From assembly GCF_001050235.1 (NCBI RefSeq), contig NZ_DF967972.1:3562724-3626723 (forward strand): a stretch of DNA of 64,000 bases, read 5' to 3'. Made by a program: the position numbers and the translations under genes. The notes below the pieces were generated by a model. It was not told where the DNA came from, searched no databases, and worked only from the letters and a program-made list of their open reading frames with translations. Positions 1-64,000 of this stretch are shown here, in pieces (position 1 is the first letter of the stretch; each line of letters begins with the position of its first letter). The stretch is from Longilinea arvoryzae (lineage in GTDB: Bacteria; Chloroflexota; Anaerolineae; Anaerolineales; Anaerolineaceae).

Positions 1-570
1 GTCGGGCCTTCCGGCTCGGGAAAATCGACCCTTCTGCATATCATCGGCGGCGTGGATACGCCCAGCAGCGGGAAGGTCTTCATCGACGGCACCGATATCT
101 ATGCCTTCGATGAAACCCGGCTGGCCATCTTCAGGCGCCGCCAAATCGGCCTGGTTTACCAGTTCTACAACCTCATCCCGGTCCTCAACGTTCAGGAGAA
201 CATCACCCTGCCTTTGTTGCTGGACGGGCGGGACGTGGATAAGAAACAACTGGATCAAATCATCGCCACGCTGAACCTCTCCGACCGCCTGGATTACCTG
301 CCCAACCAGCTCTCCGGCGGCCAGCAGCAGCGCGTCTCCATCGGCCGGGCAATCATCAACAACCCGGCCATCGTGCTGGCGGACGAGCCCACCGGCAACC
401 TGGACCGCAAGAACAGCGCCGAAATCATCGACCTGATCAAGTTGTCCAATAAGAAATACAACCAGACGCTGGTGATCATCACCCACGACGAACGCATCGC
501 GCTCCAGGCCGACCGGATCATCTCGCTCGAAGATGGGCGCATCGCGAAGGATGAGGTGATTCGTCAATGA
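1..570 (+). CDS. ABC transporter ATP-binding protein (5' end outside window)
   Basis: ATPase subunit of an ABC exporter of the LolD/MacB type, which drives an FtsX-like permease at the cytoplasmic membrane. The frame is open from base 1, so the true start lies upstream; 189 residues are visible. The Walker A motif GPSGSGKST is at the very first codons, followed by the Q-loop (LVYQFYNL), the signature LSGGQQQR, the Walker [11 protein letters not shown] and the switch histidine in ITHD. The stop codon overlaps the start of the permease gene (ATGA at 567-570), which indicates translational coupling and a two-component exporter. Only about 35-40 N-terminal residues should be missing. The substrate cannot be read from the sequence; family members move lipoproteins, antimicrobial peptides or macrolides. 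Confidence 0.95.
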
Positions 571-3188
571 ACGTCATCCAGGCTTTGACCCTTCGTCATC
601 TGAAGTTGAACAAGAAACGCACCCTCACCACCCTCATCGGCGTGATCCTTTCGGTTTCCATGATAACGGCCGTTCCCACGTTCGTCACCTCTTTTCTGGA
701 CATGATGCAGAGAAGCGTCATGGAAGAAACCGGGGTCTGGCACGTGATCTACAAGGACATTTCCACTCAGGCGGTCGACGTCGTGAAGAACGATGAAAAC
801 ACGAAACAAACGATTCTCAACCAGGATATTGGTTATGCGGTTTTGAAAGGATCGAAAAACGAAAACAAGCCCTATCTTTTCATCACTTCCTATGACGATC
901 AGGGTTTCACCAACTTTAATGTCAAGCTGATCGAAGGCCGCCTTCCTCAAAACGACCATGAAGTCGTCATTTCCGCGTACATCGGAGAAAATGGCGGCGT
1001 GCAATACAAAATCGGCGACGTCCTTCACCTGGAAATCGGCAACCGTATCCTGAAAGAAAATGACCAGGAGACTGTCCTCGAGCAGGACTATAATCTTCAG
1101 GAAGCGGGTGAAGATCAGACCGGCGAGAGCCTGGTGCTGACCACGGCCAGAGACTACACCATAACCGGCATCATCGAACGGCCCGGGTTCGAACCCTACT
1201 GGGCGCCTGGGTATACGGTCATCTCGTACCTGGATAAAGATGAACTTTCTCCCGCTGATAAGGTCAACATCGCGGTCGTCTGGAAGAACATCAGCAAGCC
1301 GGCCAACAATCACGCCAACGCGCTGGCAGACAGCCTGGGTGTTACCCCCATGAACGTGGACTACAACCAGGATCTGCTGCGTTATTACGGGATCATCAAC
1401 GACGGCATGCTTGGGACGTTGTTGACCCTGGCTGCCATCATCACTACGCTCATCATCATCGGATCGGTGGCGTTGATCTATAATGCCTTTTCGATTTCGA
1501 TTGTGGAGCGCAGCCGCCATCTGGGTATGCTGGCAAGCGTGGGCGCGACGAAACAACAAAAGCGTAGTTCCGTTTTCTACGAAGCCTTTATAATCGGCGC
1601 GATCGGCATCCCCATCGGCGTGCTGTGCGGAACGCTGGGGATGGGAATTACCTTTGCCCTGGTTCAACCCCTCGTAGCCAGCTTTACCGGTACGAATACC
1701 GAACTAAGGCTGGCAACCTCTCCGCTGACCATTCTGATTGCGGTGGTCGTGTCGGCAATCACGATTTTTATCTCGGCTTACATCCCCGCCAGGCGGGCTT
1801 CGCGGATCTCGCCCATCGACGCCATCCGCCAGTCGCAGGATATCAAGCTCACCCACAAGGTGGTGAAGACCTCCAGGTTGACGCGCCGCATCTTCGGGAT
1901 CGAGGCAGAGCTGGGTTTGAAGAACCTGAAACGCAACCACCGCAGTTACCGGACCACCATTTTTTCGATGGTGATCAGCATCGTCCTGTTCCTAACGGTC
2001 TCGTCCCTGGCGTTGCTCGCGCAGGGGTCCGCCCAGTCTATCACCGATAATGTGCCCTACGATGTAGAGGTGTTCGTAACTTCCTCTGCCACGGCGCAGG
2101 AGAAGCGGGATTTCTACACTGCGGTCAGCCATTTGGATCATGTGGATCAAAGCGTCATCTCTCAAGATTTGATCGCCGCCGGCATGATCGGGAAAGACCG
2201 GGTGCCGGAGAATATCAGAGCCATCCTCGACGAAAACGGCATCCTCCCGGAAACCGAAGGCTATCGAACGTACTTCCAAATCGAAGCGATCGACGATGAC
2301 TCTCTTGCGCGCTTTGCGCGCGAAAACGGAATCGACGTCGCGATGCTCAAAGATACGGCCAACCCGTGCGGGATTTTGATTAACACGGTGATCACCCAAC
2401 TCGACGACCGTTATCAATTCTCGAAACTTTTAAATGTCAAAACAGGCGAAACGTTGCCGTTGACTCTTTCCTCCCCCGAGGACGCGGTCCAACAAGACGT
2501 CACCCTGAAAATCGCAGCGCTGGCGGACAAAATGCCATTGGGGAATACCGAGCCATTCAAACCCATGCAGGCGACCATCATCATTTCCGAAGACGTCTTC
2601 GCCAGCCTGTCGGGAATAATGGCGCAGGGATACTACCTATCCGATGTCTTTCAATTTATCAAGAGCGCGGATCCCACCCAATTGGTCGAAAGCATCCACG
2701 AATACCAAAAAGGGACCTCCATCGGGAACGTGCAAATCGATGATATCGCGGCATCCCAAAAGAGGGAACGGCAAATTAAAACCTTCGTTCTCGTGTTCAC
2801 CTATGGATTCGTCGCGCTCATCACGGCCATCGGCGTGGCCAATATTTTCAACACGATTTTTACGAGTATCGCCTTGCGGAAAAGAGAATTCGCCATGCTG
2901 CGATCGGTGGGGATGACCCCCAGGGATTTCCTGAAGATGGTTAACTATGAAAGCATCTTCTATGGCATCAAGGCGTTGATCTACGGGCTGCCCATCAGTT
3001 TTGCCTTGATGTACCTGCTTTACTGGGTCACGAGCGATTCATTCATGGTAAAATTCATTTTTCCGTGGAATTCTGTATTGCTCGTCGTCATTGGCGTATT
3101 TGCCATCGTGAGTTCGTGTATGCTCTATGCAAGCTCAAAGGTAAGGCATGAGAATATCATCGACGCCTTGAAAATGGAAAGTTATTGA
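567..3188 (+). CDS. FtsX/MacB-type ABC transporter permease, two FtsX repeats
   Basis: Membrane subunit of the exporter whose ATPase precedes it. The 873-residue protein has two copies of the MacB layout. Copy 1 has a transmembrane helix near residues 19-43, a periplasmic/extracellular domain to about 275, then three helices (about 280-303, 338-362, 383-407). Copy 2 has a helix near 463-487, a second external domain, then three helices (about 738-763, 796-818, 832-855). The cytoplasmic loops after the second helix of each copy carry the typical RHLGMLASVGAT and KREFAMLRSVGMT sequences that contact the ATPase. The start is fixed by the 4-bp ATGA overlap with the upstream gene. This eight-helix, long-loop architecture is frequent among exporters for peptides or hydrophobic toxins, but the cargo is unknown. 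Confidence 0.93.
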   Translation: MNVIQALTLRHLKLNKKRTLTTLIGVILSVSMITAVPTFVTSFLDMMQRSVMEETGVWHVIYKDISTQAVDVVKNDENTKQTILNQDIGYAVLKGSKNENKPYLFITSYDDQGFTNFNVKLIEGRLPQNDHEVVISAYIGENGGVQYKIGDVLHLEIGNRILKENDQETVLEQDYNLQEAGEDQTGESLVLTTARDYTITGIIERPGFEPYWAPGYTVISYLDKDELSPADKVNIAVVWKNISKPANNHANALADSLGVTPMNVDYNQDLLRYYGIINDGMLGTLLTLAAIITTLIIIGSVALIYNAFSISIVERSRHLGMLASVGATKQQKRSSVFYEAFIIGAIGIPIGVLCGTLGMGITFALVQPLVASFTGTNTELRLATSPLTILIAVVVSAITIFISAYIPARRASRISPIDAIRQSQDIKLTHKVVKTSRLTRRIFGIEAELGLKNLKRNHRSYRTTIFSMVISIVLFLTVSSLALLAQGSAQSITDNVPYDVEVFVTSSATAQEKRDFYTAVSHLDHVDQSVISQDLIAAGMIGKDRVPENIRAILDENGILPETEGYRTYFQIEAIDDDSLARFARENGIDVAMLKDTANPCGILINTVITQLDDRYQFSKLLNVKTGETLPLTLSSPEDAVQQDVTLKIAALADKMPLGNTEPFKPMQATIIISEDVFASLSGIMAQGYYLSDVFQFIKSADPTQLVESIHEYQKGTSIGNVQIDDIAASQKRERQIKTFVLVFTYGFVALITAIGVANIFNTIFTSIALRKREFAMLRSVGMTPRDFLKMVNYESIFYGIKALIYGLPISFALMYLLYWVTSDSFMVKFIFPWNSVLLVVIGVFAIVSSCMLYASSKVRHENIIDALKMESY

Positions 3189-3254
3189 TCGTAAGGGATT
3201 CTAACGGGGAAGGTGGATCGTAGATCGGAAAGGTTGAAGGGTGAAAATGTACCC

Positions 3255-3283
3255 TTCCCTCGGCGGGGAGGAAGTGTTATAAT
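3255..3283 (+). promoter_or_regulatory. Putative promoter of rplS
   Basis: A perfect TATAAT lies at 3278-3283, 17 bp after a weak TTCCCT (3255-3260). A 7-bp inverted repeat (GAAGGGT 3236-3242, ACCCTTC 3251-3257) overlaps the -35 side. A second small palindrome (TGCATA 3306-3311, TATGCA 3317-3322) falls in the presumed leader RNA and could serve ribosomal autoregulation; that role is speculative. Confidence 0.55.
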
Positions 3284-3364
3284 CTGCCTTCGCGTCTAAT
3301 CATGATGCATAGGCATTATGCAGCAGAATTATTGCGAAAAACAAGCAGGTAAGGAACTCTGACG

Positions 3365-3712
3365 ATGGAAGATTTGATGAAGGCCGTTGAGGCTCCTGTT
3401 AATCCCAATATCCCCGACCTGCATGCCGGCGATTCGGTCAGCGTGCATGTCAAAATCCGCGAAGGTAACCGCGAGCGTATCCAGGAATTCAAGGGTATCG
3501 TTCTGTTCACCCACAACAACGGCGCCAATTCAACGTTCACCGTTCGGCGTGTTGCCAGCAATGGCATCGGCGTTGAACGCACGTTCATGGCGCGCTCTCC
3601 ACGCATCGACAAAGTGGTTGTCGAACGTCACAGCGTTGTTCGCCGCTCCCGCCTGTATTACATGCGCACCCGCACCGGCAAGAGCGCCCGTCTCAAGCAG
3701 AAGTTCTCGTAA
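3365..3712 (+). CDS. rplS: 50S ribosomal protein L19
   Basis: Structural protein of the large ribosomal subunit at the 30S-50S interface. The 115-residue length matches bacterial L19. Family hallmarks are the motif GDSVSVHVKIREGNRERIQ near residues 22-40, the FKGIV strand, and the basic C-terminal RSRLYYMRTRTGKSARLK. The gene stands alone: rpsP, rimM and trmD, its usual neighbours, are absent. It has its own promoter and is closed by a hairpin terminator. The ATG at 3365 gives the family-typical N-terminus. Identification is certain from the conserved core. Confidence 0.97.
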   Translation: MEDLMKAVEAPVNPNIPDLHAGDSVSVHVKIREGNRERIQEFKGIVLFTHNNGANSTFTVRRVASNGIGVERTFMARSPRIDKVVVERHSVVRRSRLYYMRTRTGKSARLKQKFS

Positions 3713-3735
3713 CTCGCTGCCTTTCGTCCACATCA

Positions 3736-3769
3736 GGGTGCAGCCTGCTCACGCGGGTTGCCCCTTTTT
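3736..3769 (+). terminator. Rho-independent terminator of rplS
   Basis: GGG (3736-3738) plus GCAGCC (3740-3745) pair with GGTTGC plus CCC (3756-3764), with one bulged T and one G-U pair; TTTTT follows at 3765-3769. An in-frame TTG for the next gene lies inside this stem, which argues against its use as a start. Confidence 0.8.
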
Positions 3770-3784
3770 GGCTTAAAAGAACCC

Positions 3785-4519
3785 ATGAATATGACTACAC
3801 CCGCCATCGGCCTTACTGTCAATCGTCTCGCATCATCCAATCCAACGGCGCCCTATCACGGCCTCTCTGAAGCATATATCAACGCCGTCGTTCGAGCCGG
3901 GGGAATTCCCCTGCTCATCCCGCTGGGTTTGCCGGAAAGCGATTGGAAAGAACTCTGCAGCCATCTGGATGGCATCCTCCTGACCGGCGGCAGCGATATC
4001 GATCCCATTCGTTTCAACGGCCAAAATCATCCCTCCGTTTACGATATCGACTCGGAACGCGATGCCCTTGAAATCGCGCTTGTCCAGCACGCCGCTGAAA
4101 ATCATCTGCCCTTCCTGGGAATCTGCCGCGGCGTCCAGGCCATCAATGTGGCCCTGGGCGGCACGCTTTTCACCCATATTGCCGACCAGGTGCCCGGCGC
4201 GCTGCGCCACGATTGGTACCCGAATGTCCCCCGCGACTACCGCGCCCACTCGGTGACCCTGGAGCCGTCCAGTCGCCTGGCCAGCATTCTCGGCGAAACC
4301 CAACCCCAGGTCAATTCACTTCACCACCAGGGATTGGACCGCATTGGCAAAGGGCTGGTCGCCGTCGGTCACGCGCCGGATGGCCTGGTCGAAGCCATCG
4401 AACTCCCCGGCCATCTCTTCGGCATCGGCGTGCAGTGGCACCCGGAATGGCTGCAGGATGATCCGGCGATGCGCAATCTCTTCCTGGCCTTCATCCAGGC
4501 TGCGGCAAAAGGGGAATAG
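3785..4519 (+). CDS. Gamma-glutamyl-gamma-aminobutyrate hydrolase-like peptidase C26
   Basis: Class I glutamine-amidotransferase-fold hydrolase (peptidase C26, PuuD-like), expected to cleave gamma-glutamyl amide bonds of small molecules in the cytosol. The nucleophile elbow GICRGVQAINVALGG carries the catalytic Cys, and the HPEW sequence near the C-terminus gives the His-Glu pair. The oxyanion region LTGGSDIDP is also present. I start at ATG 3785 (244 aa) because the in-frame TTG at 3758 sits inside the rplS terminator. murI follows after 3 bp, so the two are probably co-transcribed. The exact substrate is not determinable; polyamine catabolism genes are not nearby. Confidence 0.9.
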   Translation: MNMTTPAIGLTVNRLASSNPTAPYHGLSEAYINAVVRAGGIPLLIPLGLPESDWKELCSHLDGILLTGGSDIDPIRFNGQNHPSVYDIDSERDALEIALVQHAAENHLPFLGICRGVQAINVALGGTLFTHIADQVPGALRHDWYPNVPRDYRAHSVTLEPSSRLASILGETQPQVNSLHHQGLDRIGKGLVAVGHAPDGLVEAIELPGHLFGIGVQWHPEWLQDDPAMRNLFLAFIQAAAKGE

Positions 4520-4522
4520 AAA

Positions 4523-5338
4523 ATGGCAGATCTTCCGATCGGAATATTCGATTCGGGCGTCGGCGGGCTATCGATTCTGCGCGCCATTCGCCAGCGCCTG
4601 CCCGCGCAGCCGGTGCTCTATCTGGGAGATCAGGCACACGTCCCGTACGGCCTGCGCACCCTGAAAGAAGTTCGCCACTTTTCGGAACAGATCACCCGCT
4701 TCTTATTGAGCCAGGGTGCGCGTCTGATCGTGGTCGCCTGCAACACCGCCTCGGCCGCCGCCCTGCATGAGCTGCGCGCGCAATTTCCGGAGGTGCCCTT
4801 CGTGGGTATGGAACCGGCCGTCAAGCCGGCTGCCGAACAAACGTTGACCGGCGTGGTCGGAGTCATCGCCACCCCGGCGACATTCCAGGGCCAGCTCTAC
4901 GCCTCCGTGGTCGAACGGTTCGCCAACGGCGTCACCATTCTGCAGGATACCTGCCCCGGGCTGGTGACGGCCATCGAAAACGGCCAGCTCGATGCCCCCG
5001 AGACGCGCGCCATTCTGGAACGGGCCCTGATGCCCATGCTGGATCAGCATATCGACACCGTCGTCCTGGGCTGCACCCATTTCCCGTTTGTCATCCCCCT
5101 CATCCAACAAATCGTCGGCCCGCAGGTGCGTGTGATCGACCCGGCCCCGGCGATCGCCCGTCAGGTGGAACGATTGCTCGAGGGTCACGGCTGGCTTCCG
5201 ACCGGTGACCAACCCGGCGTCGTGCGATCTTTTACCACCGCTGAAATTCAACCCTTCGAAACTTTATTGCAGCGCCTGATGCGCGAGAATTTTCAGGCCG
5301 ATGCCTTGTGTTGGCAAGACGGCGAGCTGCACTCCTGA
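4523..5338 (+). CDS. murI: Glutamate racemase
   Basis: Cofactor-independent racemase that makes D-glutamate for peptidoglycan. The 271-residue length is typical. Conserved elements are the N-terminal FDSGVGGLSILRAIR, the first catalytic Cys in VACNTASAAALHELR, and the second catalytic Cys in VLGCTHFPFVIP. The Asp and Ser near the N-terminus that belong to the active site are present. The gene starts 3 bp after the C26 hydrolase stop, with GGGGAA as a plausible ribosome-binding site, so it reads as the second gene of that operon. Its presence shows that the organism makes at least some D-Glu. Confidence 0.96.
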   Translation: MADLPIGIFDSGVGGLSILRAIRQRLPAQPVLYLGDQAHVPYGLRTLKEVRHFSEQITRFLLSQGARLIVVACNTASAAALHELRAQFPEVPFVGMEPAVKPAAEQTLTGVVGVIATPATFQGQLYASVVERFANGVTILQDTCPGLVTAIENGQLDAPETRAILERALMPMLDQHIDTVVLGCTHFPFVIPLIQQIVGPQVRVIDPAPAIARQVERLLEGHGWLPTGDQPGVVRSFTTAEIQPFETLLQRLMRENFQADALCWQDGELHS

Positions 5339-5382
5339 CCTGGAACCGGCGAAGGCCCATCCGCTGAACCGCATAACGCATA

Positions 5383-5391
5383 TGTTATACT
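5383..5391 (+). promoter_or_regulatory. Extended -10 promoter before DUF3090 gene
   Basis: TGT followed by TATACT (5383-5391) forms an extended -10 element 30 bp before the start codon. It is embedded in an imperfect palindrome (ATAAC ... GTTAT). No convincing -35 is seen. Confidence 0.45.
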
Positions 5392-5420
5392 AATCCATAT
5401 CCCGATGGAGGCGTATAACG

Positions 5421-5948
5421 ATGTCCAGAGTGGAAATTGATCTCGATCCAGTATCACACCTGACCACCGATGCCATTGGGCAGCCCGGCCAGCGTGTTTT
5501 TTATTTACAGGGCCGGCAGAACGAACGCGTGGTCACCTTATTGATCGAGAAGGTTCAGATCCAGAGCCTGGCCATGGGGTTGGACGATTTCTTGAAAGAG
5601 ATCAACGAACGCTATCCCGGCCTGCCGGAAGCCTTGGACGACTATGATGAAAAGAGGATGCGCATCCTTCCGCCTGTCGATCCCGTTTTTCGGGTGGGTG
5701 AGATCGGTCTGGGGTATGACGCAGACCGCGATCTGGTGTGCCTGATCGCCCGTGAAATCCTCAGCGGCGATATGAAACCCGATGACGCCAGTGTGGCGCG
5801 TTTTTGGGTAACCCGCTCGCAGATGCGCGCCCTGACTCACTGGGGAATGGATGTCGCCAGCCATGGACGCCCGATTTGTCCGCAATGCGGCGAGCCCATG
5901 GACCCCGAAGGTCATTTTTGCCCCAAGAAAAACGGGCACAAGCATTGA
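5421..5948 (+). CDS. DUF3090 family protein with C-terminal zinc-ribbon-like motif
   Basis: A 175-residue cytosolic protein of the DUF3090 family, whose biochemical role is not established. The N-terminal half carries the family core (QRVFYLQGRQNERVVTLLIE). The C-terminus has paired cysteines, CPQCGEPMDPEGHFC, suggestive of a zinc ribbon. A GGAGG at 5407-5411 with 9-bp spacing supports the start. In Actinobacteria this family sits beside an SCO1664-family gene, and the same pair occurs here (next gene, about 50 bp on). The conserved pairing suggests a joint function, possibly nucleotide or phosphoryl chemistry given the kinase-like fold of the partner. That is inference only. Confidence 0.85.
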   Translation: MSRVEIDLDPVSHLTTDAIGQPGQRVFYLQGRQNERVVTLLIEKVQIQSLAMGLDDFLKEINERYPGLPEALDDYDEKRMRILPPVDPVFRVGEIGLGYDADRDLVCLIAREILSGDMKPDDASVARFWVTRSQMRALTHWGMDVASHGRPICPQCGEPMDPEGHFCPKKNGHKH

Positions 5949-6001
5949 TCTTTTCGCTGCGCGCGACCTGCTGCGCAGTTTAAGTATCGTAGGTGAATGA
6001 C

Positions 6002-6742
6002 ATGTTCACAACCGCCCTGCGCGATAAGGAATCCATCCTGGCCGCTTTGCAGAACGGTAAATTAAGCCTGAAGGGTCAATTCGTCAACGGCTCGAATTAC
6101 ACCTTTCTGGCCGAGGTGGCCGTTTCCGAGGGTGTACTGCGCGCGGTATATAAACCGGTGCGCGGCGAGCAACCTCTGTGGGATTTTCCCGCCCAGAGCC
6201 TGGCGCGCCGCGAGGTCGCCGCATACCTGGTGAGCGAAGCCCTCGGTTGGGAACTGGTTCCCCCGACGGTATACCGCAAGCGGGGGCCGCTGGGCGCGGG
6301 CTCGCTGCAGTGGTTCGTCGAACATGACCCGGATCGCCATTATTTTACGTTTTCGGATCTCGAGAAAAAGCGCCTGAAACCGGTGGCCGTTTTCGACATG
6401 CTGATCAACAATGCCGATCGAAAAGCCGGCCACATTCTGCTGGGCGAGGCCGATCATTTGTGGCTGATCGATCACGGCATTTGTTTTCACGTCGAAGACA
6501 AACTGCGCACGGTCATCTGGGACTTTACCGGCCAGCCCATCCCACCCGATCTGTTGGAAGATATCCGCCGTTTTCTGGCGCTCCTGGAGAGCCCTGAAAG
6601 TCCGCTGCAAACCGGACTGAGACCGCTGCTCAGGCTGGCTGAAATTCGCCATCTGGCGGCGCGGGCGCGCCGGATACTCGAAAATCCGGTTTTTGCGGCG
6701 CCGGATCGCCATTATCGGACTTATCCCTGGCCGCCGGTATGA
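6002..6742 (+). CDS. SCO1664-family protein (PI3K/PI4K-like fold)
   Basis: A 246-residue protein of the SCO1664 family, with a distant resemblance to the phosphatidylinositol 3/4-kinase or HipA catalytic fold. Supporting motifs are an N-terminal nucleotide-loop-like segment (GSNYTFLAEV), a lysine strand (RAVYKPVRGE), the catalytic-loop-like FDMLINNADRKAGHIL, and the metal-binding-like LIDHGICFH. I start at ATG 6002, which has AGGTG (5991-5995) at 6 bp; the in-frame GTG at 5993 has no such site. It follows the DUF3090 gene closely in an arrangement known from Actinobacteria. Kinase activity is plausible from the N-x-x-D and D-H-G residues but unproven. Confidence 0.85.
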   Translation: MFTTALRDKESILAALQNGKLSLKGQFVNGSNYTFLAEVAVSEGVLRAVYKPVRGEQPLWDFPAQSLARREVAAYLVSEALGWELVPPTVYRKRGPLGAGSLQWFVEHDPDRHYFTFSDLEKKRLKPVAVFDMLINNADRKAGHILLGEADHLWLIDHGICFHVEDKLRTVIWDFTGQPIPPDLLEDIRRFLALLESPESPLQTGLRPLLRLAEIRHLAARARRILENPVFAAPDRHYRTYPWPPV

Positions 6743-6752
6743 ATCTTCCGGC

Positions 6753-6781
6753 TTGCGTTGTGGTTTTTAGCGGGGCATAAT
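6753..6781 (+). promoter_or_regulatory. Putative promoter of hom
   Basis: TTGCGT (6753-6758) and CATAAT (6776-6781) are separated by 17 bp. The start codon lies 31 bp downstream, preceded by a strong GAGGAGG ribosome-binding site. Confidence 0.5.
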
Positions 6782-6812
6782 ACAATCAGGTAACATTCGT
6801 GAGGAGGCTTTC

Positions 6813-7847
6813 ATGAAACAAGTAACACTGGCGATGCTGGGTTTTGGCAATGTCGGTCGCGCATTCGTCCACCTCATTCAAGACAAACAGGCCATGCTGG
6901 AAAAGGATTTCAACCTGGATTTGATCGTCACCGGCATCCTCACCGGCCATCATGGCGCCGCCATCGATTCAGCCGGCATCAACCTGACCCGAGCGCTGGA
7001 ACTGGCCGAGAACGGCCAATCCCTGGATACCCTCTCCTCCCAACCCGCCCCCGCCAACGGTGTCGATTTCATCTACGCCTGTTCGGCCGGCGTGATGCTG
7101 GAAACCACCCCGGTCAATCAATATACCGGGCAGCCTGCCATCAGTCACCTGCAGGCCGCGCTGAACAAGGGGATGCACGCCATCACCGCCAACAAGGGGC
7201 CCGTGGTACACGCCTACGCTGAATTGACCCGCCAGGCGGCTGCCCAGGGCAAGCGCTTCCTGTTCGAGGCGGCGGTCATGGACGGCGCGCCGATCTTCTC
7301 GCTCTTCCGCGGGCCGCTGCCAGCCATCGAACTGCAAGGCTTTCAGGGCATTCTCAATTCCTGCACCAACCTGTTGTTGGAACGCATGGCGAACGGCGAG
7401 AGTTTCGACGCAGCCGTGGATTACGCCCGCTCGATCGGCATCGCCGAAACCGATCCCAGCGCGGATGTCGATGGCTGGGACGCGGCCATCAAGGTCGCCG
7501 CGCTCTCGACCGTGCTGATGGGCATTCCGCTCACCCCGCAGCAGGTGGATCGCGAAGGCATCCGCGGCATCACCCCGCAGATGATCGCTGAAGCCCGTGC
7601 CGCCGGCGAGCGTTGGAAACTGGTGTGCAAAGCCCGCCGCCGCGGCGGACAGATCCTCGAAGCGCGCGTGCGCCCCGAGCGCGTCAGCCCGGATTCGCCG
7701 CTCTACAGCATCGGCGGGACCAGTTCGTATGTACAGTTCGAGACCGACGTCTTGCCCGGATTGGGCATCGTCGAATCGAACCCCGGCCCGCAAACCACGG
7801 CTTACGGCCTGCTGGCTGACCTGATCAACGCCCTGCGCAAGCAGTGA
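6813..7847 (+). CDS. hom: Homoserine dehydrogenase, short form without ACT domain
   Basis: NAD(P)-dependent reduction of aspartate semialdehyde to homoserine on the threonine/methionine pathway. The Rossmann motif GFGNVG is at residues 11-16. The catalytic region shows ITANKGPVVHAY (lysine at the active site) and the substrate-binding segment GILNSCTNLLLERM. At 344 residues it lacks the C-terminal ACT domain of the longer enzymes, so feedback inhibition by threonine through that domain is not expected. GAGGAGG 5 bp before the ATG fixes the start. Three overlapping or closely spaced genes follow, but they are functionally unrelated (folate synthesis). Confidence 0.93.
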   Translation: MKQVTLAMLGFGNVGRAFVHLIQDKQAMLEKDFNLDLIVTGILTGHHGAAIDSAGINLTRALELAENGQSLDTLSSQPAPANGVDFIYACSAGVMLETTPVNQYTGQPAISHLQAALNKGMHAITANKGPVVHAYAELTRQAAAQGKRFLFEAAVMDGAPIFSLFRGPLPAIELQGFQGILNSCTNLLLERMANGESFDAAVDYARSIGIAETDPSADVDGWDAAIKVAALSTVLMGIPLTPQQVDREGIRGITPQMIAEARAAGERWKLVCKARRRGGQILEARVRPERVSPDSPLYSIGGTSSYVQFETDVLPGLGIVESNPGPQTTAYGLLADLINALRKQ

Positions 7848-7853
7848 TCGCCA

Positions 7854-8456
7854 ATGGCTGATGTCTTCTGGTTGGGTAATTTTTCACTCCGGGACGATTT
7901 TTCGAAAGGTCTGCGTTCTCTCGGGTTGAAATCCGAATGGGTGCAGGAAGCCCATATTCTGGGCGACGCGCCCGAACTGCCCATCCAACCCGTATACCGT
8001 TGGCCTGGAGCGGCTTCTTCGGCCCATCGATTGCTTCACTTTGCCTGCCAGGCGTTGCAAAGCGGGGACCTGGATATCCTGCTGCTGGCCAGCGCTGACC
8101 AGGCATTCGTCCTGTCATCGCCAAAGGCGGCCGGACGTTGGAATTTGATGCCGCGCGCCAGTTTGAGTGATCACTTTAATTATTCGCCCGAGGCAACCCC
8201 GGACCAATTTCTGCCTGCGTTGGCTTTGCAATTAATAGTCAAAGAAATCGACCCGGACCAGGCCGGACTGGCCGCCGTGCTGGACCGGGATGAGTTCGCG
8301 CTTTCTCCAGCCTTCCCCAGGCTCGAGTGGCTGACTCAGGGTGAGCATAATTTCCTGGCAGGATTGATCCATTTGTGCACTGCGTTGGAGGAGCGTTCGG
8401 CCGGATTGGGGCTGCTTTTCACCCCCGGTCTGGCAACCGTGATCGAACGTATTTGA
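7854..8456 (+). CDS. Hypothetical protein, faintly thiolase-like
   Basis: I do not recognise this 200-residue protein with confidence. It has no signal peptide or membrane helix. The stretch HRLLHFACQALQSGDLDILL resembles the thiolase/ketosynthase strand-helix that precedes the active site, and a DEFALSP sequence recalls thiolases, but there is no catalytic Cys or GHP motif. It may be a non-catalytic relic of that fold. The gene starts 6 bp after hom and ends 6 bp before folK, with no terminator on either side, so it belongs to the hom-folK-folP transcription unit. No strong ribosome-binding site is visible. Coding is supported by tight packing and lack of alternatives. Confidence 0.6.
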   Translation: MADVFWLGNFSLRDDFSKGLRSLGLKSEWVQEAHILGDAPELPIQPVYRWPGAASSAHRLLHFACQALQSGDLDILLLASADQAFVLSSPKAAGRWNLMPRASLSDHFNYSPEATPDQFLPALALQLIVKEIDPDQAGLAAVLDRDEFALSPAFPRLEWLTQGEHNFLAGLIHLCTALEERSAGLGLLFTPGLATVIERI

Positions 8457-8462
8457 GGAAGA

Positions 8463-9386
8463 ATGACGGAAACCATTTTTCTAGCCTTGGGCACCAATCT
8501 GGGCGATCGGGTGGAGAATCTGCGCGCCGCGTTGGAAGCGCTTTTGGCAGTGGTCGAAATCAAGCGGGTCTCGCCGGTCTACGAAACCCCACCCTGGGGA
8601 GTGACCGACCAGCCTGCTTTCTTGAACATGGTCCTGCAGGCTGAGACGGAACTCGATCCGCCCGGCCTGCTGCGCGCGTTAAAAGACATGGAGGTCAGGC
8701 TGGGGCGCAGGCCGAATGTCCGCTACGGGCCGCGCCTGATCGACCTGGACATCCTCTTCTACGGGCGACAGGTGGTCGAGCTCGAAAATCTCAGCATTCC
8801 GCACCCGCGCCTGCCCGAACGGGCCTTCGTGCTCGTCCCGCTGGCCGCCGTCGCGCCGGACCTGCGCCACCCGGTTTTACACAAGACCATCTCTGAATTG
8901 CTGGCGGCTGTCGATGCGAGTGAAATTCAACCCTTCGAGGCCGTGGTCTATGCGCCGAAAATCGAACCTGCCGGCCCGGCCGGGGGTTCGGCGCTGATTC
9001 ACCTGCCGCCCTTTTCACCGGCAGCGCTGGGCAAGGGCCGCAAACCGGTCAGCGCCAATCTGAACGGCTATGTGTTTCGCAGCTCGGTTTTTCCGGAGAA
9101 TCGGGTTCGCCAGTACCTGGTGATCAATGCTCAGATGCGCTCCGCGGCCAGCCTGGCGCAGGGTCAGGTGATCGCCGCCAGCCTGGTCCCCGACCGCGAG
9201 CCGCGCAGTGTGAGCCTGCCCGCGGACCTGGTGCAGGCTCTGGCCGCGGAATCCGCCGCGCAGGCTCGTTTTTCGGCCCTGGCGCTCTCCCACCAGCGCG
9301 AATACGTGAACTGGATCGAAGCTGCCAAAAGACCTGAGACACGGGCACGGCGGATCGCCGAAACCCTCCATAAATTGCTGGCCTGA
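8463..9386 (+). CDS. folK: HPPK (FolK) fused to a YdeI/OmpD-associated-like domain
   Basis: Residues 1 to about 160 are 2-amino-4-hydroxy-6-hydroxymethyldihydropteridine pyrophosphokinase, which pyrophosphorylates the pterin in folate synthesis. The signature RYGPRLIDLDILFYG and the N-terminal LGTNLGDR are intact. The protein runs to 307 residues, about twice the family length. After a linker, residues about 190-305 look like a DUF1905 barrel (FRSSVFPENRVRQYLVI) followed by the YdeI/OmpD-associated helical end (ALSHQREYVNWIEAAKRPET). That extra module is normally a separate small protein of uncertain function. There is no stop or frameshift between the two parts. folP follows 15 bp later, consistent with a folate operon. 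Confidence 0.9.
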   Translation: MTETIFLALGTNLGDRVENLRAALEALLAVVEIKRVSPVYETPPWGVTDQPAFLNMVLQAETELDPPGLLRALKDMEVRLGRRPNVRYGPRLIDLDILFYGRQVVELENLSIPHPRLPERAFVLVPLAAVAPDLRHPVLHKTISELLAAVDASEIQPFEAVVYAPKIEPAGPAGGSALIHLPPFSPAALGKGRKPVSANLNGYVFRSSVFPENRVRQYLVINAQMRSAASLAQGQVIAASLVPDREPRSVSLPADLVQALAAESAAQARFSALALSHQREYVNWIEAAKRPETRARRIAETLHKLLA

Positions 9387-9401
9387 AGAACGGAGAAGTC
9401 C

Positions 9402-10274
9402 ATGTCACCCCTGGCTTACCCCCTGGATTGGGGTTCACGAACCTTCATCATGGGCATCCTGAATATCACTCCGGATAGTTTTTCAGGCGACGGCCTGATG
9501 CGCCAGGATGAAGTCATCGCCCACGCGCTTGAACAGGCGCGGCGATTCGTTGCCGCCGGCGCCGACATTCTCGATATCGGCGGTGAGAGCACCCGTCCCG
9601 GCGCCGCGAAGGTGAGCGCTGAGGAAGAAGTCGGACGCGTGATCCCGGTCGTCCGGACCCTGGTAAAGGAAGGCCTGGACGCCCTTATTTCGGTCGACAC
9701 CTACAAGGCCGCGGTCATGCAGGCCGCCCTGGAGGCCGGCGCGCACTGGATCAACGATATCTGGGGCCTGCGGGCGGACCCTGACCTGGCCGGTGTGGCT
9801 GCCCGGAGCGGCGCGCCGCTGATCTTGATGCACAACCGCCGCCAACCCGTCGCCACCGAACAGCACAGCGGCCTGGGCGGGCGTTACGTCGGCGCGAATT
9901 ACGAAGACCTGGTTCCGGATGTGTGCCGCGAACTGATGGAAAGCGTCAAGATCGCGATGGACGCCGGCGTGAAGAGCGAGAATATCATTCTGGATCCCGG
10001 CATCGGTTTTGCCAAGACTCGCGAACAAAATTTGGAACTGCTCGACCGGTTGGATGAAGTTCGGGGGTTGGGTTTCCCAATCCTGCTGGGCCCATCCCGC
10101 AAATCCTTTATTGGCTATACGCTTAACCTGCCGCCCGACCAGCGCGCCGAAGGCACCGCGGCCGCCGTCGCGGTGGGCATCGTCCGCGGCGCCGATATCA
10201 TCCGCGTTCACGACGTGGAAATGATGGTCCGCGTGGCGCGCATGACGGACGCCATCGTTCGCCGCCGGCACTAA
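9402..10274 (+). CDS. folP: Dihydropteroate synthase
   Basis: Condenses dihydropterin pyrophosphate with p-aminobenzoate; the target of sulfonamides. The 290-residue TIM-barrel enzyme shows the first signature MGILNITPDSFSGDG, the second signature DILDIGGESTRPGA, the segment INDIWGLRADPDL, the DPGIGFAKT motif, and LLGPSRKSFIG. The AGGAGAAG-like site just upstream and the FolK partner before it support the start and the operon. No oddity is seen. The upstream folB and folE genes of the pathway are not in this window. Confidence 0.96.
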   Translation: MSPLAYPLDWGSRTFIMGILNITPDSFSGDGLMRQDEVIAHALEQARRFVAAGADILDIGGESTRPGAAKVSAEEEVGRVIPVVRTLVKEGLDALISVDTYKAAVMQAALEAGAHWINDIWGLRADPDLAGVAARSGAPLILMHNRRQPVATEQHSGLGGRYVGANYEDLVPDVCRELMESVKIAMDAGVKSENIILDPGIGFAKTREQNLELLDRLDEVRGLGFPILLGPSRKSFIGYTLNLPPDQRAEGTAAAVAVGIVRGADIIRVHDVEMMVRVARMTDAIVRRRH

Positions 10275-10329
10275 GACAAATCATCTTCGCGCGAAATTCT
10301 AATCATTTGCTAATCCAAAGTGATTTGTT

Positions 10330-10360
10330 TTGACCTCCGTGTAGTGGTATGCTTTACAAT
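10330..10360 (+). promoter_or_regulatory. Putative promoter of the 2-oxoacid dehydrogenase operon
   Basis: TTGACC (10330-10335) and TACAAT (10355-10360) are 19 bp apart, slightly long but acceptable. A hairpin-forming inverted repeat begins just past the likely transcription start. Confidence 0.45.
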
Positions 10361-10363
10361 AAA

Positions 10364-10388
10364 GGTAAATATTAACCAAATATTTGCC
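10364..10388 (+). repeat. Inverted repeat in the dehydrogenase operon leader
   Basis: GGTAAATATT (10364-10373) pairs with AATATTTGCC (10379-10388), giving 10 bp with one T-G pair and a 5-base loop. It sits at about +1 of the proposed transcript, so it could be an operator or a 5' stabilising hairpin. No T-tract follows, so it is not a terminator. Confidence 0.55.
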
Positions 10389-10425
10389 ACTCGATGGTTC
10401 CTCGCTTTACCAGGAGGTCGATGCA

Positions 10426-11409
10426 ATGGCTTTATCCGCAGAAACCAAGCGGGAAATGTATTGGATGATGCTGCTCGCGCGCCGGTTGGATGAGCGTGCC
10501 TGGGTGCTGCACCGCCAGGGGAAAATCGCTTTCCACATCTCCGGCATCGGTCACGAGGCCGCCCAAATTGGGGCGGCCTTTGCATTGCGGCGCGGTTATG
10601 ACTGGTTCACCCCGTATTACCGCGATCTGGCCTTGATGCTGGCGCTTGGGTACACGCCCACGGACTTTATGATGAGTCTTATGGGCAAAAAAGCCGACCC
10701 TGGCTCGGGCGGACGCCAAATGCCCAGCCACTGGAGCATGCGCAGCGCCAATGCCGTCAGCCATTCCGCCCCGGTTGCCACCCAAACGTCGCATGCAGCC
10801 GGGATCGGGCTGGCCATCAAACTTCACAAAGAGGATAAGGTGGTGCTGACCAGCGTCGGAGAGGGCGCCACCTCACAGGGTGAATGGTACGAAGGCGTCA
10901 ACTGGGCGGCCGTCCACCGCCTGCCCGTCATCTTAATGGTGCAGAACAACCAATACGCGATTTCGGAGCCGCCCCAGACGCAGATGGCCGTTCCCGGCCC
11001 GGCCGATAAAGCCTGCGGGTTGGGCCTGCACGGCGAACGGGTCGACGGCACGGATGTGTTCGCCGTTTACGACGCGGTCAGCCAGGCCGTCGAGCGCGCG
11101 CGGAAGGGCGAAGGACCCAGCCTGATCGAAGCGCGATTGTACCGCATCACACCCCATTCATCCGATGATGATGACCGCACCTATCGTTCACGGGAAGAGG
11201 TGGAGGATCATAAGAAACGCGATCCGCTCCTGGTGGCGCAAACGGCGTTGAAGAAAGAGAAATCGCTGAGCAACGCCCAGGAGGATGAAATGGAAACCCG
11301 CGCCAGAGAAATGGTGGACGAAGCCGTCAAAGCGGCGGAAGCCGCCCCTTACCCGAGTCCGGATGAGGCCGCCTATCCCGTGTACGTCGAGGAGATCCGC
11401 CATGGCTGA
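10426..11409 (+). CDS. bkdAA: 2-oxoacid dehydrogenase E1 component, alpha subunit (branched-chain-like)
   Basis: Thiamine-diphosphate-dependent decarboxylase subunit that, with E1 beta, takes a 2-oxoacid and passes the acyl group to lipoyl-E2. The ThDP-binding stretch begins GEGATSQGEWYEG at residue 145 and continues to VQNNQYAIS. The GEG form (rather than GDG) and the early motif FHISGIGHEAAQIGAAF are closer to branched-chain 2-oxoacid dehydrogenases than to pyruvate dehydrogenase. The start at ATG 10426 has AGGAGG at 10412-10417, giving 327 residues; a longer frame with a TTG start has no ribosome-binding site and runs into the leader hairpin. The gene overlaps E1 beta by 8 bp. Substrate choice between pyruvate and branched-chain 2-oxoacids is not settled. 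Confidence 0.9.
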   Translation: MALSAETKREMYWMMLLARRLDERAWVLHRQGKIAFHISGIGHEAAQIGAAFALRRGYDWFTPYYRDLALMLALGYTPTDFMMSLMGKKADPGSGGRQMPSHWSMRSANAVSHSAPVATQTSHAAGIGLAIKLHKEDKVVLTSVGEGATSQGEWYEGVNWAAVHRLPVILMVQNNQYAISEPPQTQMAVPGPADKACGLGLHGERVDGTDVFAVYDAVSQAVERARKGEGPSLIEARLYRITPHSSDDDDRTYRSREEVEDHKKRDPLLVAQTALKKEKSLSNAQEDEMETRAREMVDEAVKAAEAAPYPSPDEAAYPVYVEEIRHG

Positions 11410-12385
11410 AATTACCCTGATCGAAGCCGTTCGCCAGGCCATGGACGAAGAACTGGCCCGCGATGAAAACGTGTTCATCGTCGGTGAGGATGTGGGCAAG
11501 CGCGGGGGCGTATTCCGCGCCACCCAGGGCCTGTTCGAAAAGTACGGCGGCGAGCGCGTCATCGATTCACCCCTGGCCGAGCTTTCCATCGTCGGCGTGG
11601 GCATCGGCGCGGCCCTGTATGGGATGCTCCCCATCTGCGAAATCCAGTTCGCCGATTTCATCCACCCGGCGCTCAATCAGATCATCAACGAGGCCGCCAA
11701 GATGTGCTACCGCTCCAACGGGGCCTGGACCGTGCCCATGGTCATCCGCGCGCCTTACGGGGGTGGTATCGGCGGCGGCTTATACCATTCGCAGAGTCTG
11801 GAGGCGTTGTTCACCCACATCCCGGGCCTGAAGGTCGTCATTCCCTCCAGCCCGTACGACGCCAAAGGGCTGCTCAAATCCGCCGTGCGCGATCCCAACC
11901 CGGTGGTTTTCTTCGAGCCCAAGAAAGGCTACCGCCTGATCAAGGGCGAGGTGCCGGACGGAGAATTCACGGTCCCCATCGGCCCGGCCAACGTGACCCG
12001 CCCGGGCAGCGATTTGACCGTCTTCAGTTATGGCATGATGCATTATTACAGCCTGCAGGCGGCCGAAGAAGTGGCTAAAGAGGGCATCGATGCCGAAGTG
12101 GTCGACCTGCGCACGCTCTACCCGGTCGACCGGCAGACCATTTTGAACTCGGTCCGCAAGACCGGCAAGGCGCTCATCGTCCACGAAGACAACCTGACGG
12201 GCGGTTATGGGGCGGAAATCGCCGCCACCATCGCCGAGGGCGCCTTCACCGACCTGGACGCGCCCGTTCACCGTCTGGCCGGCCCGGATGTGCCCGCCGT
12301 GCCTTTCAGCCATCCCATGCAGGACTGGTTCATGCTCAATCCGGCCAAGATCGCCGAAGCCATCCGCCAATTGGCGCGGTATTAA
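11402..12385 (+). CDS. bkdAB: 2-oxoacid dehydrogenase E1 component, beta subunit (branched-chain-like)
   Basis: Partner of the E1 alpha subunit in the alpha2beta2 decarboxylase. The 327-residue protein has the transketolase-like pyrimidine domain (VGEDVGKRGGVFRATQGLFE, then VIDSPLAELSIVGVGIGAA) and the C-terminal transketolase domain (LRTLYPVDRQTIL, LIVHEDNLTGGYGAEIAA). The YHSQSLEALFTHIPGLKVV segment matches branched-chain enzymes well. The start at 11402 is supported by GAGGAGA at 11389-11395; it overlaps the end of E1 alpha, indicating translational coupling. An upstream in-frame extension is possible on paper but would overlap E1 alpha by over 100 bp and adds a non-family N-terminus. Confidence 0.92.
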   Translation: MAEITLIEAVRQAMDEELARDENVFIVGEDVGKRGGVFRATQGLFEKYGGERVIDSPLAELSIVGVGIGAALYGMLPICEIQFADFIHPALNQIINEAAKMCYRSNGAWTVPMVIRAPYGGGIGGGLYHSQSLEALFTHIPGLKVVIPSSPYDAKGLLKSAVRDPNPVVFFEPKKGYRLIKGEVPDGEFTVPIGPANVTRPGSDLTVFSYGMMHYYSLQAAEEVAKEGIDAEVVDLRTLYPVDRQTILNSVRKTGKALIVHEDNLTGGYGAEIAATIAEGAFTDLDAPVHRLAGPDVPAVPFSHPMQDWFMLNPAKIAEAIRQLARY

Positions 12386-12401
12386 TTCGAGGAGGAAAAA
12401 C

Positions 12402-13733
12402 ATGGCAACGAAAGTAATCATGCCCCAGCTCGGCGAATCGGTGGTCGAAGGCACCGTGATGCAGTGGCTCAAGCACGAGGGCGATCAGATTGCCGAGTTC
12501 GAGTCGCTGCTCGAGATCAACACCGACAAAGTCAACTCGGAAATTCCCAGCCCCGCCAGCGGCGTCCTGCTAAAGATTCTGGTGCCCGAAGGGGAGACCG
12601 TGAGCGCCGGATCCACCATCGCCTGGATCGGGCAGCCCGGCGAGTCTCTCCCGGAAGGCGCACCCGACCAAACCCCGCGGGCTGAACCCGCCCGGGCCGC
12701 CCCTTCTGCAACTTCGGTTCCCACACCGGTGGCGGTGGGCCGCGATCGCGAACTGGGTTTTATTTCGCCAGTGGTGGCCCGGCTGGCCCGCGATCACAAC
12801 GTCGATTTGCACGCCGTGAAAGGCAGCGGCGAAGGCGGGCGAATTACCAAGAAGGATGTGCTGGCTTACCTCGGGAGCACCAGCTCCTCCACCCAGCCCT
12901 CCGGGCAGGCCGAACCGGCCGCCTGGGAGACGCCCGGCGAAGGGGATCTCTTCCGCCCGACCGAAATGATGTTCCCGACCCAACCGCCTGCGCCTGTCCC
13001 CCAGACGCCCCCTGTTCCGCCCGCAGTGGCGTCTCAACCGCCCGCTGCCGGGAACGGTCGCCTGGTGCCGCATTCGCAGATGCGGAAACGCATTGCCGAG
13101 CATATGCTGTTCAGCAAGAACACCGCTCCGCATGTCACAACCGTGATGGAGGCGAATCTCCAGCAGGTTGTGGCCCACCGCGAGGCGAATAAGCCGCTCT
13201 TCGCCAGGGATGGCGTCAAATTGACCTATACGGCCTACTTCATGGCGGCTGCGGCCGCCGCCCTGCGGGCCAACCCTCTGGTCAATTCCTCCTGGCGCGA
13301 AGACGGGGTCTGGATTCACGACGCCGTCAACATCGGCATGGCTACCTCGCTGGGCGAGGAAGGCCTGATCGTGCCGGTCATCCAACAGGCCGACGGTCTG
13401 TCGCTGCTGGGATTGGCCCGCATCATCGAGGACCTGGCCGGCCGGGCGCGCGGTCACCGCCTGCAGCCTGACGAGGTCCAGGGTGGGACCTTCACCATCA
13501 CCAACCACGGCACGGCCGGATCGCTGTTTGCCACGCCCATCATCAACCAGCCACAGTGCGCCATTCTCGGCGTCGGCGCCATTCAGAAGCGGGTCGTCGT
13601 CCTGGAAAACGACGCCATCGCCGTGCGCCCCATGGTCTATCTCTCCCTGACTTTCGACCACCGCATCCTGGACGGCGATTCGGCCGACCGCTTCTTGAGC
13701 AAGATCGTTTCGATCCTGGAAAAATGGAGCTAA
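12402..13733 (+). CDS. bkdB: 2-oxoacid dehydrogenase E2, dihydrolipoamide acyltransferase
   Basis: Core acyltransferase that carries the acyl group on a lipoyl lysine and passes it to CoA. Order of domains in the 443-residue protein: one lipoyl domain (residues 1-76, lipoyl lysine K43 in INTDKVNSE), a Pro/Ala-rich linker, a peripheral subunit-binding domain around residues 123-160 (ISPVVARLARDHNVDL, GRITKKDVLAYL), a second Pro-rich linker, and the catalytic domain ending in FDHRILDGD with the active-site His. ATG 12402 is preceded by GGAGG (12391-12395), and the lipoyl domain begins directly after it. The Pro-rich linkers are typical swinging arms. It follows E1 beta by 16 bp. Confidence 0.94.
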   Translation: MATKVIMPQLGESVVEGTVMQWLKHEGDQIAEFESLLEINTDKVNSEIPSPASGVLLKILVPEGETVSAGSTIAWIGQPGESLPEGAPDQTPRAEPARAAPSATSVPTPVAVGRDRELGFISPVVARLARDHNVDLHAVKGSGEGGRITKKDVLAYLGSTSSSTQPSGQAEPAAWETPGEGDLFRPTEMMFPTQPPAPVPQTPPVPPAVASQPPAAGNGRLVPHSQMRKRIAEHMLFSKNTAPHVTTVMEANLQQVVAHREANKPLFARDGVKLTYTAYFMAAAAAALRANPLVNSSWREDGVWIHDAVNIGMATSLGEEGLIVPVIQQADGLSLLGLARIIEDLAGRARGHRLQPDEVQGGTFTITNHGTAGSLFATPIINQPQCAILGVGAIQKRVVVLENDAIAVRPMVYLSLTFDHRILDGDSADRFLSKIVSILEKWS

Positions 13734-13780
13734 CGATTTCGCAAACGGACGAAGGCCGAGCGCCGGGTCTGTTTCACGTG

Positions 13781-13786
13781 TATAAT
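13781..13786 (+). promoter_or_regulatory. Possible -10 box upstream of lpdA
   Basis: A perfect TATAAT lies 50 bp before lpdA in the 102-bp gap after E2. No matching -35 is visible. It may give lpdA extra transcription, which would suit an E3 subunit shared among complexes. Confidence 0.3.
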
Positions 13787-13835
13787 CGAGGGAACGTATG
13801 CGAGTCAAGATCTCATCACCAAAACGAGGAATGCA

Positions 13836-15233
<1,398 letters not shown>

Positions 15234-15255
15234 ACTCGTAATTTTGTACGAAGCC

Positions 15256-15292
15256 AAACATGGGACGCGCGGAAATTGCGTCCCATGTTTTT
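15256..15292 (+). terminator. Rho-independent terminator after lpdA
   Basis: A perfect 13-bp stem (15256-15268 with 15278-15290; core ACATGGGACGC) with a 9-base loop runs into TTTTT (15288-15292). Confidence 0.9.
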
Positions 15293-15344
15293 AATTCTGG
15301 ATGCCAGCCCTGGAGTCTGTGTTTATAGAATTCTAATAGGCCTA

Positions 15345-15353
15345 TGCTATAAT
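15345..15353 (+). promoter_or_regulatory. Extended -10 promoter of secA
   Basis: TGC-TATAAT (15345-15353) is an extended -10 element 19 bp before the start codon, implying a leader of only about 12 bases. No good -35 is visible at 17 bp. Confidence 0.5.
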
Positions 15354-15372
15354 CCACCCGAAAGGGTGCCTT

Positions 15373-19440
<4,068 letters not shown>

Positions 19441-19501
19441 CACGGAGTAAATCCACAGGCGTCGAAAATGTGATTTTAATCATGACGCCGGAGAAATTCA
19501 A

Positions 19502-19539
19502 ACCAGAAATGGATTAAACACGTCCATTTCTGGTATAAT
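19502..19539 (+). promoter_or_regulatory. Upstream rpsA promoter overlapped by a perfect hairpin
   Basis: An extended -10 (TGG-TATAAT, 19531-19539) overlaps the 3' arm of a perfect 12-bp inverted repeat (ACCAGAAATGGA 19502-19513, TCCATTTCTGGT 19523-19534, 9-base loop). No T-tract follows, so a simple terminator for secA is not supported. The repeat could be an operator that covers the -10, or a termination/processing hairpin at the end of secA. Confidence 0.5.
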
Positions 19540-19581
19540 CTTTAAGTTATAAAGGCTCTGCTGATCTAGACAGCCGAGGGG

Positions 19582-19610
19582 TTGTCAAGAAGCATGGATG
19601 CATTTATAAT
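19582..19610 (+). promoter_or_regulatory. Strong promoter proximal to rpsA
   Basis: TTGTCA (19582-19587), a 17-bp spacer and TATAAT (19605-19610) form a near-consensus sigma-70-type promoter about 38 bp before the rpsA start. Confidence 0.75.
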
Positions 19611-19647
19611 GTGCCTTATATTTTAGCAACCGGAGTACACAGATCGT

Positions 19648-20883
19648 ATGATGGACCAAAACGACGCCCAACTCGAGCAGGGGGCAACGCCCGAGAATCA
19701 TCAGGTTGACAACCAAAACGACATGGCCTCTCTTCTCGAACAAGAAGGTCCTGGCATCGATTTCCCCAAAGCCGGCGAGATTCGCACTGGAATGATCGCC
19801 AGCATCACCCCAGGACAGATTTTGGTCAGTGTCGGTACAAAATCGGAAGGTGTAATTACCGGCAAGGAATATGAACTGATTCCTGCCGATGAGCTTTCCG
19901 AGCTAAAAGTAGGTCAGGAAATCCCGGTCTTTGTCGTCAACCCCGAGGACCAGAACGGGAATCTTGTCCTCTCGTATGTTCGGGCGCGTGAAGAAGTCAG
20001 TTGGACGCGGACAGAAGAATTGCTCGCTTCCAAAGAGGTCTATCACAGCTCGATCGTCGGCTATAACAAGGGTGGCCTGATCGTCCCGGTCGGCGGCCTG
20101 CGTGGTTTTGTCCCCTCCTCGCAGATCAGCCTGTCCCGCCGCGCCAGCCTGTCGGGTGAGACGCCCGATCAACGCTGGAGCAAGATGATCGGTCAGGAAA
20201 TCGATGTGATCGTGATCGAAGTCGACCGCGAACGCCGCCGCCTGATCCTTTCCGAACGCGCCGCCAGCACCGAGACCCGCGAATCCCTCAAGGAACGCGT
20301 GATCGACGAGCTCAAAGAAGGCGAAATCCGCACCGGCCGTGTCACCAGCCTGGCCGACTTCGGCGCTTTCGTCAACATCAACGGCGCCGATGGCCTGGTT
20401 CACCTCTCCGAAATCTCCTGGGACCGCATCCAGCATCCGGGTGAAGTTCTCAAGGTCGGACAGGAAGTCAAGGTCAAGGTCATCAGCATTGACCGCGAAA
20501 AGAAACGCATCGGCCTTTCCATCCGCCAGTTGCTTGAGGATCCCTGGACCCAGAAGTCTGCCAAGTATGCTGTGGGCCAGCTTGTGGAAGCCAGCATTAC
20601 CCGTCTCACCAAGTTCGGCGCCTTTGCCCGCCTGGAAGATGACCTGGAAGGCTTGATCCACATTTCCGAAATCAGCGAGAAGCGCATCGAGCACCCCAAA
20701 GAGGTGCTGCATGAAGGCGAAGCCGTCACCCTGCGCATCATCAAGATCGATCCGGAAAATCACCGCATCGGCCTGAGCCTGCGCCGTGTCGAATCGATGG
20801 CCTACGCCGACATGGACTGGCAGTCGTTGGATGATATCCTCAACAATGAGGAAGAAAAACCCACCGACGAAGCCGAAGCCTAA
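19648..20883 (+). CDS. rpsA: 30S ribosomal protein S1, four S1 domains
   Basis: RNA-binding protein that helps the 30S subunit load mRNA. The 411-residue protein has four S1 OB-fold repeats, roughly at residues 45-115, 120-205, 222-290 and 305-378. Domains 3 and 4 are the most canonical (GRVTSLADFGAFVNINGADG; ITRLTKFGAFARLEDDLEG with GLIHISEIS). Four domains is the form common outside Proteobacteria, which have six. The N-terminal 40 residues are Gln/Asn/Glu-rich and probably disordered. Two ATGs (19648, 19651) are adjacent; CGGAG at 19631-19635 lies rather far upstream. A near-consensus promoter and a strong terminator make this a monocistronic, highly expressed gene. Confidence 0.93.
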   Translation: MMDQNDAQLEQGATPENHQVDNQNDMASLLEQEGPGIDFPKAGEIRTGMIASITPGQILVSVGTKSEGVITGKEYELIPADELSELKVGQEIPVFVVNPEDQNGNLVLSYVRAREEVSWTRTEELLASKEVYHSSIVGYNKGGLIVPVGGLRGFVPSSQISLSRRASLSGETPDQRWSKMIGQEIDVIVIEVDRERRRLILSERAASTETRESLKERVIDELKEGEIRTGRVTSLADFGAFVNINGADGLVHLSEISWDRIQHPGEVLKVGQEVKVKVISIDREKKRIGLSIRQLLEDPWTQKSAKYAVGQLVEASITRLTKFGAFARLEDDLEGLIHISEISEKRIEHPKEVLHEGEAVTLRIIKIDPENHRIGLSLRRVESMAYADMDWQSLDDILNNEEEKPTDEAEA

Positions 20884-20905
20884 GTCTCATATAGGTTCGA
20901 TATAG

Positions 20906-20933
20906 GGAGCGCACCGTTGGTGCGCTCCTTTTT
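20906..20933 (+). terminator. Rho-independent terminator of rpsA
   Basis: GGAGCGCACC (20906-20915) and GGTGCGCTCC (20919-20928) form a perfect 10-bp stem with a 3-base loop, followed by TTTTT (20929-20933). Confidence 0.92.
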
Positions 20934-20955
20934 CTACAACTGCTAAGGAAAATCC

Positions 20956-22056
20956 ATGGCTTTCATCATCGACGCGCATGAAGATCTGGCTTATAACGCG
21001 CTTTCCTTCAATCGCGATTATCGAAAATCCGCCGCGGAAACCCGGGCGTTGGAAGCCGGAACGACCATTCCCGGCCTGACCGGCGATTCCGTTTTGGGTT
21101 GGCCGGATTACCAGCGTGGACAGGTGGCCGTCATATTCGGCACTCTTTTCATCGCCCCGCGCAGCCACGCCGGTGGTCCCTGGGAAAACCAGGTCTTCGA
21201 CAATCCTGCCAACGCCCACCCTCTTTACCAGCGCCAGGTCGCGTATTACCGCCGCCTGACGGATGAACATCCAGACGAATTCCGCCTGATTGTCTCGCAG
21301 GCCGACCTGAAGGCCGTCCTTGAACCCTGGCAATCCCAACCCGCCAATCCACCCGCCGTCACCCATCCGGTGGGGTTGGTCATGCTCATGGAAGGCGGCG
21401 AAGGGATCAAAGATCCGCGCGAACTGGAAGAATGGTGGCAAAACGGGCTGCGGTTTTTTGGCCCGGTCTGGTCGGGTACCCGTTGGTGCGGCGGAACTCA
21501 TGAAGGTCGCGGTTTCACCTCCGAAGGATACGAACTTCTGGAAGTGATGGCCGAAATGGGATACTCGCTCGATATCTCGCACATGAACGAGCAGTCCGCA
21601 TTGCAGGCCCTGGACCGCTACGAAGGTCAGATCATCGCCTCGCATGCCAACGCGCGCGCCCTCATCCACAATGCCCGCGACGAACGCCAGTTGTCCGATC
21701 TGGCCATCCGCCGCCTGATCGAACGGGATGGGGTGATGGGCGTGTTACCCTTCAACCGTTTTCTGGATCCCGAATGGAAGAATTCCGATCCGCGGGAAAG
21801 GGTCACGCTCGATCACCTGATCGCGCATATCGATCACGTTTGCGAGCTTGCCGGGGATGCGCGCCACGTCGCCATTGGCAGTGATTTCGACGGCGGGTTT
21901 GGCCTGCCGGCGGTTCCCTTTGAAATCGACACGATTGCCGATTTGCAGAAACTGGAAACCCGGCTCCTGGAACGCGGATATCATCAAGATGAGGTACAAT
22001 TGATTTTTAATGGCAACTGGCAGCGTATGCTCGAAAGAGGCTTGCCTGCATCATGA
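20956..22056 (+). CDS. Membrane dipeptidase family protein (peptidase M19)
   Basis: Zinc-dependent dipeptidase of the renal dipeptidase family, a TIM-barrel hydrolase; bacterial members act on dipeptides including D-amino-acid forms. The first zinc ligands are in IDAHEDLAYN at the N-terminus (H-x-D altered to H-E-D, with D following), a bridging Glu lies in MEGGEGIKDP, and two His occur in LDISHMNEQ and IIASHANARAL. The C-terminal IGSDFDGGFGLP is also family-typical. The 366-residue protein has no signal peptide, so a cytosolic location is likely. AAGGA precedes the ATG. Its stop overlaps the next start (ATGA), so the next membrane protein is coupled. Confidence 0.9.
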   Translation: MAFIIDAHEDLAYNALSFNRDYRKSAAETRALEAGTTIPGLTGDSVLGWPDYQRGQVAVIFGTLFIAPRSHAGGPWENQVFDNPANAHPLYQRQVAYYRRLTDEHPDEFRLIVSQADLKAVLEPWQSQPANPPAVTHPVGLVMLMEGGEGIKDPRELEEWWQNGLRFFGPVWSGTRWCGGTHEGRGFTSEGYELLEVMAEMGYSLDISHMNEQSALQALDRYEGQIIASHANARALIHNARDERQLSDLAIRRLIERDGVMGVLPFNRFLDPEWKNSDPRERVTLDHLIAHIDHVCELAGDARHVAIGSDFDGGFGLPAVPFEIDTIADLQKLETRLLERGYHQDEVQLIFNGNWQRMLERGLPAS

Positions 22057-22559
22057 GCGAAACTGTTCCAAACATTCCCATTCCCCCGATTCTTTCTGAA
22101 GACACCATCCCCCAACGACCCTATTCCCGCCGGCGTATCCGAACGGGATTGATGATCACGTTGGTGGGACTGTTGATTTTCCTGGTCGGCGCGCGCCCGA
22201 GCATTTTCGGGTTGGACCGAAGCCCGGTGATTGGCTTCGTGCAAATTGCCGTCTTCCTTATCGGCCTGGCGTTGATCTGCATCGGAGGATATCTGAGCAT
22301 GATGGCGCTTTGGAAAAAGCAGCAGCCGTCCATCGCCGCCGATCTGGGTCTGCGCCTGGTCTGCACCGGTTATGTGGTCGCGGTCTTCGCCGGCATGGCG
22401 GATATCTTTGGCCTCGGCAGCCACCCCTTGCCGGGTCTGCCGTTTTTCGGCCAGTGGCAGGCGCGCGGGGTGGAGGTTGGCCAGGCAATCATTGCGATCG
22501 GCTTTCTGATGCTGATTCCGTTCAAAAAGCCGGACGATACCCGACCAGCCAGTAAGTAA
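22053..22559 (+). CDS. Hypothetical four-helix membrane protein
   Basis: An unrecognised 168-residue protein. After a Pro-rich cytoplasmic N-terminus (about 28 residues) there are four likely transmembrane helices near residues 30-47, 55-80, 93-115 and 135-153, with a basic loop between helices 2 and 3. The C-terminus is charged and short. It overlaps the M19 dipeptidase by 4 bp and ends at a bidirectional terminator, so the pair forms a two-gene unit. No catalytic motif is visible, and the job cannot be inferred beyond membrane location. Confidence 0.7.
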   Translation: MSETVPNIPIPPILSEDTIPQRPYSRRRIRTGLMITLVGLLIFLVGARPSIFGLDRSPVIGFVQIAVFLIGLALICIGGYLSMMALWKKQQPSIAADLGLRLVCTGYVVAVFAGMADIFGLGSHPLPGLPFFGQWQARGVEVGQAIIAIGFLMLIPFKKPDDTRPASK

Positions 22560-22564
22560 GCTTA

Positions 22565-22599
22565 AAAAAACCAGCAGTCGATGCGACTGCTGGTTTTTT
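22565..22599. terminator. Bidirectional terminator between convergent genes
   Basis: A 16-bp perfect stem (22565-22580 with 22584-22599; core CCAGCAGTCG) with a 3-base loop is flanked by A6 and T6, so it works for both the plus-strand membrane gene and the minus-strand reductase gene. Confidence 0.92.
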
Positions 22600-22601
22600 A
22601 A

Positions 22602-23942
22602 TTAATGAATTTCGGCGATGCCGATGGCCTGCAGCATTTCTTCATTGGTTGAATATTTAAATTCTTCCACCTGAAGCTCGAGCGCCCGGGCCTGCTCTGC
22701 GGCCTGCAACTGCTGGAGTTCGTGCCAGGTCACCACGGGTTTCTGCAGCGCCTGAATTCGTTCCTCAATCTCGATCAGCTTATTCGGGCCCGTTTCAGGA
22801 AGATCTGTGAGATATTGCAACACGATACGAGCCCCGTTCGTGCCATCTTTTCGGGCGATGCCCACCAGCCCGGTGCTGGCTTTTCGGGACCAACCGGCCA
22901 CGAAAATATCCTGGATGGGCTCCCCGGTATCCGGATCGATCAGTTCATAGGATTGCTCTTCGACCGGGTAGCGCGGCGCGGGATTCTTGATGAATTCACT
23001 GCCCTTGACCGGGATCCCAAGCGAGCCGTCCACCTGATCGCCGATGGCGAAGATCACGGTATCCACATCCAACACGCTGTATTTGCCCAGGCCGCGCGCC
23101 TTGGAATCGCCGTTGAGATTGACCAGCGTATTTTCTTCGATTTCCAGGCCACAAACGTGCCTATTCTCATCGCCCAGAATTCGGGTGGGTGAAGCCAGAA
23201 ATCGCATGTGCAATTTCGTTCTGGAAGTATTCAGATCCCCCTTTTCAAGGGCGGTCATGACGAAATCGTGAAAATCGACCGGATTCTGGCCCACCGAGAC
23301 CATCACCGGGCGCACCCGTTCCAGTTCGTTGTACAGATCGGATAGATCGATATACGCGACGACGTGCTCCAGCTCTTTGATGTCGAATTTAACCTCGGCC
23401 GGGCCCCGCCTGACGACGGAGATCACTTCGTCCACCATCCGGCTGGTCGCCAGGAAACGGGTGATATCCATGCTGACATTACCGGCGCCGATGATGGCGA
23501 CCCGTTTCCCGATCTCGAATTCTTGAGTGCTGTAGGGTGGCAGACGGTTATAGTGATAAACCAGGTCTTTGGCGTGATAGACGCCGGTCAGGTCTTCTCC
23601 GGGCAATCCCAACCATTTGGTGCCCTGAGCGCCTACCGTAACCAGGATTGCCTGAAAGCCCATTTTTCGTAAATCATCCAGGCTGAAATCCGCCTGCGAG
23701 CCAATCAAAACATTCCCAAAATAATGCACATTGGGAAGGGATAGGATCTGCCGGAATTGCGTGCGCAAACCTTCCTTCATTTTATGCTTGTCCGGATAGA
23801 TGCCGTATTCGGCCAGCCCGCCGGGCTTGATATCCCGGTTGAACAAAATAACATCGACTCCCTGAACGGCCAGTTCGCGGGCAGCGAACAGACCAGCCGG
23901 ACCAGCTCCAACGATCGCCACAAGATGTTTATTGGGTTGCAT
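22602..23942 (-). CDS. Ferredoxin-NADP reductase, adrenodoxin-reductase (FprA) type
   Basis: FAD flavoprotein that exchanges electrons between NADPH and a ferredoxin-like protein. The N-terminus has the FAD motif VGAGPAGLFAARELA. The substrate loop GGLAEYGIYPDKHKMKEGLR, the NADP motif IIGAGNVSMDITRFLA with the following VVRRGPAEVKFDIKELE, and the C-terminal GWSRKASTGLVGIARKDGT are hallmarks of this family, which also includes the small subunit of glutamate synthase. The 446-residue length fits. It lacks extra iron-sulfur domains. The gene stands alone on the minus strand; a TATAAT (23990 to 23985) lies about 45 bp upstream. The redox partner is not identifiable from context. Confidence 0.9.
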   Translation of the reverse strand: MQPNKHLVAIVGAGPAGLFAARELAVQGVDVILFNRDIKPGGLAEYGIYPDKHKMKEGLRTQFRQILSLPNVHYFGNVLIGSQADFSLDDLRKMGFQAILVTVGAQGTKWLGLPGEDLTGVYHAKDLVYHYNRLPPYSTQEFEIGKRVAIIGAGNVSMDITRFLATSRMVDEVISVVRRGPAEVKFDIKELEHVVAYIDLSDLYNELERVRPVMVSVGQNPVDFHDFVMTALEKGDLNTSRTKLHMRFLASPTRILGDENRHVCGLEIEENTLVNLNGDSKARGLGKYSVLDVDTVIFAIGDQVDGSLGIPVKGSEFIKNPAPRYPVEEQSYELIDPDTGEPIQDIFVAGWSRKASTGLVGIARKDGTNGARIVLQYLTDLPETGPNKLIEIEERIQALQKPVVTWHELQQLQAAEQARALELQVEEFKYSTNEEMLQAIGIAEIH

Positions 23943-23984
23943 GCGTCCTCGTTAGATGATCATTTTTGTATAGACATCTCAGTG

Positions 23985-24031
23985 ATTATACATGAGTTTC
24001 ATTTTCTTTTTTGTCATTTTTATGCTATAGT
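23985..24031. promoter_or_regulatory. Divergent -10 elements between reductase and membrane-anchored gene
   Basis: On the minus strand TATAAT occupies 23990-23985. On the plus strand an extended -10 (TGC-TATAGT, 24023-24031) points at the gene starting at 24117. Neither has a clear -35, so confidence is limited. The rest of the 174-bp gap is A/T-rich without a recognisable motif. Confidence 0.35.
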
Positions 24032-24116
24032 CAACTCGTCCAGGTCAGTTTGAACTGGAATAATGGTTGAAACCCGATTATCATTCTAGCATCATCAGAA
24101 AGGACGATTCCAGATC

Positions 24117-24794
24117 ATGACACTGACCGATTCAGATCCTTCTTCACAATTCAACGCCCCCCAACCTGAAACCGGGCTTTCCTCCGCGAAAAAGAGATCT
24201 CTGCAGCAGGCGGCTTACCGTCCGCGCTTCTGGACGCTGACTGCGATCTTTTCCCTGATTGTGAATTTTGTGTTGGTCATTGTTGTCATCGTGCTGTTGA
24301 CGCAGGTCTTCGCCATCAAGAGCGCCATACAGACCGGTCTGATCGATCCGTTATACGATAATTTCGTCCGGATGGACGAAGCGCGTATTCAAACCACCGT
24401 CACCGTCGACACCAGTGTGGCCGCTCGTTTCGATCTGCCGCTGGATACGGACACAACCGTCCGTCTTTCCCAGGATACCTTAATCGATAACGCAAACGTC
24501 GACATCAACTCGGGTTCGCTTTCACTCAAAGCCCCGGCGGATATCATCCTGCCCTCCGGAACGAATCTTCCCATTCATCTGTCCCTGACGGTTCCGGTCG
24601 ACCAGCAAATTCCCATCAGTCTGACCGTGCCAGTGGATATCCCGCTTGACCAGACCGAACTGCATACGCCGTTTGTCGGCCTGCGCGACACCGTTGCGCC
24701 TTACCGCGACCTGTTGAATCACATTCCCAACAGTTGGGAAGAAGCCCTGTGCGGGCTTAATCCTGCTAAATTCTGCGCCGCATTGATCCCCTAA
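24117..24794 (+). CDS. Membrane-anchored hypothetical protein with repeated VPVD strands
   Basis: An unrecognised 225-residue protein. A charged N-terminal tail of about 38 residues is followed by one long transmembrane helix (about 42-66), placing the remaining 160 residues outside. The external part is rich in beta-strand patterns with repeated 'VPVD' segments (SLTVPVDQQIPISLTVPVDI) and resembles a small all-beta surface domain. There is a CGLNPAKFC pair near the C-terminus that could form a disulfide. AAAGGA (24099-24104) is about 12 bp before the ATG. The stop lies 21 bp before the first M16 peptidase start, so it is probably the first gene of that unit. Confidence 0.65.
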   Translation: MTLTDSDPSSQFNAPQPETGLSSAKKRSLQQAAYRPRFWTLTAIFSLIVNFVLVIVVIVLLTQVFAIKSAIQTGLIDPLYDNFVRMDEARIQTTVTVDTSVAARFDLPLDTDTTVRLSQDTLIDNANVDINSGSLSLKAPADIILPSGTNLPIHLSLTVPVDQQIPISLTVPVDIPLDQTELHTPFVGLRDTVAPYRDLLNHIPNSWEEALCGLNPAKFCAALIP

Positions 24795-24815
24795 GTGCCC
24801 CTGAGGGAACTCCAT

Positions 24816-26108
24816 ATGATCCCAACGACTTTGGTAAAGCTCCCGAACGGCCTGACCATCCACCTAAAAGAAATCCACACCGCCCCAATCATCAGCCATT
24901 GGGTCTGGTATCGCATCGGCTCGCGCGATGAACGCTCCGGTCTGACCGGCATTTCGCATTGGGTCGAACACATGCAATTCAAGGGCACGCCGACCTTCCC
25001 AGCGGGCAGCCTGGATAAGGCCATTTCGCGCGAGGGCGGTTTTTGGAACGCTTTCACGCATCTGGATTGGACGACCTTCTTCGAGACGCTGCCCGCGGAT
25101 AAAATCGACCTGGGCCTGCGCCTCGAGGCGGACCGCATGGTCAACAGCCTGTACGAGGAAGCGGAAGTCGAATCCGAACGCACGGTCATCCTTTCCGAAC
25201 GCGAAGGAAATGAGAACGAACCGCTCTTCCGCCTGGGTGAAGCCGTCCAGCAGGCCGCTTTCGATCGCCATCCTTACCGCAACGAAATCATCGGTTTGCC
25301 GCAGGATCTGGCCGCCATTCAGCGCCCGGATCTGTACCAACACTATCACGCCCATTATCACCCGGGGAATGCGCTTGTGACCGTCGCCGGCGACTTCGAA
25401 ACCGAAGCCATGCTCAAACGCCTCGAAAATCTATACGGGGCCATTCCAGCCGGCGAACCCGTCGACCATCCAGCCCGCCCTGAATCCCCCCTGACCGCTG
25501 AACGGCGGATCGAGGTGAAGGGCCCCGGCAAGACGACCTTCCTGCAGCTTTCCTACCGTGCGCCCGACGCGGCCAATCCGGATTTCTTTCCCTTTTCGGT
25601 CATGGACAGCCTGCTGACCGGCCCGACCAGCTTGAACATGTTCGGCGGGGGCGGCACTTCCAACAAAACCAGCCGGCTCTACCGCGCGCTGGTCGAAAAA
25701 GAACTTGCCATCGGCGTCAGCGGCGGCACCCAGGCAACCATCGATCCCTTCCTGTATGACATCACCATCACCGTGCGCCCTGGCAAGAACATCGAGACCA
25801 TCCTGAGCGCCGTGGACGCGGAAATCGATCGGCTGCAGCAGGAAGATGTCCATCCGGACGAAATCGCACGCGCCATCAAACAGGCGCGCGCCATTTTTGC
25901 TTACGGCAGTGAGAACATCACCAACCAGGCTTTCTGGCTCGGATACGCCGAAATGTTCGACCATTATGAGTGGTTCGTGGAATACATGCGGCGGCTGGAG
26001 CAGGTCACGCCGGCCGAACTTCAACGCATCGCGCGAGAGTATCTCGCGTCGAGCCGGCGAGTGGTCGGCATTTACATCCCCAGTGGAGAGGAGGACCCCA
26101 AAGAATGA
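24816..26108 (+). CDS. M16 family zinc peptidase, catalytic subunit
   Basis: Insulinase/processing-peptidase-like protein with an intact zinc site: H48-W-V-E51-H52 (the inverted HxxEH motif), with the third ligand expected in EVESERTVILSERE. The ATG at 24816 is preceded by GAGGGA and gives 430 residues in two homologous domains, the size of bacterial M16B subunits. An in-frame GTG at 24795 abuts the upstream stop but has no ribosome-binding site. No signal peptide is visible, so it is probably cytosolic. The next gene overlaps by 4 bp and encodes a non-catalytic homologue; such pairs work as heterodimers like mitochondrial processing peptidase. The substrate is unknown. Confidence 0.92.
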   Translation: MIPTTLVKLPNGLTIHLKEIHTAPIISHWVWYRIGSRDERSGLTGISHWVEHMQFKGTPTFPAGSLDKAISREGGFWNAFTHLDWTTFFETLPADKIDLGLRLEADRMVNSLYEEAEVESERTVILSEREGNENEPLFRLGEAVQQAAFDRHPYRNEIIGLPQDLAAIQRPDLYQHYHAHYHPGNALVTVAGDFETEAMLKRLENLYGAIPAGEPVDHPARPESPLTAERRIEVKGPGKTTFLQLSYRAPDAANPDFFPFSVMDSLLTGPTSLNMFGGGGTSNKTSRLYRALVEKELAIGVSGGTQATIDPFLYDITITVRPGKNIETILSAVDAEIDRLQQEDVHPDEIARAIKQARAIFAYGSENITNQAFWLGYAEMFDHYEWFVEYMRRLEQVTPAELQRIAREYLASSRRVVGIYIPSGEEDPKE

Positions 26109-27400
26109 ACAAGAATTCCAATTCATCCTGGAAGTCCCTGCCCGGCCCGCTGGATATTACGCGCAGCGTGCTGCCGAATGGCATCATCCTGCTCACGCGC
26201 TCCAACTATAACAGCCCATCCGTTGTGGTGAGCGGTTATCTGCCCAGCGGTAGTATTTTCGATCCGCGCGAGAAATTGGGATTGGCGCATTTTACCGCGC
26301 TGGCCTTGATGCGCGGCACGCAAAAGCACACCTTCCAACAAATCTACGATGCGCTCGAATCGGTCGGCGCCAGCCTGGGGTTTGGCGCCAGCGTGCACAA
26401 CACCAGTTTTGGTGGCCGCGCGTTGGCTGAGGATCTGCCCCTGCTGCTGAACACACTGAGCGAGGCGATCCGCGAGCCCGGCTTCCCTGCCGAACACATC
26501 GAAAGGCTGCGCGCTCAATTACTCACCGGCCTGGCCATGCGCGATCAGGATACCGCTGATCGGGCTTCCATCCGCTTCGATGAGGTTGTATTTGCCGATC
26601 ATCCGTACGGGTTGCCCGAGGACGGTTACCCGGAGACGATTCAGGCCATCCGGCGCGAGGATATCCTATCCCACCACCAGCGCATATATGGCCCGCGCAA
26701 TATGGTGCTGGTCGTCGTCGGGGCAGTTTCCGCCAGTCAGGTCTATGATTATGCCAGCCAGGCCTTTGGGGAATGGGAGAATCCACTCCAGCCGGCCGCG
26801 CCCGAACTCCCGGTGCTGGCTCCGCTGACGGTACCCGTTCGCGAGCATATTCCCTTGCCCGGCAAGAGCCAGACCGATCTGGTGATGGGCGGATTTGGCC
26901 CCAAACGCAGCAGCCCCGATTACCTGGCGGCTTCATTGGGCAACAACATTCTGGGCCAATTCGGCATGATGGGCCGCATTGGCGACGTAGTGCGCGAACA
27001 AGCCGGATTGGCTTACTACGCCTCCACAAGTTTGAACTCCTGGATTCACACCGGTTCCTGGGAAGTCTCCGCCGGCGTCAACCCGGCCAACCTGCAACGC
27101 GCCATCGACCTGATTCTGGTCGAGATCAACCGTTTCATCTCCGAACCGGTCAGCCTGGAGGAACTGCAGGACAGCCAGGCGAACTATATCGGGCGCCTGC
27201 CGCTCTCCATGGAATCGAATAACGGCGTCGCCGCCGCCCTGCTCAATCTGGAACGTTTCCAGCTTGGATTGGATTATTACCAACAATTTCCGGTGCTGGT
27301 GGCTGCCATCACGCCCGAGGATGTGTTGCAGGCTGCCCAACGCTACCTGTTCCCCGATCGGATGGTCGCCATCAGTTCGGGTCCCGAATTGCAATCCTGA
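26105..27400 (+). CDS. M16 family protein, non-catalytic partner subunit
   Basis: A 431-residue M16 homologue lacking the zinc site: the HxxEH position reads H62-F-T-A-L66, so the catalytic Glu and second His are lost. The C-terminal half keeps the YYASTSLNSWIHTGSWEV segment that in this family supplies substrate-binding Arg/Tyr residues. This pattern is typical of the alpha-type partner in M16 heterodimers. ATG 26105 overlaps the stop of the catalytic subunit (ATGA), ensuring equal production. A longer reading frame reaching back into the previous gene is not supported. acpS follows 8 bp on. Confidence 0.9.
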   Translation: MNKNSNSSWKSLPGPLDITRSVLPNGIILLTRSNYNSPSVVVSGYLPSGSIFDPREKLGLAHFTALALMRGTQKHTFQQIYDALESVGASLGFGASVHNTSFGGRALAEDLPLLLNTLSEAIREPGFPAEHIERLRAQLLTGLAMRDQDTADRASIRFDEVVFADHPYGLPEDGYPETIQAIRREDILSHHQRIYGPRNMVLVVVGAVSASQVYDYASQAFGEWENPLQPAAPELPVLAPLTVPVREHIPLPGKSQTDLVMGGFGPKRSSPDYLAASLGNNILGQFGMMGRIGDVVREQAGLAYYASTSLNSWIHTGSWEVSAGVNPANLQRAIDLILVEINRFISEPVSLEELQDSQANYIGRLPLSMESNNGVAAALLNLERFQLGLDYYQQFPVLVAAITPEDVLQAAQRYLFPDRMVAISSGPELQS

Positions 27401-27408
27401 AGGTCGCA

Positions 27409-27816
27409 ATGCAGCTTCGCAGCGGGGTAGACGTGGTGGAAATAACGCGCTTCGAGCGGTTGAATCCCGCCATAAAACCCCGATTCTTGCAGCGGGTTTT
27501 CACGCAGCAGGAGCTCGATAGTTGCCGCGATTCGGCTGCCAGCCTGGCCGGCCGTTTTGCCGTCAAGGAAGCCGTCGCCAAGGCCTTGCACACCGGCATC
27601 GGTCCGGTAAGCTGGCAGGACATCGAGATATTCGAAGGGCCGGCCGGTGAACCTTTACTCGCCCTGCACGGAGAAGCTGCCCGCCTGGCCGATGGGCTGG
27701 GTTTGCATCAATGGTCGATCAGCATCAGCCACACCAACACCATTGCCATCGCGGTTGCGGTCGCCATGGGTGAATCCGATTTACCCGACGCTACCGATGG
27801 GATCAAAATGAGATAG
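27409..27816 (+). CDS. acpS: Holo-[acyl-carrier-protein] synthase
   Basis: Transfers 4'-phosphopantetheine from CoA to the serine of acyl carrier protein. The 135-residue protein has the N-terminal metal-binding GVDVVEITRFERL and the second motif AGRFAVKEAVAKAL, whose Glu and Lys take part in catalysis, and ends with the SISHTNTIAIAVAV strand common to the family. It begins 8 bp after the M16 pair and is followed 14 bp later by a phosphoesterase gene, so it appears embedded in a longer unit without a functional theme. Confidence 0.93.
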   Translation: MQLRSGVDVVEITRFERLNPAIKPRFLQRVFTQQELDSCRDSAASLAGRFAVKEAVAKALHTGIGPVSWQDIEIFEGPAGEPLLALHGEAARLADGLGLHQWSISISHTNTIAIAVAVAMGESDLPDATDGIKMR

Positions 27817-27830
27817 AATCAGGTTGATCG

Positions 27831-28481
27831 ATGAAAATCCTATCGGTAAGCGATGTCGAACTCGGGATCATTTACAGCTCGCAAATCGCCGAGCGCTTTT
27901 ACGATGTGGATCTCGTCGTCAGTTGTGGTGATCTGCCGTATTACTACCTCGAATACATTATCAGTACCCTCAATGTTCCACTGTATCACGTGCGGGGGAA
28001 CCACGCGAATGTGGTCGAAATGACCAGCATGGGCGAGCGCACTGAACCCTGGGGAGCCGTCAACCTGCACCGCAAGGTCATACAGGATGACACTGGCTTG
28101 ATTTTGGCCGGCATTGAAGGATCGATCCAGTATAATTTCGGCCCGCACCAATATTCACAGGCAGAAATGTGGATGATGGTGTTCATGATGACGCCGGCGT
28201 TGTTTCTAAACAAATTACGCTACGGCCGCTATCTGGATGTCTTCGTAACCCATGCCCCGCCCTGGAAGATCCACGACATGACCGATTTGCCCCATCAGGG
28301 CGTAAAAGCCTTTCGCTGGTTCGACCATGTCTTCCAACCCCAGGTGCAGTTGCATGGCCACATTCACATCTATCGCCAGGACGCGGTGACCCAAACGCAA
28401 TTCGAAAAGACTCTGGTGATGAACACCTACGGCTATCGCGAGTTTTACATCAATGTTCCACGCAGCCGGCTGCATCGATAA
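27831..28481 (+). CDS. Calcineurin-like metallophosphoesterase
   Basis: A 216-residue phosphoesterase of the calcineurin-like fold. Motifs seen are SDVELG at residues 7-12, SCGDLPYYY, VRGNHANV, FVTHAPPWK and LHGHIHIY, which supply the dimetal site. In the first block the usual D-x-H reads D-V-E, so one metal ligand is replaced by glutamate. Chloroflexota members commonly deviate here; I infer retained activity because all later ligands are present. The substrate (nucleotide, phospholipid or protein phosphate) cannot be assigned. It starts 14 bp after acpS. Confidence 0.85.
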   Translation: MKILSVSDVELGIIYSSQIAERFYDVDLVVSCGDLPYYYLEYIISTLNVPLYHVRGNHANVVEMTSMGERTEPWGAVNLHRKVIQDDTGLILAGIEGSIQYNFGPHQYSQAEMWMMVFMMTPALFLNKLRYGRYLDVFVTHAPPWKIHDMTDLPHQGVKAFRWFDHVFQPQVQLHGHIHIYRQDAVTQTQFEKTLVMNTYGYREFYINVPRSRLHR

Positions 28482-28519
28482 CCGCAAAACCGTTTACCGG
28501 TATTGGAAGGAGGCAAAAC

Positions 28520-29521
28520 ATGCCTGAAGAAAGTAAACCCGGATCGTTGAATTCAATGCTTTCCCAAACCGCCAAGGATGACTTCGACCAGGCCCTGCGC
28601 AAGGGATTCTGGCGTTCGTTTTCAGCCTGGTTCAAAGGAAAGGAAAATCGCCTGCTGCCATATGATGAGGTGCGCCGTCTGATGCCCTATCAAGGCCAGC
28701 ATTATCTGGGTATGCGCGAGATTCCGTTGAACAAGATCATTGGCAGCGTGGGGCGATACCAGGATTTCGACCGCGCATTTCTACCCCGCCGCGCGAACCT
28801 CGGTTCGCGATGGGTCAGCATCGATATAGCCCATCTACAGGACGTCATCCTGCCCCCCATCGAGGTCTATAAAATCGGGGATGCATATTTCGTCAAGGAC
28901 GGCAATCACCGTGTATCGGTGGCCAGGGAACGGCATCAGGAAGAGATCGATGCCTATGTCATCGAAGTCGATTCGCCGGTCGTGGTGGATGAAAACACCA
29001 ACATCGATGATTTGATCCGCCAGATCGAGAAAAAGGATTTCGAACAACGTACTCGCTTGATGGATCTTCGCCCGGAAGCAAAAATCGACCTATCCTTGCC
29101 CGGCGCGTATACCAATCTCTTCGAACACATCGAAACTCACCGTTGGTTTCTGGGTGAGCGTTGGAAACGACCGGTGTCCATCGAGGAGGCCACGGCTTCC
29201 TGGTACGACGAGGTGTATATGCCATTGATCCAGGTCATCCGCGAACAAGGCACGGTCAAGGAATTTCCCGGCCGCACCGAAGCCGATCTGTATCTCTGGA
29301 TCATCGAACATCTATGGTATCTGCGTGAAGAGTTGAACAAGGACGTCAGTCTGGAAGATGCCGCTCACCACTTCACCGAGGAATTCGCGTCCTCACCCCT
29401 CCGGCATATCGCCAACCTGTTCCGGCAAATCGCAAACGCATTTTCAGAGGGTCATGATCCTTCAATCACGAACGTAGAAAATTCACCAGAGGAAAACCCG
29501 GCGCAAAAGAAAGAGGAATAG
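28520..29521 (+). CDS. ParB/sulfiredoxin-like DGNHR protein
   Basis: A 333-residue cytosolic protein. The N-terminal third contains a ParB/sulfiredoxin-like core: a strand-helix segment (MREIPLNKIIGSVGRYQDF), then VYKIGDAYFVKDGNHRVS with D127-G-N-H-R131, the position where ParB-type folds bind nucleotide and often catalyse phosphoryl transfer or nucleotide hydrolysis. The C-terminal part (about 190-310) is helical and resembles DUF4032-type proteins. The start at ATG 28520 has GGAAGGAGG upstream; an in-frame extension from 28169 would overlap the phosphoesterase and is rejected. The acidic, glutamate-rich tail is likely flexible. Function not known. Confidence 0.75.
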   Translation: MPEESKPGSLNSMLSQTAKDDFDQALRKGFWRSFSAWFKGKENRLLPYDEVRRLMPYQGQHYLGMREIPLNKIIGSVGRYQDFDRAFLPRRANLGSRWVSIDIAHLQDVILPPIEVYKIGDAYFVKDGNHRVSVARERHQEEIDAYVIEVDSPVVVDENTNIDDLIRQIEKKDFEQRTRLMDLRPEAKIDLSLPGAYTNLFEHIETHRWFLGERWKRPVSIEEATASWYDEVYMPLIQVIREQGTVKEFPGRTEADLYLWIIEHLWYLREELNKDVSLEDAAHHFTEEFASSPLRHIANLFRQIANAFSEGHDPSITNVENSPEENPAQKKEE

Positions 29522-29538
29522 TTGGGATTGCCTAAAAC

Positions 29539-29579
29539 GCGGACACATTCTCCAGACAAGGTCAGGGGAATGTGTCCGC
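29539..29579. repeat. Inverted repeat between convergent gene ends
   Basis: GCGGACACATTC (29539-29550) and GAATGTGTCCGC (29568-29579) are perfectly complementary, with a 17-base loop. It lies between the end of the ParB-like gene and the end of the minus-strand 74-aa gene. No T-tract follows on either strand, so intrinsic termination is uncertain; an mRNA 3'-end stabiliser is equally possible. Confidence 0.6.
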
Positions 29580-29638
29580 TCAGAGTTTGCTTTGGGTTTC
29601 GAGAATAGCGGTCTCTTTCGGATTACCGCGTATGATTA

Positions 29639-29863
29639 TCAATGTTCCAACAGCCCGATCCAGAGATGATTGGGCAAAACCATCTGGCTGCCGCGAATTT
29701 CGATACCGTCGCAGCGCTGCGTCTCTTTGACAGCGCTTGGATGGACGAAACACACCTCGGGTTTCTTGCCGTACTTCTTCTGATAATAATCGGCGGCCCG
29801 CGAGACCTTGGCAGGCAGATCGCTGCGTGGATCATTGTCGAACCATAACATGCCTGTTTCCAT
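29639..29863 (-). CDS. Small hypothetical protein (74 aa) linked to FtsK-like gene
   Basis: An unrecognised 74-residue soluble protein beginning METGMLWFDNDP and containing two Cys and several Lys/Tyr residues in the middle (AADYYQKKYGKKPEVCFV). On the minus strand AGGAG lies 8 bp before ATG 29863, which fixes this start over a longer frame that would overlap the upstream gene. It follows the FtsK-like gene by 14 bp in the same direction, so both are made from one transcript. I infer a protein partner or accessory role only from that linkage. Confidence 0.6.
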   Translation of the reverse strand: METGMLWFDNDPRSDLPAKVSRAADYYQKKYGKKPEVCFVHPSAVKETQRCDGIEIRGSQMVLPNHLWIGLLEH

Positions 29864-29877
29864 GGTAGCTTCTCCTT

Positions 29878-30678
29878 TTATCGGCCAGGAAGCCAGAAAT
29901 TCATCCAATTTCGCTGAATACGCACACAGAACTGCTGGGTGGGGTGAAACGAACCTGTATCCGGCGGGCGGGTATTGGCCAGCCAGGTCGAATGGAAGGG
30001 ATCGTTCACATAACCCAGGATTCGCGTTCGAAAGGCGCCTATAAATGGATCATTTTGTTCGACCTTTTCAGGCTGAATCGCGGCCAGGGTCCACATGCGG
30101 TGCCTGGCGCCCTCTTTGGCGAACCACTGGAAATTGATCTGGACATCGAAATCCACCCGGTTGAGATAATCGATATCGTCCACCAGCAACAGGTGAATTC
30201 CACCTCGAGTCCGGCCATTCATGCGCTGATCGAGAATCCGGCTGAAGCGTAGAATGGCGGGACCGGAGGCGCGGTCGAAGACCGGCAAGATTTCGAGGAT
30301 ATGTTGCCCGGCCAATGCCTGAAACGGCTGCCAGGCACTCGGATCTCGTGAGACAACCAGGATATTCAGATCGTTCGCCGTCGTACAGATCAGGGTCGAA
30401 AGAAGGGCCGTCTGGAGCAACCGGGTGCTCCCTTCGATGTGGGTGCTTCCCACCAGCACCGAACCCGGATTGGGATCCGTTAAATCCAGTAAGATCGGCA
30501 AACCATCTTCGCAGACGCCCAGGACGGCGGTGGATTCGGGCAGATATGGATGGCGTTGGAGGATTTCCTCGAGGCTCAGCGTAGCGAATGGATTGGCTAT
30601 CTCCACCACCGGCGCCACCTGGAAATTCAGGGGCCGGATCGTCTTTCCTTTGATTTGAGGCAGGTTTTGAACAGCCAT
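29878..30678 (-). CDS. Degenerate FtsK/HerA-like ATPase domain protein
   Basis: A 266-residue protein with the frame of an FtsK/SpoIIIE-type ATPase domain but a damaged nucleotide site. The expected Walker A region reads VGSTHIEGSTRLLQTALL (from V76), in which the GKS/T triplet is missing, whereas the Walker B strand is clear (IHLLLVDDID, 161-170) and an arginine-rich segment precedes it. No membrane helix is present, unlike true FtsK. The start at 30678 has AAGGTG 6 bp upstream, and a good minus-strand promoter lies just beyond. It is the first gene of a two-gene operon with the 74-aa protein. It may bind but not hydrolyse nucleotide, or act as a structural adaptor; this is inference. Confidence 0.65.
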   Translation of the reverse strand: MAVQNLPQIKGKTIRPLNFQVAPVVEIANPFATLSLEEILQRHPYLPESTAVLGVCEDGLPILLDLTDPNPGSVLVGSTHIEGSTRLLQTALLSTLICTTANDLNILVVSRDPSAWQPFQALAGQHILEILPVFDRASGPAILRFSRILDQRMNGRTRGGIHLLLVDDIDYLNRVDFDVQINFQWFAKEGARHRMWTLAAIQPEKVEQNDPFIGAFRTRILGYVNDPFHSTWLANTRPPDTGSFHPTQQFCVRIQRNWMNFWLPGR

Positions 30679-30712
30679 AGCATCACCTTAGAATTTATTT
30701 TCTAGTATTCAC

Positions 30713-30740
30713 ATTATACCTGAATAGAACATATTTTCAA
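30713..30740 (-). promoter_or_regulatory. Promoter of the FtsK-like operon
   Basis: Minus-strand TTGAAA (30740-30735), a 16-bp spacer and TATAAT (30718-30713) make a near-consensus promoter about 35 bp upstream of the start codon. Confidence 0.7.
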
Positions 30741-30763
30741 GACCCAATTTTCAGAATTCTAAT

Positions 30764-30792
30764 TTGGCTACGCGAATTGAATTATTTATACT
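30764..30792 (+). promoter_or_regulatory. Promoter of the rhodanese-sufU unit
   Basis: TTGGCT (30764-30769) and TATACT (30787-30792) are 17 bp apart, back to back with the minus-strand promoter of the FtsK-like operon. A short CTCC-TCAA-GGAG (30821-30832) includes the AAGGAG ribosome-binding site, so a small hairpin could partly mask it. Confidence 0.55.
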
Positions 30793-30838
30793 ATTATGAT
30801 AAAAATAATTAATATTAAACCTCCTCAAGGAGTTTATC

Positions 30839-31687
30839 ATGGTCGATTATGCTCATCCAGAAGTTCTCGTCGAAACGGAATGGGTCGCCAGGCACCTGGA
30901 CGATCCTAAAGTTCGCCTGGCCGAATCGAACGAGGATTATCTGTTATACGACACAGGCCATATTCCCGGCGCCGTGAAAGTGGACTGGTTTACCACCCTG
31001 CAGGACCCACTCCGGCGCGAATTTATCGACAAGGCCGGCTTTGAAAGGCTTTGCTCAACCCTCGGCATCGACCGCGATACCCTGGTGGTCTTCTACGGCG
31101 ACCGGAACAACTGGTTCGCGTGTTACGCCTTCTGGCTTTTCGAATACTACGGACATCCGCAGTTGAAGATTCTAAACGGCGGGCGCATGAAATGGTTCAA
31201 AGAGAATCGTCCGGTCTCGATGGAGTTTCCCAAGTTCCCGCAAACGAATTACAAAGCATCCAAACCCGACCTGTCCATTCGCGCTTTCCGGGATCAGGTG
31301 CTGGCTCACGTGCAGCAGCACGGCGCACTTGTGGACGTGCGTTCCCCGGGCGAATACAGCGGCGAACTGTTGCACATGCCCAATTACCCGCAGGAAGGCG
31401 CCATGCGCGGCGGGCATATCCCCGGCGCAATGAACATCCCCTGGTCGCAGGCCATCGATGAAATCGACGGCACCTTCAAGCCCGATGAAGAACTGACCCG
31501 GCTGTACCTGGGCAAGCATAACCTCGATCCGAAAAAAGAGACCATCGCCTATTGCCGGATCGGCGAACGCAGCTCGCACACCTGGTTCGTCCTGAAGTAT
31601 CTGTTGGGTTTCGAAAACGTTCGGAATTACGACGGTTCCTGGACGGAATGGGGCAACCTGGTCGGCGCCCCGATCGAAAAAGGATAA
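30839..31687 (+). CDS. sseA: Sulfurtransferase (rhodanese, thiosulfate/3-mercaptopyruvate type)
   Basis: Two-domain rhodanese of 282 residues. The N-terminal domain is catalytically inactive (no Cys at the loop; [17 protein letters not shown]). The C-terminal domain carries active-site Cys239 in the loop CRIGERSS, the sequence form typical of thiosulfate sulfurtransferases. [14 protein letters not shown] marks the second domain start. Neighbouring the SufU-like gene (11 bp downstream), it may supply sulfur to iron-sulfur assembly. AAGGAG at 30827-30832 supports the start. The symbol is by family and does not prove substrate preference. Confidence 0.92.
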
Positions 31688-31698
31688 GAAAAGACACC

Positions 31699-32091
31699 AT
31701 GGATCGCAGCGAAATTCTGGAAATGGTCCTCGATCATTACCATAACCCGCACAATCGAGGTGAATTGACGGATGCGAACGCCATCTGGAATGGTGGGCTG
31801 CCCGGTTGCAGCGATATCGTCACCACTTACTTGAAGATCGAAAACGGGCGCATCATCGGGGCCGCTTTCACCGGCGAAGGCTGCACCATCAGCCAGGCGG
31901 CCACCTCGATGCTTACGGAAGAACTGGTCGGTCAGGATGTCGAAGCTGTCGCCGGGTTGGACCAATCCACGGTGGTGAATTTACTGGGAAAAGAACTGGT
32001 ACAAACGCGGCCGCGCTGCGCCACCCTGGGCCTGGATACCTTCCGCGCCGCGGCTCAGGAATATATGCGCCTGCACCCGACGAAGCCATAG
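31699..32091 (+). CDS. sufU: SufU/IscU-type iron-sulfur scaffold protein
   Basis: A 130-residue NifU-N-family protein of the SUF system that receives sulfur from cysteine desulfurase and assembles or passes Fe-S clusters. Three conserved cysteines are seen: C37 (GLPGCSDIV), C62 (GEGCTISQAATSML) and C107 (PRCATLGLDTFRAA); the Asp in GCSD marks the SufU subgroup. ATG 31699 is in a short gap after the rhodanese; a longer frame would overlap that gene. No SufS/SufBCD genes are visible in the window, so the remainder of the pathway lies elsewhere. A terminator follows. Confidence 0.92.
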   Translation: MDRSEILEMVLDHYHNPHNRGELTDANAIWNGGLPGCSDIVTTYLKIENGRIIGAAFTGEGCTISQAATSMLTEELVGQDVEAVAGLDQSTVVNLLGKELVQTRPRCATLGLDTFRAAAQEYMRLHPTKP

Positions 32092-32110
32092 ATTTCTTAC
32101 GATTGCCGGA

Positions 32111-32165
32111 AAGCTGCATATCAGGTGATCCAGATGAAAGGAGGGCCTGAAATGTAGCTTTTTTT
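32111..32165 (+). terminator. Rho-independent terminator after sufU
   Basis: AGCTGCAT (32112-32119) and TCAGG (32121-32125) pair with CCTGA (32146-32150) and ATGTAGCT (32152-32159), with one A-A mismatch and a 20-base loop, then seven T's (32159-32165). Confidence 0.7.
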
Positions 32166-32191
32166 ACTATTTTAAGGTATCCTTATAGGCG

Positions 32192-32220
32192 TTTGCAGGC
32201 AAGAATTCTATTCCTGCAAA
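32192..32220 (+). repeat. Inverted repeat in the frr leader
   Basis: TTTGCAGG (32192-32199) and CCTGCAAA (32213-32220) form a perfect 8-bp stem with a 13-base A/T-rich loop containing GAATTC, 48 bases before the frr start. It could be an operator or a leader hairpin. Confidence 0.5.
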
Positions 32221-32267
32221 TAAAAAGAAAACCCAAAGCCGGAATAAAACTGCATAGGGAGGCCAGT

Positions 32268-32825
32268 GTGATTAAAGAAACGGTAAAAGAAGCTGAAACT
32301 CGCATGAAGGGCGCCCTTCAGAATCTCGAAGATAGTCTCGCGACGATTCGAACTGGACGCGCCAGCCCTGCTTTGGTCGAAAAACTACCGATCGACTATT
32401 ACGGAGCCCCCACGCCCTTGATGCAGTTGGCCAGCATCAGTGTCCCCGAACCACGCACCTTGATGATTCGACCATTCGATGCCTCCAGCCTTAAAACGAT
32501 CGAACGCGCTATCATTGCCTCCGATCTGGGTCTGACGCCCAACAATGACGGCCGGGTCATTCGCCTGAATCTACCGCCCCTGACGGAAGAGCGCCGCCGC
32601 GACCTGGTCAAGATCGTCCACAGCCGCCTGGAAGAATGCCGCGTTTCCATCCGAAATGTTCGTCGCGATTTGCTTAAGGATTTGCGTGAATTCGAGCACG
32701 AGAAGATGATTTCCGAAGATGACCTCAAACGAGGCGAGGAAGAGCTTCAGAAATTAACCGATAAAATGATTGCGCAAACAGAGGAAATCGGCGAACGTAA
32801 AGAAAAGGAAATCCTGGAAGTGTAA
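32268..32825 (+). CDS. frr: Ribosome recycling factor
   Basis: Splits post-termination ribosomes together with EF-G. The GTG start at 32268, preceded by AGGGAGG (32256-32262), gives exactly 185 residues, the family length. A longer frame beginning at 32193 would run through the leader hairpin. Conserved segments are LEDSLATIRTGRASPALVEK, IPYYG-like IDYYGAPTPLMQLAS, and VRRDLLKDLREFEHEKMISED. It is unusual that tsf and pyrH, its usual neighbours, do not precede it. uppS follows 16 bp later, cdsA next, as in many bacteria. Confidence 0.95.
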   Translation: MIKETVKEAETRMKGALQNLEDSLATIRTGRASPALVEKLPIDYYGAPTPLMQLASISVPEPRTLMIRPFDASSLKTIERAIIASDLGLTPNNDGRVIRLNLPPLTEERRRDLVKIVHSRLEECRVSIRNVRRDLLKDLREFEHEKMISEDDLKRGEEELQKLTDKMIAQTEEIGERKEKEILEV

Positions 32826-32841
32826 GCTTCCTATTCGTTCG

Positions 32842-33585
32842 ATGGACCAATCCCAACCCTCCAATTCGTCTGCTGATCTACCAGCCAAAACCCCTACGCA
32901 TATTGCCATCATCATGGATGGAAATGGTCGTTGGGCGGCAGCCCGTGGCCTTCCACGACTGGCGGGTCATCGCGCCGGCACCGAAAACTTGCGCCGCGTG
33001 ATCCGAGCATGTGTGGAGTTTGGAATCCAGTATCTGACCATTTATGCGTTTTCCACTGAAAACTGGGGCCGTCCCAGCGATGAGGTGGAAGGCCTGATGC
33101 ATATCCTTTCCGAAGTCATCGATAACGAACTCGAAGAATTGAACAGTGAAGGCGTCCAGATCCGCCACATCGGTCGCATCGACCGCATGGAAGAGGATGT
33201 GCGCAATAAAGTTCTTCATGCGGTCGAGGTGACCCGCCTCAATCACCGCCTGGTGTTATCCGTAGCCTGGAATTACGGCGGGCGCGATGAAATCGTCTAC
33301 GCCATCCAACGCATGATCGCGGATGGGAAACGCCCCGACGAGATCGATGATGAACTGATTGCCCAGTACCTGTTTACGGCCGGCATGCCGGATCCCGATC
33401 TGGTCATCCGCACCTCCGGAGAAATGCGCGTCAGCAATTTCCTGACCTGGCAATCGGTCTATTCGGAATGGTACTTCACCCCAACTCTGTGGCCTGATTT
33501 CGACAAAGAAGAGTTGCGGAAAGCGCTCGAGGTTTACAGCCAACGCGATCGGCGTTTTGGCCGGTTATCCACTACTGGGTGTTAA
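32842..33585 (+). CDS. uppS: Isoprenyl (undecaprenyl-type) diphosphate synthase
   Basis: cis-Prenyltransferase that makes the C55 lipid carrier for cell-wall precursors. The ATG at 32842 gives 247 residues. Family motifs: IAIIMDGNGRWAAARGLPRL (catalytic Asp in MDGNGRW), the GH in LAGHRAG, YAFSTENWGRP, and the C-terminal LVIRTSGEMRVSNFLTWQ with Tyr-Ser-Glu-Trp-Tyr following. Its place between frr and cdsA is classic. An upstream in-frame extension into frr is rejected. No unusual residue is seen. Confidence 0.95.
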   Translation: MDQSQPSNSSADLPAKTPTHIAIIMDGNGRWAAARGLPRLAGHRAGTENLRRVIRACVEFGIQYLTIYAFSTENWGRPSDEVEGLMHILSEVIDNELEELNSEGVQIRHIGRIDRMEEDVRNKVLHAVEVTRLNHRLVLSVAWNYGGRDEIVYAIQRMIADGKRPDEIDDELIAQYLFTAGMPDPDLVIRTSGEMRVSNFLTWQSVYSEWYFTPTLWPDFDKEELRKALEVYSQRDRRFGRLSTTGC

Positions 33586-33595
33586 AGGGGGCCTG

Positions 33596-34402
33596 ATGTT
33601 AACCCAACGCCTGTTGGTAGCAATCCTGATGATTCCGATCGGCGTGACATTTATCGCGTTGGGCGGGTGGCCATTTGCGTTATTGATCATGGCCGTGATG
33701 GGTGTGGCTGCCTGGGAATACTGGCGCATCTTCAAGACCGGCGGATATTCAGCCTCGGCGGCGCTGGTGGTGGGTGGGACGGCAATACTCGTCCTCACCC
33801 GTTTTTTATTGGGCTTCCGTGAAGCGGATGCCGTACTGGCCGGGCTAGTCCTGGCCAGTCTGGTGCTCCACACCTTCCTCCACGAGAACGGCTCCGATCA
33901 TTCGGCTACCGATTTTGCTATAACCATTTCCGGCCTTCTATACATCGGTTGGTTGGGTAGTTATATGGTTTCGTTGCGCAACCTGCCCGACGGCCTGTGG
34001 TGGACTCTGTTGGTCGTTCCAGGCACAGGCCTGGCGGATGCAGGCGCTTATTTCGTAGGCAGTCACCTGGGCAAGCACCCGCTTGCGCCGCGCGTCAGTC
34101 CCAAGAAAACCTGGGAAGGTTATATCGGTGGAATCGTCATTGGCTCCCTGGGGTGCGCTTTGATGGGTGCATTATGGGGTATCATGACCCCTGCCATCAC
34201 GCCGCTGCGGGGTTTGATTTTGGGCTTCGTGCTTTCCACGCTAAGTATTTTGGGCGACCTGGGGGAGAGCATGATCAAGCGACAGTTCAACGTCAAGGAC
34301 TCAAGCCATCTCCTCCCGGGGCATGGCGGCATCTTCGATCGGATCGATTCCTGGTTATGGGCCGCCCCCATTGGGTTCTATCTGATCCTCTGGTTGTGGT
34401 AA
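33596..34402 (+). CDS. cdsA: Phosphatidate cytidylyltransferase
   Basis: Integral membrane enzyme making CDP-diacylglycerol for phospholipid synthesis. The 268-residue protein has about seven transmembrane helices, starting within residues 5-35. The C-terminal signature ends the protein: KKTWEGYIGGIVIGS, then LGDLGESMIKRQFNVKDSSH and LPGHGGIFDRIDS, with the acidic metal-binding residues intact. ATG 33596 is 10 bp after the uppS stop and has a GGGG ribosome-binding site. The usual next gene, dxr, is absent; glpX occurs instead after about 55 bp. Confidence 0.95.
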   Translation: MLTQRLLVAILMIPIGVTFIALGGWPFALLIMAVMGVAAWEYWRIFKTGGYSASAALVVGGTAILVLTRFLLGFREADAVLAGLVLASLVLHTFLHENGSDHSATDFAITISGLLYIGWLGSYMVSLRNLPDGLWWTLLVVPGTGLADAGAYFVGSHLGKHPLAPRVSPKKTWEGYIGGIVIGSLGCALMGALWGIMTPAITPLRGLILGFVLSTLSILGDLGESMIKRQFNVKDSSHLLPGHGGIFDRIDSWLWAAPIGFYLILWLW

Positions 34403-34457
34403 TTCTGGCAATCCCGATGCCAGTTGATTCCTTATCATCTATCCCTGAGGAGGCGAA

Positions 34458-35444
34458 ATGATCCACTCTAAGCCAACGCGTAACCTGGCGCTCGATTTGG
34501 TGCGTGTGACCGAGGCAGCCGCGCTGGCCGCCGGTCGATTTATGGGTCGCGGTGACAAGAATGCTGCCGACAAGGCTTCGGTCGATGCCATGCGCCTGGT
34601 ATTGAACGAGGTCGAAATGGACGGCATCATCGTCATCGGCGAAGGCGAGAAAGACGAAGCGCCCATGTTGTATAATGGCGAGCACCTGGGAACCGGCGAA
34701 CCACCCCAGGTTGATATCGCCGTGGACCCCATCGATGGCACCCGCCCGTTGGCGCACGGCCAATATAACTCACTCTCGACGGTAGCACTGTCCCCGCGCG
34801 GAACGATGTTCAATCCGGGTCCTTTCGTGTACATGAATAAAATCGCGGTTGGCCCTGAAGCGCGGGATGTAATCGACATCGACGCTTCCGTGGAAGATAA
34901 CCTGAAGGCCGTCGCCCGCGCCAAAGGAATGGATGTCAACGACGTGACCGTCGTCATCCTTGACCGCCCGCGGCATGAGAAACTGATTTCCGAAGTCCGC
35001 CGGTTGGGGGCTCGTATTCGCCTGATTCCGGATGGGGATGTAGCCGGCGCCTTGATGACTTCCATGCCCGAAACCGGCATCGACATTCTGATGGGCATCG
35101 GCGGCACTCCCGAAGGCGTCCTGGCAGCCTGCGCGCTGCGCTGTCTGGGTGGGAATATGCAGGGCAAGATCTACCCGCGCAACGACGTGGAACGCCAGAA
35201 GGGCATCGAATTGGGCTACGATCTCGATAAAGTGCTCAAGCTGGAAGACCTGGTCTCTTCCGAAGACACTTTCTTCGCCGCTACGGGTATCACGGGCGGT
35301 GAACTTCTGCACGGCGTTTCATACACCGGCGCTGGCGCAACCACCGACAGCATCGTAATGCGCGGGTTGACTGGAACCGTCCGGCGGATCATGGCGCAAC
35401 ACCGCTTTGCCAAACTTAGCCGCATTAGCGCAATCAATTATTAG
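34458..35444 (+). CDS. glpX: Fructose-1,6-bisphosphatase, class II
   Basis: Gluconeogenic phosphatase converting fructose-1,6-bisphosphate to fructose-6-phosphate. The 328-residue GlpX-type protein shows the inositol-phosphatase-superfamily metal sites GEGEKDEAPMLYNGE and VDPIDGTRPLAHGQ, as well as MGIGGTPEGVLAACAL. GAGGAGG sits 4 bp before the ATG. The residues needed for Mg/Mn binding are all present. It ends with a strong hairpin terminator shared with the converging SIMPL gene. Sedoheptulose-1,7-bisphosphate could be an additional substrate, as in some class II enzymes, but this cannot be read here. Confidence 0.95.
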   Translation: MIHSKPTRNLALDLVRVTEAAALAAGRFMGRGDKNAADKASVDAMRLVLNEVEMDGIIVIGEGEKDEAPMLYNGEHLGTGEPPQVDIAVDPIDGTRPLAHGQYNSLSTVALSPRGTMFNPGPFVYMNKIAVGPEARDVIDIDASVEDNLKAVARAKGMDVNDVTVVILDRPRHEKLISEVRRLGARIRLIPDGDVAGALMTSMPETGIDILMGIGGTPEGVLAACALRCLGGNMQGKIYPRNDVERQKGIELGYDLDKVLKLEDLVSSEDTFFAATGITGGELLHGVSYTGAGATTDSIVMRGLTGTVRRIMAQHRFAKLSRISAINY

Positions 35445-35463
35445 AAAAGATTATCTGTACTTA

Positions 35464-35500
35464 TCAAAACAGCGCTGACCTTGAATCAGCGCTGTTTTGA
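35464..35500. terminator. Bidirectional terminator between glpX and SIMPL gene
   Basis: A perfect 15-bp stem (35464-35478 with 35486-35500; core ACAGCGCTGA) with a 7-base loop, with A4 and T4 inside the arms. It can end both converging transcripts. Confidence 0.82.
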
Positions 35501-35524
35501 TTATTGAAATGGACTCTGTTCGGG

Positions 35525-36247
35525 TTACTTGATCTCGTACGCTACGCTGGCGTCCGCAGTGATCAGCAACTGGCCGGCGGCTACCGGCACCTGGCCTGAC
35601 GCCGCTGACATGGCAGCGCCGCCCTTGCCTTCGTAGACAGTCACGGGTGAACTCGAATTGTAGACGCTCACCGAAATGAGTTTCCCCAGTTCGACGCCCG
35701 AAACTTTGGCGACCTCGCCGGCGCGGGACTGGGCATCCTTGATGGCCAGTTCGCGAGCCTGGGCTTCGATGGTCGTGCGATCAGCGACGTCGAAGGAAAT
35801 TCCGTTGATGCTGTTCGCGCCTGAGCGAACGACCGCATCCAGCACCTGGCCGAGCTTGCTCAAATCGCGCAGGGTCACGTTGACCGTGTTTTCGACCACA
35901 TATTGGATCTCGGTCGGCTGTCCGTTTGGGTCGTAGTTCTGCTGCGGATAGACGTTGAAGGCGCTCGTCTGGATGTCCTGATCCGCCACGCCCAGTTCTT
36001 TAAGCTGCGAGGCGATATCTGCGGCTTTGGTATTGCTCTGATTGAGGGAATCACTCAGGCTGGCCGTCTGGACATGCACACCGACATAGATATAAGCTAA
36101 ATCCGGCACGATGTAGACTTTGCCCTGGCCCGAAGCGTTCAACTGCCGCGGATAGGGATTGAACGAATTCGCTGCCGTCGGCGCGCAGGCGCTCAACAGA
36201 CTGGCAACGAGGATAACGATCACGCCGAAGATAAAGTACTTTTTCAT
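35525..36247 (-). CDS. SIMPL-domain (DUF541) lipoprotein
   Basis: A 240-residue secreted lipoprotein. The signal peptide ends in a classic lipobox L18-S-A-C21, so the mature protein is lipid-anchored at the outer side of the membrane. The mature part is a SIMPL/DUF541 domain: SGQGKVYIVPDLAYIYVGV, then AQARELAIKDAQSRAGEVAK and a C-terminal beta region. Family members are linked to stress responses in some organisms, but the molecular role is unknown. AGGAG lies 7 bp before the ATG on the minus strand. It has its own unit because a terminator closes the upstream membrane-gene cluster. Confidence 0.88.
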   Translation of the reverse strand: MKKYFIFGVIVILVASLLSACAPTAANSFNPYPRQLNASGQGKVYIVPDLAYIYVGVHVQTASLSDSLNQSNTKAADIASQLKELGVADQDIQTSAFNVYPQQNYDPNGQPTEIQYVVENTVNVTLRDLSKLGQVLDAVVRSGANSINGISFDVADRTTIEAQARELAIKDAQSRAGEVAKVSGVELGKLISVSVYNSSSPVTVYEGKGGAAMSAASGQVPVAAGQLLITADASVAYEIK

Positions 36248-36312
36248 TGTTCTTCTCCTGATTTATCGATTATTTCCAAGACGAATCTTACAGGAAAAAG
36301 TTCCCGGAGGAT

Positions 36313-36347
36313 AAAAAAAGCAGGCAGCAATTTGATTCGCTGCCTGC
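36313..36347 (-). terminator. Terminator of the four-gene membrane cluster
   Basis: Read on the minus strand, GCAGGCAGC (36347-36339) pairs with GCTGCCTGC (36328-36320) across a 10-base loop, followed by seven T's (36319-36313). Confidence 0.85.
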
Positions 36348-36366
36348 AATTCTATTCAGATGAGCC

Positions 36367-37434
36367 TTAGGGTAAATATTCGATCTTGACCGCGCCGAAT
36401 ACGTCCTCAAGGGTCAACACGATGTCGGCGTTACCATTTGCGGCACCCGGGGAATAGACCCGGTCCTCTTCCTTTACGAAATCCTGTGGAATGTTCTTAC
36501 CCACCAGCACAGTGTCCAGGATAAATTCGACGGATGTGCCCCGCGGAACGCGAATCACAAGCTCGCCGAAGATCACGCCGGCCTTGCCATTCAACTCGCC
36601 ATTCTCGGGCAGGATAAGGGTGGATTGTCCAAAGATGGTTTCTGTTTTCAGGTCTGTGATCTTCAGGTTTTGAAGATCGAGGTCTTGTTTGCCGGCGATC
36701 AAGGTCAGATCGAGATCGGTCGAGATGGAGTTGTTGATCTTGAGCTCGGTCTGGTTGCCCTCATAATTTCCGATCAACGGAATGTGGTTATATGGCGCGG
36801 GTTCCAGCACATAACGCCCCTCGCCCCCGCTGACGGAGTAGCTTTCGTTGACCTTCGCCTGTCTGGGTAACATCACCGTGCCTTGGATCAACTGGTCTGC
36901 TTCCGCGTCTCCCGAGATGTTGACATCCCCGGAAAGGAAGGTCATTTTCATCGATGCGCTTTGAGCGCCTTCCAGGGGCTGGCTGATATCCACCGGTGTG
37001 GTCCCAGTGCTGCCGGGCCCGACAAAGCCGATCCAGATCATGCCTGCGACCAGCGCCACGGCCAGGACCACCACCACAATGCCACCCAGGGCTGAAGAGC
37101 GGCCCTGCATCATCAAATCCAATCCGGCGGCCACAATGATCACCGGCCACAGGCGCAGCAGCAGGTCCAGACCGCTCCACGGGAGCGCGTTAAAGTTACC
37201 GGCCAGCAAAACGCCGCCCAGACCCAGCATGATCACCGCCCCGACCCAGCTCTTGCCCTGATAAATCTGGTCCAATCCGCCCAGAATGAACAAGAGCGGC
37301 CAATATCTGGCTACATAGTCCCACAGATTCCCTGAAAGTGCATTCAGGTTGGTCAACAACAATACAATGCCAACCGCCACCAACATCAGCGGCCAAAAAA
37401 TGCTATGACGGGTATGGGATTGATTTTCTGCCAT
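36367..37434 (-). CDS. LiaF/DUF5668-like membrane protein
   Basis: A 355-residue protein with about five transmembrane helices in the first 140 residues (IFWPLMLVAVGIVLLLTNLN; WPLLFILGGLDQIYQGK; then further ones), repeating the DUF5668 pattern of helix plus aromatic loop. The remaining 200 residues form a beta-rich C-terminal domain similar to that of LiaF (DLDLTLIAGKQDLDLQNLKI; GTSVEFILDTVLVGKNIP). LiaF proteins sense or modulate envelope stress kinases. It is the last gene of a minus-strand cluster of four, 38 bp after its neighbour, followed by a terminator. No histidine kinase or response regulator is nearby. No strong ribosome-binding site is evident. Confidence 0.78.
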   Translation of the reverse strand: MAENQSHTRHSIFWPLMLVAVGIVLLLTNLNALSGNLWDYVARYWPLLFILGGLDQIYQGKSWVGAVIMLGLGGVLLAGNFNALPWSGLDLLLRLWPVIIVAAGLDLMMQGRSSALGGIVVVVLAVALVAGMIWIGFVGPGSTGTTPVDISQPLEGAQSASMKMTFLSGDVNISGDAEADQLIQGTVMLPRQAKVNESYSVSGGEGRYVLEPAPYNHIPLIGNYEGNQTELKINNSISTDLDLTLIAGKQDLDLQNLKITDLKTETIFGQSTLILPENGELNGKAGVIFGELVIRVPRGTSVEFILDTVLVGKNIPQDFVKEEDRVYSPGAANGNADIVLTLEDVFGAVKIEYLP

Positions 37435-37472
37435 CGTACACGCTCGCTTTCTGCCTTAATTCTCAAGGCGCC

Positions 37473-38111
37473 TTACTTTTTCATCGCCCGCCACACCAGC
37501 AGCAAACCGCCGCCGATCAGCAAAACCGCCCAGACCACACTGGTGACCTTGAAGGAGGATACCAGAACGATCAACGCAATAACCGCCAGAGCGGTCGCAG
37601 GATACCAGGCCCAGGTTAATTTTCGGCCGGTCGCGCGTTCGGGCAGCAACGCCACCATTGCAAAAGTCGCCGCCATGCCACCCAGAAAAACCCAGCCGCT
37701 GTCGAAATTATGAATATTATCCAGCACGCTAACCAGGGCCAGGGTAGCCATCACCCCGGCCGGAATCAACGCCCACCAGTTTAACGGGCTGAGCGCGTAA
37801 ACGGCGAAAAAAGCCGCGCTGATGCCGCCCAGGATGATCAGGCCGCTGATCCATTCCGCCGCATTCGGAGCGAAAGAATCCAGGATAATCGCCGCGCCAA
37901 TGCCCAGCAGGACGATGCCCGGAATTGCCGCCCACCAGCGGCTGCGGTCTTGAAACACCACGTACAGGAAACCGATGCCAGCCGCGGCGAACAAGGCTCC
38001 CCAGATGACCCCGGTATTCTCGAACCCGGTCAGGGTTTGCAACAGCGCCAGAGCGCCCACCAACACCAGCAAAACCCCAACCAAAACACGCCAAGAATTT
38101 GGATTTTTCAT
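37473..38111 (-). CDS. Eight-helix hypothetical membrane protein
   Basis: A 212-residue, very hydrophobic protein with about eight transmembrane helices, each of the form seen in DUF5668/LiaI-type proteins (WRVLVGVLLVLVGALALLQ; WWAAIPGIVLLGIGAAIIL; WWALIPAGVMATLALVSVL). Repeating Trp-Trp and Gly patterns suggest internal duplication. Loops are very short, and the C-terminus ends in WRAMKK. ATG 38111 has AAGGAG at 6-7 bp; an upstream in-frame ATG at 38135 is possible but adds a charged stretch with no ribosome-binding site. It lies in the same unit as the toast-rack gene upstream. Function unknown. Confidence 0.75.
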   Translation of the reverse strand: MKNPNSWRVLVGVLLVLVGALALLQTLTGFENTGVIWGALFAAAGIGFLYVVFQDRSRWWAAIPGIVLLGIGAAIILDSFAPNAAEWISGLIILGGISAAFFAVYALSPLNWWALIPAGVMATLALVSVLDNIHNFDSGWVFLGGMAATFAMVALLPERATGRKLTWAWYPATALAVIALIVLVSSFKVTSVVWAVLLIGGGLLLVWRAMKK

Positions 38112-38150
38112 TTCGATCTCCTTTTTCCCTCGCATCCGAAACTTCCGGGG

Positions 38151-38948
38151 TTACCGGATTTCAATCCCGCCCATACCGGCTTCGATCTCGATATCGACTT
38201 TATTCGCCGCGCTGTCGAAATCCGGAGATTGGTAAACATCGCCGTTTTGCGGAAAACGGAGTGTGTTGACCTTGCTGCCCGAAATTCCGGTGTGCAGGCT
38301 GATCCGGGCGGCCACATCCTGGGGAACATTGAATTCCAGCGAAGCCATGCCGGCTTTGGCCATCACGCGAGTTGCGCCAGCCTTCGCCGGCAGGGTGACT
38401 TTGGTCGAACTGGCGCCGGTTTCGATGCGCAGTTCTTTGACCTGGGTGTCGCTCAAATCGAGCGTGGTCTCACCCGCGCCGGTGTGAAAGTTCAAGCGCA
38501 TGGGTAAATCGCGATTTACCGACAGGTTCCAGATGAAACCTTTGAAATCGGTGCTCGGAAAAGGAATCCCGAAGCTGACTTTTTGCATGGAAAGCGCCGC
38601 GGAAAGGATGCCGCCGTTGTGGGCGATCTCTTTATCGACCCCACCCGTGATCGTGCCGCTGAGAAGTTCACCCGGCAAATTCGCTGAATTCACGTTCAGG
38701 CGTCCCGCGCCATGCTCGAAACGAACTTCCGCCTCACTGGCGCCTTCCAATGGAATTGAAATCGATTCTTCGGTCCAATCGCGTCTGTACAGTCGCGGTC
38801 CCATTAAGAACCAGACGCCCGCCAGGATCAGGAAAATCGCCCAAAAAACCGGCCAGAAGTTGAAGACGAAGATATTCAACGTGTTCAACAACAGCAAAAG
38901 CCCGGCCAGTAAAACAACCACCCCCCAGAAGAAACTACTGCGTCGCAT
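38151..38948 (-). CDS. Membrane-anchored toast-rack/DUF5668-like protein
   Basis: A 265-residue protein with two transmembrane helices in the first 50 residues (SFFWGVVVLLAGLLLLLNTL; FWPVFWAIFLILAGVWFL), then a 200-residue soluble part rich in beta strands. The segments LNFHTGAGETTLDLS, LRIETGASSTKVTL and RISLHTGISGSKVNTL are repeated turns typical of toast-rack (DUF2154/LiaF-C) domains. The soluble part is expected on the outside of the membrane or the cytosolic side; topology cannot be decided by eye. AAGGAG lies 6 bp before the start. Member of the four-gene minus-strand cluster. No catalytic site. Confidence 0.78.
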   Translation of the reverse strand: MRRSSFFWGVVVLLAGLLLLLNTLNIFVFNFWPVFWAIFLILAGVWFLMGPRLYRRDWTEESISIPLEGASEAEVRFEHGAGRLNVNSANLPGELLSGTITGGVDKEIAHNGGILSAALSMQKVSFGIPFPSTDFKGFIWNLSVNRDLPMRLNFHTGAGETTLDLSDTQVKELRIETGASSTKVTLPAKAGATRVMAKAGMASLEFNVPQDVAARISLHTGISGSKVNTLRFPQNGDVYQSPDFDSAANKVDIEIEAGMGGIEIR

Positions 38949-38977
38949 CGCTTACTCCTTGATCAACGAATGAAATG

Positions 38978-39484
38978 CTACTTGCGCCAGAACGCTCGGA
39001 CCAACAGCCATAAACCGGCCACGATGACCAACGCCGGCCAATAGGGTCCAAGCCAGGTCAAACCGCCAAAAAATGAGGCAAAAATGACGAACAAAAGCAG
39101 GCTGGCGGCAATGGTGTTCAACCCACGGCCTATGCGGCCGCGTTCGCTGTTGAGCAAGCCGGCCAGCACCTCACCCACTCCGGCGCCGCCCGGGATCAGG
39201 GTCCAGGCATAGGACCAGGAGAGATGGCTGCCGGCCGTTTCGGTGGCCAGGATAATTCCACCCACACTGGCGATCACACATCCAGGCACCATCAGATTGC
39301 CGTCCCGCGTGATCAGCCCGACCAGCAGCAAGAGACCCCCTGCTCCGATGACAATCATCGAACCCGTCGAAAAAAGCTGCGCCCAATTGCGCAACGCCGG
39401 AAATAACTGAACGGCCAGCAGCCACAAACCAACGAGCAATACGATCAAGCCGAAAGCCAACCTTGAACGTTGTTTGGATTCCAT
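38978..39484 (-). CDS. Small hypothetical membrane protein, first gene of LiaF-like cluster
   Basis: A 168-residue protein with about four to five transmembrane helices (LAFGLIVLLVGLWLLAVQLF; SMIVIGAGGLLLLVGLI; LLLFVIFASFFGGLTWLG and others), similar in style to DUF5668/LiaI-type proteins. It begins the minus-strand cluster; the other three genes follow at 29, 39 and 38 bp, so it probably sits on the same transcript. AAAGGGA lies about 10 bp before the ATG, a weak spacing. The upstream 309-bp gap contains its promoter, which I could not define. Function unknown. Confidence 0.72.
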   Translation of the reverse strand: MESKQRSRLAFGLIVLLVGLWLLAVQLFPALRNWAQLFSTGSMIVIGAGGLLLLVGLITRDGNLMVPGCVIASVGGIILATETAGSHLSWSYAWTLIPGGAGVGEVLAGLLNSERGRIGRGLNTIAASLLLFVIFASFFGGLTWLGPYWPALVIVAGLWLLVRAFWRK

Positions 39485-39793
39485 TTCGAATATTCCCTTT
39501 CAGTTGAATTTAGCCGCCCCCCAGGAATGCTAAGGCGCTTTAATCTGCTACATAGATCTACGTTGGTGGCTCGACAAAGTTGCTGCGCTTCAATTACTTT
39601 ACCAACATTCAAGGCAAATGTGCACTGGACAAAAGTAGAGAATGCCACTATCTAAATTAATAGCAAATCTTACAATAAACTAACGCGTTATGTGATATAC
39701 TACGCGCTATTAATTTGCGACGAACATCCTTTACAAGGATGATATAAGTTTGCAACGATCGTCTGTAGATCAAGTAGAGGAAGACTAAAGTAA
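39485..39793. other. Divergent intergenic region (309 bp) before CDF gene
   Basis: The region separates the minus-strand membrane cluster from the CDF gene. Seen are an extended -10 element for the plus strand (TGA-TATACT, 39693-39701), a perfect palindrome TAACGCGTTA at 39681-39690 just upstream of it, a related half TACGCGCTA (39701-39709) just downstream, and a 6-bp hairpin (39725-39730 with 39736-39741). The two CGCG elements flanking the -10 suggest an operator, but no regulator is nearby to assign it. I see no Mn riboswitch. Confidence 0.45.
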
Positions 39794-40699
39794 ATGCGTT
39801 GGGTTCGTGATTACAAACCAGAACCAGAGAAAGGAAGACTCTTTCGCCGGGCGTTGATCATTACGCTTGCCGGTAATATTGTGCTGGCCGTCACCAAGGC
39901 GATTGCAGCCAGATTATCTGGGAGCGCAGCGCTGTTCGCGGATGCCGCCAATTCGGTATCCGATGTGGCGTATTCCGTCATGATGGTCCTGGGGCTCTGG
40001 ATGGCTCAAAGACCGCCAGATATCGGCCACCCGCAAGGCCACAGCCGGTTCGAACCGCTGGTGGGCTTGATGGTGACCTTCTCGATGGCCTTCGCGGGCT
40101 ACGAGGCGGCCCGGAATTCGATCGAGCGTTTCGTGGTAGGCGGTGAAACGATCCAGATGGGGTTGCCCGTCTTCGTCCTTTTGTTCGCTGCGGCGGTCAA
40201 AGCCGGCATGTTCGGTTCCATTCGCAGCATCGCCAAAAAAGTTGACAGCCCCACCCTCTCGACCACCGCCGCAGACAACCTGAGCGATGTGCTCACCTCG
40301 GCCGCGGCCTTTGTTGGCATTCTCGGTTCATCCCTGTGGCCGGTGTTGGATCCAATCGCCGGTATCGTCGTGGCAGTATGGATCTTCCGGGCAGTCTATA
40401 ACGCCGGCAAGGAAAACCTGAAATTCCTGACCGGGGCAGGCGCATCCGAAGAGACCCGCCAACAGATCGTCGAGGTCGCCGAAAAGGTCCCGGGCGTCCT
40501 GCGCGTTCACCACATGATGACCGATTATGTAGGCCCCAAACTCGTGATCGAACTGCATGTCAACATGGACGGCGCGATGACGCTGAGCGAGGCCCACCTG
40601 GTCTCGGATGAAATTACCCGCCGTCTGCAGGAATTGCCGGATGTGGATCGAGCCTACGTTCATATCGAACCGGACGGTTGGGAAGACGAAAAGCCGTAA
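39794..40699 (+). CDS. Cation diffusion facilitator transporter (MntE-like Mn2+ efflux?)
   Basis: A 301-residue CDF-family proton-coupled metal exporter with about six helices and a C-terminal cytosolic ferredoxin-like domain (VLRVHHMMTDYVGPKLVIEL). The transport site in TM2 is N53-x-x-x-D57 (ADAANSVSD) and in TM5 D161-x-x-x-D165 (ADNLSDVLTS). This ND-DD arrangement matches manganese exporters such as MntE rather than the HD-HD set of zinc exporters, so Mn2+ is the preferred inference; Fe2+ is an alternative. The gene has its own promoter and terminator. No strong ribosome-binding site is visible. Confidence 0.88.
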   Translation: MRWVRDYKPEPEKGRLFRRALIITLAGNIVLAVTKAIAARLSGSAALFADAANSVSDVAYSVMMVLGLWMAQRPPDIGHPQGHSRFEPLVGLMVTFSMAFAGYEAARNSIERFVVGGETIQMGLPVFVLLFAAAVKAGMFGSIRSIAKKVDSPTLSTTAADNLSDVLTSAAAFVGILGSSLWPVLDPIAGIVVAVWIFRAVYNAGKENLKFLTGAGASEETRQQIVEVAEKVPGVLRVHHMMTDYVGPKLVIELHVNMDGAMTLSEAHLVSDEITRRLQELPDVDRAYVHIEPDGWEDEKP

Positions 40700-40721
40700 C
40701 AGCCTTTTACTTGTAAACATC

Positions 40722-40776
40722 CTGGCTGCTGCTATTCCGACCCGTGAGGTTTGAATAGTGGCAGCCAGTCTTTTTT
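40722..40776 (+). terminator. Rho-independent terminator of the CDF gene
   Basis: CTGGCTGCTGCTATTC (40722-40737) pairs fully with GAATAGTGGCAGCCAG (40753-40768) over 16 bp, including two G-U pairs, with a 15-base loop; a T-rich tract (40769-40776) follows. Confidence 0.88.
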
Positions 40777-41009
40777 CACTGACCTTCATCAATCCGGCAA
40801 GGTAGGTTTGGAAAGGGGACTGGTGGTCCTGAAAGCCGTCCATTTCGGAGACTCGCTCGCTGTCCCCTGAAAATCAAAGCCACTGGGCTTTGGATCAGCC
40901 GCCGACCTGGCACAGTACTTGCTGCGATTAAACCTGCCTGGCAAACATCCCCGGGCTTTGATGTATAATCACTTCAACTTGCACAAAAAGACCGGATTGG
41001 ACCACCACC
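40777..41009 (+). promoter_or_regulatory. Leader region of the PP2C-like gene
   Basis: After the CDF terminator this gap holds a 7-bp hairpin (CAAAGCC 40875-40881, GGCTTTG 40886-40892) without a T-tract, and a perfect TATAAT at 40965-40970 whose expected transcription start would leave about 33 bases before the TTG start. No consensus -35 is seen, and nothing else is recognised here. Confidence 0.35.
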
Positions 41010-43316
41010 TTGTTTGATCTTCTTTTCAATCCACTCTCTCTGGCTGCAGGCCAGGAACAAACCAGTCTGCCCGGATTGTTCATTTCGCAGTCGCCCCGCA
41101 AAGCGTCTCGCAATCGCAGCGGCGACATCCTGCTGATTCTGCTTGGCCTGGACGGCAATTCCCCGCTGCCGGCGCCTGCGCTGGAGAATCTGCTGCTGCA
41201 AACTGCCGAGGTCTACTACCGCTCGCAGCATTCGGTTACCGCCGGATTGCGCGAAGCTGCCGATTCCCTGAACGAATTTCTGCTCAACCGCAATCTGAAG
41301 AGCGCCCGCGAGGGTTTGCAGGCCGCCGGTCGGCTTACCTTGCTGTCCATCCATCACGATCAGGTTTTACTGGCGCAGGCGGGGCCGACCCGCAGTTTCG
41401 TCGTCTCCAATTCCGGCGTCGAAGAATTTTCCGACACCAGTATTGGGCGCGGTTTGGGCCTCAGCCGCACCACAACGCTCCGTTTTTACCAGCCGAATTT
41501 CGAACCGGGTGACCTGCTGTTGGTCAGCCCCAATCCACCCGCAACCTGGATCCCGGCCACGCTTGCCAGCATCAACAAATTGGGCAGCGAAGCGCTTCGC
41601 CGGCGGTTGGTGGCGCAGAGCGGCCCTGATTTGCAGGCGGTCATCCTTCAGGTCCAGCCGGGACGGGGCGACGTTCGCCCACTGCGAAAACTGGCGCCCC
41701 AAAGCGCCGATGCGGTCGAATCCAACCCGATTCCATCCAGCGCGCCGGCCGTAAGCATGCCTTCCCAGCCTTTCGAAAGTCTTGAACCGATCGCGCCGAT
41801 CGCCCGGGAAGAGTTCATTCCACCCGAAGCCGTGGAATTGCCCGCTGAGCAACCCCGCGTACCTCAGACGCCCCCTGCGCCTGCTGAACGAAAACCGCCG
41901 CAGCCTTCTTCTGCAACCCACGAGCCAGCCTTCACGCCCCGCCCAACTCGTACACGCCGTTCCGCCGGGCAGGCACAAACTCTCAATCCTGAAACCCGCC
42001 GCCGCCTGGCCAAAGCCTGGAAGGGTTACGGCGCATTCAAATCCCGGATCGGCCAGGGTTTGAAGACCTTTGCCAAACGGGTCTTGCCCGGAAATGGCGA
42101 GCCGGGCGGCCTTTCGACCTCTTCCATGCTTTTCATCGCCCTGATCATTCCGCTGGTGGTGGTTGCCCTGGCGATGACAGTCTATTTCCGCAGCGGCCGC
42201 AGCGAGCAACATACCGCCTACCTGGAACAGGCTCAAAAATTCATTCAGCAGGCCAGCCAGCAAAACGATGCCGCCTTGCAGCGCGCCAGTTGGGAGCAGG
42301 CTCTTTACTGGGTCAAGCAGGCTGAAAACTACGGCCAAACGGAAGAATCGCTTGCTTATCGCAAGCAGGTGCAGGCAGCCCTTGATTCGATGGACGGGAT
42401 CAGCCGTCTGGAGCTGCAACCCGCCCTGGCCGGTGGTTTTGGCACTCCGGTCAACATTACCCGCATCGTCACCTCGAACACAGACCTTTACCTGCTCGAT
42501 TCCAGCCAGGGACGCATCCTGCGGCTCTTCATGACCGGTCAGGGGTATGAGGTCGATTCTGAATTTGATTGTTCGCCCGGTGAAAAGGGTTCGGTCATTA
42601 TTCGCCCGCTTGTCGATCTGGTCGCTGTGCCGCTGACCAATTCTTACAAGGCCACCGTGATGGGTATCGATGACACCGGCAACCTGCTGCTTTGCGGGCC
42701 TGGCGTCACGGCATCCAATCAGACCACGCTGACCCCGCCCGACAATGGTTGGGGCAAGATTGTCGCCATTGCCTACAGTCAAAACGTGCTGTATGTCTTG
42801 GACAGCGTCAACAACGCAGTCTGGCGTTACGATGGCACAGATCTGGTCTTCCCGGATATGCCGCGCCTGTTCTTCGATCGCGAAGTCCCGGTCATGGCCG
42901 ATGCCACAGATCTGACCGTGTACCAGGATGATCTTTACGTCTTGCACCAATCCGGCCAGATGAGCCGCTGCACCTACAGCAATTTTGATTTCTCGCCTAC
43001 ACGCTGCACCGACCCCGCGCCCTATGAAGATTCCCGTTCCGGGCGCGACTCCAATCCGACCTCCTTCAGCGACGCTCAATTCTTACAGCTTCAGGTCACC
43101 CAGCCCCCGGAAGCTTCGCTGTATATTCTGGACAGCAAGAAAGGCCCGGCCATCTACCAGTTCAGCCTCCAGCTCTACCTGGCCAAAGTGATGCGCCCGG
43201 CGGTGAATAGCGATTTCAGCTTACCCGAACAGGATGTAACCGCTTTTGCCATCACGCCCAGCCGTCTGACGGTCCTGGCCTTTGGCAACCAGCTTTATTA
43301 CGCAACTCTGCCATGA
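41010..43316 (+). CDS. Membrane protein: PP2C-like N-domain, TM helix, beta-propeller-like C-domain
   Basis: A 768-residue protein starting with TTG. Residues 1-225 resemble the PPM/PP2C phosphatase fold (LLILLGLDGNSPLP; LLSIHHDQVLLAQAGPTRSF; FEPGDLLLVSPNPPATWI), but the DGH/DG metal-binding aspartates of active enzymes are not obvious, so it may be a pseudophosphatase. A Pro-rich linker (about 235-330) and basic segment precede a transmembrane helix near 372-395. A helical stretch (about 395-455) follows, then the outer part (about 460-768) carries short repeated strands (LYLLDSSQGRILRLF; LYVLDSVNNAVWRYDG; LYVLHQSGQMSRCT; LYILDSKKGPAIYQF) suggesting a beta-propeller. No standard ribosome-binding site supports TTG 41010, so the exact start is uncertain. 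The next gene overlaps by 4 bp. Confidence 0.75.
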   Translation: MFDLLFNPLSLAAGQEQTSLPGLFISQSPRKASRNRSGDILLILLGLDGNSPLPAPALENLLLQTAEVYYRSQHSVTAGLREAADSLNEFLLNRNLKSAREGLQAAGRLTLLSIHHDQVLLAQAGPTRSFVVSNSGVEEFSDTSIGRGLGLSRTTTLRFYQPNFEPGDLLLVSPNPPATWIPATLASINKLGSEALRRRLVAQSGPDLQAVILQVQPGRGDVRPLRKLAPQSADAVESNPIPSSAPAVSMPSQPFESLEPIAPIAREEFIPPEAVELPAEQPRVPQTPPAPAERKPPQPSSATHEPAFTPRPTRTRRSAGQAQTLNPETRRRLAKAWKGYGAFKSRIGQGLKTFAKRVLPGNGEPGGLSTSSMLFIALIIPLVVVALAMTVYFRSGRSEQHTAYLEQAQKFIQQASQQNDAALQRASWEQALYWVKQAENYGQTEESLAYRKQVQAALDSMDGISRLELQPALAGGFGTPVNITRIVTSNTDLYLLDSSQGRILRLFMTGQGYEVDSEFDCSPGEKGSVIIRPLVDLVAVPLTNSYKATVMGIDDTGNLLLCGPGVTASNQTTLTPPDNGWGKIVAIAYSQNVLYVLDSVNNAVWRYDGTDLVFPDMPRLFFDREVPVMADATDLTVYQDDLYVLHQSGQMSRCTYSNFDFSPTRCTDPAPYEDSRSGRDSNPTSFSDAQFLQLQVTQPPEASLYILDSKKGPAIYQFSLQLYLAKVMRPAVNSDFSLPEQDVTAFAITPSRLTVLAFGNQLYYATLP

Positions 43317-44032
43317 GTCCGAACTTAACAGTGCACCTGCCGGGGCCCGGATTGCTGGCCCTGGTTGGCAGCGGGGAATATCTGCCCGGCATGCAGCCCG
43401 TGGACCGTTGGCTGATGGAATGGCTGGATCGACCGGTGAATGTGGTCTGTCTGCCCACCGCGGCTGGCACCGAAGGCAATGAACGCCTGGATTACTGGAA
43501 CCACCTGGGTGTGGAGCATTTTCGAAACCTTGGAGCCGCCAGCGTGAATGCCCTGCCGGTGATCGATCGCAGCTCTGCGGAAAACGCCGCCTTCGCGGAT
43601 CAAATTCGCGCCGCCAACTTGATCTATCTTTCTGGCGGAAAACCGGCCTATTTGCATGCCACGCTCGCGAATACAGTGGTCTGGCAGGCGATCGAAGCGG
43701 TGCTGGCGAACGGCGGAGTTATCGCCGGTTGCAGCGCAGGCGCGATGATTTTTGGCGACCGCATTCCGCGAGCGCGCAGCCCGTTCGAGTGGGGACCTGC
43801 CTTTGGCTATTTACCCGGCTGTCTGATCATGCCCCATTTCGATGAACTGCCGCCGTTTTTGAAAAGCGCCATCCCGTGGGTGGTGCAGCGAAATTTGCTG
43901 GTCGGCATCGAAGGATATACAGCTCTGATCTGCGTGCAGTCGGGTTTTCAGGTGCGCGGCCGCGGCGGCGTCACACTGGCAACCCAACATCAGCGCAATC
44001 GCTATTGCCAGGGAGATACCCTGCCCGCTTAA
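43313..44032 (+). CDS. Peptidase S51 family (cyanophycinase/dipeptidase E-like)
   Basis: A 239-residue serine hydrolase related to cyanophycinase and peptidase E. The nucleophile elbow is GCSAGAMIFGD with the active-site Ser, and the flanking LIYLSGGKPAYL is typical. HFDE in the middle offers the His partner. Its ATG overlaps the stop of the membrane protein (ATGA), so the two are translationally coupled. This pairing suggests a joint role, for instance degrading or sensing material at the membrane, but the substrate is not identified and no cyanophycin synthetase is in the window. The gene converges with polX, overlapping it by 4 bp at the 3' ends. Confidence 0.85.
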   Translation: MSPNLTVHLPGPGLLALVGSGEYLPGMQPVDRWLMEWLDRPVNVVCLPTAAGTEGNERLDYWNHLGVEHFRNLGAASVNALPVIDRSSAENAAFADQIRAANLIYLSGGKPAYLHATLANTVVWQAIEAVLANGGVIAGCSAGAMIFGDRIPRARSPFEWGPAFGYLPGCLIMPHFDELPPFLKSAIPWVVQRNLLVGIEGYTALICVQSGFQVRGRGGVTLATQHQRNRYCQGDTLPA

Positions 44033-45762
44033 TGGGTCTTCCTGCCCCGATTTTGCAACCAGGCAAGCAATTTTTCAGGCGGCCAGGTATTGATGATTTG
44101 TTCCGGTTCCAACCAGGCGCGCCGCGCCGCGCTGATGCCGTATTCGATCAAATCCAGTTGATCGGGAGCATGCGCGTCGGTGTTCAGGCTGAGTGGAATG
44201 CCCATCTCGGCCGCGCGCCGGGCATAGACTTCATCCAGATCCAGGCGCGCCGGATGCGCATTGATCTCCAACGCCACACCGGTTTCGCGGGCCGCGGCCA
44301 GCACTCGTTCCCAATCCAGATCAGCGCCCTCCCGGTTGGGCAGCAGCCGGCCGGAGGGATGCCCGATCACGTCCACATTGGGGTTACGCATAGCGCGCAG
44401 CAGCCGTTCGGTGATCTGTTCGCGGGGCTGCCGCAGGCTGGAATGCAGCGATGCCACCACCACGTCCAGTTCGGCCAGCACTTCATCCTCATAATCCAGG
44501 CTGCCGTCGGCGTGAATTTCCACCTCGGCGCCCTGCAGCAGGCGCAGTGAATCACCCATTTTTTCCTGCACGCTCTCGATCTCGGCGCGCCGCTCGTGCA
44601 ATTTCTCCACCGACATCCCGCCCGCCACGCCCAACCCGCCGGAATGGTCGCTGATGGCCAGCACCTTCAACCCGCGTTCCCGGGCAGCGGCAGCCATTTC
44701 AGCGATGGTCGCCGCGCCGTCGCTCCAGGTGGAATGCACGTGTAAATCGGCCTTGAGATCCGAGCGCACCAGCAGGTGAGGCAGTTTTCCGGCCAGGGCG
44801 GCCGCGATTTCACCTCGATCTTCGCGCAGTTCGGGGGGAATCCAGGGCAGTCCCAATGCGGCGTAAACGCCCTTCTCATCGGCATAGGTTTGCTCGCTGC
44901 CGTCTGCCCGGCTGATCGACTGTTCGGAGAGGGAGAGGCCTTTCTTCTGGGCCAATTCGCGCAGGCGGACGTTATGTTCCTTGGATCCGGTGACGAACTG
45001 AAGCAGCGTTCCAAACCGCTCCGGGGGTTGTATCCAGAGCTGAATATTCAGCCCCCCGGCGGCTTCGATGCTGGATTTATTCTCGCCCTGCCCCGCAATC
45101 CGCTGCACTTCAGGGTGGTGGATAAAAGCGTCCATGATGGGTTTGGGGTCGCGCGCCGCCGCCACGAAATCCAGGTCGCCGATGGTGATTTTCCGCCGGC
45201 GCAGGCTGCCGGCGGCTTCGGCCTGCTCCACCCCGGGTAATTTTCGCAGCCATTCCACCCAGCGTATCGCAATCGGCAGCGCCACGCCGATCGAGAGGCG
45301 TTTGCTGCGCCGCGCCAGCGCTTCCAATCCGGAGATAATTCTGGCTTCAGATTTTTCGCCCATGCCGGGTAATCCGCGCAGTTTCCCGGCGCGGGCCGCA
45401 GCCTCCAGTTCGGCCAGGGTGGTGATGCCGCCCTTTTTCCAGAACATGGCGGCCTTCTTGGGGCCGATATCCGGCACCTTGAGCAGGTCGACCAGCGTGG
45501 GCGGTACTTCCTGCTCCAACTTCAGCAGGAAATTCAGCTTTCCAGTCGTCAGAAGCTCGTCGATCTTTTCGGCAATGGCTTTGCCAACCCCGGGAATGTC
45601 CAGCAGTTTTCCTTCGCGATGGATTGCTTCCACATCCGCGCCCAGGTTGCGGATGCTGTCGGCTGCTTTGCGGTAAGCCAGGGTTTTGTAAATAATCTCG
45701 CCCTTGATCTCGGAGAGATCGGCAATACGCTCGAATATGGCGGCAACCTCTTCATTATTCAT
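44029..45762 (-). CDS. polX: DNA polymerase/3'-5' exonuclease PolX
   Basis: Bacterial family-X polymerase with a PHP nuclease domain, used in base-excision/gap repair. The 577-residue protein matches the family length. N-terminal helix-hairpin-helix segments (LLDIPGVGKAIAEKIDELL; LLKVPDIGPKKAAMFWKKG; LRGLPGMGEKSE) precede the nucleotidyltransferase core with GSLRRRKITIGDLDFV, whose Asp pair binds metal. The PHP domain has DLHVHSTWSDG, ISDHSGGLGV, EVEIHADG, VASLHSSLR, GHPSGR and NTDAHAPDQL, so the exonuclease site appears complete. The start at 45762 comes from the family N-terminus; no ribosome-binding site lies before it, and a TATAAT is placed for a leaderless mRNA. Confidence 0.95.
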   Translation of the reverse strand: MNNEEVAAIFERIADLSEIKGEIIYKTLAYRKAADSIRNLGADVEAIHREGKLLDIPGVGKAIAEKIDELLTTGKLNFLLKLEQEVPPTLVDLLKVPDIGPKKAAMFWKKGGITTLAELEAAARAGKLRGLPGMGEKSEARIISGLEALARRSKRLSIGVALPIAIRWVEWLRKLPGVEQAEAAGSLRRRKITIGDLDFVAAARDPKPIMDAFIHHPEVQRIAGQGENKSSIEAAGGLNIQLWIQPPERFGTLLQFVTGSKEHNVRLRELAQKKGLSLSEQSISRADGSEQTYADEKGVYAALGLPWIPPELREDRGEIAAALAGKLPHLLVRSDLKADLHVHSTWSDGAATIAEMAAAARERGLKVLAISDHSGGLGVAGGMSVEKLHERRAEIESVQEKMGDSLRLLQGAEVEIHADGSLDYEDEVLAELDVVVASLHSSLRQPREQITERLLRAMRNPNVDVIGHPSGRLLPNREGADLDWERVLAAARETGVALEINAHPARLDLDEVYARRAAEMGIPLSLNTDAHAPDQLDLIEYGISAARRAWLEPEQIINTWPPEKLLAWLQNRGRKTH

Positions 45763-45768
45763 GGTTTT

Positions 45769-45774
45769 ATTATA
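45769..45774 (-). promoter_or_regulatory. -10 box of polX (leaderless arrangement)
   Basis: A perfect TATAAT reads on the minus strand from 45774 to 45769. The expected transcription start, seven bases on, coincides with the A of the ATG at 45762. No good -35 is seen at the matching distance. Confidence 0.5.
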
Positions 45775-45832
45775 CACATCCGCTAAATCGGGAGATTCGG
45801 GTAAAATCGGATGACGCTTTGCGGAGGAAATT

Positions 45833-46939
45833 ATGTCCATCTTCGAGTCGATCGACCGCCCCACCCTGCTGCTGAACGAGAAACAGGCCCGCCAGAACAT
45901 CGCCTTCATGGCCGAAAAAGCCGCGCAAAACGGCGTTCGTTTCCGGCCGCACTTCAAGACGCACCAATCCGCTGAAATCGGCGAATGGTTCAGGCCGTAT
46001 GGGGTCAGCGAGATAACCGTATCTTCGGTGGATATGGCTGAATACTTTGCCGATCACGGTTGGAACGATATCACCATTGCATTTCCGGTCAATTTACGCC
46101 AGGTTCAGGCCATCGATGCCCTGGCGCGACGCATCCGGGTCGGGCTGTTGGTCGAATCAACCGAAAGTGCGGCTTATCTGGCCCGGCACCTCACTGCGCA
46201 GGCAGACGTTTGGATCAAGATCGACGTCGGCGCCGGGCGCACCGGCCTGCCCTGGCAGCAACCTGAAAAGATCCTTCCGATCCTGCAGGTATGCCAATCC
46301 TCACATCCGCTCCACCTGCGCGGCCTGCTCACCCACGCCGGGCACACCTACGGCGCCGGTTCGGTCGAACGGGTCCGCCAGATCTACGCCGAGACCCTTC
46401 AACGATTGGAAAGCGTGCATGCGTATCTCTCGCAGGCCTCCCGTTCTCCGCTCGAACTTTCGGTCGGGGATACGCCGGCCTGCACGCTGGTGGAAGATTT
46501 ACGCGGCGTCGACGAGATCCGGCCGGGCAACTTCGTTTTCTACGACGCGGAACAGACCTTGTGGGGGACCTGCCGTCCGGACCAGATGGCGACCGCTGTC
46601 GCCTGCCCGGTGGTTGCCGTTCATGCGGAGCGCGAGGCTGTCGTCGTCTACGGCGGCGCGATCCACCTGAACAAGGATTTCACAACCTACCAGGGCCAAC
46701 GCGCGTACGGACTGGTAGCTTTGCCCGAAGCAAATGGTTGGAGCGAACCGCTGGAAGGCGCTTATGTCAGTTCGCTCTCCCAAGAGCACGGTCTGGTGCA
46801 TGTGCCTGAACGCTGGCTGGATCGCATCCAAATCGGCGGTTTGTTGATGATCCTCCCGGCGCATTCCTGTTTGCCGGTCACGGCCCTCAAGTCTTTCCTG
46901 ACCCTCGAAGGCCGTCGGATCGATACGCTAAACAGTTGA
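45833..46939 (+). CDS. PLP-dependent D-threonine aldolase/D-serine dehydratase-like enzyme
   Basis: A 368-residue fold-type III PLP enzyme related to alanine racemase N-domain proteins. The PLP lysine lies in RPHFKTHQSAEIG. KIDVGAGRTG and SVGDTPACT follow, and the C-terminal domain carries LPAHSCLPV, whose His and Cys form the metal site of D-threonine aldolase and metal-dependent D-serine dehydratase. It therefore probably acts on a D-3-hydroxyamino acid with a divalent metal. The GGAGG at 5 bp supports the start. It is divergent from polX with a 70-bp gap. The exact reaction (aldolase or dehydratase) is not decidable by eye. Confidence 0.88.
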   Translation: MSIFESIDRPTLLLNEKQARQNIAFMAEKAAQNGVRFRPHFKTHQSAEIGEWFRPYGVSEITVSSVDMAEYFADHGWNDITIAFPVNLRQVQAIDALARRIRVGLLVESTESAAYLARHLTAQADVWIKIDVGAGRTGLPWQQPEKILPILQVCQSSHPLHLRGLLTHAGHTYGAGSVERVRQIYAETLQRLESVHAYLSQASRSPLELSVGDTPACTLVEDLRGVDEIRPGNFVFYDAEQTLWGTCRPDQMATAVACPVVAVHAEREAVVVYGGAIHLNKDFTTYQGQRAYGLVALPEANGWSEPLEGAYVSSLSQEHGLVHVPERWLDRIQIGGLLMILPAHSCLPVTALKSFLTLEGRRIDTLNS

Positions 46940-47081
46940 AATCCGAGGGGCCAAATTGTAAAGAATTGGGACGCAGGAACAGCCCCAACAATCAGGGACG
47001 ACTGCCTGGCCCAGGAAAAAAGCCGGCGGAGCGCCTCTGCCCGTTTACTTGGACAACCCATCATTCGGGTCGCAATTCAAA

Positions 47082-48299
47082 TCACATGGCGTACAGCGGC
47101 ACGGGGGTGAACAACAGGACGAACACCACCAACCCCAGGCCGGCCAGCCACTTGCGCCGCGTATCCAGTGTGGTGATCTGGTCGAGCGGCTCGGCGTAGG
47201 AGCGGCCCACCAGGAAGAAGATCAATACCGCCCACAGCCACCATCCGCTCCAGAAAAATCCCATCACGCCCATAAACATCAGGATGAAGGGCAAAACGCG
47301 GCGGGCATTTTTGGAGCCAAACAGTACGTAAAGCAGGTGGCCGCCGTCGAGCTGGCCGGCCGGAATCAGGTTCAGCGATGTCACCAGCAATCCACCCCAG
47401 CCTGCCCAGGCCACCGGGTTTACCGACACATCCACGCCCCCATACGGCAGGGGTTGAGCCGTAAAGAAATAACGCAGCCAGTAAAGCGCCGGAGATAGAT
47501 TTCCATAACTTACTGGCGCCGGCAGCAGCCGGCCGAATTGCAGGTATTTGATTAAAAAGTACAGGATGGAATTGCCTTCCATCATGTTATAGGACGTGGC
47601 ATTCGCCGCGGCCTGCGCGGGCAGTGGGTTGATATGCGAAAGCGAAAGCCCCAGGATTAACACCGGGATCGCCACAACCAGGCCGGCCAATGGCCCGGCA
47701 ATCGCGATATCCATCAATTGGCGTCGGTTGCGGGGACGCTCCTTCATATTGATAAAAGCGCCCAACGTACCAAAGGGGCTGATTGGCCAGGGCAACGGCA
47801 GGAAATACGGCAGGCTGACATGAACGTGGTGCAGGCGGGCCGCAAAATAATGCCCGAATTCGTGAGCCGCCAGGATGGCGATCATGCTCACGGCAAATGG
47901 CCAGCCGGCCTTTATGATCGCCAGCGCCCATGCCAGCGGTTCGGAAGGGGCAGCGCTCGTCATACCGAGGGCGCCGCCGGTGTAGACCACACTGATCAGC
48001 GTGACGATGAAGAAGAGCAGATTGACGACCGGATTACCGGTGTTGATCTGCGGCACGCCGCGCACCAGATAGATTGCCTGGCGATCGCCATCCCACCGGA
48101 AAAGCGGCGTGATGCCATGTGGCTTCATCCATTCCGCTAATTGATCATAAGCCAGTGCCGAATCCGCGCCCGCTAAATGGCCATGGTAACGGACCACATA
48201 ATCCTGGTCACCATGCCCGGCGGTAATATCCTCGATATAAAAAACGCGCCGCACCAGCGCATCCAATACTTGCGTATCCGCTTCGAGTGGTGTGCTCAT
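47082..48299 (-). CDS. Site-2 protease family (peptidase M50) membrane metalloprotease
   Basis: A 405-residue polytopic zinc protease that cleaves within or near transmembrane segments. The catalytic H146-E-F-G-H150 lies at the end of an early helix (AHEFGH), and the third ligand is in LNLIPAGQLDGGHLLY. A soluble N-terminal domain of about 80 residues precedes the first helix; there is no PDZ domain. AGGAG is 7 bp before the ATG. selC lies just upstream on the same strand without an intervening terminator, so part of its transcripts may start at the selC promoter. The substrate is unknown; family roles include cleaving anti-sigma factors. Confidence 0.92.
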   Translation of the reverse strand: MSTPLEADTQVLDALVRRVFYIEDITAGHGDQDYVVRYHGHLAGADSALAYDQLAEWMKPHGITPLFRWDGDRQAIYLVRGVPQINTGNPVVNLLFFIVTLISVVYTGGALGMTSAAPSEPLAWALAIIKAGWPFAVSMIAILAAHEFGHYFAARLHHVHVSLPYFLPLPWPISPFGTLGAFINMKERPRNRRQLMDIAIAGPLAGLVVAIPVLILGLSLSHINPLPAQAAANATSYNMMEGNSILYFLIKYLQFGRLLPAPVSYGNLSPALYWLRYFFTAQPLPYGGVDVSVNPVAWAGWGGLLVTSLNLIPAGQLDGGHLLYVLFGSKNARRVLPFILMFMGVMGFFWSGWWLWAVLIFFLVGRSYAEPLDQITTLDTRRKWLAGLGLVVFVLLFTPVPLYAM

Positions 48300-48360
48300 G
48301 AGCTACTCCTAAAGAAGGACGTTTACGCGATTTGTATCCGACCACATCGACACTCACAGG

Positions 48361-48454
48361 CGGGAATGGATGGGAGTCGAACCCACCGCGGCCCGCAACG
48401 CGACCCACCACCGGTTTTGAAGACCGGGGAGCCCACCGGAACTCAGCCACTCCC
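48361..48454 (-). tRNA. selC: tRNA-Sec (anticodon UCA)
   Basis: Read on the minus strand, the RNA has an 8-bp acceptor stem (GGGAGTGG with CCATTCCC), a 5-bp anticodon stem (CCGGT/ACCGG) and the loop CUUCAAA, whose anticodon UCA decodes UGA. The T-arm is a 5-bp stem with the loop TTCGACT, giving the 8+5 acceptor-T arrangement of bacterial tRNA-Sec. A long variable arm (about 20 bases, GGTCGC pairing with GCGGGCC) lies between. The D-loop contains TCCGGTGG as in E. coli selC. The discriminator is G; CCA is not encoded. A promoter is placed so that transcription should begin at or next to the mature 5' end. Confidence 0.92.
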
Positions 48455-48461
48455 AACATTA

Positions 48462-48490
48462 AGCATACCTTACCCGATAAGGTTTGTAAA
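48462..48490 (-). promoter_or_regulatory. Promoter of selC
   Basis: On the minus strand, TTTACA (48490-48485), a 17-bp spacer and TATGCT (48467-48462) lead to an expected start near 48455, next to the tRNA 5' end at 48454. Confidence 0.65.
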
Positions 48491-48531
48491 GAATGGAGAG
48501 GCTGGAAATTGGCGATAAATGGTACGAATCG

Positions 48532-48792
48532 TTAGAATATGGGTCCGAAGAAGCGTCTGATCCCGGAGGTGATCCCGCTGAAATTGGTAACGATAAAGAA
48601 AACGGCAATCAGGAACAGAACGATCAACAGAATAGCCAGCATTGCGCCGGAACCGCTACTGGCGAAGCGGAAGAATATTTTTACGATTGCCAGGAGAATA
48701 ATTACCGCCGCCGCGAAAATGATCAGATAGGAAAGCCAGACCGGTATGCTGGGCGGCATAAAAGGGATGGGAGGAAGATAGGGAAGTCGCAT
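48532..48792 (-). CDS. Small two-helix hypothetical membrane protein
   Basis: An 86-residue protein with a Pro-rich N-terminus (LPYLPPIPFMPPSIPVW) and two transmembrane helices (about 18-42 and 50-70), ending in a short basic tail. AAGGA lies 7 bp before the ATG on the minus strand, and a promoter with an overlapping palindrome lies farther upstream, supporting expression. I do not recognise a family. It is not linked to selC by function; the tRNA gene lies about 80 bp downstream on the same strand. Confidence 0.6.
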   Translation of the reverse strand: MRLPYLPPIPFMPPSIPVWLSYLIIFAAAVIILLAIVKIFFRFASSGSGAMLAILLIVLFLIAVFFIVTNFSGITSGIRRFFGPIF

Positions 48793-48818
48793 AATCGCCG
48801 TCCTTTGATGAAAATATG

Positions 48819-48855
48819 AATGATTTAATCATAATCATTTTTCACAGTCTGGCAA
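48819..48855 (-). promoter_or_regulatory. Promoter with overlapping palindrome, small membrane gene
   Basis: TTGCCA (48855-48850), a 16-bp spacer and TATGAT (48833-48828) on the minus strand. The -10 lies inside a perfect inverted repeat (AATGATT 48819-48825, AATCATT 48833-48839), an arrangement that suggests a repressor site. The A/T-rich style recalls Fur-type boxes, but the match is weak. Confidence 0.5.
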
Positions 48856-48961
48856 GGTTGAATCCTCCGTTGAGGTAAAATCCAGACCAGCGCGTGGATT
48901 AATGATCCAATTTTCATGGAAAAATCGATGAGCAATTTTGTCGATTCCTTAAATTAACCTC

Positions 48962-48989
48962 TTGTAATCTGGAAAAATCGGACTATACT
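48962..48989 (+). promoter_or_regulatory. Promoter of the ATP-grasp ligase gene
   Basis: TTGTAA (48962-48967), a 16-bp spacer and TATACT (48984-48989), about 55 bp before the start codon. Confidence 0.6.
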
Positions 48990-49043
48990 ACGATGCTGGT
49001 TGATCAAAATTAGACAACCTATCAACGCTTAAAGGGTATAGCA

Positions 49044-50252
49044 ATGGACGAACTCAATATTCTTGAAACTGAGCCTCCTGGAGAAGATAAGCCCCCCAGT
49101 ATGCCACCGCGACCGGTTCGCTCCTGGCGGGTAGCCGTTGTTGCCAACGTGAAGGGGGAGACTTTACTGCCCCAGGATGCTCCAGCCGATGCCGGCGCGG
49201 AATTTGACCGAAGAGAAACGATTCAGGCAATTCAAGACGCTATTGAATCCGACGGCCACTATACAAAATTCCTTTCAGCCGACGCCAATTTACCTTTCGC
49301 CTTGCGCGATTTTTGTCCCGACATCTGCTTCAACATTGCCGAAGGAATCTGCGGCGATGGTCGCGAAGCTCAGGTGCCGGCCCTCCTGGAAATGCTGCAC
49401 ATTCCCTATACGGCCTCACGCGTGTTGGCCAATGCTGTCGGTCTGGACAAGACCATGACCAAACGCATCTGGCGCGAACAGGGTTTGCCGACCGCCGCTT
49501 TCCAGGAATTCTACTCAGAAGATGAGCCGCTCAATCCGGCGCTCCGGTTCCCGCTCTTCGTCAAACCGGCCCGCGAGGGTACTGGCATGGGAATGGATTC
49601 GGGCGCGATCATCCAGGACGAAGCTGCTTTGCGGCGGCGGGTGGCCTGGGTAATCGACAGCTACCAACAGCCTGCGTTGGTCGAAGATTACCTGCCCGGG
49701 CGCGAGTTTACGGTGGCTGTGATGGGACGCCATGACGCAACGGCTTTCAGCCGCCATCCCGAACGCTACGACGCAGATGGTTTTCACCGCTTCCCCATTC
49801 TGGAAGTCGATAACGCCTCCTCCGTTACGCCCGGTATTTATGGGTATAAAGCCAAGACATTGCATACGGGCGAAGAAGGCGTGCCTGGATTCATCTGCCC
49901 GGCCACGGTCGAACCGCACCTGGCGGAGAAACTTCAAAACCTGGCCATTCGCGCCCATCTGGCGGTCGGCGCAACCGATGTATCGCGCGTCGATTTCCGC
50001 CTGGATGCAGATGGCAATCCCCGGTTGCTGGAGATCAACACCCTGCCCGGGTTGACGCCCGGCTTCAGTGACCTGTGCGTCATCGCCAACGCTGAGGGGA
50101 CTTCCTACACGGACCTGATCCTGGAGATCCTCGACCTGGGCGCTTCGCGCTACGGTCTGCTGCCGGAACTCGGTCACGAAGAGGAAAAACCGCTGCGCGT
50201 TCCTGCGCTGATCCACATGCTGCCGTCGATGGCGACCATGATGCTCAACTGA
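49044..50252 (+). CDS. ATP-grasp ligase, D-alanine--D-alanine ligase-like
   Basis: A 402-residue ATP-grasp enzyme resembling D-Ala-D-Ala ligase. Its N-terminal Rossmann-type part contains CFNIAEGICGDGREAQVPALLE; the central part FPLFVKPAREGTGMGMDSG binds ATP; the C-terminal VDFRLDADGNPRLLEINTLPG has the metal-binding Asp, Glu and Asn. The first 27 residues are Pro/Glu-rich and additional. It is not next to mur genes and has its own promoter and terminator, so a role in making a different dipeptide or peptide-like metabolite is possible. AAAGGG at 7 bp supports the start. Confidence 0.85.
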   Translation: MDELNILETEPPGEDKPPSMPPRPVRSWRVAVVANVKGETLLPQDAPADAGAEFDRRETIQAIQDAIESDGHYTKFLSADANLPFALRDFCPDICFNIAEGICGDGREAQVPALLEMLHIPYTASRVLANAVGLDKTMTKRIWREQGLPTAAFQEFYSEDEPLNPALRFPLFVKPAREGTGMGMDSGAIIQDEAALRRRVAWVIDSYQQPALVEDYLPGREFTVAVMGRHDATAFSRHPERYDADGFHRFPILEVDNASSVTPGIYGYKAKTLHTGEEGVPGFICPATVEPHLAEKLQNLAIRAHLAVGATDVSRVDFRLDADGNPRLLEINTLPGLTPGFSDLCVIANAEGTSYTDLILEILDLGASRYGLLPELGHEEEKPLRVPALIHMLPSMATMMLN

Positions 50253-50267
50253 CCTCGATCCAAACGG

Positions 50268-50302
50268 AGCGGCCCGCTGAAATTTAGCGGGCCGTTTTTT
50301 TT
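50268..50302 (+). terminator. Rho-independent terminator after ATP-grasp gene
   Basis: AGCGGCCCGCT (50268-50278) pairs with AGCGGGCCG plus TT (50286-50296), an 11-bp stem with two outer wobble or A-T pairs and a 7-base loop, then T8 (50295-50302). Confidence 0.88.
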
Positions 50303-50323
50303 ACAAGCCAAACGGGTCAGAAT

Positions 50324-50866
50324 CTAGAACAAAAACGGGAACCAGCCGACCAACAGCGGGGCAATCGCCAGCATGGCAAACCCAGCGAGAACGCCCAACA
50401 CCCATCCGGCCAGGATATCGGAGAGATAATGAACGCCGGTTGAGACCCGCGCCAGGCTGACCAACGGCGCCCAGATCAACACCACCCATCCGAACCAGGC
50501 CGGACCCAATCCCCAGGCCATGACGGCCAGCATTGCCGCCCGGGCGGCGTGCCCGGATGGGAAGGAATGCGGGTCAGTATTGCGGTAGATCGCCCCCCAC
50601 TCTCCTTCCGGCCGCTGGCGGCGGATGGTGAATTTGATGGCCAGCACCAGCACGGCCAGGACGCCTACGCCGATGGCCAGAAGCGCGGTATGGTTATGCC
50701 AAAAACCGCGCGCGAACAACCAGACCACCACCAAACCGGCCATCCAGAACCAGGAATCCCCGGAATGCGCGAAAAACACGGCCAATTTCCAAGCCGGGCT
50801 GCCATCCTGGTGCAGGCGCACGCGCCGGCTGATGCGCGAGTCGAAATCCATCAGGCGTTGAAACAA
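50324..50866 (-). CDS. PAP2-family membrane phosphatase
   Basis: A 180-residue integral membrane phosphatase with five to six helices. All three PAP2 signatures are present: KFTIRRQRP, PHSFPSGHAARAA and SLARVSTGVHYLSDILAG, with the catalytic His pair. Possible substrates are undecaprenyl diphosphate (a BacA-independent recycling route) or phosphatidic acid. It lies 1 bp after the minus-strand nucleotidyltransferase gene, so both form one operon. The ATG at 50866 is the only start that keeps the N-terminal helix complete. Confidence 0.92.
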   Translation of the reverse strand: MFQRLMDFDSRISRRVRLHQDGSPAWKLAVFFAHSGDSWFWMAGLVVVWLFARGFWHNHTALLAIGVGVLAVLVLAIKFTIRRQRPEGEWGAIYRNTDPHSFPSGHAARAAMLAVMAWGLGPAWFGWVVLIWAPLVSLARVSTGVHYLSDILAGWVLGVLAGFAMLAIAPLLVGWFPFLF

Positions 50867-50867
50867 C

Positions 50868-51662
50868 TCAGTTCCCTTTGACGGCGGCCATGCGGGCCGT
50901 CAGGATATCTTCCAGAACATCGATATCCCGCGGCCGGTCTACGTCCAGCCCCAACTCAGCGAAGGGACATGAAACGGCGCGGGCGTTGATGCCCAGACGG
51001 CGGTTGATGGACGTTTCGGCTTCCTTTAATGTAAGCTGCCGCAGCATCAACAGGAATAAAACATCATACCCCAACAATGCAGCCTGCCGGGTTGGGCTTT
51101 TTCGCGCCTCCACCAATCGCTGCCAGAGGGGATGCTCGGGGCGGTTGGCAAAGTCAATTTGAAGGCCGCCAACATCCGCCAGACAGACTTCTTCATTCTT
51201 GAGATGCACGTAAATTTGGCGTGAATCCTTATCGACCGCTTCGATGATTTTCCGATTCAGAGAAAACCCGTACAATTCATGGTCGCTTTCCTGAACGCGT
51301 TCGATCAACCATTCGATCATCTCGGGCGTGATGGCTGGTAAATCGGCCGAAATGATCAGCACTTTCGCCGCCTCGGCATTTTGTTTCGCCAACTCGATCG
51401 CACCAAGACGGACATTTTCGATGATCTCACCCGATTCGGGGAGCATGATCAAAGGCTTTTTGCAGTCCAGAGCGGTAATCGGCGGCAGGCCGACCACGGC
51501 CACCCGCTGTACCGAGGGCGCATCCGACAGGGCATCCAAAACCCATTGAACCATCGGCTTCCCGGAAATATCCAGCATCACCTTATAGGCGCCTTGCGTG
51601 AACGCATACAACGGATCCCCTCGCTCAGGGACTCCGCCGGCCACGACAACCACATCCATCAT
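50868..51662 (-). CDS. MobA-like nucleotidyltransferase
   Basis: A 264-residue protein with a Rossmann-type nucleotidyltransferase core: VVVAGGVPERGDPLYAF at the N-terminus, the conserved GAYKVMLDISGKPMVQWVLD with the Lys of the sugar/pterin-binding site, and IISADLPAITPEMIEWLIE with the metal-binding Asp. This is the shape of MobA/CofC-type enzymes that transfer a nucleotide to a phosphorylated substrate. The ATG at 51662 is preceded by GGGAG at 7 bp; GTG 51665 and ATG 51659 are close alternatives. Its product cannot be named. The next gene on the strand, PAP2, starts at once, so a lipid-phosphate pathway is plausible. Confidence 0.8.
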   Translation of the reverse strand: MMDVVVVAGGVPERGDPLYAFTQGAYKVMLDISGKPMVQWVLDALSDAPSVQRVAVVGLPPITALDCKKPLIMLPESGEIIENVRLGAIELAKQNAEAAKVLIISADLPAITPEMIEWLIERVQESDHELYGFSLNRKIIEAVDKDSRQIYVHLKNEEVCLADVGGLQIDFANRPEHPLWQRLVEARKSPTRQAALLGYDVLFLLMLRQLTLKEAETSINRRLGINARAVSCPFAELGLDVDRPRDIDVLEDILTARMAAVKGN

Positions 51663-51962
51663 CACCAGTCTCCCGCAGCAGAGACGTTACGAAACGCCGC
51701 TACCTATACGAAAAAAATAATTTAAGTGCAGAATGGGCCAAAACGAATCATCTTGACCGGGATCAGGAACATGGAAATTTTATCCCACGCGAGTATACAC
51801 CAAGTCTACAAATCTGCAAACTCGTGCATCTTGAATAGAATTATCCGGGCAAAATTGTATAATCAATCCCGAGAATAAACGCTTGAATGCTCTTAAAACC
51901 TCAGTTTATCGAATTCAAGTAAATTGAGATTCATTTTCCTCTCAACACCCTCAAAGGATACT
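51663..51962. promoter_or_regulatory. Intergenic region (300 bp) before the substrate-binding protein gene
   Basis: This gap separates the minus-strand nucleotidyltransferase from the plus-strand binding-protein gene. A perfect TATAAT lies at 51858-51863 for the plus strand; a TTGAAT at 51831-51836 is 21 bp away, too far for a normal promoter. The start codon lies 100 bp downstream, so the leader is long and holds no hairpin I recognise. AAAGGA (51953-51958) is the ribosome-binding site. Nothing else is supported. Confidence 0.4.
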
Positions 51963-53603
51963 GTGAAATCACGTTCTCTCTACGCCCTCCTGGTCCCTTT
52001 TATACTATCCAGCCTGGGGCTTAGCAGTTGCCAGGCGGTTCAATCGGTTCAGGCGCAACCGAATTCAGGCGCATTCATTGCCCAATCGATCGTTGCGCCC
52101 GATTGCAATAACGGCAATCATATCCGCGCCATCCATGCAGTCGATCGAAATACCGTCACCTTCGAACTTTGCGCGCCAGATCGAACTTTTCCGGCCAAGG
52201 TGGGTGTGCCCGCTTTTTCGATTCAAGACGATGTGGTTCTCAATCAAACCCAGGGCGATCCGGAACAAATCAGCCTGATTGCGAACGGAACCGGTCCTTT
52301 TCGGATCACGAAAACGGCCGAGGACAGTCTTTTCGTAGGCCAATGGAACAATTACTGGGGCATTCCGGTGCGGTTGCAACTCATCACCTTCACCTGGAAT
52401 AGCGATGCTGAAATCCGCCGCAAAAATCTGAGCCTGCGCACTGCGGACGGCATCAGCGCTGTCGATCCAATGGATGTGGGGACCATTCTCCTGGATGATT
52501 TTCTGAAGGTAGAAGAATCCCCGGTGATCAACACGGTTTTCCTCGGGATGAACAACACCCTGGCCCCTTTCGATAACCTCCTCTTTCGCCAGGCGCTTGC
52601 CACCGCGATCGATCGCCAGAAACTGGCCGACGATTTATTCGGCTCTTCGGCCCAGTCCGCCGATGAACTTGTCCCGGTCCTGTTTCCGACCGGTCACTCG
52701 AATACATCGACCGGTTATGTTTACAACACCGAAAAGGCGCAAGAGACCTTGAGTCAGAGTAATTTCGATCTCGATCAGGAACTGGTTCTGTCCTACGATC
52801 AAACGTCCAGCGGATTGATCCCCTATCCTGACAAATTGGCCGAAGAATTGGCGCAGGAACTGAAAATGATCGGCGTAAAAGTGCAGTTGAACCCCCTGCC
52901 GACGCAAGAGTTTCAGCAATCCCTCTCGGAAGGGAAACTGGGGCTGTACTTTATGGCTTTCAGCCCGGATTATCCGGACGCCAACAGCTTCTTCGAACCG
53001 CTTTTTTCCCAGGATAATCCGATGATCGGGAAGACCGACCCGGTTGTCGCCGGGAAGATCGCTGCCGCGCTGGCCACCAGCGACACAACCGTGATCCAGG
53101 AAAACTACGATGATATTAACGAGTGGGTCAAGAACCAGGCGCCTTTGATTCCACTGGTATATACCAATGAAGCCTATGCGTATCGGACTGCGGTGGACGG
53201 CATTCTCAACGGCGCGTTTGGCGAGAGCTTTGCTCAGATGGCCACCACCACTAAAAGCCTGACCTTTATGCAAGCCGACAAACCCGGGACCCTCTGGCCG
53301 GTTGATTTTAGCTCCGAGGATACCTTACGGATCACTCGCCTGGTCTTCGACACGCTTACCTCCTACGACCCGGCCGCGTTACTCACGCAACCTTCCCTGG
53401 CCGATACCTGGTCATCCAACGCCGATTTCACAGAATGGACGTTTCTGTTGCGTTACGACGTCCCCTTTTCCGACGGCAAAACGCTGGACGCGAACGACGT
53501 GGTGGCCACGTTCGCTGCCCAGGCGGATCGAACCAGCCCGAATCATCGTCCGGATTTGAACTATGATTATTACCAACGTATGTTCGGTAATTTCATGAAA
53601 TAA
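51963..53603 (+). CDS. Orphan family-5 solute-binding lipoprotein, circularly permuted
   Basis: A 546-residue secreted lipoprotein of the dipeptide/oligopeptide-binding family (SBP_bac_5). The GTG start at 51963 has AAAGGA just before it, and the signal peptide ends in a lipobox with C23 (LGLSSC). The order of family segments is rearranged. The mature N-terminus begins with middle-domain sequence (NTVTFELCAPDRTFP, then GTGPFRI) and continues to the normal C-terminal lobe (PLIPLVYTNEAYAYRT). Only after that come the usual N-terminal segments (LVFDTLTSYDP, LADTWSS, LRYDVPFSDGKTLDANDVV), at residues about 450-530. Total length is normal, which favours circular permutation over a truncated tandem duplication. 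No ABC permease or ATPase gene is adjacent. Confidence 0.85.
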   Translation: MKSRSLYALLVPFILSSLGLSSCQAVQSVQAQPNSGAFIAQSIVAPDCNNGNHIRAIHAVDRNTVTFELCAPDRTFPAKVGVPAFSIQDDVVLNQTQGDPEQISLIANGTGPFRITKTAEDSLFVGQWNNYWGIPVRLQLITFTWNSDAEIRRKNLSLRTADGISAVDPMDVGTILLDDFLKVEESPVINTVFLGMNNTLAPFDNLLFRQALATAIDRQKLADDLFGSSAQSADELVPVLFPTGHSNTSTGYVYNTEKAQETLSQSNFDLDQELVLSYDQTSSGLIPYPDKLAEELAQELKMIGVKVQLNPLPTQEFQQSLSEGKLGLYFMAFSPDYPDANSFFEPLFSQDNPMIGKTDPVVAGKIAAALATSDTTVIQENYDDINEWVKNQAPLIPLVYTNEAYAYRTAVDGILNGAFGESFAQMATTTKSLTFMQADKPGTLWPVDFSSEDTLRITRLVFDTLTSYDPAALLTQPSLADTWSSNADFTEWTFLLRYDVPFSDGKTLDANDVVATFAAQADRTSPNHRPDLNYDYYQRMFGNFMK

Positions 53604-53631
53604 TCCATGCCACATTCCGGCGGATTGATGT

Positions 53632-53658
53632 ACGGCGGCCTTCCGGCCGCCGTTTTTT
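53632..53658 (+). terminator. Rho-independent terminator of the binding-protein gene
   Basis: ACGGCGGCC (53632-53640) and GGCCGCCGT (53645-53653) form a perfect 9-bp stem with a TTCC loop; T6 follows (53653-53658). Confidence 0.9.
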
Positions 53659-53692
53659 AATCTCCAAACCTGGCAGACAGGCCTCGAAAGGA

Positions 53693-53719
53693 TTGATCTT
53701 GGGATCATTCCTATATAAT
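53693..53719 (+). promoter_or_regulatory. Possible promoter of the alpha-2-macroglobulin gene
   Basis: TTGATC (53693-53698) and TATAAT (53714-53719) are 15 bp apart, a short spacer. The start codon lies 110 bp downstream, so the leader is long. Confidence 0.4.
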
Positions 53720-53829
53720 ATGAGTAATAATGTTCGAAAACGCTGGAACCTTGATCTCGAGAACAGCGTCTGGTACACAGACTGTAATTGCGATCCCCTA
53801 ATCCATACGCAGTGTATAGGGCCAACCTC

Positions 53830-56800
53830 ATGAACCCTAAAATCCAATATTCCTCTAACCACCGCCTGCCGGTTAAGCCTGTTTTCTTTGGACTGGCAGT
53901 AATTCTGATTCTCATCAGTTCGGCCTGCAACCTCCCCATCGTCTCACCCACCCCGACCACAACCCCGCCCACCGAACTGCCCGCAACGCCCGTCGCGGCG
54001 GCCAAACCGCTGCCCGCCGCCGTGGTGGAAACCGATCCACTTCCCAACAGTGATCTTTCCGTGGACGGCGCATTGACGGTCTATTTCAACCAGCCCATGC
54101 AGCGCGCCTCCGTCGAGGGCGCACTGCGCACCGAACCGGTAATGGCCGGAAAATTCGAATGGCCGGATCCATCGACCATGCGTTTCATCCCCGACCAGGC
54201 CCTGCCTCCCGACACGCCCATCACCCTGACCATCGAAGATAGCGCCACGGCCGCCAATGGCCTGGCCATGAGCAGCCCGGTCTCGTACGAATTTCAGACC
54301 GCGCCTTACCTGACCGTCACCGAGCGGTTGCCGCGACCCGAAAGCACCGATATCGACCCGACCTCGGCAGTGGTGGCGACGTTCAATTTACCCGTGGTTG
54401 CGCTGGGCGAAACCAGCGCTGCGCCGGATGCCTTCATCATCGATCCCCCCGTGGAAGGCCGCGGCGAATGGCTCAATACCAGCACCTATATCTTCTACCC
54501 GGATCCAGCCATGCAGGGCGGCGTGAAATACACCATCACCCTCGCCCCGGATCTGAAAAGCCAGTCCGGCAGCCCGTGGTCATCGGATGCAAGCCTGAAC
54601 TGGTCCTTCACCACCGCCCTTCCCCAACTGGTGAACCTCGAGCCGGCTTCCGGTACCGAACTGGGCCTGGATACCCCCATCACATTGACCTTCAACCAGC
54701 CGGTCGATCGCGCCAGCGTGGAGGCCAATCTTAAATTTACTCCTCAGGGCGGCGACCCCATACCGGGCAGCCTCAAATGGTCCGAGGATGCCACCCAGGT
54801 TACCTATACACCCGCTGAAATGCTGGCCCGCGACACCCTTTATACGTTGGCCTTATCGACCCAGGCCACGGGCCTGGGCGGCACCGCCCTGAGCAAGCCG
54901 TTGGCGGCAAACTTCCATACCGTTCCGGCGTTATCCGTGGTCGGCACCGACCCCGGACAGGGAAAAACGATCAAAAGTTACGGCGGTTACGGCGGCCTGG
55001 TCCTCACCTTTTCGTCACCGCTGTCCACAAAACAGGATTTTACAGAGTTGGTCCAATTCAGTCCGGAGATCAACGATGTCAGTTATTACGCCACCGAAAA
55101 GACGCTGAATATCTATGGCTATTTCAAACCCAGCAGCGATTATGTACTCACCCTCTCCGGCGAACTCGCCGATCAGTGGGGCATGGCGCTGGGCGCGGAT
55201 TTCACCCTGAATTTCAACACCAAGGAAAGCCAGCCGGTTCTGAACATTCCAATGGTGGAATCCACCGGCAGCCGCGTGCTCTTCCTGACTTCCGACGACA
55301 GCCTTCTGCCGGCAAATGCCACCAACCTGACCTCCCTCAACATTCGATCCGGCGAACTGACTCTGGAAGATTTCATTTCCGGAACCCAAAATTACGACAC
55401 CTATCCGCCCAAGCCAAACCGCTGGCAGCAGGCGGTGAACCTGGAAGCCAACCGCAATCAGACCATCGGGGTCGAATTGACCCCTGAAGGCCAACCGCTC
55501 AAACCGGGCTTATACGCTTTCAGCGTCGGTTCTTCTCAATTATTTAGTTACGACCACGATATCAACTTCTACATCGTCTCCAGCCACATTCAAATGACGC
55601 TCAAGGTCAGCATCGACGAAATGTTGATCTGGGCCGTGGACCTGGAGACCAACCAACCGGTCAGCGGTCTGGATGTCCGGGTTCTGGATCAAAATCAGAC
55701 CGAGGTGGGCAGCAGCACAACCGACCCAAACGGACTGGCAACCGTTCCTCTGTCGTCGGATCGCAATGTCTACGATTACCTATATGTTGTCTCGGGTCAG
55801 CCGGGCGATGCTAATTTTTCATTGGCCGTCACGAACTGGTACGCCGGCATCAATGCCTGGGATTACGGAATTTCCAGTTTGATTCAACCGTCCAAACCGG
55901 GAGTCTACCTGTATACGGACCGCCCGATCTACCGGCCCGGCCAGACAGTTTATCTTCGCGGCATCGTTCGTACTCCTGTGAACGGCCGTTATGAGTTGGC
56001 TCCTGAAAAGGAATATACGGCCTCCATGGTCGGACCTTTCGATCCGCTCACGGGCGAGTCCGCGACTCTCGATACGCAAAACAAATCCCTGACGGCCTTT
56101 GGCACGTTCAGCATGACCTTTACCCTGCCTGAAAATGCAACTCCCGGGCAGTATCATTTCGAAGTGCCAGGTACGGATACCTATCTATTCTTTCTGGTGG
56201 CCAACTACCGCAAACCCGAGATGGAGGTCAAGGTCGATTTCGATTCGAACCAGGCCGTCAACGGCAGTGATCTGCACGCTGTTATCGACGCCCAGTATTA
56301 CTTTGGCGCGCCGGCCGGAAATTTGCCGGTGACCTGGTCGCTTTCACGCCAGCGCTCGGATTTTTACATTCCGGGCGGATATCAGGTAGGTCCGGTCGAC
56401 ACCAACTGGCTGAATCCCTATTTCTATTTCACCTATTCCGGCCCACAAATTCTGTTGACCGGCGAAGCCACCACGGATACGTCCGGTAAAGTAGAGCTTA
56501 CCTTCACGCCGGATCAGTTATCCACTCTGAACCAGACCGAATTGCAGGATTTGACATTGGAAGCGACCATCACCGATCCTTCCAACCAACCCGTCAGTGG
56601 GCGCGGATCGATGCGCCTGCTGCCAGCCGATTTTGCAATCGGCGTCCAACCCGAGGTCTGGAGCAGCCAGGCCGGCGATGAACTGGCCTTCAGCGTCCTG
56701 ACGGTGGATTGGAATCAGAAGGTAAGCCCGAATCACCCCTTGAAAGCGAATTTCCAGAAAATTACCTGGAAACAGAGTTTCAGCGCCGATGCGGGCGAAA

Positions 56801-59754
56801 TGGCCAACACCCCGGAATTTACTTCCGTGGGCAGCACCGATTTCACCACTGGCGCGGACGGCCTGGCGCGGATCGCCTTTACGCCGCAGGATCCGGGAAT
56901 CTATCAGGTGACGGTTTCCAATGCCAATGCAGTGACGCAGGTTTGGGTCTGGGTGAGCGGCGCCGGATCCGCCCCCTGGCCGATGCTTGCCAATCAGCGC
57001 CTGCGTCTATCCGCGGACGCGCAGAGCTACCAACCCGGACAGAGCGCGCGAATCTTCATTCCCAATCCATTTGCCGGCGAGGCCCTTGCGCTGGTTTCCG
57101 TCGAACGCGCCAAAGTCATGCGCACCGAAGTCGTCCACCTGACCGGATCGGGGTTGGATTATCAATTGCCGTTGTCCGAAGAGGATGCGCCGAATGTCTA
57201 TGTTTCGGTCACCATCCTGGGCTCTGCTGGCGGGCGGTCTGATTTCAGGCAGGGCTTTATCGAACTCAAGGTCGATCCGGCGGCCCAGATCTTGAATGTA
57301 AAGCTGACCGGCGAACCTGCCCGCGCCCGACCGGGCGAACCGCTGACTCTGACCCTGGAAGTGCGCGACGCCGCCGGGCAACCCGTGCAGGGTGAATTCT
57401 CCCTGGCGCTGGTGGATAAAGCCGTGCTGGCGCTGGCCGATCCCAATTCCGCGTCGATCATCGAGGCGTATTACGGCGATCAATACCTGGGCGTCTCCAC
57501 CAGCCTGTCGCTGGCTGCCTACGGCCTGCGCTCGATCGCCATTCCGCCCGGGCGGGGCGGCGGCGGGGGCGACGGTATGGTAGCCGCGCCGACTGTACGC
57601 GAGGATTTCCAGGACACAGCCTATTGGAACGGTGAAGTCGTCACCGATGCAGACGGTCGCGCGCAAATCAACCTGACCCTGCCGGATAACGTCACCACCT
57701 GGGTGGGCATGGTGCGCGGCATCACCCGGGATTCGCTGGTGGGTGAGACTGAGTTGGAAATCATCGCCACCCGCGATCTGCTGGTGCGTCCGGCCACACC
57801 GCGTTTTCTGGTCGCCGGCGATCACCTCGAACTTGCGGCCGTCGTCAACAACAACACCACCCAGGACCTCGATGTGCAGGTCAGCCTGAAACCGACCGGC
57901 TTCACGCTCGATGATTCAGCCCAGGCCCTGCAGACCGTTCAAATACAAGCCGGCGGTCAACAACGCGTGACCTGGTGGGGCACTGTGGAAAGCGTCGCAG
58001 AAGCCGACCTGGTATTCGGAGCCCAGGGCGGCGGGCTGGAAGACTTCGCCCGCCCAAGCTGGGGCAAACTGCCGGTCTTGACCTTCAGTGCGCCGCAGAC
58101 TTTCGGCACGGCTGGCATGCTTTCCGAAGCGGGGCAACGCATCGAGACGGTCTCGCTGCCGCGCAGCTTTACCGCCACCAGCGGGGAACTTCAGGTGGAA
58201 CTATCGCCTTCGTTGGCGGCAGTGGTGTTGTCCGACCTGACCGTCATCGAGCAATCACGGTACGATTTCACCGAAGCCATGGTTTCACGCCTGGTTCCCA
58301 ACCTGGAAACCTACCGCGCGCTCAAAGAACTGGGGATCAGCAACATCGAACTCGAAAACCAGCTCAATGCCCAGATCAAGACCGATCTGCCCAAGTTGAT
58401 CGCCCGCCAAAAATCGGACGGCGGCTGGGGTTGGGATTCCACCGCCGGCAGCGATCCGCAGATTTCCATTTACGCCGTCTGGGCTCTGACGCGCGCCCGT
58501 GAAGCCGGCTTCGAAGTCGCGAACCAACCCTTCAATAATGGCGTGCAGTACCTGCTCGCCAGCCTGATCGCGCCTCAAATGTCCAGCGAGGATTACCAGC
58601 TCGACCGCCTGGCGTTCCAGTACTTTGTGCTGGCCGAAGCCGGCCAGACGGCGCTGGAGCCGCAATCCCTGCTCGCCCTGCGCAGCCGCCTCAACCCATG
58701 GGCCAAGGCGATGCTGGCCCTGACGCTGGAAAAACTCGAACCGGGCAACGCCGACACCACCACCCTGCTGTCAGATCTGCAGGCCACGGCCCTGCGCTCC
58801 GCGAGCGGTGTCAACTGGCAGGATGCCGTCGAATACCGCCAGAATTTCGTCACCCGCAACCTGAGCACCGCCATCGTCACCTATGCCCTGGCCCGGCTCG
58901 ACCCGGCCAGTCCGCTGCTGGTGGACGCGACCCGCTATTTGATCACCAACCGCGAAGAAATCGGCGGCTGGTCGACCAGCTATGAATCGGCCTGGGTGAT
59001 CACCGCTCTGATCGAGACCATGAAAGGCACGGGCGACCTGCAGGCGAATTTCACCTTCACCGCCGCGCTCAACGGCTCACCTCTGGCCAGCGGCGAAGCC
59101 GGCGGCGCAACGGCGCTGAATCCGGTGCGCGCCAACGTACCCATCGGCCAGCTTTTGCCGAAGGATCCCAACGAACTGGTGATCTCGCGCCAGGGCGGAA
59201 ACGGACGGCTGTATTATCGGGCTTACCTGAAAATCGACCGCCTGGCCCAGGATGCGAAACCGATCGAACGCGGCATGGCGCTGGAAAGGCGGTATTACCA
59301 GGTCGATGAGACCTGCAAGCTGCCGGATTGTCCTGAAATCACCACCGCCCGCCTGGATGCGAAGGCGCCCATCTGGGTGCGCCTGTCGCTGACCGTACCA
59401 AGCGACCAGTATTACGCCGTCGTCGAGGATTGGCTGCCGGCCGGCACCGAAGTGCTCGACCTGAGCCTGAAGACCAGTCAATTGGCCCTGACCGATCAGG
59501 TGGCGGGATCGCAATACAACCCGCGTAACCCCTTCGCCCAGGGCTGGGGCTGGTGGTACTTCGGCGATCCGCAGATCAGCGACGATTCGGTTACCTGGGT
59601 GGCGCCTTACCTGCCTGCCGGAACGTACGAACTGACTTACCAGCTCGTCCCGACCACAGCCGGCGAATTTCAGGTTCTCCCGGCGCATGCTTTCATCTAT
59701 TACTTCCCCGAGGTGGAAGCGACCAGCGCCGGTAATCTATTGACCATCGAATAA
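53830..59754 (+). CDS. Alpha-2-macroglobulin family lipoprotein without thioester
   Basis: A 1974-residue surface lipoprotein: the signal peptide ends ISSAC with C33. Pro/Thr-rich linker residues follow. Order of domains: several Ig-like/MG-type domains (about 60-600, repeats such as LSVDGALTVYFNQPMQRASV and ITLTFNQPVDRASVEA), further macroglobulin domains, the A2M core (REDFQDTAYWNGEVVTDADG, then TPRFLVAGDHLELAAVVNNN, about 1255-1345), and the helical thioester-like domain from about 1475 (QKSDGGWGWDS). The thioester motif is lost: where CxEQ is expected the protein reads Y1478-D-F-T-E-A1483, so Cys and Gln are replaced. A bacterial A2M usually traps proteases or guards the envelope; this one could only trap physically. 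The ATG at 53830 lacks a clear ribosome-binding site. No penicillin-binding-protein 1C gene is adjacent. Confidence 0.93.
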   Translation: MNPKIQYSSNHRLPVKPVFFGLAVILILISSACNLPIVSPTPTTTPPTELPATPVAAAKPLPAAVVETDPLPNSDLSVDGALTVYFNQPMQRASVEGALRTEPVMAGKFEWPDPSTMRFIPDQALPPDTPITLTIEDSATAANGLAMSSPVSYEFQTAPYLTVTERLPRPESTDIDPTSAVVATFNLPVVALGETSAAPDAFIIDPPVEGRGEWLNTSTYIFYPDPAMQGGVKYTITLAPDLKSQSGSPWSSDASLNWSFTTALPQLVNLEPASGTELGLDTPITLTFNQPVDRASVEANLKFTPQGGDPIPGSLKWSEDATQVTYTPAEMLARDTLYTLALSTQATGLGGTALSKPLAANFHTVPALSVVGTDPGQGKTIKSYGGYGGLVLTFSSPLSTKQDFTELVQFSPEINDVSYYATEKTLNIYGYFKPSSDYVLTLSGELADQWGMALGADFTLNFNTKESQPVLNIPMVESTGSRVLFLTSDDSLLPANATNLTSLNIRSGELTLEDFISGTQNYDTYPPKPNRWQQAVNLEANRNQTIGVELTPEGQPLKPGLYAFSVGSSQLFSYDHDINFYIVSSHIQMTLKVSIDEMLIWAVDLETNQPVSGLDVRVLDQNQTEVGSSTTDPNGLATVPLSSDRNVYDYLYVVSGQPGDANFSLAVTNWYAGINAWDYGISSLIQPSKPGVYLYTDRPIYRPGQTVYLRGIVRTPVNGRYELAPEKEYTASMVGPFDPLTGESATLDTQNKSLTAFGTFSMTFTLPENATPGQYHFEVPGTDTYLFFLVANYRKPEMEVKVDFDSNQAVNGSDLHAVIDAQYYFGAPAGNLPVTWSLSRQRSDFYIPGGYQVGPVDTNWLNPYFYFTYSGPQILLTGEATTDTSGKVELTFTPDQLSTLNQTELQDLTLEATITDPSNQPVSGRGSMRLLPADFAIGVQPEVWSSQAGDELAFSVLTVDWNQKVSPNHPLKANFQKITWKQSFSADAGEMANTPEFTSVGSTDFTTGADGLARIAFTPQDPGIYQVTVSNANAVTQVWVWVSGAGSAPWPMLANQRLRLSADAQSYQPGQSARIFIPNPFAGEALALVSVERAKVMRTEVVHLTGSGLDYQLPLSEEDAPNVYVSVTILGSAGGRSDFRQGFIELKVDPAAQILNVKLTGEPARARPGEPLTLTLEVRDAAGQPVQGEFSLALVDKAVLALADPNSASIIEAYYGDQYLGVSTSLSLAAYGLRSIAIPPGRGGGGGDGMVAAPTVREDFQDTAYWNGEVVTDADGRAQINLTLPDNVTTWVGMVRGITRDSLVGETELEIIATRDLLVRPATPRFLVAGDHLELAAVVNNNTTQDLDVQVSLKPTGFTLDDSAQALQTVQIQAGGQQRVTWWGTVESVAEADLVFGAQGGGLEDFARPSWGKLPVLTFSAPQTFGTAGMLSEAGQRIETVSLPRSFTATSGELQVELSPSLAAVVLSDLTVIEQSRYDFTEAMVSRLVPNLETYRALKELGISNIELENQLNAQIKTDLPKLIARQKSDGGWGWDSTAGSDPQISIYAVWALTRAREAGFEVANQPFNNGVQYLLASLIAPQMSSEDYQLDRLAFQYFVLAEAGQTALEPQSLLALRSRLNPWAKAMLALTLEKLEPGNADTTTLLSDLQATALRSASGVNWQDAVEYRQNFVTRNLSTAIVTYALARLDPASPLLVDATRYLITNREEIGGWSTSYESAWVITALIETMKGTGDLQANFTFTAALNGSPLASGEAGGATALNPVRANVPIGQLLPKDPNELVISRQGGNGRLYYRAYLKIDRLAQDAKPIERGMALERRYYQVDETCKLPDCPEITTARLDAKAPIWVRLSLTVPSDQYYAVVEDWLPAGTEVLDLSLKTSQLALTDQVAGSQYNPRNPFAQGWGWWYFGDPQISDDSVTWVAPYLPAGTYELTYQLVPTTAGEFQVLPAHAFIYYFPEVEATSAGNLLTIE

Positions 59755-59773
59755 TCGAAGTCCAGGTCCGGAC

Positions 59774-59819
59774 CCCGGCAGAGTAACTCAACGGCCTGTT
59801 TCTCTGCCGGGATTTTTTT
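59774..59819 (+). terminator. Rho-independent terminator of the A2M gene
   Basis: CCCGGCAGAG (59774-59783) pairs with CTCTGCCGGG (59802-59811) over 10 bp with an 18-base loop; T7 follows (59813-59819). Confidence 0.85.
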
Positions 59820-59924
59820 GCCACGAGCCAGGTAGACCTCCCGGATCCAAACCGTTCCGGGATCGGCCGCCAACATCCAAATTTCTGTAAGGATGGGCTT
59901 CGCCCTGAGAAAACGATCCTGCCT

Positions 59925-59940
59925 TGTGATTTTTATCACA
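59925..59940 (+). promoter_or_regulatory. CRP/FNR-family consensus site before the ion-pump operon
   Basis: TGTGA (59925-59929), six bases, and TCACA (59936-59940) form a perfect TGTGA-N6-TCACA palindrome, the classic CRP-type operator. A TATAAC at 59966-59971 would put the transcription start near 59978, so the site centre would be about -45, close to class II activation. The rest of the 340-bp gap (59755-60094) holds only the A2M terminator and A/T-rich leader sequence. Confidence 0.65.
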
Positions 59941-60094
59941 CTAATTTGATCGTTTTAATAAAAAATATAACCAATCAACAATTCAGGAAAGAGTACATAA
60001 ATTCTGATGACACTTACCACGTGACTTCTGGAAGTCATCAAGTTATACAAAATAGGTCCCATATTATTATTTCATCCCTCAAGGAGGTCGTCCC

Positions 60095-60574
60095 ATGTGG
60101 CAAATCCTCATCATGGTGGGAATTCTGCTGTGCGCCATTATGGCGATCCGCACGCATCGTTTGCTGGTTTCAGCGATCTGGCTGGCCGGCACGAGCGCCC
60201 TGGTCGCCCTGTTCCTTTATCTTCTGGGCGCACCAGAAATTGCCGTCATCGAACTGAGCGTGGGCGCCGGCTTGGTCACCGTGTTGTTTGTCTTTGCAAT
60301 CAACATTTCCGGTGAAGAAGCCATGGCAGCTCACCCGTTGATTCCCCGTCCTTTGGCGTGGGCTATCATCACTGTTTCTATTCTTTTGGTAGGCTGGTTG
60401 ATGCTGCCCGGCGTGAATGTCGCCATGCCAGCGTTGCCAACCGGTGATCTGGGCACTACCTTGTGGCAATCGCGCAGCCTGGATGTCTTCTTGATGGCCG
60501 TTTTGATCCTGGCCGGCGCGCTGGCCATGCTGGGTTTGCTGGCCGAAGACAAGAAAAAAGAGGTGCACGAATGA
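60095..60574 (+). CDS. NuoJ/MbhD-like membrane subunit of an ion-pumping complex
   Basis: A 159-residue protein with about five transmembrane helices. The segment LGAPEIAVIELSVGAGLVTVL matches the third-helix region shared by NuoJ of complex I and MbhD/DUF4040 subunits of membrane hydrogenases and Mrp antiporters; residue conservation alone does not decide which. AAGGAGG (60080-60086) at 8 bp supports ATG 60095. The following NuoK-like gene overlaps by 4 bp, and NuoL-, NuoM-like genes follow, so it is the first subunit of a proton- or sodium-pumping module. A CRP-type site lies upstream. Confidence 0.8.
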   Translation: MWQILIMVGILLCAIMAIRTHRLLVSAIWLAGTSALVALFLYLLGAPEIAVIELSVGAGLVTVLFVFAINISGEEAMAAHPLIPRPLAWAIITVSILLVGWLMLPGVNVAMPALPTGDLGTTLWQSRSLDVFLMAVLILAGALAMLGLLAEDKKKEVHE

Positions 60575-60882
60575 CACCATCCATTCCTGTGATCGCCGGC
60601 ATCGTCATTCTTGGCCTGGTCGGCATCGGCCTGTATGCTTTGCTGGCCGTCCGCAACCTGATCAAGGTCATCATCGCCCTGCAAATCATGGTCAAGGGCG
60701 TACTGGTGGCCTTCATTTTGGCTGGCAGCCTGCGCGGGAATATCGCTCAGGCGCAAAGCATGGCGCTCGTGGTCATCGTCGCAGATACCATCGTAGCCGT
60801 CGTTGGTCTGGCATTGGCCATTCAAATCCGCCGCCATACTGGCACGCTGGATACCAAAGCGCTCACCACCTTGCGGAGATAA
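60571..60882 (+). CDS. NuoK/MrpC-like membrane subunit with altered glutamates
   Basis: A 103-residue, three-helix protein of the NuoK/MrpC family; GLYALLAVRNLIKVIIALQI is the helix-1/helix-2 region. In complex I, helix 2 of NuoK has a conserved Glu (GIELM); here the equivalent reads ALQIM, so Glu becomes Gln. The second key Glu in helix 3 appears as Asp (VIVADTIVAVVGLALAI). These are the buried carboxylates of proton transfer, so coupling may differ from that of standard complex I. The ATG at 60571 overlaps the previous stop (ATGA). It is followed 3 bp later by the NuoL-like gene. Confidence 0.82.
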   Translation: MTPSIPVIAGIVILGLVGIGLYALLAVRNLIKVIIALQIMVKGVLVAFILAGSLRGNIAQAQSMALVVIVADTIVAVVGLALAIQIRRHTGTLDTKALTTLRR

Positions 60883-60885
60883 GCC

Positions 60886-62634
60886 ATGGCAGCCATACTT
60901 TTATCCCTCACAATTGCAATTCCCTGGTTGGGTGGGCTGGTCGTTTGGCTGGCCGGCAACGGCCATCCCAACTTCAAGCACTATGCTGCCGTCGCCTTTG
61001 CTTTGCTGGCCGGCGGCGCCGGCGTCGCCCTGATTCCGTACAGCACGAGTCAGGTCGCGATCAGCATCCCGGTCGGCGGCGTTTTTGGTAATTTCACCTT
61101 CATCGCCGACGGGTTGGGCGTCTTCCTCACCGTGGTCGCCACGGTGGTCGGCTCTCTGGCCGTTATTTTCTCGGTCGATTACATGCGCGGCGAAGAGCAG
61201 CTCGGCCGTTACTACGCCATGGTGCTGTTCTTCATCGGCGGTATGTCCGGCCTGGTGCTCACCAGCAACCTGCTGCTGGTCTTCCTGTTCTGGGAAATTA
61301 CCGCTCTGTGCTCTTATGCTTTGATCTCGTTCCATAACGATGACCCCAAGGCAGTGGCCGGCGGCATCAAAGCCCTCATCATCACCCAGTTGGGCGGCAT
61401 CGGCCTGTTGGCCGGCGCGTTGCTGCTTTATTCGGCCACGGGTTCGGTTGATTTCAATGCACTCATCGCCAATCCCAGCCTGATGCCCGGAAATCTGCTG
61501 GCCATCATGGCCTTCGGTTTCCTGGTCGCCGCGGCTGCCAAATCCGCTCAGTTCCCCTTCCAGACCTGGTTGCCGGACGCAATGGAAGCCCCGACCCCCA
61601 TCAGTGCGCTCATCCATGCGGCCACCATGGTCAACGCCGGCGTCTACCTGATGGCGCGCTTCTATCCGGCCTTCAAGGGTGTGCCGGGTTGGACGATGGC
61701 CGTCCTTCTGGTGGGGTTGATCACCGCGTTGATGGCTGCCGTCATGGCCCTGGTTTCGAATGATCTCAAACGCGTGCTGGCCTACTCCACGGTAAGCCAA
61801 TTGGGCTACATGTTCTACGCCATCGGAGCCGGCGGCATTTACGCCAGCCAGTTCCATTTGTTCAGCCACTCCATCTTCAAGGCGCTGCTCTTCCTCGGCG
61901 CAGGCGCGGTCATCCACTCGGTGGGCACCCGCGACATGCGTGAGATGGGCGGCCTGGGCAAGCAAATGCCGCTCGTGCGCGCCGTCTTCATCATCGGTGG
62001 GCTCGCGCTGGCGGGCATTCCCATCTTGAACGGCTTCTGGAGCAAGGAAATGATCCTGGAAGCCGGGCTTAAGGGCGCGCCGATGTGGACGTACGTCCTC
62101 ATGTTGATCGGCGCCGGCATCACTGCCCTGTACACCTTCCGCTGCATCTGGATGGTCTTCTACGGCGAACCGCACTCCGAAAAACACGTTCACGATGCCG
62201 GTCCCGCCATGAAAGTGGCGCTGATCCCGCTGGCTTTCGCCACGCTCACCTCCTGGCTGTTGGCCGGGCCGTTTGGCAAGCTGCTGGGACCCAATACCCT
62301 GCCCTCGCATGGCATCGAAATCACCTCGCTGGGCGAAGTCGTCCACGAAGTGCTCAGCGTTCCGACTTTGGTCGCCCTGGTGGTCATTGCGTTGGGTTTG
62401 GCGGCCTGGTGGTGGCGTGAGAAGCTCTCCGGGCTTTCCAATGCGCTGCAAGGCATTGGTCGGGCTGCTGCCAACAGCTTCGGCTTCGAAGCCATCAACC
62501 ACGGCATCGTCAAAGGCACGCAAGACTCGGCCGAGGCGCTGCGGGTGACGCAAACAGGCTTACTTAACTGGAACATCTTTGGCATCGTTGCCGGGCTGGT
62601 CCTGGTCCTGGCGATTGTTATCTTCGGAGGGTAG
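60886..62634 (+). CDS. NuoL-like proton-translocating antiporter subunit
   Basis: A 582-residue antiporter-like subunit with about 16 transmembrane helices. Key residues are present: the helix-5 Glu in FWEITALCSYALISF, the helix-7 Lys in AAKSAQFPFQTWLPDAM, and the helix-12 Lys in HSIFKALLFLGAG. The long C-terminal amphipathic stretch (residues about 500-560) followed by a last transmembrane helix is the piston-helix arrangement of NuoL. It sits 3 bp after the NuoK-like gene and 2 bp before the next antiporter-like gene. It could belong to complex I, a membrane hydrogenase or a Mrp antiporter; no catalytic subunits are in the window to decide. Confidence 0.88.
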   Translation: MAAILLSLTIAIPWLGGLVVWLAGNGHPNFKHYAAVAFALLAGGAGVALIPYSTSQVAISIPVGGVFGNFTFIADGLGVFLTVVATVVGSLAVIFSVDYMRGEEQLGRYYAMVLFFIGGMSGLVLTSNLLLVFLFWEITALCSYALISFHNDDPKAVAGGIKALIITQLGGIGLLAGALLLYSATGSVDFNALIANPSLMPGNLLAIMAFGFLVAAAAKSAQFPFQTWLPDAMEAPTPISALIHAATMVNAGVYLMARFYPAFKGVPGWTMAVLLVGLITALMAAVMALVSNDLKRVLAYSTVSQLGYMFYAIGAGGIYASQFHLFSHSIFKALLFLGAGAVIHSVGTRDMREMGGLGKQMPLVRAVFIIGGLALAGIPILNGFWSKEMILEAGLKGAPMWTYVLMLIGAGITALYTFRCIWMVFYGEPHSEKHVHDAGPAMKVALIPLAFATLTSWLLAGPFGKLLGPNTLPSHGIEITSLGEVVHEVLSVPTLVALVVIALGLAAWWWREKLSGLSNALQGIGRAAANSFGFEAINHGIVKGTQDSAEALRVTQTGLLNWNIFGIVAGLVLVLAIVIFGG

Positions 62635-62636
62635 CC

Positions 62637-64000
62637 ATGGATGCAAACACCGCTTTTACACTGGTTCTCGGGCTGCCCCTGGTAGCTTCTCCGATCGTAT
62701 ATCTGGTCGGGCGTCTCTGGGCGCGCCAAAACGGCAGCTCCAGCAATGCCAATCCGGCCCGCTGGCTGGCGATCCTGGCGCTGCTGGCTGCGGGCGTCTT
62801 CACTTACTTTGCCGGAGTTGGCGCGACTGCCACGTACACCGGCATCACCCTGACCTTTGGGGACCTCAGCCTGACCATGGACGGTCTTGGGCTGTTCCTG
62901 ACGGTCACCGTCCTGGCGTTGGGTTTGATGGCCACCCTCTACTCGACCAAATACATGGAAGCCACAGTCGGCGAAGAAAAATTCTACGCCCTGTTGGTCG
63001 CCATGATCGGCGCCATCATCGGCCTGGGCTGCGCCACGGACGTGTTCAACATGTGGCTGTGGTTCGAGCTCATGGCCGTCACCTCCTACTTCCTAGTTGC
63101 CTTCTACCGCGATCAAAAGGCATCCCTCGAAGCCGGCATCAAATACCTGGTCCAGAGCGCCACCGGTTCGACGCTGGTGATGCTGGGGCTTGCCCTGACG
63201 TTTGCCGCCACCGGAACCATGCGTTTCGACCTGCTGCGTCAGGCGGCTCAATCCGCCAATCCGCTCCTGCTGGCGGCCGGCGCGTTGTTCGTCATCGGTT
63301 TTGGCGTCAAATCCGCCCTCGTTCCCCTGCACACCTGGCTGCCGGACGCGCATTCGCAGGCGCCCAGCGGCATTAGCGCCATGCTTTCCGGCATCGTCAT
63401 CGAAGCCGGTTTGGTGGCCATGCTGCGCTCTCTGAGCTGCCTGTATGCCACCAGCACCAGCCATATCTGGGGCATCCTGCTCCTTGTCTTTGGCGCGCTG
63501 AACCTGCTGGTCGGCAACCTGATGGCCCTGCGCCAGACCGAAGTCAAACGCCTGTTGGCCTACTCCAGCGTCAGCCAGGTCGGCTACATGCTGCTCGGCT
63601 TTGGCATGGCTTTCACCTACGGCGCCGCCGATGGCGCGGTGGGCGGTTTCTTCCACCTGTTCAACCATGCGCTGATGAAGGGCCTGGCCTTCCTTGCGGC
63701 CGGCGCCCTGCTGTATGCACTCTACATCGCCAACGACCGCCACGGCGCGTTGACGCTGAATGACCTGAACGGCGCCTCCCGGCGCTACCCGGTCACGGCG
63801 TTCTGCCTCAGTCTGGCGGTTCTGGCCCTGGGTGGGCTGCCTCCGCTGGCCGGCTTTATGTCCAAATGGCAGATCTTTGCCTCCGGTTTCGAAACGGGCA
63901 ATACCGTGGCCATCGCCCTGGTCATCTTCGCGGCGCTCAACAGCGTGCTCTCCCTGGGCTACTATGCGCCCATGGTCAACCGACTGTACCGTAACGAGCC
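62637..64000 (+). CDS. NuoM/NuoN-like proton-translocating subunit (3' end outside window)
   Basis: The frame opens at ATG 62637 with GGAGG nearby and stays open to the window end, giving 454 residues so far. It is a second antiporter-like subunit: helix-5 Glu in WLWFELMAVTSYFLVAF, helix-7 Lys in FGVKSALVPLHTWLPDAH, and a helix-12 Lys in NHALMKGLAFLAAG. Typical NuoM/NuoN proteins have about 480-510 residues, so perhaps 30-60 are missing. NuoM and NuoN cannot be told apart safely here; Mrp subunit D is a further alternative. The gene continues the ion-pump operon. Confidence 0.85.
   Translation, partial: MDANTAFTLVLGLPLVASPIVYLVGRLWARQNGSSSNANPARWLAILALLAAGVFTYFAGVGATATYTGITLTFGDLSLTMDGLGLFLTVTVLALGLMATLYSTKYMEATVGEEKFYALLVAMIGAIIGLGCATDVFNMWLWFELMAVTSYFLVAFYRDQKASLEAGIKYLVQSATGSTLVMLGLALTFAATGTMRFDLLRQAAQSANPLLLAAGALFVIGFGVKSALVPLHTWLPDAHSQAPSGISAMLSGIVIEAGLVAMLRSLSCLYATSTSHIWGILLLVFGALNLLVGNLMALRQTEVKRLLAYSSVSQVGYMLLGFGMAFTYGAADGAVGGFFHLFNHALMKGLAFLAAGALLYALYIANDRHGALTLNDLNGASRRYPVTAFCLSLAVLALGGLPPLAGFMSKWQIFASGFETGNTVAIALVIFAALNSVLSLGYYAPMVNRLYRNE

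Follow-up and report, generated by a model that had tools for sequence, protein, structure and literature searches.

Two adjacent genes in a 64,000-nt stretch of the Longilinea arvoryzae genome (the window) encode a 266-aa protein, here called BIG, and a 74-aa protein, here called SMALL, and this pair is a variant of the FtsK/EccC fold coupled to an uncharacterised Chloroflexota family. Our best explanation, which in our judgement could go either way, is that BIG is a soluble, free-standing FtsK-type motor core that has lost catalysis and now serves SMALL, its operon partner, as a platform of a structural or regulatory kind. BIG keeps the FtsK/EccC RecA fold, by structure prediction, but would no longer hydrolyse ATP, the two proteins would touch, and BIG would hold or position SMALL rather than move a polymer. 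In such an arrangement, SMALL would be the conserved worker, and BIG a non-hydrolysing platform or regulator that holds it. Since a degenerate FtsK-like protein with lost ATPase motifs is found with a conserved partner gene, an adaptor or scaffold role seems reasonable from the sequences.

Gene layout and regulatory sites

The host genome comprises 4.44 Mb in two contigs. Both ORFs lie on the minus strand of the window, BIG at 29878-30678 and SMALL at 29639-29863, and 14 nt separate the stop codon of BIG from the start codon of SMALL (AAAAGGAG at the gap), just as a preliminary description of this DNA had it. A Shine-Dalgarno-like GGAG, read directly from the sequence, is located ahead of SMALL within this gap (29872-29875, minus strand). 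The same description had proposed a promoter for both genes, and a sigma-70-type promoter-like site (TTGAAA-16-TATAAT, 30713-30740, minus strand), recognized by consensus matching only, with 11 of 12 matches, does precede BIG. It is the best among the 7 sites found in a consensus scan, where shuffles give 1.3, and 34 nt lie between its end and the start of BIG, in the space common to a divergent rhodanese-like gene.

An inverted repeat search detected a hairpin with 19-nt arms that are 89% complementary (29539-29579, no strand assigned) between SMALL and a convergent gene, and this hairpin is possibly a terminator that the two genes share. A terminator scan listed nothing after SMALL and missed this hairpin. 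Divergent from BIG, on the plus strand, are the rhodanese-like gene and NifU-like, frr, uppS and cdsA genes (30839-34402), all named by eye. Throughout this work, neighbouring genes were called simply as longest ORFs and named by eye unless the name is backed by Pfam, and small genes, start positions and names may be wrong. The window also contains a selenocysteine tRNA gene (48359-48454, minus strand).

Fold of BIG and the question of type VII secretion

The AlphaFold model of BIG (pLDDT 92.4, pTM 0.87) has the FtsK-type RecA fold. It resembles FtsK (6t8o; Z 23.8, rmsd 2.4 Å over 230 residues), EccCb1-D2 (9jv8; Z 23.1), the EccC/EssC D2/D3 rows (Z 19-23) and TcpA (Z 22.7), and among the 1000 chains compared it is nearer to FtsK than to HerA, whose best row has a Z of 17.6. 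Since the predicted structure matches FtsK, the guess of an FtsK-like protein, originally made from the strand pattern, is borne out as to fold.

The sequence of the window BIG alone has no convincing family match in Pfam, NCBIfam or PDB, and in Pfam it matches neither PF01580 nor the FtsK_alpha or gamma domain at E up to 1. A DUF4216 match (E 0.044) fell under the cut-off of that family and was set aside as chance. With a profile of 40 BIG relatives, the best PDB matches are EccC proteins of type VII secretion (2.4e-15), and FtsK is matched at 2e-6; PF01580 is matched by 23 of the 40 aligned proteins at E up to 0.1 (best 2e-7). With respect to the FtsK/HerA and EssC families that the preliminary description had brought up, the BIG profile thus matches EccC and FtsK, and HerA ranks lower on structure. 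BIG proteins form one group (SH-aLRT 86) in a tree with EccC and FtsK, in which the branches are long and the position of BIG relative to EccC is not settled. Comparison of BIG with SMALL found no sequence relation between the two.

The closest sequence relatives of BIG that we found are soluble FtsK proteins of 340 aa in other Anaerolineae (L023-L028, L030 and L076), which we term FtsK340. They score 90-133 bits with the BIG profile, as against 36 bits for the EccC and 21 bits for an ordinary FtsK of BIG's own genome. FtsK340 proteins differ from BIG in that they keep GK[ST] and DE, and the two that were scanned carry FtsK_alpha (PF17854, 1.4e-11 and 1.3e-11), which BIG does not. They are similar to BIG in that the gene has the same position before SMALL in two genomes, overlapping it in one (G059) and lying ~0.6 kb away in the other (G038). 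A separate observation concerns G053 (L077:716-3213), where a shorter FtsK-like gene, whose P-loop has GKS, is followed by a DUF6504-like gene (E 5.6e-4, under the cut-off) and then by SMALL, the row being convergent to a holA-like gene.

Known systems resemble BIG to different extents. The FtsK/SpoIIIE motor domain (6t8o, 2iut; PF01580) shares its RecA-type fold over the 230 aligned residues, but BIG is the motor core only (266 aa) and has neither the Walker A lysine nor the catalytic glutamate. The D2 and D3 domains of EccC/EssC and the DUF domain of EccC are, like BIG, FtsK-family domains with degenerate motifs; they are parts of one large protein, whereas BIG is free-standing, paired with SMALL and unlinked to WXG100 genes. 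TcpA, the coupling protein of pCW3 conjugation, also has an FtsK-like fold, but the titles of its entries name bound ATP or ATPgS, while BIG is motif-less. According to one study, the EccC5 DUF domain is degenerate and does not bind ATP, the degenerate D2/D3 domains of EccC/EssC are proposed to be structural or regulatory, and Walker B mutations in such a degenerate domain disturb an M. smegmatis ESX system (PMC11154593). Another study reports that assembly of the translocon depends on EssC D2 and that the D2 Walker residues themselves are required (PMC9436818), so EssC D2 does not provide a precedent for a Walker-less platform. Among the papers listed by searches for degenerate or pseudo-FtsK proteins in Anaerolineae or Chloroflexi, none concerns the BIG-SMALL pair, judging from titles and abstracts.

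The profile matches to EccC (2.4e-15) could mean that BIG and SMALL are accessory parts of a type VII secretion system, BIG being like a detached D2/D3 domain of EccC. L. arvoryzae itself encodes a 1487-aa EccC (matched by PF01580 at C1:1047022-1049214) followed by WXG100 genes, and the D2 and D3 domains of this EccC are degenerate in a similar way to BIG (D1 reads GTTGTGKT/DE, D2 GKT/DN and D3 GRT/DD). However, the pair lies ~2.5 Mb from this locus, where the only two WXG100 matches of the genome are found (C1:1049965 and 1050326), and the FtsK340 proteins outscore EccC with the BIG profile. Co-occurrence also argues against this reading: WXG100 is over its curated cut-off in 14 of 61 genomes, which include 7 of the 22 that have BIG and 7 of the 39 that lack it (Fisher p=0.34), and a looser E of 0.001 gives 8 of 22 versus 10 of 39 (p=0.40). 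For SMALL, WXG100 is found in 9 of 49 genomes with the gene and in 5 of 12 without it (p=0.12). We therefore rejected the link to type VII secretion on WXG100 co-occurrence, and the EssC-like connection drawn in the preliminary description finds no support; an accessory role in this system is very improbable. The type VII secretion-like locus as a whole lies outside the window, at G000:C1:1045369-1050553 (within L240).

Loss of the ATPase motifs and linkage to SMALL

The ATPase motifs were counted in an alignment of 57 proteins (50 BIG proteins and 7 FtsK340 relatives). In this alignment, the degenerate Walker A of the window BIG, STHIEGST (30424-30447, minus strand), stands opposite GDARCGKT; it retains the final G and the T, and the first G and the lysine are gone. 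The pattern [AG]xxxxGK[ST] does not occur in the window BIG. The P-loop is thus without GK[ST], as had been noticed before, and alignment to relatives confirms that the lysine is gone. The Walker B that had been described as kept, IHLLLVDDID, is present at residues 161-170 (30169-30198, minus strand), but its catalytic glutamate is missing: the motif is hhhhDD, not hhhhDE, with aspartate in place of glutamate. This glutamate is found in none of the 50 BIG proteins, versus all 7 FtsK340 proteins.

The P-loop lysine has a more varied pattern, being present in 33 of the 50 BIG proteins and lost in 17, with GK[ST] in 29 and the full GxxxxGK[ST] in 19. On a tree made without the P-loop columns, lysine loss requires 7 changes (6-8 across bootstraps), and strongly supported (starred) branches force no fewer than 3 of them. 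The first BIG tree leaves out proteins of less than 170 aa (L125), and L194 is absent from its alignment; the second leaves out L188, L125 and L179. The simplest order would be that the glutamate was lost first, at the base of BIG, and the lysine then several times. BIG proteins whose P-loop is intact may use ATP binding as a switch, with no turnover, and the window BIG probably has no productive ATP binding. A natural series can be lined up around SMALL: FtsK motors that have both motifs, cores that retain the lysine but not the glutamate, cores that lack both, and loci in which the core is missing. This series would let one ask what an FtsK core does without burning ATP, and the same question applies to the degenerate ATPase domains of type VII systems.

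Matches to SMALL occur at 244 GTDB loci, and the neighbourhood counts use the best 80. In 42 of these 80 loci, BIG lies upstream of SMALL at a distance of no more than 173 nt, and the pairing is therefore more than chance. The gap in the 42 loci has a median of 12.5 nt and is 30 nt or less in 38, 8 of these overlapping (negative gap). In 61 genomes (own genome included), BIG was counted as present at 140 bits or more, a limit chosen after a gap in the scores was seen, and by this limit it occurs in 22, in 20 of which a SMALL match lies 16-68 nt from the BIG match. In G026, BIG and SMALL are on two contigs, and in G054 SMALL is not found on the contig of BIG, even by profile search. SMALL has a match in 49 of the 61 genomes: 21 of the 22 with BIG and 28 of the 39 without it, and the two genes are thus associated (Fisher p=0.041). 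Below the 140-bit limit are BIG-like proteins in G048 (61 bits), G053 (52 bits) and G042 (62 bits, truncated where the contig ends). The one in G048 (L095:6580-7767) is very diverged and without a Pfam match, and it is encoded directly before SMALL, which suggests that the BIG family extends beyond this threshold.

SMALL had been called the dedicated partner of BIG. The gene pair is indeed conserved, as the 42 of 80 loci illustrate, but SMALL is more widespread and also occurs without BIG. SMALL is the conserved core of the pair, both wider in distribution and slower-evolving than BIG. BIG is absent from 38 of the best 80 SMALL loci (one of the 38, L162, ends at a contig end). In 18-19 of these 38, frr, uppS and cdsA (named by eye) lie within 4 kb on the upstream side, while a shared frr slot within 4 kb cannot be claimed for 20 of the 38. 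Also among the 38 loci, a convergent metallophosphoesterase gene is found in 21, acpS in 18 and an M16 peptidase gene in 22, and this arrangement is the same as in the window. In many relatives, the site of SMALL can be recognised by the frr-uppS-cdsA block.

The absence of BIG from these 38 loci, together with its fast evolution, also fits a role that is being lost. The main rival to our preferred reading is accordingly that BIG is a decaying relic, in which SMALL does the work and an old FtsK motor that formerly served it is being lost stepwise, first the glutamate, then the lysine and then the whole gene; we consider this unlikely. It would account for the same chromosomal slot being found with and without BIG, for SMALL being present in 35 of 37 Anaerolineaceae genomes versus 19 of 37 for BIG, and for the long branches of BIG (median end branch 0.61). 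However, the ORFs and their tight spacing are intact, the fold of BIG is predicted with high confidence, and pairs of Walker-less BIG genes have dN/dS ratios well below 1, which makes decay less likely. These ratios (Nei-Gojobori, with dS of 0.8-1.6 in the three Walker-less pairs) are 0.142 for L124/L125 (152 codons), 0.142 for L153/L159 (262 codons) and 0.312 for L128/L126 (276 codons), and from the sequences these pairs look to be under purifying selection. Lysine-bearing BIG pairs give 0.119 (L178/L166) and 0.092 (L136/L145), and SMALL in the same locus pairs gives 0.03-0.11. The ratio of 0.215 between the window BIG and L124 is not to be leaned on (dS 2.28), and dS is saturated, giving no ratio, for SMALL of the window versus L125 and for BIG of L133 versus L149.

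SMALL and mobile elements

SMALL is an orphan family without a Pfam match that is present in several Chloroflexota classes and on mobile elements, and it is a good first target for functional study. Its AlphaFold model (pLDDT 90.0, pTM 0.78) has a strand-helix-strands fold, and in an alignment of 83 of its closer members G4, W7, D9, K30 and G32 are invariant. The 11 members scanned with Pfam gave nothing above cut-off; weak matches to PDDEXK_10 (E 0.14) and SecDF (E 0.24) were set aside as chance. The same was done with the matches of the SMALL profile to solved structures, which were mostly antibody chains (best E 0.17). Across 251 genomes sampled in the phylum Chloroflexota, 55 have a SMALL match. 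Four members in other Chloroflexota (L220, L221, L223 and L224) have C-terminal tails of ~200-430 residues that are rich in Lys, Ala, Pro and Thr; these are reminiscent of histone-like tails and may be real. Judged by eye, the 461-aa SMALL ORF of L177 and the initial 89 residues in L222 result from wrong upstream starts.

The SMALL model has no significant match in PDB, and its best match by VIA is the axial (A) domain of the HK97-fold capsid protein (Z 5.4, rmsd 3.8 over 72 residues). This Z is within the range of common arrangements, and in Foldseek the match has an E of 0.74 and is not the top row. Aligning SMALL with an HK97 capsid profile in hhalign gave 0.1%, which is a weak negative because no more than 8 capsids, all closely related (86-94% identical), went into that profile. 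PHROGs matched the 83 SMALL members with five families, one member each, including phrog_1650 (major head protein, 4.7e-4), and 10 divergent SMALL members had no match to capsid PHROGs. Homology of SMALL to the HK97 capsid A domain is only a lead.

SMALL is also found on 23 viral or mobile contigs of IMG/VR, and BIG is absent from all 23 of these loci. ParA-like genes lie beside SMALL in L102 and L120, and a ParB-like gene precedes it in L122, while the L092 locus, which is element-like, combines SMALL with a large primase-like gene and integrase-like genes (all named by eye). A second copy of BIG, without the P-loop lysine, is flanked by an SSB gene and a ParA gene, each with Pfam support, in G032 (L269:5452-11600). 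This copy is on what looks like an integrated element, and the 13-kb locus has no SMALL match. An FtsK gene as a regular neighbour of SMALL in viral contigs was considered and rejected, PF01580 proteins being present in only 6 of the 23 records; this search missed the FtsK-like protein of L102 (24.9 bits).

Such contexts raise the alternative that BIG and SMALL are a domesticated module, which would have served a mobile element in plasmid or phage maintenance, transfer or counter-defence before the chromosome took it over. The 23 IMG/VR contigs, the L092 locus with its primase- and integrase-like genes, and the second BIG copy beside SSB and ParA are all in line with this idea. SMALL is, however, also a syntenic chromosomal gene in Anaerolineaceae, and outside the class 32 of the 37 sampled genomes that hold it have one match. 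In addition, tblastn with the window SMALL found nothing in a plasmid collection and only two weak phage matches (E 0.7). The elements may accordingly have captured it instead, and we regard domestication of a mobile module as quite unlikely.

Returning to BIG as a platform for SMALL, the process that the pair serves would perhaps be DNA handling (segregation, replication or element maintenance), since the mobile elements on which SMALL and the second BIG copy occur have ParA-, ParB-, SSB-, primase- and FtsK-type genes close by. Against this, the chromosomal neighbours of SMALL have housekeeping functions and give no hint of DNA handling. A bolder and rather doubtful proposal is that the pair is an undescribed DNA-handling module of Chloroflexota, in which a free-standing FtsK motor would have become an ATP-binding switch and then an ATP-independent clamp, independently in several lineages, and in which SMALL, shared with phages and plasmid-like elements, would carry the function.

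Certain genes recur with SMALL on the IMG/VR contigs (L101-L123), namely a large primase-like cluster (c24), an FtsK-like cluster (c23) and ParA-/ParB-like clusters, and these contigs may belong to related elements.
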